From NCBI GenBank assembly GCA_027315455.1, contig DAHUXZ010000023.1, forward strand, positions 1-36,197: a stretch of 36,197 bases of DNA. The letters are read 5' to 3'. Positions 1 through 36,197 of the stretch are shown here, piece by piece. The notes beneath the pieces were generated by a model. It saw nothing but the letters and a program-made list of their open reading frames with translations. It was not told the DNA's origin and did not search any database. Position numbers and translations under genes: made by a program. Numbering within the stretch: the stretch's first letter is position 1; the number at the start of each line of letters is the position of its first letter. The stretch comes from Thermoplasmata archaeon. GTDB lineage: Archaea; Thermoplasmatota; Thermoplasmata; Lutacidiplasmatales; UBA184.

Positions 1-2
1 CG

Positions 3-248
3 GCCCGCGCCGACCCCGCGCCGGCCGTGGCGCCGACCGCTGGCGGGACCGTGCCGGCCCATGTTCTCGCTCCGCCCTCCCGGCCGCCACCGGAGCCGGT
101 CCCCGCCGCCGCTGCCTCGGCCCCCGCATCCGCCTCCGTCCCCTCGGGGGCGCGAGGCGGCGACGGCTACCGTTACTGCGCGGCGTGCGGAACGCCGGTA
201 CCGGTCGGGAAGCGGACCTGCACGATGTGCGGCGCGGCGCTCCCCTGA
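3..248 (+). CDS. C-terminal end of a zinc-ribbon protein (5' partial)
   Basis: The reading frame is open from the left edge of the window, so only the last 81 codons are visible. The segment is an Ala/Pro-rich, low-complexity linker followed by a C-terminal zinc ribbon with two knuckles (CAACG, then CTMCG) separated by 11 residues, and it ends three residues after the second knuckle. Such a terminal double-CxxC ribbon behind a Pro/Ala linker is common in archaeal membrane or regulatory proteins, but the functional domain lies outside the window, so no function is assigned. The first in-frame start-like codon here is a GTG at 27, which is probably internal. The next gene begins 56 bases after the stop on the same strand. 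Confidence 0.6.
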   Translation, partial: ARADPAPAVAPTAGGTVPAHVLAPPSRPPPEPVPAAAASAPASASVPSGARGGDGYRYCAACGTPVPVGKRTCTMCGAALP

Positions 249-304
249 TCGGTCGGGCGCCGGCCGGGGCGCACGTTCATGAGACCCCGCTTCGTGCCGG
301 GGGC

Positions 305-1024
305 GTGGCCGATCCGAAGGCACGGGGCCCCTCCGCCGCCGACGTGACGCGGCGGTACATCGACGATCATCCCAGCGTGCGGGAGGCGCTAAGGGACGAC
401 CTGCTGAACTACACGTCGCTCGCGCGGCTGATCGGCGGGGCGACCGAGGTCCGCAACGAGGAAGCGGTCACGATCGCCTGCCGCCGCTACCAGCGGGAGC
501 TCGCGCGGGGCACCCCGGCGGACGCGGCGATCGCCCGCGTCATCGCCGGCAGCCAGCTGCAGGTGCACTCCGACATCGCCCTCGTGCGCTTCCGCGACGA
601 CCCCGAGGTCCTCGATCGTCTCCTCGGCGTGGGGCGGCGGGCGCTGACCGCGCTCGCGCGGCGGCCGCTCTTCGAGATCTTCGAGGGGACCCAGGCCGTC
701 ACCGTCCTGTGCGAGGAACCGTTCCTCGCCACGCTCCTCGCCGAGATCCCTTCCCGCCTCCGCCTCCTGGTCGAGCGCGGGCTCGCGATCCTCGCCTTCC
801 GCAGCCACGACGAGGTCGCCGCGACGCCGGGGGTCCTCGCGTTCATGGCGGAGGCGCTCTACCGCCGGGGGATCAACTGCCTCGAGACGGTGAGCGTCTA
901 CCGGGACTCGATCTTCGTCTTCCGCTCCCAGGACGTCATCCCGGCCTACCAGGTACTCTCCGCGCTGATCCCCGACGGGCCGACGCCGCCCGTCGAGGGG
1001 GAGTCGCCCGGGGAACAACGCTGA
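305..1024 (+). CDS. ACT-domain protein, predicted amino-acid-metabolism regulator (copy 1)
   Basis: 239 residues. The N-terminal third (about residues 8-70) is helical and may be a winged-helix-like domain. The C-terminal third has the pattern of ACT domains: a strand-loop TPGVLAFMAEAL followed by a helix and the closing strand ETVSVYRDSIFVF, as in the regulatory domain of aspartokinase. A more upstream ATG at 185 would overlap the preceding gene by 64 bases. I chose GTG 305 because the paralogue at 7541 aligns from its own first residue with the same spacing (19 residues to the shared TRRYI). The gene stops 69 bases before argC and is probably co-transcribed with it. ACT domains usually bind amino acids, so sensing arginine or a precursor is a reasonable inference, not something the sequence proves. 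No catalytic motif is seen. Confidence 0.72.
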   Translation: MADPKARGPSAADVTRRYIDDHPSVREALRDDLLNYTSLARLIGGATEVRNEEAVTIACRRYQRELARGTPADAAIARVIAGSQLQVHSDIALVRFRDDPEVLDRLLGVGRRALTALARRPLFEIFEGTQAVTVLCEEPFLATLLAEIPSRLRLLVERGLAILAFRSHDEVAATPGVLAFMAEALYRRGINCLETVSVYRDSIFVFRSQDVIPAYQVLSALIPDGPTPPVEGESPGEQR

Positions 1025-1093
1025 CCCCGCCCCGACCCGTGGGGGACACCACGCTCAAGGACCGGCGCGCGGTGGTTCCCATCCTCCACCCAA

Positions 1094-2107
1094 ATGGCGA
1101 CGGCGGCGGTACTCGGCGCGAGCGGGTACCTCGGGGGAGAGCTTCTCCGGGTGCTGTCGGACCATCCCTCGATCGAGGTCGTCCAGGCGGTCTCGCAGAG
1201 CCGGGCCGGCCAGCGCCTCGGGGACGTGGCCCCGAACCTCGAGCGCTTCCAGGACCTCCGGCTCTCCCCGGACGCGTCGACCGTGGATGCCGACATCGCC
1301 TTCCTCGCCCAACCGGCCGGCGAGGCGATGACGGTCGTCCCCTCCCTCCTCGACCGTGGGATCAAGGTGGTCGACCTGGGCCCGGACTACCGTCTGCACG
1401 ACCCCGCGGAGTACGCCCGGGTCTACGGCCGCCCGCATGCCGACACCGACCACCTGTCGGAGGCCGTCTACGGGCTCCCCGAGGTGTTCGGCGCGCGGAT
1501 CCGCGCCGCCCGGCTCGTTGCCAACCCCGGCTGCTACCCGACGGCGACGCTCCTCGCCCTCGTCCCGCTCCTCGAGGCCCACGCGATCGTCGGCCCGGTG
1601 GTCGTCGACGCGAAGAGCGGCACCTCCGGCTCCGGCGCCCAGCCCACGGCGACGAGCCACCACCCCGAGGCCGCCCTCACAATCCTGCCGTACGGCGCGC
1701 CGCTCCACCGTCACGTTCCCGAGATGCAGGGCGTGCTGCGCGAGCTCGGAGCCGCGCCCGGGCCGCTCACCTTCGTCCCGCACCTGGTCCCGCTCGTCCG
1801 CGGTATCCTCTGCTCGATCTACGCGACCGCGGCCGGCCCGGCGGACGCCGGGGCCTGGGAGGCGCTCTACCGCGCGCGGTACGCCGACCACCCGTTCGTC
1901 CGCGTCGGGCGGGTCCCCCGGCTACCGTGGGCGCAGGGAACGAACCGCTGCTACCTCGCCGTCGAGCGGGTCGGCGACGCGCCGGTCGTCTTCAGCGTGC
2001 TCGACAATCTCGGGAAGGGCGGGGCGACCCAGGCGGTACAGAACGCGAATCTCCTCTTCGGCTGGCCGGAGACCCTCGGCCTCAGCCGGGCGGGGTACGG
2101 GGTCTAG
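1094..2107 (+). CDS. argC: N-acetyl-gamma-glutamyl-phosphate reductase
   Basis: 337 residues, the normal family length. ArgC reduces N-acetylglutamyl phosphate to the semialdehyde with NADPH, the third step of arginine synthesis, in the cytoplasm. The N-terminus carries the Rossmann signature VLGASGYLGGELLR, and the catalytic cysteine is C147 in the NPGCYPTATLL motif. The C-terminal part has the family's conserved HRHVPEM segment and ends in NLLFGWPETLGL. The ATG at 1094 places the nucleotide-binding strand directly at the start, as usual. It is the first of five consecutive arginine genes; argJ starts four bases after its stop. The LysW-dependent homologues (LysY) look similar, but the adjacent ArgJ, which needs acetylated substrates, and the absence of LysW/LysX here favour the acetylated pathway. 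Confidence 0.95.
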   Translation: MATAAVLGASGYLGGELLRVLSDHPSIEVVQAVSQSRAGQRLGDVAPNLERFQDLRLSPDASTVDADIAFLAQPAGEAMTVVPSLLDRGIKVVDLGPDYRLHDPAEYARVYGRPHADTDHLSEAVYGLPEVFGARIRAARLVANPGCYPTATLLALVPLLEAHAIVGPVVVDAKSGTSGSGAQPTATSHHPEAALTILPYGAPLHRHVPEMQGVLRELGAAPGPLTFVPHLVPLVRGILCSIYATAAGPADAGAWEALYRARYADHPFVRVGRVPRLPWAQGTNRCYLAVERVGDAPVVFSVLDNLGKGGATQAVQNANLLFGWPETLGLSRAGYGV

Positions 2108-2111
2108 CACG

Positions 2112-3356
2112 ATGTGGACGATCGCAGGCGGGGTGACGACGCCCGTCGGCTTCTCGGCCGGCGGGATCGCGAGCGGCGTGAAGCGGAGCGGGCGGCCGGA
2201 TCTCTCGGTCCTGCTCTCCGACCGGCCGGCCGCCGCGGCGGGGGTCTTCACGACGAACGTCGTCCGCGCGGCGCCCGTCGTCCTGGGCACGGAGCTCCTC
2301 GCGCGCGCGCCCGGTGAGGTTCGCGGAGTGCTCACCGTCGCCGGCGTGGCGAACGCCCTCACCGGGCCCGAGGGGATCGACGACAACCGCGCCCTCCTCG
2401 CCTCGGCCGAGTCGACCTTCGGCCTTCCCCCCGGCTCCCTCCTCCCGGCGTGCACCGGGGTCATCGGTCCGCGCCTCCCGCTCGACCGCGTCATCGCCGC
2501 GCTGCCGGCGCTGCGCGGGGCGACCGCCGCGACGCGGGACGGCGCCGAGCGGGCCGCGCACGCGATCCTCACGACCGACACCCGTTCCAAGGAGGCGGCG
2601 GTGCGCCTTCGTCTGGCCGACGGCCAGGTCGTGCGCATCGGCGGGATGGCGAAGGGCAGCGGCATGATCGCCCCCCGCCTCGCGCTCCCCCACGCGACGA
2701 CCCTGGCCTACGTCGCGACGGATGCGCGGATCGCGCCGGAGACCCTCGGGCGGATCCTCGCCCGCGAGGCCGACGCGACGTTCAACATGGTGAGCGTCGA
2801 CGGCGATACGAGCACCAACGACACCGTCTACGTCCTCGCGAACGGGGCCGCGGGAGCCACGCCCGCCGACGACGACCCGAACTTCCGCGCGGGGCTGAGG
2901 GCCGTCCTCGAGTCGCTCGCCCGCCAGGTCGCCCGCGACGGCGAAGGCGCGACCAAGCTCCTCACGGTCCGGGTCGAAGGGGCCCGCTCCATCGCCGACG
3001 CGCGCGCGGCGGCCCGGGCCGTCGTGGGTTCCACGCTCGTCAAGGCGGCGCTGTTCGGGGCCGACCCGAACGTCGGCCGCATCGCGGCCGCGCTCGGCTA
3101 CTCCGGCGCGCGGCTCACGCCGGAGGGGTTGAGCGTCGCCCTCGTCCGGCCCCGCGGGTCCGTCCCGCTGATCGTCAACGGGCGTCCCGCGCCCGGCCTC
3201 GAGAACGGCGGCGCGAAGCGCGTCCGGGACCTCCTCCGCCAGCTCGACGAGGTCCCGCTCGAGATCCAGCTCAACGAGGGGCGCGCCGCGGCGGTGGCGT
3301 GGGGCTGCGACCTCTCCTACGCCTACGTCCAGATCAACGCCGCCTACCGCACATGA
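2112..3356 (+). CDS. argJ: Glutamate N-acetyltransferase / amino-acid acetyltransferase
   Basis: 414 residues. ArgJ moves the acetyl group from N-acetylornithine to glutamate, recycling it, and in bifunctional forms also uses acetyl-CoA. Family members cut themselves before a threonine that becomes the nucleophile. Here the KGSGMIAP segment is followed by ALPHATTLAY, so the cut should fall between A195 and T196. The acyl-binding motif CTGVIG, the FNMVSVDGDTSTND motif and the terminal VQINAAYRT are all present. The usual ATM at the cleavage site is ATT here, with the nucleophilic threonine kept. The start ATG is four bases after argC, and its TGA overlaps the argB ATG, suggesting translational coupling. 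Whether it is mono- or bifunctional cannot be decided from sequence alone. Confidence 0.95.
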   Translation: MWTIAGGVTTPVGFSAGGIASGVKRSGRPDLSVLLSDRPAAAAGVFTTNVVRAAPVVLGTELLARAPGEVRGVLTVAGVANALTGPEGIDDNRALLASAESTFGLPPGSLLPACTGVIGPRLPLDRVIAALPALRGATAATRDGAERAAHAILTTDTRSKEAAVRLRLADGQVVRIGGMAKGSGMIAPRLALPHATTLAYVATDARIAPETLGRILAREADATFNMVSVDGDTSTNDTVYVLANGAAGATPADDDPNFRAGLRAVLESLARQVARDGEGATKLLTVRVEGARSIADARAAARAVVGSTLVKAALFGADPNVGRIAAALGYSGARLTPEGLSVALVRPRGSVPLIVNGRPAPGLENGGAKRVRDLLRQLDEVPLEIQLNEGRAAAVAWGCDLSYAYVQINAAYRT

Positions 3357-4192
3357 ACCGAGATACCCCGACCGTCCTCAAGATCGGTGGCCGTGAGCTC
3401 GTCCCCGGTCCGGAGCTCGACCGGCTCGTGTCGGCGATCACCCGATGGGTCCGGAGGGGCGACCGTCTCGTCCTCGTCCACGGCGGCGGGGACGAGATCA
3501 CGGAGCGGGCCCGCGCGCTCGGCCTTCCGACGCAGCGGCGCGACGGCCAGCGGGTCACCGACACGGCGATGCTCGAGGTGGTGATCGAGGTCCTCGCGGG
3601 CCGGATCAACACGCGGCTCGTCCGGGCCCTCCTCGCCGCCGGCGTGCCGGCCCTCGGGCTCTCGGGCGTCTCCGGCGGTCTCGTCAAGGTCCGCCCCGCC
3701 GGGGTCCCGCCGGGGAGCCTCGGATGGGTCGGGACGCCGACCCACGTCGCGGGCCGCCTCCTGGACGGGCTCCTCCTCGACGGCCTCACCCCCGTCGTCG
3801 CCCCGCTCGGGGTCGACGCCCGCGGGGCGGTCTACAACGTCAACGCCGACCTCGCCGCCGCGGCGATCGCGGCCGCTCTCGGCGGGGAGCTGCGCCTCGT
3901 CACCGACGTCGAGGCGGTGCGCGGGACGGACGGGGAACCGATCTCCCGGCTCGGCCCCGCCGAGGCCCGCGCGCTCATCGCGAACGGCGTCGCGCGCGAC
4001 GGGATGGTCCCGAAGCTCGAGGCGACGCTCGTCGCGCTCGACGAGGGGGCCGCCTCGGCGTGGATCGGCGCGCTCGACGCCCTCGTCGACGGCGCCCCGG
4101 CCCCGACGCGCGGCACCTGGCTCGCCCCGACCCTGCCCCGGGGCCGGGCCGTCCGATCTTCCGCTCCGTTTACCGGAGGAGCGTTCCGATGA
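3353..4192 (+). CDS. argB: Acetylglutamate kinase
   Basis: 279 residues of the amino-acid-kinase fold. ArgB phosphorylates N-acetylglutamate with ATP, the second step of arginine synthesis and usually the feedback-controlled one. The N-terminal lysine strand VLKIGG, the glycine loop LVHGGGDEI, the substrate segment RVTDTAMLEVV, the NVNADLAAAAIAAAL motif and the nucleotide segment DGMVPKLEA match the family. The N-terminus is short, without the helix that forms the arginine-sensitive hexamer in many bacterial enzymes, so direct arginine inhibition is uncertain. The start ATG overlaps the argJ stop by four bases, and the stop overlaps the argG start the same way. The LysW-linked kinase LysZ is the nearest alternative, but the neighbours argue against it. 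Confidence 0.92.
   Translation: MNRDTPTVLKIGGRELVPGPELDRLVSAITRWVRRGDRLVLVHGGGDEITERARALGLPTQRRDGQRVTDTAMLEVVIEVLAGRINTRLVRALLAAGVPALGLSGVSGGLVKVRPAGVPPGSLGWVGTPTHVAGRLLDGLLLDGLTPVVAPLGVDARGAVYNVNADLAAAAIAAALGGELRLVTDVEAVRGTDGEPISRLGPAEARALIANGVARDGMVPKLEATLVALDEGAASAWIGALDALVDGAPAPTRGTWLAPTLPRGRAVRSSAPFTGGAFR
4175..4180 (+). promoter_or_regulatory. Shine-Dalgarno site for argG
   Basis: GGAGGA lies eight bases before the argG ATG at 4189, inside the end of argB. Internal operon genes here use such a site, while the first genes of transcripts mostly lack one. Confidence 0.6.
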
Positions 4193-5457
4193 CGACCTCG
4201 AACCCTTCGCGCCGCCACGTCGTCCTCGCCTACTCCGGCGGGCTCGACACCTCGATCGCGATCCCGTGGATCGGCGAGCACCACGACGCCGAGGTGACCG
4301 CCCTCAGCATCGATGTCGGCCAGGAGGGCGAGCTCACGGGCGCCCTCGACCGGGCGCGGAGGAACGGCGCCCGGGACGCGCGGCTCGTCGATGCGAAGGC
4401 CGCGTTCGTCCGCGAGTTCCTCTGGCCCGCGCTCCAGGCCAACGCGCTCTACGAGGGCGTCTACCCGCTCTCGACGGCCCTCGCACGGCCGCTCATCGCC
4501 CGGACCCTGGCCTCGGTCGCGCTCGAGCTGGGCGCCGACACCGTCGCGCACGGCTGCACCGGCAAGGGCAACGACCAGGTCCGGTTCGACGTCGCGATCC
4601 ACACCCTCGCCCCATCGCTCACCATCATCGCGCCGGTCCGGGAGTGGAACATGAACCGGGACGACGAGATCCGGTACGCCCGCGACCACCACCTCGAGAT
4701 ACGGGCGACCGTGGAGTCGCCGTACTCCGTGGACGAGAACCTCTGGGGCCGCAGCGTCGAGGGCGGTCGCCTCGAGGACCCGAACCGCCCCGCCCCCGAG
4801 GAGGTCTTCGACTGGACCGGCCACCCGGAGACCTGGCCGAAGGAGGCCGAAACCCTCGTCGTCGACTTCGAGCGCGGCCTTCCGACGCGAATCGACGGCC
4901 GCGCGCTCGACCCCGTCGACCTCGTCCGCGAGATGAACCGCCGCGCGGGCGCCCACGGCGTCGGGCGGATCGACCACGTCGAGGACCGGGTCGTGGGCAT
5001 CAAGTCCCGGGAGACCTACGAGTGCCCGGGGGCGATCGCGCTGCTCGAGGCGCACCGGTCCCTCGAGAGCCTCGTCCTCCCCCGCGACCTCCTCCAGTTC
5101 AAGGCCGGGGTCGACCGACGCTTCTCGGACCTCGTCTACGAGGGCCTCTGGTTCTCCCCGCTGCGGGAGGCGCTCGGCGCGTTCGTCGTCTCCACCCAGG
5201 AGGTCGTGACCGGCTCCGTCACCCTGCGGCTTCACCAGGGGAGCGTCCGTGCCGTCGGCCGGACCTCGGAGTACTCGCTCCTCGCCCCCGAGCTCGCGAC
5301 CTTCGGGGCCGGGAGCCGGTTCCCCCAGGAGCTGGCCGTCGGCTTCATCCACCTCTACGGCCTGCCGAACCAGCTGGCCCATGCCCGCCGCACGGCGGCC
5401 CGGGCCTCCACGGAGGCGGAGACCCCTGCTGCGGGAGCGCTTCTCAACCGCCCTTGA
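4189..5457 (+). CDS. argG: Argininosuccinate synthase
   Basis: 422 residues. ArgG joins citrulline and aspartate using ATP, which is cleaved to AMP and pyrophosphate. The ATP pyrophosphatase loop AYSGGLDTS is at residues 14-22, followed by the SIDVGQEGE strand, the AHGCTGKGNDQVRFD motif, the SPYSVDENLWGRS substrate loop and the GIKSRETYECPGA segment, all diagnostic. The length is slightly above that of the shorter bacterial enzymes (about 400), mainly through a variable tail. The ATG overlaps the argB stop and is preceded by a good Shine-Dalgarno site. The last part of the gene is overlapped in another frame by the start of argH. Confidence 0.96.
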   Translation: MTTSNPSRRHVVLAYSGGLDTSIAIPWIGEHHDAEVTALSIDVGQEGELTGALDRARRNGARDARLVDAKAAFVREFLWPALQANALYEGVYPLSTALARPLIARTLASVALELGADTVAHGCTGKGNDQVRFDVAIHTLAPSLTIIAPVREWNMNRDDEIRYARDHHLEIRATVESPYSVDENLWGRSVEGGRLEDPNRPAPEEVFDWTGHPETWPKEAETLVVDFERGLPTRIDGRALDPVDLVREMNRRAGAHGVGRIDHVEDRVVGIKSRETYECPGAIALLEAHRSLESLVLPRDLLQFKAGVDRRFSDLVYEGLWFSPLREALGAFVVSTQEVVTGSVTLRLHQGSVRAVGRTSEYSLLAPELATFGAGSRFPQELAVGFIHLYGLPNQLAHARRTAARASTEAETPAAGALLNRP

Positions 5458-6958
5458 CCCCGCGGCCCTCGCCTTCTCCGAGTCGACCTCGGAGGACCGG
5501 GTGCTGCTCGACGCGGACCTGTGGGGGTCGCTCGTGCACGCCGAGATGCTCGGGGCCGCCGGGATCGTCCCGCGGCCGTCGGTCGTGCGGATCTCGAAGG
5601 GGCTACGGGGGATCGCGCGCGACGCCGCGCGCGGGCGGTTCGCCCTCGCCCCCGAGCTCGAGGACGTCCACCTGAACGTCGAGAGCGGGCTGCGCCGGCG
5701 CATCGGTCGCGACGCCGACCGCCTCCACACCGGCCGCAGCCGCAACGACCAGGTGGCGACGGACCTGGCGATCTACCTCCGGGACGCCCTTATCGCCCTG
5801 GAGGGGTCGAGCGTCCTCCTTGGGCGGGCGCTGCTCGCGAAGGCCCGCGGTCCCGAGGGACGGGGGGTCGTCGAGGGCTGGACGCATCTTCAACCGGCCC
5901 AGCGGATCCGCTGGGGGCAGTGGCTCGCGACGCATGCGCTCTCCTTCGCGCGCGACGCGGCCCGCCTGGCCGCGATCCGCGCCTCCCTCACCGATTGTCC
6001 CCTCGGCAGCGGGGCGATCGCGGGCAGCTCGCTCCCGCTGGACCGATGGCGGACGGCCCGGGCCCTCGGCTTCGCCCGACCCTCCCTCTCCTCGCTCGAC
6101 TCGGTGTCGGACCGGGACGCGGCCCTCGCGACGCTCGCCGCGCTCGCCCTCCTGGCCGTCCACGTGAGCCGCCTCGCGGAGGAGCTCGTCCTCGGCTCGA
6201 TGCCCGAGATCGGGCGGGTCCGCCTCCCCGACGCCTTCGTCACGACGAGCTCGCTCATGCCCCACAAGCGCAACCCGGACCTCGCCGAGCTCCTCCGCGC
6301 CGAGTCGGCCGGCGCCGTCGGCCGCCTCACGACCCACCTCACCCTCGCCCGGGCCCTCCCGCTCGGCTACCAGCGCGACCTCCAGGCCGGAAAGCCGGTC
6401 CTCTTCACCGGGGTCGACCGCGCGCTCGCGAGCCTCGCCGTCCTGACCCCGATGGTGGCGGGGACCCGCTTCCTCGAGCCGGCGGTGTCGGCCCGGTCGT
6501 CGACGGCGAGCGTCGAGCTCGCCGACGCGCTGGTCGGTGCCGGGGTCCCGTTCCGCCGCGCCCACGCCCGCGTCGCCCGCTGGCTCGCGCGACGCGAGGG
6601 TTCGGGCCACGGCCTCGCCGACGCGACCCCCGCGGAGCTGCGGGAGGCGTTCCCCGAGCTTCCCGAGGGGTACGCCCCGGCCGGTCCCCTGGCGGAGCCC
6701 GAGCTCCGCCGGACCTACGGGGGAAGCGCCTCGACGGAGGTCGACCGCCTCATCGGCGAGGTCGACGGTCGGCTCCGAGCGATCGCACGGGCCGCCGGGA
6801 ACGAGCGGCGGCGCCTCGATCGGCTCCGCGCCCGGATCGGGCTATCTCCCTCGCGCCTGTTCGGGGCCGGCGAAGCGGCTACGCCGTCGCCGGCGTCTGG
6901 CCGACGGCACGGCCGTTCGCGCGCCCGGGGACGACGGGCGCGGCCCCGGCGCCGTTGA
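5381..6958 (+). CDS. argH: Argininosuccinate lyase
   Basis: About 525 residues from the ATG at 5381, in the fumarase/aspartase superfamily. ArgH splits argininosuccinate into arginine and fumarate. The LHTGRSRNDQVATD motif, THLQPAQRIRWGQW and the catalytic serine loop TSSLMPHKRNPD are present. That loop is HKRN rather than the QKKN usual in ArgH, a spelling more familiar from adenylosuccinate lyase. The TGRSRNDQ motif and operon position still identify ArgH. The conserved protein begins near RERFSTALDPAALAF (about 5432), so the first 16 residues from ATG 5381 are a basic extension. A CTG around 5427 is another possible start. The Arg-rich C-terminal tail (after about 6840) overlaps the convergent zinc-finger gene by 80 bases. 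Confidence 0.9.
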   Translation: MPAARRPGPPRRRRPLLRERFSTALDPAALAFSESTSEDRVLLDADLWGSLVHAEMLGAAGIVPRPSVVRISKGLRGIARDAARGRFALAPELEDVHLNVESGLRRRIGRDADRLHTGRSRNDQVATDLAIYLRDALIALEGSSVLLGRALLAKARGPEGRGVVEGWTHLQPAQRIRWGQWLATHALSFARDAARLAAIRASLTDCPLGSGAIAGSSLPLDRWRTARALGFARPSLSSLDSVSDRDAALATLAALALLAVHVSRLAEELVLGSMPEIGRVRLPDAFVTTSSLMPHKRNPDLAELLRAESAGAVGRLTTHLTLARALPLGYQRDLQAGKPVLFTGVDRALASLAVLTPMVAGTRFLEPAVSARSSTASVELADALVGAGVPFRRAHARVARWLARREGSGHGLADATPAELREAFPELPEGYAPAGPLAEPELRRTYGGSASTEVDRLIGEVDGRLRAIARAAGNERRRLDRLRARIGLSPSRLFGAGEAATPSPASGRRHGRSRARGRRARPRRR

Positions 6959-7271
6959 GGGCCCCCTGGAGGAGGACCGAGCGCTCCCGGGCCGAGAGGC
7001 CGGGGTGCTGGCCGTAGAGGTGGATCTCGAGGCTCGCGCGCGTCGCGTACTCGCGGGAGCAGACCGGGCAGAGGAACACCTGGGAGTCGCCGAGGAACCG
7101 GGCGCACTCGCAGCTCAGGACGTGGCACGGCATCGGGGTGGAGCGGTCCCGGGGCCGGCTGAAATGCCGGCGCAGTCGGCCGTCCTGGGGGGCGAGGAGA
7201 TAGTGGCTCGCGCGCAGGTGGGCGCAGGATCGGCAGGGGAGGAGCCTGAGATGCCGGCGCTGGGTCACCAA
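6879..7271 (-). CDS. C2H2 zinc-finger protein with extra cysteine pairs
   Basis: About 130 residues. A classical C2H2 finger is formed by C68-x2-C71-x12-H84-x4-H89 (FLCPVCSREYATRASLEIH). Upstream are a CRSC pair at 13-16 and a CHVLSCEC cluster at 49-56, probably a second metal site. GC-rich third positions begin around 7268, and a GGAGG lies ten bases before TTG 7271, so I place the start there. GTG 7268 or 7328 and ATG 7133 are alternatives. The gene runs against argH and overlaps its end by 80 bases. C2H2 fingers in small archaeal proteins may bind nucleic acid or protein; no target is evident. Its place between argH and the second ACT gene is suggestive but not proof of a link to arginine control. 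Confidence 0.6.
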   Translation of the reverse strand: MVTQRRHLRLLPCRSCAHLRASHYLLAPQDGRLRRHFSRPRDRSTPMPCHVLSCECARFLGDSQVFLCPVCSREYATRASLEIHLYGQHPGLSARERSVLLQGALNGAGAAPVVPGRANGRAVGQTPATA

Positions 7272-7384
7272 GGGTTCGTGAACCTCCGCTAGGGTCCCGG
7301 CCCCCTTCGGTCGGGGTCCCGGCTCCACGCCGTCACCCCGTCCAGCGGGCCCGGACCCGCTTCTGCCCCGACTTTGCTCGGGGC

Positions 7385-7391
7385 GATATAG
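7385..7391 (+). promoter_or_regulatory. Putative TATA box for the 7413 transcript
   Basis: GATATAG is centred on 7388, 25 bases before the ATG at 7413, the spacing seen at other promoters of this window. Transcription would start near 7413, giving the ACT gene at 7541 a leader of about 128 nt. The box is nearly symmetrical, so it could also serve the minus strand, but no start codon sits at the right distance there. Confidence 0.45.
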
Positions 7392-7412
7392 CCTCGGTGT
7401 CTCACGGGCGAC

Positions 7413-7544
7413 ATGTCGTCTCATGCCGCACGCCGTGCCGCGCCGCGCTCCGGGGGTCGTTGGCGGCGGGGGGGACGGGGGGGCGGCCGGCGAAACGTTG
7501 AAGGCCGCCCCATTCGTGGGCCCCGGTCCGGGGACCGCGGATGA
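7413..7544 (+). other. Possible arginine-rich leader ORF (43 codons)
   Basis: An ATG placed exactly where the TATA box predicts the transcript to begin opens 43 codons, 13 of them arginine, and the TGA overlaps the ATG of the next gene (7541) by four bases. Against it being a real peptide gene, third positions are only about 70 percent G or C, clearly lower than in its neighbours, and random GC-rich DNA is rich in arginine codons. It could be a leader peptide, or simply part of an untranslated leader. Confidence 0.25.
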
Positions 7545-8236
7545 CGCAGGAACGGGCGGGAGCACCGACGGCGGCCGAGGCGACCCGCCGGTACATCGTT
7601 GACCACCCGGCGATCCGCGACTGTCTCGGCTACAACATCGTCAACTTCACCTCCCTCGCCCGGAAGATCCGCAGCGAGACCGGGCTCGCTAACCAGGAGG
7701 CCGTCGAGGTCGCGTGCCGGCGCTACCAGCGCCAGATGCGGGCCGGTCGCCCCCTCGAGGACCGCGTGCTCGAGGTCATCCGCGCGAGCCGCCTCGAAGT
7801 CCGCACCCGCGTCGCCATCATCACCGCCCGCAACGACTGGGACCTCCTCGGCCACGTCCTCGAGGCGGGCCGGACCCTCCTCGCCGACCGTCGCCACCTG
7901 CTGCAGTTGCTCCAGGGGCCCGGGGCGCTCACGATCCTGTGCGAGGAGGACCTCCTCGACCCGATCCTCGCCGGGATCGGGAAGCGGGCGGCGCTCGGGG
8001 TGCACTCCCACCTTTCGGCGCTGACCGTCCGCAGCCCGGAGGTGATCGTCGAGACCCCGGGGGTCCTCGCGTTCCTCTCCGGCGCCCTGTTCCGGGCGGG
8101 GATCAACAGCCTCGAGCTGATGAGCGTCTTCACCGACTCGACCTTCGTCGTCCGCGAGGAGGACGTCCTCCACGCCTTCCGGGTCCTCTCCGGCCTCGTG
8201 CACCCGGCCGCCCCGGCCGCGGGGGCCACCGGGTAA
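7541..8236 (+). CDS. ACT-domain protein, predicted amino-acid-metabolism regulator (copy 2)
   Basis: 231 residues, paralogous along its whole length to the protein at 305-1024. Shared blocks are TRRYI-DHP near the N-terminus, EAV-(V/I)ACRRYQR around residue 57, the LCEE segment and the ACT strand-helix TPGVLAFLSGALFRAGIN near the C-terminus. Copy 2 is a few residues shorter and differs in the loop before the ACT helix, which in ACT domains often contacts the ligand. That suggests a different ligand or a partner role. The start ATG is the only plausible one and aligns with the GTG of copy 1. No DNA-binding motif is clear enough to call; the N-terminal helices could form one. The position after the arginine genes mirrors copy 1 before them. 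Confidence 0.72.
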   Translation: MTQERAGAPTAAEATRRYIVDHPAIRDCLGYNIVNFTSLARKIRSETGLANQEAVEVACRRYQRQMRAGRPLEDRVLEVIRASRLEVRTRVAIITARNDWDLLGHVLEAGRTLLADRRHLLQLLQGPGALTILCEEDLLDPILAGIGKRAALGVHSHLSALTVRSPEVIVETPGVLAFLSGALFRAGINSLELMSVFTDSTFVVREEDVLHAFRVLSGLVHPAAPAAGATG

Positions 8237-8277
8237 CGCCCGGCCGCCGTTCCCCGGCGCGGAAACCGGGTGGGAGG

Positions 8278-8284
8278 TATATAT
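8278..8284 (+). promoter_or_regulatory. TATA box for the solute-binding protein gene
   Basis: TATATAT, the second clearest TATA sequence in the window. Transcription should begin near 8307. No in-frame start lies there, so this mRNA probably has a leader of 30-40 nt, unlike most others here. It also argues against starts at 8270 or 8291. Confidence 0.7.
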
Positions 8285-8347
8285 GGGGCCATGGTTAGGA
8301 GACGCTTCGGGGCCGAGCCGGAACCGGTCCGGCCCACGGTGAAATCG

Positions 8348-11300
8348 ATGGCGACGCTGGGCACCCCGGGACCGGTCCGACGCATGGGCCGGCGGGGGCT
8401 TTCGATGGGGACGAGCGCGGCCGTGATCGTGGTGGTTCTGGCATTGCTGGGGGTGGGGACCTACGCCGTCATGGGAGGGTTCTCGCCGGCCAGCAACCCG
8501 AGGACGTGCCAACCGGCGAACTCCCCGATCTGCGGCAGCTTCGTCAACCTGCATGACGTGACGCTCCTTCTCCCGTTCAAGTCCGTCCAGCAGGGGACGA
8601 GCGTGCCGTTCACGATCAGCCTGCCCGCGGGCGAGAGCGCCACCAGCTTCTCCGTCAACTTCGGCGACGGCCTCCCCGCGACGAAGTCCGCGAACGCGAC
8701 GATCACCCACTCGTTCGCCACGCCGGGCACCTTCCTCGTGACCGCCGACGCGACCGTCGCGGGCCATGTCCACGACAACCTGGGCGCCCTCGTCCAGGTC
8801 CAGGTGACGCCGGCGTTCTCGAGCACGAACGGGGCGAACGTCCCGGGCGTCGCCGGCCAGATCCTCGCCAACTCGACCGCGCCGAGCGGCGGCCGCGGCG
8901 TCTCCGCGGTCCTCCAGGCCGGTCAGTTCGCCACGTTCTCGGGGAGCTACACGAGCGCGCCCACGAACCCCGCGTTCCTGACGGCCCCGCCGACGTTCGC
9001 CGTCTCGGGCGGCCTCACGCCCCAGACGACCCTCGGCAACAGCACGGGGACCGCGAAGGTGACGTTCCCGTCCGCGGGGACGTACACGGTCACCTTCGTC
9101 GGGTCGGCCGTGTCGGGGAACCAGACCGCCTACCAGAACTTCACGTGGACGGCCATCGTGACCGCCGCGGGGGTCCATGCGGGCCTCGCCGGCAGCCTCG
9201 CCAAGCCCTCCCCCCACCCCGGCCAGATCATCAACTACGAGCTCGTCCCCGGCGGCGCCCTCAGCGAGGACCCCGCCATCGACTACGAGACGGCGGGCGC
9301 CGAGCCGATCATGAACGTCTACCAGACGCTGATCACCTACAACGGCAGCCTGACCGGCCCGACGGCCAACAACTTCGTCCCCGTCCTCGCGACGTGCGTG
9401 CCGGGGAGCCCCCAGTGCGTCCAGCTCTACGGGGACTCGCTGGCGGACGGGTGGAACTACACCTTCGTCATCCAGTCCAACGCGAGCTTCTACGACCCGA
9501 CGACCCAGGCGTCCTGGGGCGTCTGGCCGACCGACGTGCTGTTCTCGATGGCCCGGACGATGGGCTTTTCCACGCTCCCGTGCACGGAGTGCAACAACGG
9601 CTGGATCATCACCCAGGCGCTCCTCGACCCGGGCAACGTGACGTGGGACTCGATCCACGGCTCCTTCAACAACACGCCCCAGAACACCCTCGGCGCGATC
9701 ACCCTCAACAACTCGGCGTACTGTCCGGCGGCGGCGCTCACCAACGCGCACGGTTGCGTCACGTTCTCGGCCTACGGCCACCACCACATCTGGCCGTACT
9801 TCCTCGAGCTCATCGCCGACCCCCTCGGCGGGTCGATCGTCCCCTGCGGATGGTTCAGCGCCGCCTCCCAGGGCGCGGGCATCCCCTACTGGACCCAGGG
9901 CAACTCCTCCGGATCGGGGGACCACCCGTGCGGCGCGCCGGGGAGCCCGGGCTGGGGGGTCGCCCCGAGCCAGATGCCGTACACCGGCTGGGACGAGTGG
10001 GAGCAGCTCGGTTCCGGGGCGTTCGGGACGTACGCCGGCCATGTCCAGTACGCGATGCTCGGCAGCGGCCCGTACTACATGCAGCAGTACTCCGTCGGCA
10101 TCGCCTACACCCTCCAGGCGAACCCCGCGTACCAGCCGAACCCGTACTGCACGTGGACGGGCTGCCAGCCCGCGTCGAACAACTACGCGCGCACGGTGAC
10201 GGTCACGTGGGAGTCGCAGGCGACCCCCGGCGAGCAGGCGTACGCCGCCGGCATCGCGGACCACGCCACGATCCCGACGACCGACGTCGCGCTGCTGATC
10301 CAGCTCATCAACGCGGGCCGGATCAACGCGATCAGCGCGCCGACCCTCACGATCGGGTTCGAGCCGTTCGACATGAACTTCAACATCGGCGGGGCGCAGA
10401 AGTACACGTCGCTGCCGATCACCGTGCAGTCCGACTGGTTCAGCTACGTGGGCATGCGCGAGTTCTTCTCCCGCGCCTACCCCTACCAGACCGTCGAGCA
10501 GACGATCAGCACCCGCGACGGCATCCAGTTCGGGTTCAACTACGGCGGGGCGATCCCGCAGTTCATGGCGAACTACTACCCGCGCGACATCCCCTGGCCG
10601 TCGACGGACCCGTGCAACGACCCCACGAACGCGACGTGCCCGACGTACTGGTGGGCGCAGATGCTCAATCCCTCGAGCCCCTACTACGATGCGGAGGCGG
10701 CCCAGTGCACGGCGGCGAACCCGTGCCAGCTGCCGATGTTCGGTCAGACGGGGAGCGCCGCGGGCGACCAGATCATGGCGCTGTGGGCGAGCGAGATCTC
10801 GACGCTCAGCGGTGGCGCGGTGAAGGTCGGACCGCTCGACATCAACTTCGTGGACGTCGTCGTGAGCTCCGAGTTCTCCGGCCCCGGTCAGAATCCGCTG
10901 CCGATCTACTCCCTCGGCTGGGCCCCGGACTACCCCGACCCGACCGACTATGTCGCGCCGCTGTACTCGGCGAACTCGACCTACACCTACGGCGACGCGG
11001 TGATCCAGCAGCTGATGCAGCCGCAGTTCACGCAGGGATGCCCGGCGAACGTCACGGACTACAACTACTTCGCCAACACGACGTTCGGCAACAACTGCCA
11101 GGGGGAGGCGTACAAGGCGATGCTCCACGCCCTCGACCTCGCTTCCGTCGCGCCGCCGGGAGCGTACCGGGTCATGCTCTACGACCTCGCCGAGAAGATC
11201 GCCTACCAGCTGACCCTCTACGTCTACACGGGCCAGGCGAACCAGGTCTCGAGCGTGGCGTCGTGGATCGACTCGTCGTCGATCAACACGAACGTGACGA

Positions 11301-11371
11301 TCGGCGGTGGCGGGGACGTCCTCTACTACGAGCTCACGGGACTGGGCGTCCAGTACGCGGGTTCGACGTAG
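8348..11371 (+). CDS. Membrane-anchored PKD / family 5 extracellular solute-binding protein
   Basis: About 1007 residues from ATG 8348 (GTG 8339 is also possible). A short basic N-terminus is followed by one membrane helix (about 23-43) and then a large extracellular part. Residues about 85-140 look like a PKD/immunoglobulin-like domain (SFSVNFGDG ... HSFATPGTFLVTADA), with a second beta module to about 270. From about 290 on it resembles oligopeptide/dipeptide-binding proteins (SBP_bac_5), including the late YSLGWAPDYPDPTDY block. It is much longer than bacterial OppA (about 540) and has many N-x-S/T sequons and cysteines, fitting a glycosylated, disulfide-bonded surface protein. No lipobox is seen; the N-terminal helix is the anchor. 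Peptide uptake is the likely role. No partner permease or ATPase genes are adjacent. Confidence 0.85.
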   Translation: MATLGTPGPVRRMGRRGLSMGTSAAVIVVVLALLGVGTYAVMGGFSPASNPRTCQPANSPICGSFVNLHDVTLLLPFKSVQQGTSVPFTISLPAGESATSFSVNFGDGLPATKSANATITHSFATPGTFLVTADATVAGHVHDNLGALVQVQVTPAFSSTNGANVPGVAGQILANSTAPSGGRGVSAVLQAGQFATFSGSYTSAPTNPAFLTAPPTFAVSGGLTPQTTLGNSTGTAKVTFPSAGTYTVTFVGSAVSGNQTAYQNFTWTAIVTAAGVHAGLAGSLAKPSPHPGQIINYELVPGGALSEDPAIDYETAGAEPIMNVYQTLITYNGSLTGPTANNFVPVLATCVPGSPQCVQLYGDSLADGWNYTFVIQSNASFYDPTTQASWGVWPTDVLFSMARTMGFSTLPCTECNNGWIITQALLDPGNVTWDSIHGSFNNTPQNTLGAITLNNSAYCPAAALTNAHGCVTFSAYGHHHIWPYFLELIADPLGGSIVPCGWFSAASQGAGIPYWTQGNSSGSGDHPCGAPGSPGWGVAPSQMPYTGWDEWEQLGSGAFGTYAGHVQYAMLGSGPYYMQQYSVGIAYTLQANPAYQPNPYCTWTGCQPASNNYARTVTVTWESQATPGEQAYAAGIADHATIPTTDVALLIQLINAGRINAISAPTLTIGFEPFDMNFNIGGAQKYTSLPITVQSDWFSYVGMREFFSRAYPYQTVEQTISTRDGIQFGFNYGGAIPQFMANYYPRDIPWPSTDPCNDPTNATCPTYWWAQMLNPSSPYYDAEAAQCTAANPCQLPMFGQTGSAAGDQIMALWASEISTLSGGAVKVGPLDINFVDVVVSSEFSGPGQNPLPIYSLGWAPDYPDPTDYVAPLYSANSTYTYGDAVIQQLMQPQFTQGCPANVTDYNYFANTTFGNNCQGEAYKAMLHALDLASVAPPGAYRVMLYDLAEKIAYQLTLYVYTGQANQVSSVASWIDSSSINTNVTIGGGGDVLYYELTGLGVQYAGST

Positions 11372-11410
11372 TCCGACCCGGCCGACAACCCCTTCCCGTC
11401 CCCGCCAAAG

Positions 11411-11417
11411 CCTTTTG
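11411..11417 (+). promoter_or_regulatory. Promoter box of pheS
   Basis: CCTTTTG is centred about 28 bases before the GTG start at 11442, matching a leaderless transcript. Confidence 0.55.
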
Positions 11418-11441
11418 ACGCGGCCCCCCTCTCGCGCCCCC

Positions 11442-12962
11442 GTGGCCGACGAGGGGGCGGACGAGGCCGGTGCCCCGGCGGTCGCGCTCTCGGAGGCCGA
11501 GCGCACGCTCCTTTTCGCGCTGCGCGCCCCGGCCGGCCGCGCCGCGACGGAGGAGGCGCTCGGGGCCGAGGTCGGTCTTCCGCCGGAGGCCGTCCGCGGA
11601 AGCCTGCAGCGCCTGCGCTCGAAGCACCTTGCCGTCGCCGAGGAGACGAGCGTCGCCCGCCCGCGGCTCACCGCCCGGGGAGAGGCGACGCGCGCCGCCG
11701 GTCTCCCCGAGCGGCGGCTCCTCGACCTTCTGCTCCGCCGACCCGAGGGGATTCCCCCGGCGGCCCTCGAGGCGGAGGGCCTCTCGGGCGAGGAGCGGTC
11801 CGCGGCGATCGGGATCCTGCGCCGGCGCGGGCTCCTCGCGGACGGGGCCCCGCTGCGCCGGCGGGCGGGCGCGGGCCCACCCGCGGCGCTCCCCGAGGAG
11901 GCGGCGCTCGAGGGCGTCGCCCGCGGGGAGGTCGGCGACGCGGGGGTCTTCGATGCGCTCAAGCGCCGAGGGCTGGTCGCCCTCGACCACACCACGCACC
12001 GCCGATGGTCCGCGTCGGAGGAGGGACGATCGCTCCCCCTGGGAACGGCCGGCGCCGCCACCCTCGGCGCGGTCACCTCCGCCCTCTTGGCCTCGGGCGC
12101 GTGGAGGACCGGGACGTTCCGCCCCTACGACGTACGGGCGGACGTGCCGTTCGTCACCGGGGCGCGGCCGCACCCCTACGCTGCCTGGCTCGAGGAGTTC
12201 GAGGAGATCCTGGTCGGGCTCGGCTTCGAGCAGGCCGAAGGCCCGCTCCTCGAGACCGAGTTCTGGAACTCGGATGTCCTGTTCATGCCCCAGGAGCACC
12301 CGGCGCGCTCGATCCACGACGCGCTCAGCGTCCGGGGCGTCGAGGGCCGGCTGCCGCCCGCGGACCTCCTGGAACGGGTCGCCGCGGTGCACGAGGGACG
12401 AGCCCTCCCCGGGGCCGCAGCGCCGATCACTCCGGGGTGGCGCTACCCCTACGACCCCGCCATCGCGCGGCGGCCGATCCTCCGCTCGCAGACGACAGCC
12501 GTCTCGGCCCGCTTCCTCGCCCGGCGCCCGGCCCCGCCGTTCCGCATGTTCTCGATCGACCGCAACTTCCGCCGGGAGGCGCTCGACGCGACCCACCACC
12601 TCGAGTTCGCGCAGTGCGAGGGGATCCTCGGGGAGGAGGGGATCACCCTCCGCCACCTGGTCGGGGTCTTCCGCGCCCTCGCCGAGGCGATCGGCATCCG
12701 CGAGCTCAAGATCCGCCCGAGCTACTTTCCGTTCACCGAGCCGTCGATCGAGGGCTACGTCCGCCATCCGCGGCTCGGGTGGATCGAGGTGTTCCCCGGC
12801 GGCCTCTTCCGCCCCGAGGTGCTCGCGCCGCTCGGGGTCGAGGTCCCCGTCGCGGCGTGGGGGATCGGGATCGCGCGCCTCGCGATGGTCGCCCTCGGCA
12901 TCTCCGATATCCGCGACCTCTACCTGGACGACCTCGCGCGGCTCACCGGGCGGGAGGGGTGA
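11442..12962 (+). CDS. pheS: Phenylalanyl-tRNA synthetase alpha subunit
   Basis: 506 residues, the long archaeal/eukaryotic type. The alpha subunit holds the class II catalytic core that activates phenylalanine and charges tRNA-Phe as an alpha2-beta2 enzyme. About 220 N-terminal residues form repeated winged-helix-like modules (tRNA contact in relatives). Class II motif 2 is FRMFSIDRNFRREALDATHH with the following EFAQCEG. Motif 3 is AWGIGIARLAMVALGI. The KIRPSYFPFTEPS segment forms the phenylalanine pocket. The GTG at 11442 is 28 bases after a promoter box and has no Shine-Dalgarno site, suggesting a leaderless message. pheT begins on the base after its stop. Confidence 0.95.
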   Translation: MADEGADEAGAPAVALSEAERTLLFALRAPAGRAATEEALGAEVGLPPEAVRGSLQRLRSKHLAVAEETSVARPRLTARGEATRAAGLPERRLLDLLLRRPEGIPPAALEAEGLSGEERSAAIGILRRRGLLADGAPLRRRAGAGPPAALPEEAALEGVARGEVGDAGVFDALKRRGLVALDHTTHRRWSASEEGRSLPLGTAGAATLGAVTSALLASGAWRTGTFRPYDVRADVPFVTGARPHPYAAWLEEFEEILVGLGFEQAEGPLLETEFWNSDVLFMPQEHPARSIHDALSVRGVEGRLPPADLLERVAAVHEGRALPGAAAPITPGWRYPYDPAIARRPILRSQTTAVSARFLARRPAPPFRMFSIDRNFRREALDATHHLEFAQCEGILGEEGITLRHLVGVFRALAEAIGIRELKIRPSYFPFTEPSIEGYVRHPRLGWIEVFPGGLFRPEVLAPLGVEVPVAAWGIGIARLAMVALGISDIRDLYLDDLARLTGREG

Positions 12963-14689
12963 ATGCCCCAGGCGACCCTCTCCGCCGCCCGGCTCGGCGC
13001 CCTTCTGCCCCGGCCGATCCCCGCCGAGGAGCTCGAGCGGCTCCTGTTCGACTCGAAGGCCGAGCTCAAGTCGCTCGCGGGGGACGAGCTCCGCGTCGAG
13101 TCCACGGCCGACCGGCTCGACCTGCTCTGCGAGGCCGGGCTCGCCGCCCACCTCGCCGGGGCGCTCGGAGCGGCCCGCGGCCCCGTCCCGATCGCCGAGG
13201 GACGCGGCGCCGGCCCGGCGCCCTCGATCGTCGCGACGGCGGCCGTCGACCCGATCCGCCCGGCGATCGCCGCGATCGTGATCGATGGCCCGGATCCCCA
13301 CGGCCTCGACGCGGGACTCCTAAACGAGGCCGTCCGCTTCCAGGAGCTCATCCACGCGACCCTCGGGCGCGACCGGCGGGCGGCGAGCCTCGGGATCTAC
13401 CCCGCCGACCGCCTCGCCTTCCCGCTGCGCTACGACCTCGAGCCGATGGCGGGCGTCCGGTTCACGCCGCTCGACGCCACCCATGAGGTCGCGGCGGCGA
13501 CGTTCTTCGGCGAGCACCCGATGGGCCGGCGCTTCGCTGCCCTGGGGACCGACCCTACGCGCTGCCTGACCCTGCGGGACGCGACGGGCGGCGTCCTCAG
13601 CCTGCCCCCGGTGCTCAACGCCCGTCCCCTCGGCGAGGCGGCGGCCGGTGACCGCCGCCTCCTCCTCGAGGCGACCGGGACCCGGCCGGGCCGCGTCGCC
13701 GACGCCCTCGCCCTCCTTTCGCTGGTCTTCCTCGCCCGCGGCTGGGCGGCCCGGCCCGTCGAGGTCCGCTACCCCCACCGGACCGACGACGGCCGGTCGC
13801 TCCTCGCCGCCCGCCCCATCGAGCTGACGACCGAGCTCCTTCGCGAGGTGTCGGGACAAGCGTACCCGACCCTCGAGGTCGAACAGCTCCTCGGTCGTGC
13901 CCGCCTCGCCGCGCGGCCGACGCCCCACGGCTGGCGCGTCGAGGTCCCGCCCTGGCGGCCCGACCTACTGACCGCCCGCGACGTCATCGAGGAGATCATC
14001 CTCGCCCGCGGGGTCCGCGCCGAGGACGGGCTCCTCCCGCCGAGCCCGACCCGGGGGCGCCGGCTCGCCGAGGTCCGCTTCCGCCGGACCCACGCGGCCC
14101 GCCTCCTCGGTCTCGGCTTCGTCCCCCTGATGCGCCCCGTCCTCTCCCCCGAGCCGCTCGTCCGCCTCCTCGGCCGGACCGGTGCCATCGCGCTCGCGAA
14201 CCCGGTCTCCGAGCAGTACGCGGTCCTCCGGGACGCCCTCCAGGTGAGCCTCCTCGCGGCGCTCGAGCGCAACACGCGCTTTGGCTACCCCCAGCGGCTG
14301 AGCGAGGTCGGCCCCGTGGTCGTTGCGGACCGGGCCTCCGAGACCGGGGCCGACAGCCGCGTTCACGCGGCGATCGTCCTCGCCGGAGAGGGGATGGGGT
14401 TCGCCGACGCGGCCGCGGCCGTCGACTACCTGCTGCGGGCGGACGACGTCCGCGGCGTCCGCGAGCCCGCGGAGCTCGCGGGGACGATCCCGGGCCGCGG
14501 TGCGCGGCTCCGCCTCGCCGGGGAGATTGTGGCGGAGGTCGGGGAGATCCACCCGCGCATCCTCGCCGAGCTCAAGGTGCCGGTGCCGGTCGCCTGGGGC
14601 GAGGTCGACCTGACCGCCCTCTGGCCGCTCGTCCGGCGGCCCGCCGAGGCGCCAACGCTTAAGGCCGACCGACCTGCCGCAGAACGGCG

Positions 14690-14693
<4 letters not shown>
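12963..14693 (+). CDS. pheT: Phenylalanyl-tRNA synthetase beta subunit
   Basis: 576 residues, the compact archaeal beta subunit. It is the partner of PheS: the B3/B4 domain edits mischarged tyrosine, and the C-terminal half contains a non-catalytic class II-like fold. Visible parts are the N-terminal DSKAELKSLAGDELRVESTADRLDLL block typical of archaeal PheT, a B3/B4-like region (about 100-260), a B5 domain (about 280-350, with the DLLTARDVIEEI end) and a class II-like domain (about 360-560) with the NPVSEQYAVLRDAL segment. The start directly abuts the pheS stop. The last four bases overlap the ATG of the mutase gene, and a CTTAAGG within its final codons may be a promoter for that gene. Confidence 0.93.
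14658..14664 (+). promoter_or_regulatory. Possible internal promoter box before the acyl-CoA mutase
   Basis: CTTAAGG inside the 3' end of pheT, about 29 bases before ATG 14690. The spacing fits the other leaderless promoters, so the metabolic genes may be transcribed apart from pheST even though the frames overlap. Confidence 0.4.
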
Positions 14694-16351
<1,658 letters not shown>

Positions 16352-16358
16352 AGGGTCC

Positions 16359-16754
16359 ATGCAGATCGATCATCTTGGGATCGCGGTCGAAAGCCTCGAG
16401 GGGGCGCGCGCCGTCTGGGAGGGCGGGCTCGGCGCGGCCCTCGGTCCCGTCGAGGAGGTCCCCCAGCAGGGGGTCCGCGTCGCCTTCCTCTCCGTCGGCG
16501 CCGCCCACCTCGAGCTGCTCGAGCCGACCGGCCCCGAGACCCCCGTCGGCCGGTTCCTCGCCCGCGGGGGCCGCGGGGTCCACCATGTCGCCTTCGCCGT
16601 CCCGAGCGTCGACGCGAAACTGCAGGCGCTCGCCGACCTGGGCCTCCGGCTCATCGACCGTGTGGGGCGGACCGGGGCCCGCGGGCGGCGGGTCGGGTTC
16701 GCCCATCCGTCGGCGTTCGGCGGGGTGCTGGTCGAGTTCGTGGAGGCTCCATGA
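16359..16754 (+). CDS. mce: Methylmalonyl-CoA epimerase
   Basis: 131 residues, two glyoxalase/VOC modules. It converts the S form of methylmalonyl-CoA, made by propionyl-CoA carboxylase, to the R form used by the mutase. Metal ligands are visible: the N-terminal IDHLGIAV histidine, the glutamate in HLELLEP, the HHVAFAV histidine and the terminal VLVEFVE glutamate. The start is seven bases after the mutase stop, with GAGGGT just before it. The TGA overlaps the enolase ATG by four bases, so a propionate-pathway gene is translationally coupled to a glycolytic one. The VOC superfamily is broad, but placement beside the mutase makes the call firm. Confidence 0.9.
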   Translation: MQIDHLGIAVESLEGARAVWEGGLGAALGPVEEVPQQGVRVAFLSVGAAHLELLEPTGPETPVGRFLARGGRGVHHVAFAVPSVDAKLQALADLGLRLIDRVGRTGARGRRVGFAHPSAFGGVLVEFVEAP

Positions 16755-17974
16755 GCCGGATCGAACGGGTCGAGATGCGCCCGATCTACGACAGCCGTGG
16801 CCAGCCGACCGTCGAGGCGCTCGTGCGCCTCGCGGGCGGGGCGACGGGCACCGCGGGCGCCCCGAGCGGCGCGAGCACCGGCACCCACGAGGTCCGCGCC
16901 TTCCCCGAGGGCGGGGTGCCCGCGGCCCTGGCCGCCGTCCGCGCCCACGTCGCCCCGGCGCTTGAGGGGCTCGACGGGGAGGACCTCGCCGGCATCGACC
17001 GGACCCTCCAGCGCGTCGACGGGACTCCGGACTTCTCCCGCATCGGCGGCAACAGCGCGACGGCGCTCTCCCTGGCGGCGCACCTCGCCCACGCCGCCGA
17101 GGTCGACCGCCCCCTCTGGGAGGTCCTCCGCCGGCCGGGGGTCGACGCCGGTGCCTTCCCTGCGATCGTGGGCAACTGCCTCAACGGCGGGCGCCACGCG
17201 ATCGGGGGGCCGGACATCCAGGAGTTCCTCGCCTTCTCCCCGTCGGCGGACCCCGGGGCGTCCGTCCGGGCGGCCCTCGAGGTCCACCGGCGGGTCGGGG
17301 AGGCGCTCCACGCGCGCTTCCCGAAGCAGGCGCTCGGCCGCGGCGACGAGGGCGGCTGGGTCGCCCCGGTCGGCAACGTCGAGGCGCTCGAGATCCTCAC
17401 CGCGGCGTGCGCCGCCGCCTCCGACGCCCTCGGCGTGCCGGTGCACCCCGGGCTCGACCTCGCGGCGAGCGAGTTCTACCGGGACGGCCGCTACCGCTAC
17501 CGGGAGCAGACCCTCGACACCGAGGGGCAGGTGCGGTTTGTCGCGGAGCTCGTCGACCGCTTCGGGCTTCGCTACGTCGAGGACCCGCTCGACGAGGAGG
17601 CGTTCGACGCCTTCGCCGAGCTCACGCGCGCGGTCGGCGGCAAGGCGATGGTCGTCGGGGACGACCTCTACACGACCCGCCTCGCCCGCCTCGAGCGCGG
17701 GATCGCCTCCGGCTCCACGAACGCGGTCCTCATCAAGGTCAACCAGGTCGGGACGGTCACGGACACCCTCGCGACCGTCGACCGCGCCCGCGCCGCCGGG
17801 CTCGCGACGGTCACCTCCCACCGGTCCGGGGACCTCCCCGAGGGGTGGCTCGCCCACCTCGCCGTCGGGACGGGGGCCGCGGGGCTGAAATGCGGCCTCT
17901 TGGGGGGCGAGCGGGTGGCAAAGCTAAATGAACTCCTACGTCTCGGCGCCCGCCACCGGGAGAGCCATCGATGA
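16751..17974 (+). CDS. eno: Enolase (phosphopyruvate hydratase)
   Basis: 407 residues. Enolase interconverts 2-phosphoglycerate and phosphoenolpyruvate with magnesium. The N-terminal lid loop [12 protein letters not shown], the [10 protein letters not shown] motif, the magnesium-binding [11 protein letters not shown] and GDDLYTT motifs, the catalytic-lysine strand [14 protein letters not shown] and the SHRSGD loop are all present. One change is [12 protein letters not shown], where the second motif usually reads TN before the helix. The C-terminus is normal. The ATG overlaps the epimerase stop and the TGA overlaps the start of the uS2 gene. Enolase beside uS2 is a conserved archaeal arrangement, part of a larger ribosomal and RNA polymerase cluster in many archaea. 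Confidence 0.95.
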
Positions 17975-18627
17975 GCCCTGAGGACGCCCTCGAACCGACC
18001 CCAACCGATCACGAGGGCCAGGACACCCGCCCCGGAGAGCTCCTCATCCCCGAGGACACCTACCTCACCTCGGGTGTCCACATCGGTACCCAGCAGAAGT
18101 CGGCGAGCATGCGCCGCTTCGTCTACAAGGTGAGGTTCGACGGCCTCCACGTCCTCGACATCCGCGAGACCGACCGGCGGATCCGGATCGCGGCAAAGCT
18201 CCTCGCCCGCTTCCCCCCCGACCGGATCCTGACCGTCTCCCAGCGCCAGTACGGCCAGAAGCCGGTCCGCGTCTTCGCGAAGGCGATCGGCGCCGTCTCC
18301 TTCTCGGAGCGGTTCGTGCCGGGCTGCCTCACCAACCCGGCCCTCGCCGAGTACTTCGAACCGAAGGTCCTCGTCGTGACCGACCCCGCGACGGACCAGC
18401 AGGCCCTCAGCGAGGCGGTCTCGATCGGGATCCCCGTCGTCGGGCTGTGCGACGTCAACAACGAGACGCGGAACGTCGACCTCGTCATCCCGGCGAACAA
18501 CAAGGGCCGGGTCGCGCTCGCCACGGTCTACTGGCTGCTTGCCCGCGAGATCCTCAAGGCCCGCGGCGGCGCGGCGGCCGAGGCGCCGTACACGCTCACG
18601 ATCGAGGACTTCCAGGCGGCGCTGTAG
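17971..18627 (+). CDS. rps2: Small ribosomal subunit protein uS2
   Basis: 218 residues of the archaeal/eukaryotic type. The core starts around residue 25 ([18 protein letters not shown]), after an acidic N-terminal extension. Typical blocks are [46 protein letters not shown] and [28 protein letters not shown]. The ATG overlaps the enolase stop by four bases. Expression is probably linked to enolase through shared transcription and coupled translation. The transcript appears to end after this gene, since the next one carries its own promoter box. Confidence 0.97.
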
Positions 18628-18646
18628 CGCGCGCGTCATCGCGCCC

Positions 18647-18653
18647 CTTTTAT
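18647..18653 (+). promoter_or_regulatory. Promoter box of the TrmB-like gene
   Basis: CTTTTAT centred about 25 bases before GTG 18675, in the short gap after the uS2 gene; leaderless spacing. Confidence 0.6.
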
Positions 18654-18674
18654 CCCGAGGCCGCTTCGAACGGC

Positions 18675-19949
18675 GTGCCGCGCCCCGGGAACCGGCTGAT
18701 CGACCTGCTCCTCGAGCACGGCATCCCCGAGCGCGCGGCGCGGATCTATCTGGTCGCATGCCGGGCCGGGCCGCTCACGGCCGGCGAGCTCGCCCGGCAC
18801 GCGGCCGTGCCGCGCGTCGATGCCTACCGCCTCGTCCGCCGGCTCGAGGAGAAGGGTCTCCTCACCGTCTCGGGCCGCCGACCGATGCGCCTCGCCGCGC
18901 TGCCCCCGGCCGAGCTCGTCGACCGGTGGATCCGCGGCGCCGCCGAGCGCCTGCGGCGCATGGAGGCCGACCGGGTCCGTCTCGTCAACGGCTGGCAGGA
19001 GGAGCTCGCGATCGGCGACCCGGACGGCTCGCGGAAGTTCGCGGTCCTCGAAGGCCGTCCGGCGATCCAGTCGTTCCTCAAGCGCCGGGTCGGGGCCGCG
19101 GAGAAGGAGGTCCTCCTCTCGGTGAGCGGCTTCTCCCTCGCGAGCGCGATCGACGGGGGGGTCGACCGCAGCCTGCGCGCGGCGCGGGACCGGGGGGTGC
19201 GCGTGCGCCTCGTCACCGAGGTGACGGCCGCGAACCTCGAGGACGCCAAGCACTTCGCCTCGTGCGCCGAGCTGCGCCACGCCGCCGCACCGGTGACCAA
19301 CCGGGCGATCGCGATCGACCGCACCGGCGCCCTCGTCTTCGTCTCCGGCGAGGAGGGGCTCGGCGCGAGCGGCGGCACCCAGGTCGCCCTCTGGTCCTCG
19401 GCGACGGAGTTCCTCGCTCTGGTCCGCGAGTACCACCAGCGGACGTGGGCCCGGGCGGTCCCCGCCGCGGCGCGGATCGTCGAGCTCGAGACGCCGCCCG
19501 CCGCCGTCCTCCCGATACGGCGCGGCCACGACAGCGCCCCGTTCGAGCGCCTGCGGGAGGTCACCGCGATCGGGATGCGGGCGACGGGCCGCTCGGCGCT
19601 CGACCTCGACGCCGGCGGCCTCATCGGGGCCATCGCCGAGGAGATCGGTCGCGCCGTCGCCGAGGAGGTCGAGGGCCGCACGCCGGAGGAGATCGCGCGC
19701 TCGCTCGCGCGCTACTACGCGGCGCACGGACCGGGCCGTCTTGAGATCGCCCGCACCGCGCCGCTCGTCCTGCGCGTGACGAGCTGCCGCGCCTGCCTGC
19801 CCCAGTCGCCCGAGGTCGGCCGTGTCCTCTGCCCGAAGCTCCTCGCCTCCGTCCTCACCCGCCGCCTCGGCGGCAGCTGGGAGGTCTCGCCTCCCGACCC
19901 GAGCCGCCACGCGACCCGCGGGTGCCTCTTCGGGGTCTCCCCCGCCTGA
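18675..19949 (+). CDS. TrmB-family transcriptional regulator with a cysteine-containing C-terminal domain
   Basis: 424 residues. Residues about 1-70 form a TrmB winged helix (LLEHGIPERAARIYLVACRAGPLTAGELARHAAVPRVDAYRLVRRLEEKG is the helix-turn-helix core). Residues about 115-265 resemble the phospholipase-D-like regulator domain of TrmB proteins that binds sugars or other small molecules. The remaining 150 residues (EIGRAVAEEVEGRTPEEIARSLARYY onward) look like a separate sensory module, perhaps V4R-related, with cysteines in CRACLP, LCPKLL and the final RGCLFG, which could hold a metal. The GTG start follows the promoter box by 25 bases. The next gene encodes TFB and is preceded by a palindrome that could be a target of this regulator. 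Confidence 0.75.
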   Translation: MPRPGNRLIDLLLEHGIPERAARIYLVACRAGPLTAGELARHAAVPRVDAYRLVRRLEEKGLLTVSGRRPMRLAALPPAELVDRWIRGAAERLRRMEADRVRLVNGWQEELAIGDPDGSRKFAVLEGRPAIQSFLKRRVGAAEKEVLLSVSGFSLASAIDGGVDRSLRAARDRGVRVRLVTEVTAANLEDAKHFASCAELRHAAAPVTNRAIAIDRTGALVFVSGEEGLGASGGTQVALWSSATEFLALVREYHQRTWARAVPAAARIVELETPPAAVLPIRRGHDSAPFERLREVTAIGMRATGRSALDLDAGGLIGAIAEEIGRAVAEEVEGRTPEEIARSLARYYAAHGPGRLEIARTAPLVLRVTSCRACLPQSPEVGRVLCPKLLASVLTRRLGGSWEVSPPDPSRHATRGCLFGVSPA

Positions 19950-19983
19950 GCGTCCCGTGCGACACCGGCGCATGGTGTAGCGT

Positions 19984-19995
19984 CTGTTCGAACAG
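19984..19995. promoter_or_regulatory. Perfect 12-bp palindrome upstream of the TFB gene
   Basis: CTGTTCGAACAG is its own reverse complement. It lies about 25 bases upstream of the TATA box of the TFB gene, in an unusually A+T-rich gap. Candidate operator or activator site. The inner TTCGAA resembles a tRNA T loop, but no cloverleaf can be built around it. Confidence 0.5.
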
Positions 19996-20018
19996 GTGAA
20001 ACAAGAATAGGACTAAGC

Positions 20019-20026
20019 TATATATA
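20019..20026 (+). promoter_or_regulatory. TATA box of the TFB gene
   Basis: TATATATA, the strongest match to the archaeal consensus in the window, centred about 29 bases before GTG 20051. Confidence 0.8.
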
Positions 20027-20050
20027 CGGGTCGTCCGATGAGCTTAAACG

Positions 20051-21145
20051 GTGCTTATGAAGGCGAATACCGCTCCCTCTCCGCGCTCCTCCCCCGGCGC
20101 CGACCGCTCGCGTTCGCCGAAGTCCGCCGCGGAGCTGGCGGCGTCCCCGGCGATCGCCGACGCCTGCCCGGAGTGCGGCTCGACCCATCTCACACGGGAC
20201 GACATCCGCGGTGAGATCGTCTGTGCCGACTGCGGTCTCGTCGTCGACGCGAGCGCGCTCGTCTCCGATCGCGGCCAGCGCGGCAGCAAGGAGGACACCG
20301 GCCGTGAGGCGCGCGGCTGGGGCCCGGTCATCTCGCCGCTGATGCCCGACAAGGGGCTCTTCAGCGAGATCGGCGTGCCGACCCGCGACTTCCAGGGCAA
20401 CAGCCTGTCGCGGAACACCTCGCTCAAGTTCTACCACCTTAGGAAGCTCAACCATCGCCTGCGGGCGGCGCGGACCCACCAGCGCAACCTCGTGGTCGCG
20501 TTGGGCGAGCTCAACCGGCTCGCCGGGGTTCTCGGCCTCTCGCGGGAGGTCAAGGAGTCGGCGACGTACATCTACCGCCGCGCCCTCGAGCACAAGGCGA
20601 CCCGCGGCAAGAAGATCGTCGCGCTGGTCGCGGCGAGCGTCTACGCGGCGTGCCGGCAGTGCCACGTGCCGCGGACGATGAAGGAGATCATCGCCCACAG
20701 CAAGGCGACGAAGATCGAGGTCGGGCGCGCCTACACCCTCCTCGCCCGCGAGCTCAAGCTCGGGCTCAAGCCCGTCGAGCCGCGCGACTACCTCGTCCGG
20801 TTCACCCAGGACCTGAACCTCTCGAAGGAGGTCCGCCACAAGGTCCTCTCGCTCCTCGAGCAGGTCGAGCAGGTCTACTCCACGAGCGGCGTCCTCCCGA
20901 ACGGGATCCTCGCGACGATCATCTACATCGCCTCGAACCTCATGGGCGAGCCGCGGAGCCAGGACCGCATCGCGCTGGTCGCGAACGTGACCCCGGTGAC
21001 GATCCGCAACCACTACAAGGAGCTCCTCGACCTCCTCGGCCTTCCGAAGAACCTCGCGAACCCCCAGGCGCGGGGGACCCTCCCCGGGCTCCCGCGCCCG
21101 GACGGCGCGAAGGACGACGAGGCGGCCGTCGCGGCCGGCCCGTAG
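20051..21145 (+). CDS. tfb: Transcription initiation factor TFB
   Basis: 364 residues. TFB bridges TATA-bound TBP and RNA polymerase and sets the start site. The B-ribbon zinc site is C39-x2-C42 with C58-x2-C61 (CPECG ... CADCG). The B-reader/linker follows (about 75-130), then two cyclin repeats (about 145-235 and 240-330) containing ALVAASVYAACRQCHVPRTMKEI and LATIIYIASNLMG. The N-terminus has an extra Ser/Pro-rich stretch of about 35 residues before the ribbon, and the tail after 345 is variable. GTG 20051 fits the promoter spacing; ATG 20057 is two codons further on. Many archaea have several TFBs; whether this is the general one cannot be decided here. Confidence 0.95.
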   Translation: MLMKANTAPSPRSSPGADRSRSPKSAAELAASPAIADACPECGSTHLTRDDIRGEIVCADCGLVVDASALVSDRGQRGSKEDTGREARGWGPVISPLMPDKGLFSEIGVPTRDFQGNSLSRNTSLKFYHLRKLNHRLRAARTHQRNLVVALGELNRLAGVLGLSREVKESATYIYRRALEHKATRGKKIVALVAASVYAACRQCHVPRTMKEIIAHSKATKIEVGRAYTLLARELKLGLKPVEPRDYLVRFTQDLNLSKEVRHKVLSLLEQVEQVYSTSGVLPNGILATIIYIASNLMGEPRSQDRIALVANVTPVTIRNHYKELLDLLGLPKNLANPQARGTLPGLPRPDGAKDDEAAVAAGP

Positions 21146-21157
21146 ACGGGCGAAAGC

Positions 21158-21164
21158 GGTTAAC
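21158..21164 (+). promoter_or_regulatory. Promoter box of the RecB-like nuclease gene
   Basis: GGTTAAC centred 25 bases before GTG 21186; leaderless spacing. Confidence 0.5.
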
Positions 21165-21185
21165 CCCCCGCCGCCTCGGGATGCC

Positions 21186-22382
21186 GTGGCGGCCGTCGCG
21201 GCGCTGTCGTACTCGTCGGTCCGCACCTACCTCGAGTGCCCGCTGCGCTGGAAGTTCCTCTACGTCGACCGCCTTCCCGAGGCGCCGCGCGGCTACTTCT
21301 CCTTCGGCCGGACCGTCCACTCGGTCCTCGAGGACCTGCTCCGTCCGCTCGTCGTCCCGACGGCGCGGCTTACCCCCGCGGGCGACGCGCAGCGCACCCT
21401 GGACGACTTCGGCGGTCGCTTTAGCGCGCGCGGGCGTCTCATGAGCCGGGAGGAGCTCCTCGCGGCGTACGCGGCCCACTGGGTGAGCGACGGCTACGTC
21501 AGCGCCGAGGAGGAGTCGCGCTACCGCCTCCTCGGCGAGACGCTCCTGACCGCCTACCTGGACGACGTCGCGCGCGCCCCGCCGACCCCCGTCGCCCTCG
21601 AGGAGCACCTCGAGGCGAAGTGGGAGGGCATGGCCGTCCACGGCTACATCGACCGCATCGACCGGGCGCCGGACGGCGGGCTCGAGATCCTTGACTACAA
21701 GACGTCGCGCGCGCTCTCCGACGAGGACGTCCGCACGAGCGACCAGCTCACCCTCTACCAGGTCCTGGTCGAGAAGAACTACGCCGAGCCGGTCCGGTCC
21801 CTCACCCTCTACCACCTTCGGAGCCTACGGCCCCTCACGGCGCCGCGGCGCGCCGAGGAGGCGGTCGACGGGCTCCGCGAGCGGTTCGGCCGGGCGAGCG
21901 ACGGGATCCGCGCGGACTCCTTCGAGCCGACCCCGGGCCGCGCCTGCTCCCGCTGCGAGTTCAAGTCGCACTGCCCGGAGTTCAAGGCGCCGCCCGACGG
22001 AGAGCGGGCCGGGCTGCTCGCCCTCGTCGACCGTTTCGCGTCGCTGCGGGCCGAGGAGGACCGCCTCGACGGCGAATTGCGGCGCGCCGCCGAGGAGCTC
22101 CACCGCGCCGCCGAGCGGCTCGGGGTCCACCGCCTCTCCGGTTCGGCCCGCGTCGCGATCCGCCGCCGCGAGGAGGAGTGGCGGTTCCGCGCGGCCGCGG
22201 TGCGCGAGCTCCTTTCGGCGAACGGGCTGGCCGACCGGGCCGACCCGGACGACCCCGAGGCCGTGGCCCGCCTCCTCAAGGACCCGTCGCTGCCCGCCAC
22301 CCTCCGCCGGCGCCTGGCCGAGGCCGGGGGCCGACGCGTCCGGTGGTTCTGGGTCCTCGAGGACGCCGACGGACCGGGGTAG
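21186..22382 (+). CDS. PD-(D/E)XK nuclease, RecB/AddB-like, with predicted Fe-S cluster
   Basis: 398 residues. The N-terminus LSYSSVRTYLECPLRWKF and FGRTVHSVLEDLL are the first motifs of RecB-family nucleases. The catalytic part is HGYIDRIDR followed by EILDYKTSR (acidic residues plus D-Y-K), and QLTLYQVL is the QxxxY motif. C18 together with the later CSRCEFKSHC (C-x2-C-x5-C) reproduces the one-plus-three cysteine pattern of AddB/Cas4 iron-sulfur clusters. The last 110 residues, starting with a predicted coiled coil (LRAEEDRLDGELRRAAEELHRAAERL), form an added domain. Expected role: DNA end processing or repair. There is no adjacent helicase and no CRISPR array. GTG 21186 is supported by the promoter spacing. 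Confidence 0.88.
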   Translation: MAAVAALSYSSVRTYLECPLRWKFLYVDRLPEAPRGYFSFGRTVHSVLEDLLRPLVVPTARLTPAGDAQRTLDDFGGRFSARGRLMSREELLAAYAAHWVSDGYVSAEEESRYRLLGETLLTAYLDDVARAPPTPVALEEHLEAKWEGMAVHGYIDRIDRAPDGGLEILDYKTSRALSDEDVRTSDQLTLYQVLVEKNYAEPVRSLTLYHLRSLRPLTAPRRAEEAVDGLRERFGRASDGIRADSFEPTPGRACSRCEFKSHCPEFKAPPDGERAGLLALVDRFASLRAEEDRLDGELRRAAEELHRAAERLGVHRLSGSARVAIRRREEEWRFRAAAVRELLSANGLADRADPDDPEAVARLLKDPSLPATLRRRLAEAGGRRVRWFWVLEDADGPG

Positions 22383-22401
22383 GAAGTCGTCCTCGCGCAA
22401 A

Positions 22402-22409
22402 GGCTATGA
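22402..22409 (+). promoter_or_regulatory. Promoter box of purP
   Basis: GGCTATGA centred about 26 bases before ATG 22432; leaderless spacing. Confidence 0.5.
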
Positions 22410-22431
22410 CCCGAACTCGATACCCGCCGCT

Positions 22432-23499
22432 ATGGGTATCGAGCTCGCTTCGCGCGCCCGCCTCGCGTCCCTCGACTCGGGGGCGCCGACCGTCGCCACC
22501 CTCTGCTCGCACTCCTCCCTTCAGATCTTCCACGGGGCCCGCCAGGAGGGGTTCCGTACGCTCGGGATCAGCGTCGGGACCCCGGCCCGCTTCTACGAGG
22601 CCTTCCCGCTCGCCCGCCCCGACGCGTTCTTGACGGTCCCGCGGGTCCGGGACGTCGTCCACGAGACCGAGCGCCTTCGGGCCGAGCGGGCCATCCTCAT
22701 CCCGCACGGCTCCTTCGTCGAGTACCTCGGCCCCGAGGCGTTCGGGGCGATGGACGTGCCGGTCTTCGGCAACCGCGCCGTGATCGCGTGGGAGTCCGAC
22801 CGCGAGAAGGAGCGGGTCTGGCTCGAGTCGGCCGGGGTGCCGATGCCGCGGCGCTACGCGACCCCGGAGGAGGTCGACGGGCCGGTGATCGTGAAGTACT
22901 ACGGCGCGAAGGGCGGCCAGGGCTTCTACCTCGCGAAGAACCGGGAGGCGCTCCGCGACTTCCGGCCGACGGGGCCGCACGTCATCCAGGAGTACGTCCT
23001 CGGGACGCGCTACTACGTCCACTTCTTCTACTCGCCGCTCTCCGACCGCGGCTACCGCGTCGGCCACGGGTCGCTCGAGCTGCTCGGGATGGACCGACGG
23101 GACGAGGCGAACATCGACGAGCTCTACAAGCTCGGCGCCCAGGAGGAGCTCCTGCGGGCGGGCATCCGGCCGACGTTCGTCGTCACCGGCAACGTTCCCG
23201 TCGTGCTGCGCGAGTCGCTCCTCCCGCAGATCTTCGATGTCGGCGCGCGGATCGTCGAGCGGTCGATCGAGCTGTTCGGCGGGATGGTGGGCCCGTTCTG
23301 CGTCGAGGGGATCATGACCGAGGAGCTCAAGTTCAAGGTCTTCGAGATCTCGACCCGGATCGTCGCCGGGACGAACCTGTTCATCTCCGGCTCGAGCTAC
23401 TCCGACCTGGTCGCGCCCGGCCTGTCGATGGGCCGACGGATCGCGCTCGAGATCAAGCGCGCCCAGGCCGAGGACCGCCTCGCCGAGGTCCTGAGCTAG
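22432..23499 (+). CDS. purP: 5-formaminoimidazole-4-carboxamide ribonucleotide synthetase
   Basis: 355 residues. PurP uses formate and ATP to make FAICAR from AICAR in the archaeal purine pathway, replacing the folate-dependent transformylase. Visible features are the N-terminal TVATLCSHSSLQIFHGARQEGF block, the ATP-grasp strand VIVKYYGAKGGQGFYLAKN, the HVIQEYVLGTRYYVHFFYSPL segment, and the metal and substrate region GPFCVEGIMTEELKFKVFEISTRIVAGTNLF. Length and motifs fit group 1 PurP throughout. The paralogous PurP-like proteins of some archaea lack parts of these motifs, so this is taken as the active form. Its substrate pathway depends on PRPP, made by the prs product near the right end. 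Confidence 0.95.
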   Translation: MGIELASRARLASLDSGAPTVATLCSHSSLQIFHGARQEGFRTLGISVGTPARFYEAFPLARPDAFLTVPRVRDVVHETERLRAERAILIPHGSFVEYLGPEAFGAMDVPVFGNRAVIAWESDREKERVWLESAGVPMPRRYATPEEVDGPVIVKYYGAKGGQGFYLAKNREALRDFRPTGPHVIQEYVLGTRYYVHFFYSPLSDRGYRVGHGSLELLGMDRRDEANIDELYKLGAQEELLRAGIRPTFVVTGNVPVVLRESLLPQIFDVGARIVERSIELFGGMVGPFCVEGIMTEELKFKVFEISTRIVAGTNLFISGSSYSDLVAPGLSMGRRIALEIKRAQAEDRLAEVLS

Positions 23500-23512
23500 G
23501 CGCGGGGACGCC

Positions 23513-23518
23513 GTTAAG
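23513..23518 (+). promoter_or_regulatory. Promoter box of the ABC transporter genes
   Basis: GTTAAG centred about 30 bases before ATG 23546, just after the purP stop. Confidence 0.45.
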
Positions 23519-23545
23519 CGCGCGCGTGGCCCTCGCCCCCGCCCC

Positions 23546-24478
23546 ATGACCGCGGCGATCGTCGCGCGCCGGCTCTCGAAGGTGTACCCCCGCGGGCGCA
23601 TCTCGGCCCTCCTCGAGGTCGACCTCGAGATCCCCCAAGGGGACGTCTTCGGCCTCATCGGGCGCAACGGGGCGGGGAAGACGACGTTCGTGCGCGTCGC
23701 GGCGACGCAGCTGCTCCCGACGGGGGGGACGATGAGCGTCCTCGGCCACGACGTGGTCGACGAGGCCGACCGCATCCGCCCGCGGATCGCCGCGGTCCCC
23801 CAGGAGAGCCGCCCCCTCTACTTCCTCACGGTCGACCAGCTCGTCTACCTCTATTTGCGCCTGCGGGGGCTCGAGCGGGCCGACGCGCGCGAGCGGACCG
23901 ACCGCGTCCTCGCCGAGCTCGACCTGACCGCGCTCGCCCACCGCCTCGTGAGCCGGCTCTCCGGCGGGATGCGCCGCCGGGCGATGGTGGCGATGGTCCT
24001 CGCCTCCGACGCCGAGCTGCTGTTCCTCGACGAGCCGACGACGGGGCTCGACCCGATCGCCCGCCGCGAGGTCTGGGCGGCGATCCGGCGCGCGCAGCGC
24101 GAGAAGCGGACGGTCCTCCTGACGACCCACTACCTGGACGAGGCGGAGGCGCTCAGCGCCCGCCTCGCGCTCCTCGACGGAGGCCGGGTGCGCCTCGAGG
24201 GGACCCCGGCCGAGCTGCGCCAGCGCGTGCGGCTTCCCTACCGCGTCAGCGTCGAGGGCGTCTTCACCCGCGGCGAGCTCGAGCCGTACGGGGAGGTCAG
24301 CGACGTCAACGGCGGCCACCTGGTCTTCGCGCAGGAACGGGACGCTCGGGAGCTCGCGATGGCCGCGCTCGGGCGCGGGGCCCGGGTCGCGATGGCGCCG
24401 GTGACCCTCGAGGACATCTTCCTCCAGGTCGTCGGCCGGCGGCTGGACGACGAGCCCGCCGCCGCGGAGGGGGCGTGA
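23546..24478 (+). CDS. ABC transporter ATP-binding protein (ABC-2 type exporter)
   Basis: 310 residues. Walker A is GRNGAGKTT (about 38-46), the Q-loop is VPQESRPLYF, the signature is LSGGMRRRA, Walker B is LLFLDEPTTGLDP and the switch histidine is in LTTHYLDEAEAL. This is the pattern of DrrA/CcmA-like ATPases that drive export with an ABC-2 permease. A C-terminal region of about 90 residues with EDIFLQVVGRRL is typical of the subfamily. The TGA overlaps the GTG of the permease gene, so the two are one unit. The substrate cannot be told: drugs, lipids and polysaccharides are all handled by this family. Confidence 0.92.
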   Translation: MTAAIVARRLSKVYPRGRISALLEVDLEIPQGDVFGLIGRNGAGKTTFVRVAATQLLPTGGTMSVLGHDVVDEADRIRPRIAAVPQESRPLYFLTVDQLVYLYLRLRGLERADARERTDRVLAELDLTALAHRLVSRLSGGMRRRAMVAMVLASDAELLFLDEPTTGLDPIARREVWAAIRRAQREKRTVLLTTHYLDEAEALSARLALLDGGRVRLEGTPAELRQRVRLPYRVSVEGVFTRGELEPYGEVSDVNGGHLVFAQERDARELAMAALGRGARVAMAPVTLEDIFLQVVGRRLDDEPAAAEGA

Positions 24479-25221
24479 GCGGGCGCCACCGCCTCCGGGC
24501 GATCCTCACCCTCGCCTACCTCAACGGGGTCGTCCCGATCCGGACCCAGCCGCTCTACCTCCTCAACGTGGTCGCGTCGCCCCTGTCGTTCCTGTTCTTC
24601 GTCACGATCGCGTCGAACGGGGTCCTCCTCGACTACGCCGTCGGGGGCGGAATGATCATGATGATGCTCTCCGTCGGCACCTCGCTCCAGACCGACATCT
24701 CCCACTACAAGCAGGACCTCAAGTTCCAGGACGTGGTCGTCGCCTCGCCCGTCGCGGCGTGGGTCTATGTCGGCGGAATGGCGCTGAGCGAGCTGGTCTA
24801 CTCCCTGCCGGGGCTCGCCGTCTTCATCTTCCTCTGGGCCATCAACGGCTGGGCGACCCTATTCGGCGCCCTGACCCTCGCGGGGGTCCTCCTCCTCGTC
24901 TGGGCCTTCGCCTCGGCCCTCGGCTTCACCCTCGCGACGTACTTCGAGGACGTCCGGGAGACGTTCGTCTTCTCCCCGCTCATCTCCCTCGGCCTCTCGG
25001 TGCTCCCGCCCGTCTACTATCCCATCCAGCACCTTCCCGCCGCGATCCGCCCGTTCGCCTACCTCTCGCCGACCACGTACGCCGCCGACCTCATCCACGG
25101 CGCCGTCGGCCTGGGCGGGCCGTCGCTCGTGGGCGCGGCCATCGACTGGTCCGTCCTCCTCGGCTTCACGCTCGCCCTCCTTTTCCTGGCCTCCGTCAAG
25201 GCCCGGTGGCGCGAGCCGTAG
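24475..25221 (+). CDS. ABC-2 type permease
   Basis: 248 residues with six predicted membrane helices, roughly at 25-48, 60-76, 97-125, 130-158, 165-187 and 218-240. The region before helix 6 contains the family block PFAYLSPTTYAADLIHGAVG. The GTG start overlaps the stop of the ATPase gene by four bases. The protein forms the membrane half of the exporter with that ATPase, probably as a homodimer. No substrate-specific motif is visible, and there is no accessory gene or cognate regulator beside it. Confidence 0.9.
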   Translation: MSGRHRLRAILTLAYLNGVVPIRTQPLYLLNVVASPLSFLFFVTIASNGVLLDYAVGGGMIMMMLSVGTSLQTDISHYKQDLKFQDVVVASPVAAWVYVGGMALSELVYSLPGLAVFIFLWAINGWATLFGALTLAGVLLLVWAFASALGFTLATYFEDVRETFVFSPLISLGLSVLPPVYYPIQHLPAAIRPFAYLSPTTYAADLIHGAVGLGGPSLVGAAIDWSVLLGFTLALLFLASVKARWREP

Positions 25222-25280
25222 CCGCGCGGCGGTCGTCCCGGCGCCGGAGTACGCGCCCGGTCGGGCCGCCTCGGCCAGAG

Positions 25281-25286
25281 TTTATG
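25281..25286 (+). promoter_or_regulatory. Promoter box of the small zinc-ribbon gene
   Basis: TTTATG centred about 29 bases before ATG 25313; leaderless spacing. Confidence 0.55.
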
Positions 25287-25312
25287 TAGAGGGTCGCTGC
25301 TCGCGCGCTCGC

Positions 25313-25573
25313 ATGCTGCTCTTTGCGGACCAGCGGAGCTTTTCCACGTCCGAGGAGCGCTTCCAGCCCTGCGCGTTCTGCGGCCGGGACCTGGTCGTCC
25401 TGCCGAACGACCGGCGCCAGGGCGCCTGCTTCGACTGCCTCACGCTGCTCGGTCCCGAGGCCGTCCCGTGCCCGGACTGCTCCACCGAGATCCCGCCGTC
25501 GCGGCGTTCGCTCGGCTGTCCCTCGTGCGGCTGGTACCCCGGCCGGCGATGGCCCGGCCGCGTTCCCCGCTAA
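25313..25573 (+). CDS. Small protein with four CxxC zinc knuckles
   Basis: 86 residues. Four CxxC pairs, at C20/C23, C39/C42, C53/C56 and C69/C72, would make two zinc ribbons in tandem (PCAFCG with CFDC, and CPDC with CPSCG). It has no membrane segment and no catalytic motif. Tandem ribbons of this kind bind nucleic acid or act as adaptors; no family is recognised with confidence. The gene is monocistronic: its promoter lies 30 bases upstream, and the promoter of the following tRNA overlaps its stop codon. Confidence 0.75.
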   Translation: MLLFADQRSFSTSEERFQPCAFCGRDLVVLPNDRRQGACFDCLTLLGPEAVPCPDCSTEIPPSRRSLGCPSCGWYPGRRWPGRVPR

Positions 25574-25580
25574 CCTTATC
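25574..25580 (+). promoter_or_regulatory. Promoter box of the tRNA-Ser gene
   Basis: CCTTATC begins on the base after the TAA stop of the zinc-ribbon gene and lies about 33 bases before the mature 5' end of the tRNA, leaving room for a short 5' leader removed by RNase P. Confidence 0.5.
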
Positions 25581-25609
25581 CTTCGCCGCCCGTCCGACGC
25601 GCGGGGCGT

Positions 25610-25727
25610 GCCGAGGTGGCTCAGTCCGGTACGGCGCGAGTCTGGAAAGCTCGTGGCGGAATACGCCTCGGGAGTTCAAAGACCGGGTCGGGATCGTCCC
25701 GACCGGTGGAGACTCTCCCCCTCGGCG
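25610..25727 (+). tRNA. tRNA-Ser (anticodon GGA) with an intron in the T loop
   Basis: Acceptor stem 25610-25616 pairs with 25720-25726 in all seven positions, and the discriminator is G25727. The D stem is GCU/GGC, typical of class II tRNAs. The anticodon stem CGAGU/GCUCG closes the loop CUGGAAA, giving anticodon GGA (UCC/UCU codons). A long variable arm follows (GGCG/CGCC). The T stem is GGGAG (25670-25674) with CUCCC (25715-25719). Between them lie 40 bases instead of seven. Removing 25681-25713 restores the standard loop TTCAAAT, so the gene is intact but must be spliced. CCA is not encoded. The molecule serves serine decoding in translation. Confidence 0.9.
25681..25713 (+). other. Predicted 33-nt tRNA intron at T-loop position 59/60
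   Basis: The intron folds into a hairpin: GGTCGGGA pairs with TCCCGACC around a three-base loop, and ACC pairs with GGT below a bulged G. At the exon border a relaxed bulge-helix-bulge forms: UUCA (25675-25678) against GGAG (25708-25711) with a G-U wobble and a terminal A-G mismatch, a 5' bulge A-A-G and a 3' bulge A-C-U. Both predicted cuts fall between the second and third bulge base, as the archaeal splicing endonuclease requires, and they are exactly the cuts that restore the T loop. Confidence 0.8.
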
Positions 25728-25758
25728 CTCCTCCCCCCGCGCACGCGGGGGGGCCGCG

Positions 25759-26241
25759 ATGAGCATCGCCCCGCGTCGCGCCACCCCCGCGCTGCTCCAG
25801 ATCGACGCGATCCTGCGCCGGCTCATCGGGCGGGATGCGCTGACCGAGGTCTGCCGCTTCCTCCGGCACGAGTTCTCCCACTTCGCCTGGGTCGGCGTCT
25901 ACCAGAAGGACGGGGAAGTGCTCCGCCTCGCCGGCTGGAACGGGCCGGCCCCGACGGAGCATACCGTGATCGCCCTCGACCGCGGCGTCTGCGGACGGGC
26001 TGCGCGCGAGGGCCGCACGATCGTCGTCGACGACGTGCGCGCGGCACCGGAGTATCTCGCCTGCTTTTTCGAGACGCGGGCGGAGATCGTCGTCCCCGTC
26101 CGGGACCCGTCCGGCGTCCTCGGGGAGGTCGACATCGACGGGACTAGCGTCGCGGCCTTCGACCGGAGCGACGCGCAGTTCCTCGAGGCGGTGGCGGCGA
26201 AGCTCGCCCCGGTCCTTGCGACGCTCCCGCCGCCGCCCTGA
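25759..26241 (+). CDS. GAF-domain protein related to free methionine-R-sulfoxide reductase
   Basis: 160 residues, a single GAF domain. The order of blocks (FAWVGVYQKDG, LDRGVCGRAAREG, IVVDDVRAAPEYLACF, AEIVVPVRD, GEVDIDGTSVAAFDRSD) follows free methionine-R-sulfoxide reductases (YebR/MsrC). Two of the three cysteines used by the E. coli enzyme have counterparts here, C78 in GVCG and C102 in YLACF. The position of the first one (in the segment before LDRG) reads TEHTVI and has none. It may be a reductase with a reduced cysteine set or a sensor. The ATG at 25759 is the start that gives the usual domain border. The 3' end overlaps the convergent phosphopantothenate synthetase gene by 98 bases. 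Confidence 0.78.
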   Translation: MSIAPRRATPALLQIDAILRRLIGRDALTEVCRFLRHEFSHFAWVGVYQKDGEVLRLAGWNGPAPTEHTVIALDRGVCGRAAREGRTIVVDDVRAAPEYLACFFETRAEIVVPVRDPSGVLGEVDIDGTSVAAFDRSDAQFLEAVAAKLAPVLATLPPPP

Positions 26242-26968
26242 GCCGCGCTCCCATCGCCCGGATCGCTGCCGCACGGGCCGCCGCGGCATCGAACGGGGGC
26301 AGCGCCCCTCCGGCGGGGGGACGCGGCCCGGAGACCGCGGCGGCACAGATGCCGCGCAGGGCACGGACGAGCTCGTCCACGACCGGGAGGTCGGCCGCGA
26401 CGCTCGTCCGCGAGAGGGGATTGAGGTCGATGCTGATCACTCGCTTGCCCTCGCGGCGCAGCGCCTCGGCCCGGTCCCCGTCCTCGAGCGGCACCACGCA
26501 GACGTCGGCCCGCGCGATCCCCCGCGCGTCGACGCGGGCGCGGTCCGAGGGGAGGCCCGGGAGCGTCGCGGTCGGGCGGACCCCGAGGACGCGGCGGACC
26601 CCCGCCGCTGTCAGCCGCCGGGCGATCGCGCGCGCGCGGGCCGGGGTCCGATGGAAGAGGTTCACCTCGACGGCGAGGCCGGGGATGGCGCGCGCCAGCG
26701 CGGCGACCTCGGCGGCCGCGAGCGCCGCGACGTTGCCGTTGACGCTCAGCACCGGGCGACGGGCGGCGAGGAGCCACCGGGCCGCCATCTGCTCGGCGCG
26801 GCGGGCGGAGGGGGTCGTCCGCTCACCGAGGAAGTAGTCGAACGCCTCGCCCCGCCCCTGGGCGATCAGCCCCTCGGGCACGACGAGGCCCGCGCGCATC
26901 GCCCGTGCGAGGCCGGCGCGCACGCGCAGGCTCGCGTAGCGCGGATGCCGGCGGTCGAGGCGGGTCAT
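26144..26968 (-). CDS. 4-phosphopantoate--beta-alanine ligase (archaeal phosphopantothenate synthetase)
   Basis: 274 residues. The enzyme joins 4-phosphopantoate and beta-alanine with ATP, the archaeal route to phosphopantothenate and CoA (it follows pantoate kinase). Conserved blocks are VPEGLIAQGRGEAFDYFLGERTT, PVLSVNGNVAAL, VEVNLFHRTPARA, the VCVVPLEDGDRAEALRREGK segment and VISIDLNPLSRTSVAADLPVVDELVRAL. These match archaeal COG1701 proteins closely. The tail after about residue 215 is a low-complexity Ala/Arg/Pro extension that overlaps the GAF gene. No promoter box precedes it; it lies 13 bases after the stop of the coiled-coil gene and is probably co-transcribed with it. Pantoate kinase is not in the window. 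Confidence 0.93.
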   Translation of the reverse strand: MTRLDRRHPRYASLRVRAGLARAMRAGLVVPEGLIAQGRGEAFDYFLGERTTPSARRAEQMAARWLLAARRPVLSVNGNVAALAAAEVAALARAIPGLAVEVNLFHRTPARARAIARRLTAAGVRRVLGVRPTATLPGLPSDRARVDARGIARADVCVVPLEDGDRAEALRREGKRVISIDLNPLSRTSVAADLPVVDELVRALRGICAAAVSGPRPPAGGALPPFDAAAARAAAIRAMGARLRAAAGASQGPGRASPPPPRGTARRSGRRPRR

Positions 26969-26981
26969 CCCCTCGGTCCTG

Positions 26982-27719
26982 TCAGGCGCCCGGGGCCGGT
27001 TCGGCCGGCCGGGCCGCGGGCTCGCGGGCGGACGACGGGAGGCCTCCGTGGCTCTCGAGCGCGGCGACGCGCTGCTCCAGCGGCGCGAGCCCCTCCTCGA
27101 TCGTCCGCGCGACGACGAGCTTCAGGCTCTCCTCGAGGGCGACCAGGTCCCGGCCGAGGTCGGTGATCCGTCGGGCGTTCTCGTTGAGCAGGAGGCGGGT
27201 CTGGGTCGCGACCCGGTAGGTGTCGGCGACGTCCTTGAGGACCTGGCGCGAGCCCACGGCGAACGTCTCGATCGACTCGCCGACCGGCTTCCACTTCTGG
27301 TCGAGGCTCTGGGCGAGCTGCGTCGCGACGGCCTTCGACAGCTTCTCGGTCGCCGCCTCCATCCGTTGCCCGGCGGCCTCCGCCACGGTGCCGGCGGCGG
27401 CGTCGATCCGCTCACGCAGGTCGGTCGCCGCGCCGCCGGAGACCTCCTCGAGCCGGGCGAGGCGATCCTCGACGGACTGGAGACGGGAGGTGAGGTTGGA
27501 GTAGACCGACCCGATCAGGGTGTCGGTGTGCGCCTGCTCGACCTCATGGGCGCGCAGCAACAGGTGGAGGACCCAGTGCTCCCGGCCGCGGGTCTCGGCG
27601 ATCGCCCCCTTGTCGATCCGCTCGCGGCTCTCCCGGTTCTCGATGAGCTGCTGGAGCTCCCGAAGCACCTCGAGACGAAGGGTCTGCGGCACCGCGGTGG
27701 CACCGGACCTCCCGCTCAT
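26982..27719 (-). CDS. Predicted coiled-coil protein of unknown function
   Basis: 245 residues, not recognised. Residues about 10-75 are helical (TLRLEVLRELQQLIENRESRERIDKG) and contain a conserved-looking REHWVLHLLLRAHEVEQAHTD stretch. Residues about 75-225 form long amphipathic helices with heptad spacing (LTSRLQSVEDRLARLEEV, ATEKLSKAVATQLAQSL, RRITDLGRDLVALEESLK). The tail is Pro/Ala-rich. No membrane helix is predicted. The pattern recalls the signalling helices of chemotaxis receptors or scaffold proteins, but there is no methylation or HAMP-like motif. ATG 27719 lies 27 bases after a promoter box. Linked to the CoA-synthesis gene downstream only by position. Confidence 0.7.
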   Translation of the reverse strand: MSGRSGATAVPQTLRLEVLRELQQLIENRESRERIDKGAIAETRGREHWVLHLLLRAHEVEQAHTDTLIGSVYSNLTSRLQSVEDRLARLEEVSGGAATDLRERIDAAAGTVAEAAGQRMEAATEKLSKAVATQLAQSLDQKWKPVGESIETFAVGSRQVLKDVADTYRVATQTRLLLNENARRITDLGRDLVALEESLKLVVARTIEEGLAPLEQRVAALESHGGLPSSAREPAARPAEPAPGA

Positions 27720-27742
27720 CGTGCCGGAATGGACCGCGCCGC

Positions 27743-27749
27743 TACTAAA
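27743..27749 (-). promoter_or_regulatory. Promoter box of the coiled-coil gene
   Basis: On the minus strand CTTTAGT, about 27 bases before ATG 27719. It overlaps the stop codon of the sfsA gene. Confidence 0.6.
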
Positions 27750-28503
27750 GCCGTTCCTCGGCGCCGGGGAGCCGGATCGGCACCTCGCCGAGCCACTCCG
27801 CGCCGTCCGGCCGCACCCGCAGCCGGACGGCCCAGAGGCGGACGCCGGCCCGGGCGGCCGCACCGAGCGCCCGGGCGAACTCAGGGTCGAGGCGCCGGTT
27901 CGGGGCGAACTCCCGAACGTCGGGGCGCTGGACGAGGAACAGCACCCCCGCGAAGAGGCCGCGGCGCCGCGCGCGCGTGAGCGCGCGCAGGTGCCGGGTC
28001 CCCCGCTCCGTGGGGGCGTCGGGGAAGAACGCCGTCCTTCCGACCCGGAGATTGGAGCTCTTGACCTCCAAAAGGGCGGTCGGGCGCCCCTCCGGGCCGA
28101 GCCGGGCGAAGTCGAGGCGTGACCGGCCGAGGCGGTACTCCGGGCGCCAAGGGCCGCGCGGGGCGCCCGGCAGCCATCCCCCCTCGAGCGCCTGGAACGC
28201 GAGCCGGTTCGAGATCCGCGGGTCGATCGAGACGAGGATTCGGCCGTGGCGCACGGCCACGAGGTCGTGGGACGTCGCCCGCCCCTGTGTTCCCACCGGG
28301 ATCGCGTAGCCCTCGGTCGTGCCCCCGACGAGGAGTTCCTCCATGCGCCCGGGGTTCGGGACGTGGACGGGGAAGGCCGTGCCCCCACCCGGCCCGCGCA
28401 CGCGGGCACGATAGCGGTTCGGGCGGTCCAGGACGCGGACGAGGAGCGGGGGGGCGGGGTAGCGGAACCGGGGCCGGGGTCCCTCCGGGGGGCTACGCGT
28501 CAA
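27745..28503 (-). CDS. sfsA: SfsA family protein (DNA/RNA nuclease-like)
   Basis: 252 residues. SfsA proteins were first described as sugar fermentation stimulation proteins and carry an OB-fold plus a PD-(D/E)XK-like nuclease region. Blocks seen: LDRPNRYRARV, HVPNPGRMEELLVGG, the VSIDPRISNRLAFQAL segment, SRLDFA, the catalytic-type LLEVKSSNL, FPDAPTERGTRHLRAL and the DPEFARALGAAARAGV end. The start is probably TTG 28503, 11 bases inside the end of the acyl-CoA dehydrogenase gene, so the two are likely co-transcribed. No ATG or GTG sits between it and the first conserved block. The cellular role of SfsA in archaea is not known to me. Confidence 0.9.
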   Translation of the reverse strand: MTRSPPEGPRPRFRYPAPPLLVRVLDRPNRYRARVRGPGGGTAFPVHVPNPGRMEELLVGGTTEGYAIPVGTQGRATSHDLVAVRHGRILVSIDPRISNRLAFQALEGGWLPGAPRGPWRPEYRLGRSRLDFARLGPEGRPTALLEVKSSNLRVGRTAFFPDAPTERGTRHLRALTRARRRGLFAGVLFLVQRPDVREFAPNRRLDPEFARALGAAARAGVRLWAVRLRVRPDGAEWLGEVPIRLPGAEERL

Positions 28504-29647
28504 ACCCCGGGCCGAGGAGCTCGCGGGCGGTCAGGAGGCGGCGGATCTCGGAGGTGCCCGCCCCGATCTCGAGGAGCTTCGCGTCCCGGGCCAGCCGCTC
28601 GAGGGGAAGGTCACGCATGTAGCCGTAGCCGCCGTGGATCTGGATCGCCTCGAGCGCGACCCGGGTCGACGCCTCGGAGGCGAAGGTGAGGGCCATCGCG
28701 CTCTGGCGGCCGTTGCGCCGGTCCGTCTCGACGGACGCGAGCGCCCGGTAGACGAGGAGCCGGGACGCCTCCAGCTGCACGTACATGTTCGCGAGCTTCT
28801 CCTGGATGAGCTCGAAGCGGCCGATCTTCTGGCCGAACTGCTCGCGCTCGCGGGCATAGCTCAGCGACCGCTCGAGGCACTCGGCCATGATCCCGAGGGC
28901 GATCGACGCGAGGACCGCCCGCTCGACGGTGAGCCCGCCCATCATCACGGCGACCCCGGCGTTCTCCCCGCCGACCCGCCGGTCCGCCCCGACCGGGACG
29001 TCCGTGAAGGCGAGCTCCCCGGTCGGGGAGCCCCGCATCCCCATCTTGTCGAGGCTGCGCGAGACCGTGAAGCCGGGAAGGTCGCGGGTGACGATGAACG
29101 CGCTGATCCCCCGCGAGCCCGCCGCGGGGTCGGTCTTCGCGTAGACGAGAAGCGTGTCGGCGACCGGGCCGTTCGTGATGAACTGCTTGCTCCCCGTCAG
29201 GCGATAGCCGTCCCCGTCGCGTTCGGCGCGCGTTCGGATCGAGACGGCGTCGGAGCCGGAGCCCGGCTCGGTCAGCGCCAGCGCCCCGATCGCCTCGCCG
29301 CGGGCGAGGGCCGGGAGAAACCGCTCCCGCTGTGCCTGCGTGCCGTTGCGGAAGATGTTGTCGGCGCAGAGGTTGGAATGCGCCCCCACGGTGAGCGCGA
29401 GGGCGGGGCTCGATCGCGCGATCTCCTCGAGAACGGCCGCCTGGGCGAGGTAGGACTGGCCGAGACCGCCGTATGCTTCCGGGATCGTCACCCCGAGCAG
29501 GCCGTGCTCGCCCATCCGGCGGAACAGATCCCTGGGGAACCAGTCGTCCCGGTCCATCCGGTCGGCGATCGGATCGACCTCCTTCCGGACGAACGCGCGG
29601 GCCGCTTCCTGGAGGGCGACCACCTCCGGGTCAGGGGCGAAGTCCAT
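28493..29647 (-). CDS. Acyl-CoA dehydrogenase, isovaleryl-CoA dehydrogenase type
   Basis: 384 residues from ATG 29647. It oxidises an acyl-CoA at alpha-beta with FAD, passing electrons to an electron-transfer flavoprotein. The segments GAHSNLCADNIFRNGT, LALTEPGSGSDA, TGSKQFITNGPVADTLLVYAKTD and LLEIGAGTSEIRRL match isovaleryl-CoA dehydrogenases. The base is placed as in that enzyme: a glutamate in GLTVERAVLAS (helix G), while the usual C-terminal YEGT glutamate is replaced by IGAGT. Branched-chain acyl-CoA is therefore the likely substrate, consistent with the mutase and epimerase genes. The start was chosen because the promoter box is 27 bases from ATG 29647 and only 15 from ATG 29659. Confidence 0.9.
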   Translation of the reverse strand: MDFAPDPEVVALQEAARAFVRKEVDPIADRMDRDDWFPRDLFRRMGEHGLLGVTIPEAYGGLGQSYLAQAAVLEEIARSSPALALTVGAHSNLCADNIFRNGTQAQRERFLPALARGEAIGALALTEPGSGSDAVSIRTRAERDGDGYRLTGSKQFITNGPVADTLLVYAKTDPAAGSRGISAFIVTRDLPGFTVSRSLDKMGMRGSPTGELAFTDVPVGADRRVGGENAGVAVMMGGLTVERAVLASIALGIMAECLERSLSYAREREQFGQKIGRFELIQEKLANMYVQLEASRLLVYRALASVETDRRNGRQSAMALTFASEASTRVALEAIQIHGGYGYMRDLPLERLARDAKLLEIGAGTSEIRRLLTARELLGPGFDA

Positions 29648-29670
29648 GAAAGGAGGCATCGCCCACCGCC

Positions 29671-29677
29671 CATAACC
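29671..29677 (-). promoter_or_regulatory. Promoter box of the acyl-CoA dehydrogenase gene
   Basis: GGTTATG on the minus strand, centred 27 bases before ATG 29647. It decides between two possible in-frame starts. Confidence 0.55.
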
Positions 29678-29691
29678 GTTGGGCCCCGGGC

Positions 29692-31245
29692 TCAGGGAAG
29701 CGGCGCCCGCTCGATCCCCAGGTGGAGGCGCCAGCGCGCCTGGCTGCGCGGGTAGTCGGAGCGGAAGTGGGCTCCGCGGCTCTCGGTCCGTGCGAGGGCC
29801 GACGTCGCGATCAGGCGGGCGAGCTCCACATGGTTCGCGACCGGACCGGGGAGGTCCCCGGGGTCCGGCGGCTCGCAGCGGAGCGCCAGCGCGTTGAGGC
29901 GCCGGACGGCGCGCTCGAGCGTCGAACCCTCGCGGACGATCCCGACCCGGTCCCAGAGGATGTCCCGTACCTCGCGGGTGACGGACCGGTCGGCCCCGTG
30001 GCCCTCGCCGGCCGGGACCGGCAGGGCGAGGAGGCGTCCCGCCGCCGGCGGGCTCCCGCGGCGCGGGCGCGCGAGGTCGCGGGCGACGTGCTCGCCGAAG
30101 ACGAGCCCCTCGAGCAGGGAGTTGCTCGCGAGGCGGTTCGCCCCATGGACGCCCGTCGAGGTGACCTCCCCACAGGCGAGGAGGCCGCGCAGGGAGGTGT
30201 GCCCCTCGAGGTCCGTCGCGACGCCGCCGATCATGTAGTGGGCGGCGGGGACGACCGGGATTCGGTCCCGGCTCGGGTCGAGGTCGTAGCCGGCGAGGAA
30301 CCGGCAGACCGTCGGGAACCGCGCAAAGAGCCGCTCGGCGGGGAGGGCGGTCGCGTCGAGGTAGACGCAGCGGGCCCCGGTCCGGACGAGCTCGTTCTGG
30401 ATCGCGCGCGTGACGACGTCCCGCGGGGCGAGCTCGGCCGCGCGGTCGTAGCGGGGCATGAACCGCTCGCCGTCGTCGCCCCGCAGGACCGCGCCTTCGC
30501 CGCGGAGCGCCTCCGTGAGGAGGAAGCGCGGGGCCCCGGGCCGGCAGAAGGTGGTCGGGTGGAACTGCAGGAACTCCATGTCGGCGATGCGCGCCCCGGC
30601 GCGGAACGCGATCGCGACGCCCTCGCCGGTGGCGATCGCGGGGTTCGAGCTCTCTCGGTAGAGGCTCCCCGCGCCGCCCGTCGCGAGGACCACGGGGCGG
30701 CCCCGAACGACCTCGACCGCGCTCCCGTCGGGCCGCGAGAGCGTCGCCGCGATCCCCGTGCGCTCTACCGTGAGCCGACGTAGGACCGCGCGCTCGCGCA
30801 CCTCGATGTCGGACTCGAGCACCCGTACCTTGAGCGTCTCCTCGATCTGGAGCCCGGTGGCGTCGCCCCCGGCATGGAGGATGCGCGCGCGCGAGTGGGC
30901 CGCCTCCCGTCCCAGGGCGATCTGGCCCTCGACGGTGTCGAACGGGACCCCGTAACGGACGAGGTCCGCGATGCGCGCCGGCGCCTCGTGCGTCAGCCGC
31001 AGCGCGGCCGAGCGGTCGACCAGCCCCGCACCGGCGCGAAGGGTATCGCGCAGGTGAAGGTCGACGGAGTCGCCCGGGCCGACCGCCGCGGCGATCCCCC
31101 CCTGAGCGTAGCGCGTGTTGGCCTCGTCGATCGCCGACTTCGTCACGATCGTCGGGGACAGGCCCAGCTCACGGGCCCGCAGGGCCACGTAGAGCCCGGC
31201 GATCCCGCTCCCGATGATGAGGGGGGCCCGCGGCCCGCGCGGCAT
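29692..31245 (-). CDS. nadB: L-aspartate oxidase
   Basis: 517 residues. NadB oxidises L-aspartate to iminoaspartate, the first step of de novo NAD synthesis, with FAD. The FAD site IIGSGIAGLYVALRARELG is at the N-terminus. It is followed by ANTRYAQGGIAAAV, the ATGGAGSLYRESSNP turn, the substrate region EFLQFHPTTFCRPG, HYMIGGV and the flavin-binding HGANRLASNSLLEGLVFG. The C-terminal helical domain (about 415-505) ends at RSQARWRLHLGIE. The related fumarate reductase subunits have longer C-terminal domains and different linkers. The partners NadA and NadC are not in the window. ATG 31245 has a promoter box 27 bases upstream, back to back with that of the next gene on the other strand. Confidence 0.95.
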   Translation of the reverse strand: MPRGPRAPLIIGSGIAGLYVALRARELGLSPTIVTKSAIDEANTRYAQGGIAAAVGPGDSVDLHLRDTLRAGAGLVDRSAALRLTHEAPARIADLVRYGVPFDTVEGQIALGREAAHSRARILHAGGDATGLQIEETLKVRVLESDIEVRERAVLRRLTVERTGIAATLSRPDGSAVEVVRGRPVVLATGGAGSLYRESSNPAIATGEGVAIAFRAGARIADMEFLQFHPTTFCRPGAPRFLLTEALRGEGAVLRGDDGERFMPRYDRAAELAPRDVVTRAIQNELVRTGARCVYLDATALPAERLFARFPTVCRFLAGYDLDPSRDRIPVVPAAHYMIGGVATDLEGHTSLRGLLACGEVTSTGVHGANRLASNSLLEGLVFGEHVARDLARPRRGSPPAAGRLLALPVPAGEGHGADRSVTREVRDILWDRVGIVREGSTLERAVRRLNALALRCEPPDPGDLPGPVANHVELARLIATSALARTESRGAHFRSDYPRSQARWRLHLGIERAPLP

Positions 31246-31268
31246 CGCCCGGCGGACGTTCGCAGCTT

Positions 31269-31275
31269 ACTAAAG
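31269..31275 (-). promoter_or_regulatory. Promoter box of nadB
   Basis: CTTTAGT on the minus strand, centred about 27 bases before ATG 31245. Confidence 0.6.
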
Positions 31276-31298
31276 TCCCCCGGCCCCGCCCCAATCGC

Positions 31299-31303
31299 CT
31301 TTA
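31299..31303 (+). promoter_or_regulatory. Promoter box of the tandem Cas4-like gene
   Basis: CTTTA, centred 25 bases before ATG 31326. It is divergent from the nadB promoter, about 29 bases away. Confidence 0.6.
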
Positions 31304-31325
31304 CCCCGGGCCCGGTGGGGGCGCC

Positions 31326-32681
31326 ATGGCGGACGCGGCGCTCGCTGCCGGGTCATGGGTCGCCTCGGTCAGGGTGGTCCCGGTCGAGTCGGTACGGGCC
31401 GAGCTGGTCGAGCGGGCGGAGGCCGGGCTGCCGACCCGCTCGGTGTGGGTCACCGACCTGGTCGACCTCCGATCGGCCTACTGGCGGGCGACGGCGCCGA
31501 TCGCCCCCACGCCCGAGCGTGCGGAGGTCCTCGCGGGAGGGCGGGAGCTCCACCACGTCGTCGAAAAGGCGCTCGCGGCCCCGCGGTACCTCGAGGTCCG
31601 CACCTCGCGCGAAGGTATCGTCGGCCAGATCGACCTGTTCGAGGAACACCCGACGGAACTCAAGACGACGGCCCCGCTCCCCCCGCTCGAGGGACTGGCG
31701 TCGTCCCGGCCCGGTTACTTCGAGCAGCTCGGCATGTACTGCGCCCTCGTCGACCGGCCCGAGGCGCGGCTGATCCTCGTGGACGGCCATGACCCGGCCG
31801 CACCGGCCGTGGCGGTCCTCGACTGCCGTTACGAGCCGCTCTCGGCGATCCTGACGGCGATGCGGGAGAGGGCCGGGCGCCTCCGGGCCGCCCTCGACCG
31901 CCGGGACCCCGCGGGGCTGCCCGGGTGTCCTTGGTTCCACCGGGGGTGCGAGTTCCGCTCGGCGGGGGTCTGCGCGTGCACCGGGGAGGAGCCGCCCGGC
32001 GACCGCGCGATCCGGGACACGTTGCGATCGGTCGAGCCGCGACCCGATGAGGCGGAGCTCCTCCGATCCCGCCTGGTCGAGGTCCTCGTCCGCGGCGTCG
32101 ACGACTCCGTCCGCCGCTTCCGCGACCTCCTCTATCCCCGGCGGGCCTACTTCGAACGGACGCGGCCGCTCCCCGAGGCGGCCCCGGCGGCCCCGAGCCC
32201 GCGCGAGGGGCTCTATTGGTTCCTCACCGACCTCCTCGAGAGCGGCCCCGCCGGCGAGGTGACGCGGGTCCCCACGTTGACCGGGGAGCCGGAAGAGTCC
32301 GTCGGCTGCTTCCGGGGGGACCCGTATCTCCTTCGGACGTCGCGGGCCTGGGAGGTGATCCCGACGGCCCAGCTCGCCACGCGGTCACCGCAGTACCTGC
32401 TCGACCTCGGCCTGCGCTGCGCGGCGCTCGAGCGCTCGGGCGGCTGGCTGATCGTGGGCTACGAGCGGGCCCCGGCATGGGGCGACCGCCTCCGGGTCTA
32501 CCGGGTCGATTTCGACCCCTTCCTTCCGATCGCCGAGATGGCCCGCGAACGGTCCCGGGCCCTGCGGAGGGCGATCGCCGACCGCGACCCGTCCCACCTC
32601 CCGACCTGCCCGGGGTGGATGTACGATGGGTGTCCCTACGCCCCCGGCTGCGGTTGCGGGGGAGCGGCCGCGCGGTCGTAG
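31326..32681 (+). CDS. Tandem Cas4/RecB-like nuclease-fold protein, second copy degenerate
   Basis: 451 residues made of two related halves. Half 1 (about 1-225) has VWVTDLVDLRSAYW, a histidine in GRELHHVVEKAL, the catalytic D103 in GQIDLFEE with E111-L-K113, the QLGMY helix motif and four cysteines (C-x6-C-x7-C-x-C, about 201-218). Half 2 (about 285-445) repeats the layout: D332 and E343-V-I345, LDLGLRCAALE, and four cysteines (C-x7-C-x5-C-x-C, about 428-445). LDRRDPAGLPGC in half 1 matches IADRDPSHLPTC in half 2. In half 2 the catalytic lysine is isoleucine. In half 1 the N-terminal cluster cysteine usual in Cas4 seems to be leucine. DNA end processing is a guess; there is no CRISPR array nearby. 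Confidence 0.8.
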   Translation: MADAALAAGSWVASVRVVPVESVRAELVERAEAGLPTRSVWVTDLVDLRSAYWRATAPIAPTPERAEVLAGGRELHHVVEKALAAPRYLEVRTSREGIVGQIDLFEEHPTELKTTAPLPPLEGLASSRPGYFEQLGMYCALVDRPEARLILVDGHDPAAPAVAVLDCRYEPLSAILTAMRERAGRLRAALDRRDPAGLPGCPWFHRGCEFRSAGVCACTGEEPPGDRAIRDTLRSVEPRPDEAELLRSRLVEVLVRGVDDSVRRFRDLLYPRRAYFERTRPLPEAAPAAPSPREGLYWFLTDLLESGPAGEVTRVPTLTGEPEESVGCFRGDPYLLRTSRAWEVIPTAQLATRSPQYLLDLGLRCAALERSGGWLIVGYERAPAWGDRLRVYRVDFDPFLPIAEMARERSRALRRAIADRDPSHLPTCPGWMYDGCPYAPGCGCGGAAARS

Positions 32682-33610
32682 CGGTAGATCGTCGCTTCGA
32701 GGACCGGAAGAAAGCCGGTCGCCTCGTACAGCCGCCGGGCCGGTGCGTTGGCCGCCGTGACCCACAGGCGGACCTCCTCATGGCCGAGGGCGAAGAGCGC
32801 CCGCATCGACCAGGCGAGGAGGAAGCGTGCGAGCCCGCGTCCCCGCATCTCGGGGTGGACGACCAGGTCGAGGAAGACCGCGCGGTGCGGGGTCTGTTCC
32901 GCCGTCAGGAGGAAGGCGGCGAACCGACCCTCGTCGTCGACGAGCCCCGTCGACGCCTCCTCGAGGAACCGTCCCAGATCCCCGCGCACGATCTCCTCGA
33001 GGATGCGACGGTCCTCCTCCACGGAGTCGGCGACCAGGCTCTCGTCGGGGGTCCCCCGGAACGCGGCCCAGTCGAGGCGGGCGAGGGCATCCATCGGGAG
33101 CTCGCGGATCCTCCGCAGGAAGAATCCCGCCGGGACCGCGACCGGGGCCGCGGGGTCCTCGGGACGGACCGAACGCTCGAGGGCGTAGCGGCGCAGCGAC
33201 GTGAGGCCCGGTCGCGTGGCGAGCCGCTCGGTCAGGCGGCCCTCCTCCTCCGGTGTGAGTCCGGTCGTGCCGATGTCCATGCGAAGGGCCGACTCCGGGA
33301 GCGCGGAGATGAGGGCGAGCGCGAGCGCCTGCGCGTCGGAAACGGCCGAGGGGCCCGGCTCGACGTGCACGTGGCCGTAGGCGCGCTGGGGGCGCAGGGA
33401 GTAGAACGCGACGCCGGTCGGCGCCGCGGGAGGGCCCGCGACCCAGCCCACGAGGTGACCGCCGTGGAGGTCGCGGGCCGCCTCCTCGACCCACGCCGGC
33501 CCGAGGAACTCCCCGCGGGCGAGGAGGGCCCGGCGCAGGTGCTGGACCAGCTCGAGCAGAGCGGGAACGCCGGCCTCCCGGGCGGGCCGCGGCGCGTCGC
33601 TCGCCCCCAT
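32636..33610 (-). CDS. GNAT-family N-acetyltransferase
   Basis: 324 residues. A C-terminal GNAT domain (about 170-315) has the acetyl-CoA loop VHPEMRGRGLARFLL and the closing NAPARRLYEATGF. The N-terminal half (about 1-165) may be a degenerate second GNAT fold, since it has the strand order but no clear acetyl-CoA loop. The substrate is unknown. The ATG is 15 bases after the prs stop, so it is probably transcribed with prs. The 3' end overlaps the convergent tandem-nuclease gene by 46 bases. Confidence 0.85.
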   Translation of the reverse strand: MGASDAPRPAREAGVPALLELVQHLRRALLARGEFLGPAWVEEAARDLHGGHLVGWVAGPPAAPTGVAFYSLRPQRAYGHVHVEPGPSAVSDAQALALALISALPESALRMDIGTTGLTPEEEGRLTERLATRPGLTSLRRYALERSVRPEDPAAPVAVPAGFFLRRIRELPMDALARLDWAAFRGTPDESLVADSVEEDRRILEEIVRGDLGRFLEEASTGLVDDEGRFAAFLLTAEQTPHRAVFLDLVVHPEMRGRGLARFLLAWSMRALFALGHEEVRLWVTAANAPARRLYEATGFLPVLEATIYRYDRAAAPPQPQPGA

Positions 33611-33625
33611 CGTGGCGGGCCCCCG

Positions 33626-34504
33626 TCAGGCGTGCGAGAGGTCGCGCACGAGGATCTGGGCGATGTCCGGGGCGACCGAGGCCTTCTCCGCCGGGTTGTC
33701 GAGGGTGTCGGTCGAGAACAGCGCGTCGGAGACCGCCTTGATCCGCTCGAAGGCGTCGCGCAGGAAGAGCCCGTGGGTGCACGAGGCCGCGATCGCACCG
33801 ACCTTGTGCCGCTTCAGGAGCCGGGCCGCCTCGACGATCGTCCCGCCGGTGGAGATGACGTCATCGACGATCACGATGTGCTTGCCCTCGAGATCGATCG
33901 GAAGCTGGGCCGGCAGCGACAGCTCGACGTGCTCGCTGTCGATCCGCCGCTTCTCCAGGGCGAGCCAGGGGCGCTCGAGGATCGCGGCCATCCGCTTCGC
34001 CCGCTCGATCCCGCCCTTGTCCGGGGAGACGAGCAGGTCGACCGGCCGCTCCCGGAACAGTCGGGCGATCGCGGGGATCCCGCTCGCCTCGAACGCCGGT
34101 TTCCCGAACGACCGCAGGGTCTCGGGGGAGTGGAGGTCCACGGTCACCACGGCGTCGGCGTCGAGCGCGACGTGGCGGGCGAGGGCCCGGGCGCTCACGG
34201 GCTCGCCGGGGAAGAACAGGCGGTCCTGCCGCGCATAGCCGAAGTAGGGGACGACCACGAAGAGCCGGCGGGCCCCCGCCTCGCGGATCGCGTCCGCGAG
34301 CAGGAACAGCTCGAGGACGTCTTGGTCGCTGCGGGTCGACTGGACCAGGACGACGTCCTCCCCGGCGATGCGGCCCCCGACCCGCACGTAGAGCTCGCCG
34401 TCGGGGAAGCGCTTGAGGAACGGGATGCCGAACGGGGCGTTCCCGAGCTCGCGGGAGATCCGTTCCGCGAGGGCGGTCGAAGCGGAGCCACCAATGACGT
34501 GCAC
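33626..34504 (-). CDS. prs: Ribose-phosphate pyrophosphokinase
   Basis: 292 residues, the shorter archaeal type. Prs transfers pyrophosphate from ATP to ribose 5-phosphate, giving PRPP for purine, pyrimidine, histidine and NAD synthesis. Seen are RFPDGELYVR, VLVQSTRSDQDVLELFLL, the flexible-loop segment YFGYARQDRLFFPGE, the metal-binding VDLHS, the SPDKGG loop and the PRPP-binding site HIVIVDDVISTGGTI. The bacterial KRR catalytic loop appears as LEKRRID. The GTG start lies 27 bases after a T-rich box. The conserved first strand begins at once (HVIGGSAS), so no upstream start is needed. Confidence 0.95.
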   Translation of the reverse strand: MHVIGGSASTALAERISRELGNAPFGIPFLKRFPDGELYVRVGGRIAGEDVVLVQSTRSDQDVLELFLLADAIREAGARRLFVVVPYFGYARQDRLFFPGEPVSARALARHVALDADAVVTVDLHSPETLRSFGKPAFEASGIPAIARLFRERPVDLLVSPDKGGIERAKRMAAILERPWLALEKRRIDSEHVELSLPAQLPIDLEGKHIVIVDDVISTGGTIVEAARLLKRHKVGAIAASCTHGLFLRDAFERIKAVSDALFSTDTLDNPAEKASVAPDIAQILVRDLSHA

Positions 34505-34528
34505 GGTGCCCCCGGGACCGGGAGGGAG

Positions 34529-34535
34529 AAAAAGG
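34529..34535 (-). promoter_or_regulatory. Promoter box of prs
   Basis: On the minus strand CCTTTTT, about 27 bases before GTG 34504; leaderless spacing. Confidence 0.6.
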
Positions 34536-34562
34536 TTGTGTCGGGGGCGGGTGCCGGGGACG

Positions 34563-36089
34563 TCACGGCGGCGGCGGGGACGGGCCGCGCGCAGCGTCCA
34601 GGGCGTAGGCGGTGGGGCCCCGCCGCTCCCGATGCCGCAGGTAGAAGCGCTCCGTCCGCGGTTCGCGGCCGCGCAGGACGCTGAAGGTAGCCGCCGCGAA
34701 GACGAGCAGCGCGCTCGCCCGGAACGCGGTGTGCATCCCGTCGAGGAACACCGCGTCGAGGCCGGCCGGGGTGAGCCCGGCGACCATCTGGGGGGTGAAG
34801 GCCCCCCCGAACAGGGCGCTCGCCACGCCCGCCGGCAGCTGGCTCGTGAGCGCCACGAGCGCCAGGGCGAAGCTGAGGGCCATCGACGAGTTGCGCAGGG
34901 TCATCATCACACCGCTCGCGACCCCGTAGCGCTCCCGCGGCACCCCGCCCATGATCGCCGACGTGTTCGCCGGGAAGAACAGGCCCCCGCCGATGCCGAG
35001 GAGCCCCTCGAACAGGGCGACCTCGTAGAGCGGGGTCGCCCGGGAGATCGTGGAGAAGGCGAGGAGGACGGCCCCCTGGATCACGAGCCCGACCGTGGAG
35101 AGGACACGGGCGCCGTAGCGGTCGGAGAGCCGCCCTCCGAGCGGCCCCACGATGCCGAGGGTCACGGAGAGGGGGACCAGAAGGTAGGCCGCGGTGAGGA
35201 CCGGGATGCCCAGGATACCCTGGAAGTAGACCATGAGGAGGAAGTTCGTCGCGAACATCGCGATCCCCTGGAGGACCGAGGAAGCGAGCGAGGCGCTGAA
35301 CAGCCAGCTGCGGAAGAGGCCGAAGGGGAGGATGGGGTCCCGGCTGATCTTCCACTCCCACAGTACGAACAGGGTGAGGAGGGGGGCCGCGGCGAGCAGC
35401 GGGCCGATAACCTCCGGGGCGCGCCACGTCGTGAGGATCCCCTCGGTGATCCCGAGGAGGAACGAGGCGAGGCCTCCCGTGAACAGCCCGGCCGCGACGA
35501 AGTCGAACGTCTCCCGGGGGCGGACCGTGACCGATTCGTGGAGAACGTAGTAGGCGAGGACCGTCGCGGCGATGCCGATCGGGACGTTGATCCAGAAGAT
35601 CCACCGCCAGCTCGTGACGGAGAGGATCAACCCCCCCAGTACGATCCCGAAGACGGAGCCGGTCCCCCAGACCACCGAGTTGATGCCGAACGCACGGCCG
35701 CGCTCCCCGGTCGGGAAGGCATCGGAGAGGATGGCGAAGGAGTTCGCGACGAGCATCGCGCCGCCCACCCCCTGGATCGCGCGGAAGAGGACGAGCTCGG
35801 GCCCCGACAGGGCGAGGCCGCTCAGGCCGCTCCCGAGGACGAACACCGCGAAGCCGGCGTTGTAGAGCCGCTTGCGGCCCTTCATGTCGGCGACGCGGCC
35901 GAGGGAGAGGACCAGGGTCGTCCCCATGAGGATATAGATCATGAGGACCCATACCATCGACACCAGGCTGGCCGAAAGGTCGGCCGCGATGCGGGGGAAG
36001 GCGATGATGAGGACGGTCCCGTCGATGGCCCCCATCAGGCTGCCGATGCTGACGACCCCCAGGGCCTTCCACTTGTACTGCACGTTCAT
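34563..36089 (-). CDS. MFS multidrug exporter, DHA2-like (14-helix type)
   Basis: 508 residues with about 14 predicted membrane helices. The first helix has VVSIGSLMGAIDGTVLIIAFPRIA, the family's motif D1 pattern around the aspartate. The loop between helices 2 and 3 is LGRVADMKGRKRLYNAG (motif A). Helix 5 holds GSVFGIVLGGLI (antiporter motif C-like). This is the layout of EmrB/QacA-type proton-driven exporters. The substrate is unknown. The start is set to ATG 36089 since a promoter box is 25 bases upstream and the first helix starts shortly after. A longer frame beginning at 36155 would add 22 Arg-rich residues. Confidence 0.92.
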   Translation of the reverse strand: MNVQYKWKALGVVSIGSLMGAIDGTVLIIAFPRIAADLSASLVSMVWVLMIYILMGTTLVLSLGRVADMKGRKRLYNAGFAVFVLGSGLSGLALSGPELVLFRAIQGVGGAMLVANSFAILSDAFPTGERGRAFGINSVVWGTGSVFGIVLGGLILSVTSWRWIFWINVPIGIAATVLAYYVLHESVTVRPRETFDFVAAGLFTGGLASFLLGITEGILTTWRAPEVIGPLLAAAPLLTLFVLWEWKISRDPILPFGLFRSWLFSASLASSVLQGIAMFATNFLLMVYFQGILGIPVLTAAYLLVPLSVTLGIVGPLGGRLSDRYGARVLSTVGLVIQGAVLLAFSTISRATPLYEVALFEGLLGIGGGLFFPANTSAIMGGVPRERYGVASGVMMTLRNSSMALSFALALVALTSQLPAGVASALFGGAFTPQMVAGLTPAGLDAVFLDGMHTAFRASALLVFAAATFSVLRGREPRTERFYLRHRERRGPTAYALDAARGPSPPPP

Positions 36090-36110
36090 CGCGTCGACCG
36101 GAAGTCTCAG

Positions 36111-36117
36111 GATAACC
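36111..36117 (-). promoter_or_regulatory. Promoter box of the MFS gene
   Basis: GGTTATC on the minus strand, centred 25 bases before ATG 36089. The remaining 80 bases to the window edge hold no supported gene. Confidence 0.55.
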
Positions 36118-36197
36118 CTTGTGCGCCCCTTCCGGCCCCTGCTCCGGCGTGTCATGGCGGTCAGTATGGATGCGCATACGTTCCGCCGTCAGCCGGG

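Follow-up and report, generated by a model that had tools for sequence, protein, structure and literature searches.

The window analysed here is a stretch of 36,197 nt, and its positions 25610-25727 hold, on the forward strand, a class II tRNA-Ser(GGA) gene in which all stems pair when the sequence is read directly (Table 1). The anticodon loop, CTGGAAA, carries GGA on a 5-bp stem, the variable arm is that of a class II tRNA, and the two strands of the T stem enclose TTCAAA, 33 further nucleotides and a T. A prior sequence-only reading had identified the gene as tRNA-Ser(GGA), placed a 33-nt insert between positions 59 and 60 with a splice junction at 25680/25714, and given TTCAAAT as the loop of the product, all of which holds up: the intron reads as 25681-25713 in the sequence, its removal in silico yields TTCAAAT, and ARAGORN then calls tRNA-Ser(gga) from end to end. 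The spliced loop is the same as that of the uninterrupted tRNA-Ser(TGA) of the same genome. The warning that standard gene finders may miss the gene was also well founded. ARAGORN found no tRNA in the unmodified window, Rfam gave no match to the gene in the window at its gathering score, and in a tRNA search of the whole genome the gene appeared as a broken match of 22.8 bits (E 0.02), with the tRNA cut-off at 29.

Table 1. Features of the interrupted tRNA-Ser(GGA) gene, in window coordinates
Feature	Position	Strand	Basis
Putative TATA-like promoter element AACCTTAT	25572..25579	+	gene positions -38 to -31; -34 = T in 49/55 Ser(GGA) upstream regions
Acceptor stem GCCGAGG / CCTCGGC	25610-25616 / 25720-25726	+	sequence
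5' exon, positions 1-59, with anticodon GGA, class II variable arm, T stem 5' strand and TTCAAA	25610..25680	+	sequence; mean exon identity 97.8%, 917 comparable pairs of 55 genes
T stem 5' strand GGGAG, outer exon helix of the BHB	25670..25674	+	pairs with CTCCC 25715-25719; T stem 100% paired in both module alignments
U54-U55-C56-A57, exon strand of the BHB central helix	25675..25678	+	faces 25708-25711: U-G, U-A, C-G, A.G
5' bulge AAG (3 nt), inferred cut after 25680	25679..25681	+	A59 invariant, intron base 1 variable, 55 genes
33-nt intron between positions 59 and 60	25681..25713	+	ARAGORN recognises the tRNA once it is removed
Intron hairpin ACCGG(G)TCGGG / CCCGACCGGT, loop ATCGT	25682..25707	+	module fold; both sides of pairs change among relatives
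GGAG, intron strand of the BHB central helix	25708..25711	+	pairing tables, 55 Ser(GGA) genes and 115 genes
3' bulge ACT, inferred cut after 25713	25712..25714	+	intron base -2 = A and exon base 60 = T in 55/55; intron base -1 variable
3' exon: T60, T stem 3' strand, acceptor 3' strand, G73	25714..25727	+	sequence
Discriminator G (G73)	25727	+	sequence

A TTAT core recurs about 34 bases upstream of Ser(GGA) genes (55 upstream regions). The gene directly 3' of the tRNA, at window positions 25759-26241, encodes a GAF-domain protein. At 1094-6958 the window also holds a run of genes that resembles an arginine-biosynthesis cluster, with ArgC, ArgJ, ArgB, ArgG and ArgH recognised by eye from the translations.

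Interrupted tRNA genes in the genome and its relatives

In the genome that contains the window (1.98 Mb in 87 contigs, 94% complete), the tRNA search found 28 matches at E<=0.001, rising to 37 at E<=10, and a tRNA-Leu(TAG) gene located beside tRNA-Gln brings the set to 38. Whether a second tRNA-Ser(GGA) exists had been flagged as a point to check, and the 37 matches at E<=10 include no other GGA gene. Fourteen of the 38 genes carry a 28-35-nt insert at the 59/60 site, namely those for Ser (GGA, GCT and CGA), Arg (TCG and TCT), Ala(GGC), Gln(CTG), Asp, Lys(TTT), His, Gly(TCC), Asn, Glu(CTC) and Leu(TAG), and 59/60 is the commonest intron site among the tRNA genes found in this genome. After splicing in silico, ARAGORN returned the expected tRNA in all 14 (11/11 in one group and 3/3 in another); before splicing it recognised 4/11 and 0/3. 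The Rfam search placed 9 of the 14 at E >0.001, with Leu(TAG) absent from that search altogether. A general tRNA search at the usual threshold misses most genes with a 59/60 insert, and the genome then looks poor in tRNAs.

Other intron positions are also used. In tRNA-Lys(TTT) (L035, G000:C30:9413-9501 minus) and tRNA-Leu(TAG) (L033, G000:C12) there is a second insert in the D loop, of 30 and 27 nt, respectively, as cut, with a border that looks bulge-helix-bulge-like by eye; both inserts have to be removed for a correct end-to-end ARAGORN call. Anticodon-loop introns are present in the genes for Tyr, Leu(TAA) and Glu(TTC). The last of these (L022, G000:C21:10066-10165 minus) has a 25-nt intron, and its removal leaves C33 in place of the near-universal U. 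No gene was found in this genome for Ile GAT, Trp, Pro TGG/GGG, Val CAC, Leu CAA or further CAT tRNAs; these may lie in assembly gaps or be interrupted in such a way that the searches miss them.

The nearest named relatives place the genome in the Thermoplasmatota, order Lutacidiplasmatales, which agrees with the guess of a Thermoplasmatota genome made from the letters of the window. Among the matches listed, the closest relative of the window's PurP protein is from Thermoplasmata archaeon YF1.bin107 (95%), and others are from UBA184 (81%) and Candidatus Lutacidiplasma silvani AcS3-62 (78%). The latter two are assigned to one order and family, Lutacidiplasmatales, in the text of PMC9287336. 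Named loci were collected as relatives of PurP in named genomes (best 80 of 196), and in 54 of these best 80 a tRNA-Ser(GGA) gene lies downstream with an insert at the same place. The same script found no uninterrupted Ser(GGA) gene in the best 80 of the 196 loci. No Ser(GGA) gene was found in 26 of the 80, several of which are short and 12 of which are the most distant. The 55 Ser(GGA) genes, compared in 917 pairs once pairs of unequal length had been dropped, averaged 97.8% identity in their exons vs 68.3% in their introns.

A model of the intron module, comprising the T arm and the intron (R2), was scanned over 400 genomes of the class and matched in 127 of them, a count of model matches rather than of individually verified genes. 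Within the family of the window's genome, matches were present in 95/95 genomes at 3-12 each (70 from the genus that includes the window's genome and 25 others), as read off a kinship-ordered list of silent genomes, which begins with those of the same order. Outside the family, 32/305 genomes matched, 18 of them from a single genus of a second family with 1-4 matches each. All of these counts are lower bounds, since the model misses the Gly(TCC) intron of the window's own genome and 15 candidates were scored per genome. A fuller search of 16 non-family genomes gave a match at E<=0.05 in 16/16, but 13 of the 16 had been picked for an earlier R2 match, and three same-order genomes that had been silent before matched weakly. 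Two other weak matches are L123:3996-4034 and L023:1540-1581, the latter of which proved to be the anticodon intron of a Leu(TAA) gene and was discarded.

When loci were fetched, the stems and anticodon arm confirmed 29/30 and 26/27 from the family as tRNA genes interrupted at 59/60. Outside the family 8/30 were confirmed, the other 22 including some with good scores, such as L230. The confirmed non-family genes are four for Leu(TAA) and one CAT tRNA from the second family, Ala(CGC) from two genomes of the same order, and His from another family; of these isotypes, only His is also interrupted at 59/60 in the window's genome. The presence of 59/60 introns in isotypes that are unaffected in the window's genome suggests independent gains within the class. 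The loci concerned are L242 and L243 (same-order genomes, Ala CGC) and L234, L248, L249, L256 and L257 (second family, Leu TAA and CAT).

Introns of the same isotype were 0.69 alike across genomes (186 pairs), compared with 0.61 for different isotypes within a genome (68 pairs), with pairs that differ at base 57 dropped from both. Because likeness is higher across genomes than within them, the 59/60 set looks old and mainly inherited, and any spread of these introns looks to predate the split of the genomes compared.

The 59/60 border as a possible bulge-helix-bulge

In the Ser(GGA) gene, a bulge-helix-bulge (BHB) of 3-4-3 layout capped by a hairpin can be built from the T stem, bases 54-57 and the last bases of the intron, a structure that, at the level of sequence, is kept in relatives and in 13 other genes of the same genome. 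The sequence-only reading had proposed such a motif, each strand being cut between the second and third bulge bases, and the layout holds; it had also named relatives with the insert and no BHB as a case that would count against the intron, and the insert-bearing relatives keep the motif. All 14 genes with a 59/60 insert can accommodate the 3-4-3 layout. Its central helix has four standard pairs in the six genes with G57 and in Glu(CTC), and three pairs plus an A.G juxtaposition in the other seven, including Ser(GGA), so that on sequence the motif is strict in half of the 14 and relaxed in half. The earlier description of the BHB as relaxed is thereby made specific: the relaxed part is the A57.G juxtaposition, and most G57 tRNAs can make the full 4-bp helix. 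In this genome, G57 faces C in 6/6 genes, and A57 faces G in 7/8 and U in 1/8.

The 55 Ser(GGA) genes, a set chosen without any pairing rule for the end of the intron, show the same constraints. TTCAAA, T60 and an A at intron position -2 occur in 55/55; so does G opposite C56, and a purine lies opposite both U54 and U55 in every gene. A G at intron position -6, facing A57, is found in 53/55. Conservation fixes the intron borders at 59/60: A59 and T60 never vary while the adjoining intron bases do.

A broader table covers 115 distinct genes with perfect acceptor, anticodon and T stems, from which identical intron/anticodon pairs were dropped and the Asn, Lys and Leu(TAG) genes of the window's genome, missed by these rules, were left out. 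It is biased towards pairing, since the intron end was picked partly by its central-helix pairs, and within it C56-G occurs in 115 genes and U54 and U55 lie opposite a purine in all 115. G57 faces C in 10/11 genes and U in 1/11, vs A57 facing G in 95/104, U in 7, A in 1 and C in 1. Base 57 thus covaries with intron base -6 (G57-C in 10/11, A57-C in 1/104; Fisher p 1.6e-12, kinship ignored).

Two module alignments, one of 13 modules from the window's genome and one of 51 distinct matches from relatives, gave a covariation score and a percentage of paired positions above all 500 shuffles and every slid register, with the caveat that both alignments were fitted to the model and structure is therefore favoured; other pair measures on the same alignments were reached by up to 8/500 shuffles. 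A MAFFT alignment of 12 modules was structurally unsound, and five were aligned instead with the rest fitted using the model. Free-energy folding of the whole unspliced Ser(GGA) gene did not give a cloverleaf, but the intron hairpin was present, and among folds of 12 T-arm modules only three (ArgTCG, GlnCTG and GlyTCC) contained the central helix. Intron base 1 could pair with base -6 in 53/104 A57 genes, and for this reason the geometry of the 5' bulge is uncertain in A57 genes. As a conserved structure this pair was ruled out, being allowed in only 53/104 A57 and 4/11 G57 genes.

Splicing machinery and alternative readings

The window's genome encodes the ligase candidate RtcB (E 3.7e-174), and profile searches with PF01974 and TIGR00324 found no endA in this 94% complete assembly. 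The neighbour of endA in one relative, pyrE, was likewise not found, although an empty result of that search shows nothing in itself. This suggests an assembly gap but is not proof, and we consider that endA is probably missing from the assembly in this way. A lineage without the endonuclease, and hence with a new enzyme, was considered and dropped, given that endA is present in 87/95 family genomes and that its neighbour is missing too.

The type of endonuclease had been singled out as something to check, and in the relatives it can be read. Their EndA is a single chain of about 350 residues, and the protein at L187 has two stretches each of PF01974 and PF02778. Each of the six family proteins aligned carries both repeats in a single chain, and they match archaeal EndA structures. 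Set against 16 other Thermoplasmata EndAs, these six run colinear and show no insertion resembling a CSL or ASL; the one departure is four extra residues in L192, at a different place in the first repeat. Relative to 1r0v, which we take to be the Archaeoglobus EndA, the family proteins have a gap of no more than one residue ahead of the catalytic repeat; 3p1z, presumably the Aeropyrum EndA with its CSL at the extra residues, is about 9 residues longer in the first repeat. Judged from these alignments, the relatives' EndA is a fused two-repeat, alpha'2-like enzyme without the broad-specificity loops. Inserted specificity loops are described for crenarchaeal and ARMAN EndA (PMC6379350).

These observations fit the following route. 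The lineage's fused two-repeat EndA would cut each strand between the second and third bases of its bulge, and RtcB would then ligate the exons to give TTCAAAT. A single hairpin design ending in nGRRNN would be able to form a BHB in the T loop of any tRNA, because T54-T55-C56-R57-A58 is near-constant across tRNAs, and a design that fits all T loops would account for the use of a single site across so many isoacceptors. With a near-canonical motif at 59/60 and the TTCRA loop as its exon half, we infer that no conflict with the chemistry of the enzyme needs to be invoked.

Three other readings were weighed. It is improbable that the introns are real and are removed by some broad-specificity enzyme other than the fused EndA, for example one with an unrecognised second subunit. 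A third PF01974 match in one family genome (G344) would fit such an enzyme, as would the association of efficient removal of relaxed-motif introns with (alpha-beta)2 and epsilon2 enzymes in PMC6379350. However, exactly two PF01974 matches were found in 83 of the 87 endA-bearing family genomes (one in 3, three in 1), the two repeats share one chain in every protein aligned, and the near-canonical 3-4-3 motif could be acceptable to a strict enzyme.

We regard as very unlikely a second alternative in which the insert stays and the tRNAs work with an enlarged T arm that carries a hairpin on the T loop. The intron hairpin is indeed stable in folds, but the T loop must contact the D loop, and the exact borders that restore TTCRAAT would have no role in such an arm. 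Likewise, the purines opposite U54 and U55 and the invariant C56-G pair in 55/55 genes are what a BHB needs and not what an unspliced arm needs, and the covariation of base 57 with intron base -6 points the same way. Finally, a pseudogene or chance insertion, with UCC codons read by another gene, is scarcely credible: although the gene escapes ARAGORN, and Rfam at its cut-off, and another copy could be missing from a 94% complete genome, the 37 tRNA matches include no other GGA gene, all stems are intact, the gene persists in 54 named loci with exons 97.8% identical and a recurrent promoter-like element, and a same-site insert is present in 14/38 tRNA genes of this genome with model matches in 95/95 family genomes.

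Taken on its sequence, then, 25610-25727 is very probably a functional tRNA-Ser(GGA) gene with a genuine 33-nt archaeal intron at 59/60 that is spliced from the transcript.

Relation to other archaeal tRNA introns

Position 59/60 is listed in PMC4090602 among the archaeal tRNA intron positions, for which Crenarchaeota and Nanoarchaeota are rich sources; for Euryarchaeota, whose enzymes are mostly of the alpha4 or alpha2 type, the same paper gives one intron, at the canonical position. According to PMC4033280, alpha2-type enzymes cut only canonical BHB motifs, and PMC6379350 reports that an alpha'2 enzyme cleaved a relaxed motif at 37/38 in a full-length pre-tRNA. Non-canonical introns in Euryarchaeota are already known, because tRNAscan-SE 2.0 includes one BHB model trained on the non-canonical introns of Crenarchaeota and Euryarchaeota (PMC8450103). 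Methanopyrus kandleri is a euryarchaeal exception with non-canonical introns and an (alpha-beta)2 enzyme (PMC6379350), and the tRNA-Pyl of a euryarchaeon has BHB introns (PMC9071458).

The closest parallels are in the Thermoproteota, where the Thermoproteales have BHB introns beyond the anticodon loop in many tRNAs, 59/60 included, as here (PMC4090602). In contrast, the Thermoproteota use many positions and belong to phyla with alpha2beta2 enzymes (PMC4090602), whereas in this Thermoplasmatota lineage 59/60 is the commonest site among the tRNA genes found and the enzyme is the fused two-repeat form. The canonical euryarchaeal introns at 37/38 share the motif and presumably the enzyme with those described here, and the window's genome has anticodon-loop introns as well; they differ in lying in the anticodon loop, whereas the introns at 59/60 lie in the T loop with the conserved TTCR as the exon half of the motif.

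Intron transposition in the Thermoproteales was reportedly described by Fujishima in 2010, a study cited in PMC4033280 and PMC4090602. The situation here is similar in that one type of intron occurs across many tRNA species, but differs in that same-isotype introns across genomes are more alike than the introns within a genome. Non-canonical positions are also reported from ARMAN, Thaumarchaeota, soil Asgard archaea and some Euryarchaeota (PMC6379350, PMC8450103, PMC11291895, PMC4033280). The ARMAN EndA has a specificity loop (ASL), whereas the relatives' EndA shows no such insertion in the alignment.

The openly licensed literature searched, as far as its accessible text goes, contains no description of a 59/60 intron set in Thermoplasmatota. 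The words "intron" and "splicing" do not occur in the main text of PMC9287336, a study that ran tRNAscan-SE in its archaeal mode, where non-canonical introns are sought as well, and whose supplementary tables may hold such calls unremarked. The kind of intron is therefore known from elsewhere, and what look new are the Thermoplasmatota lineage, the scale and concentration at one site, and the enzyme context.

It is possible, and we offer this tentatively, that T-loop introns at 59/60 are a transplantable class of the Thermoplasmata in which the universal TTCRA supplies the exon half of the motif, so that a single short hairpin could move into any tRNA, and a strict but position-blind alpha'2 endonuclease removes them. 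The family provides more than 100 natural variants at a single site from which the rules of the central helix, A.G vs G-C, could be worked out. A Thermoplasmatota family that combines many T-loop introns with a fused two-repeat enzyme lacking the specificity loops would show that it is the motif, and not the position in the tRNA, that limits the enzyme. If the introns are such a transplantable class, intron position would be uncoupled from enzyme type, breaking the rule that ties two-repeat enzymes to introns at the canonical position.
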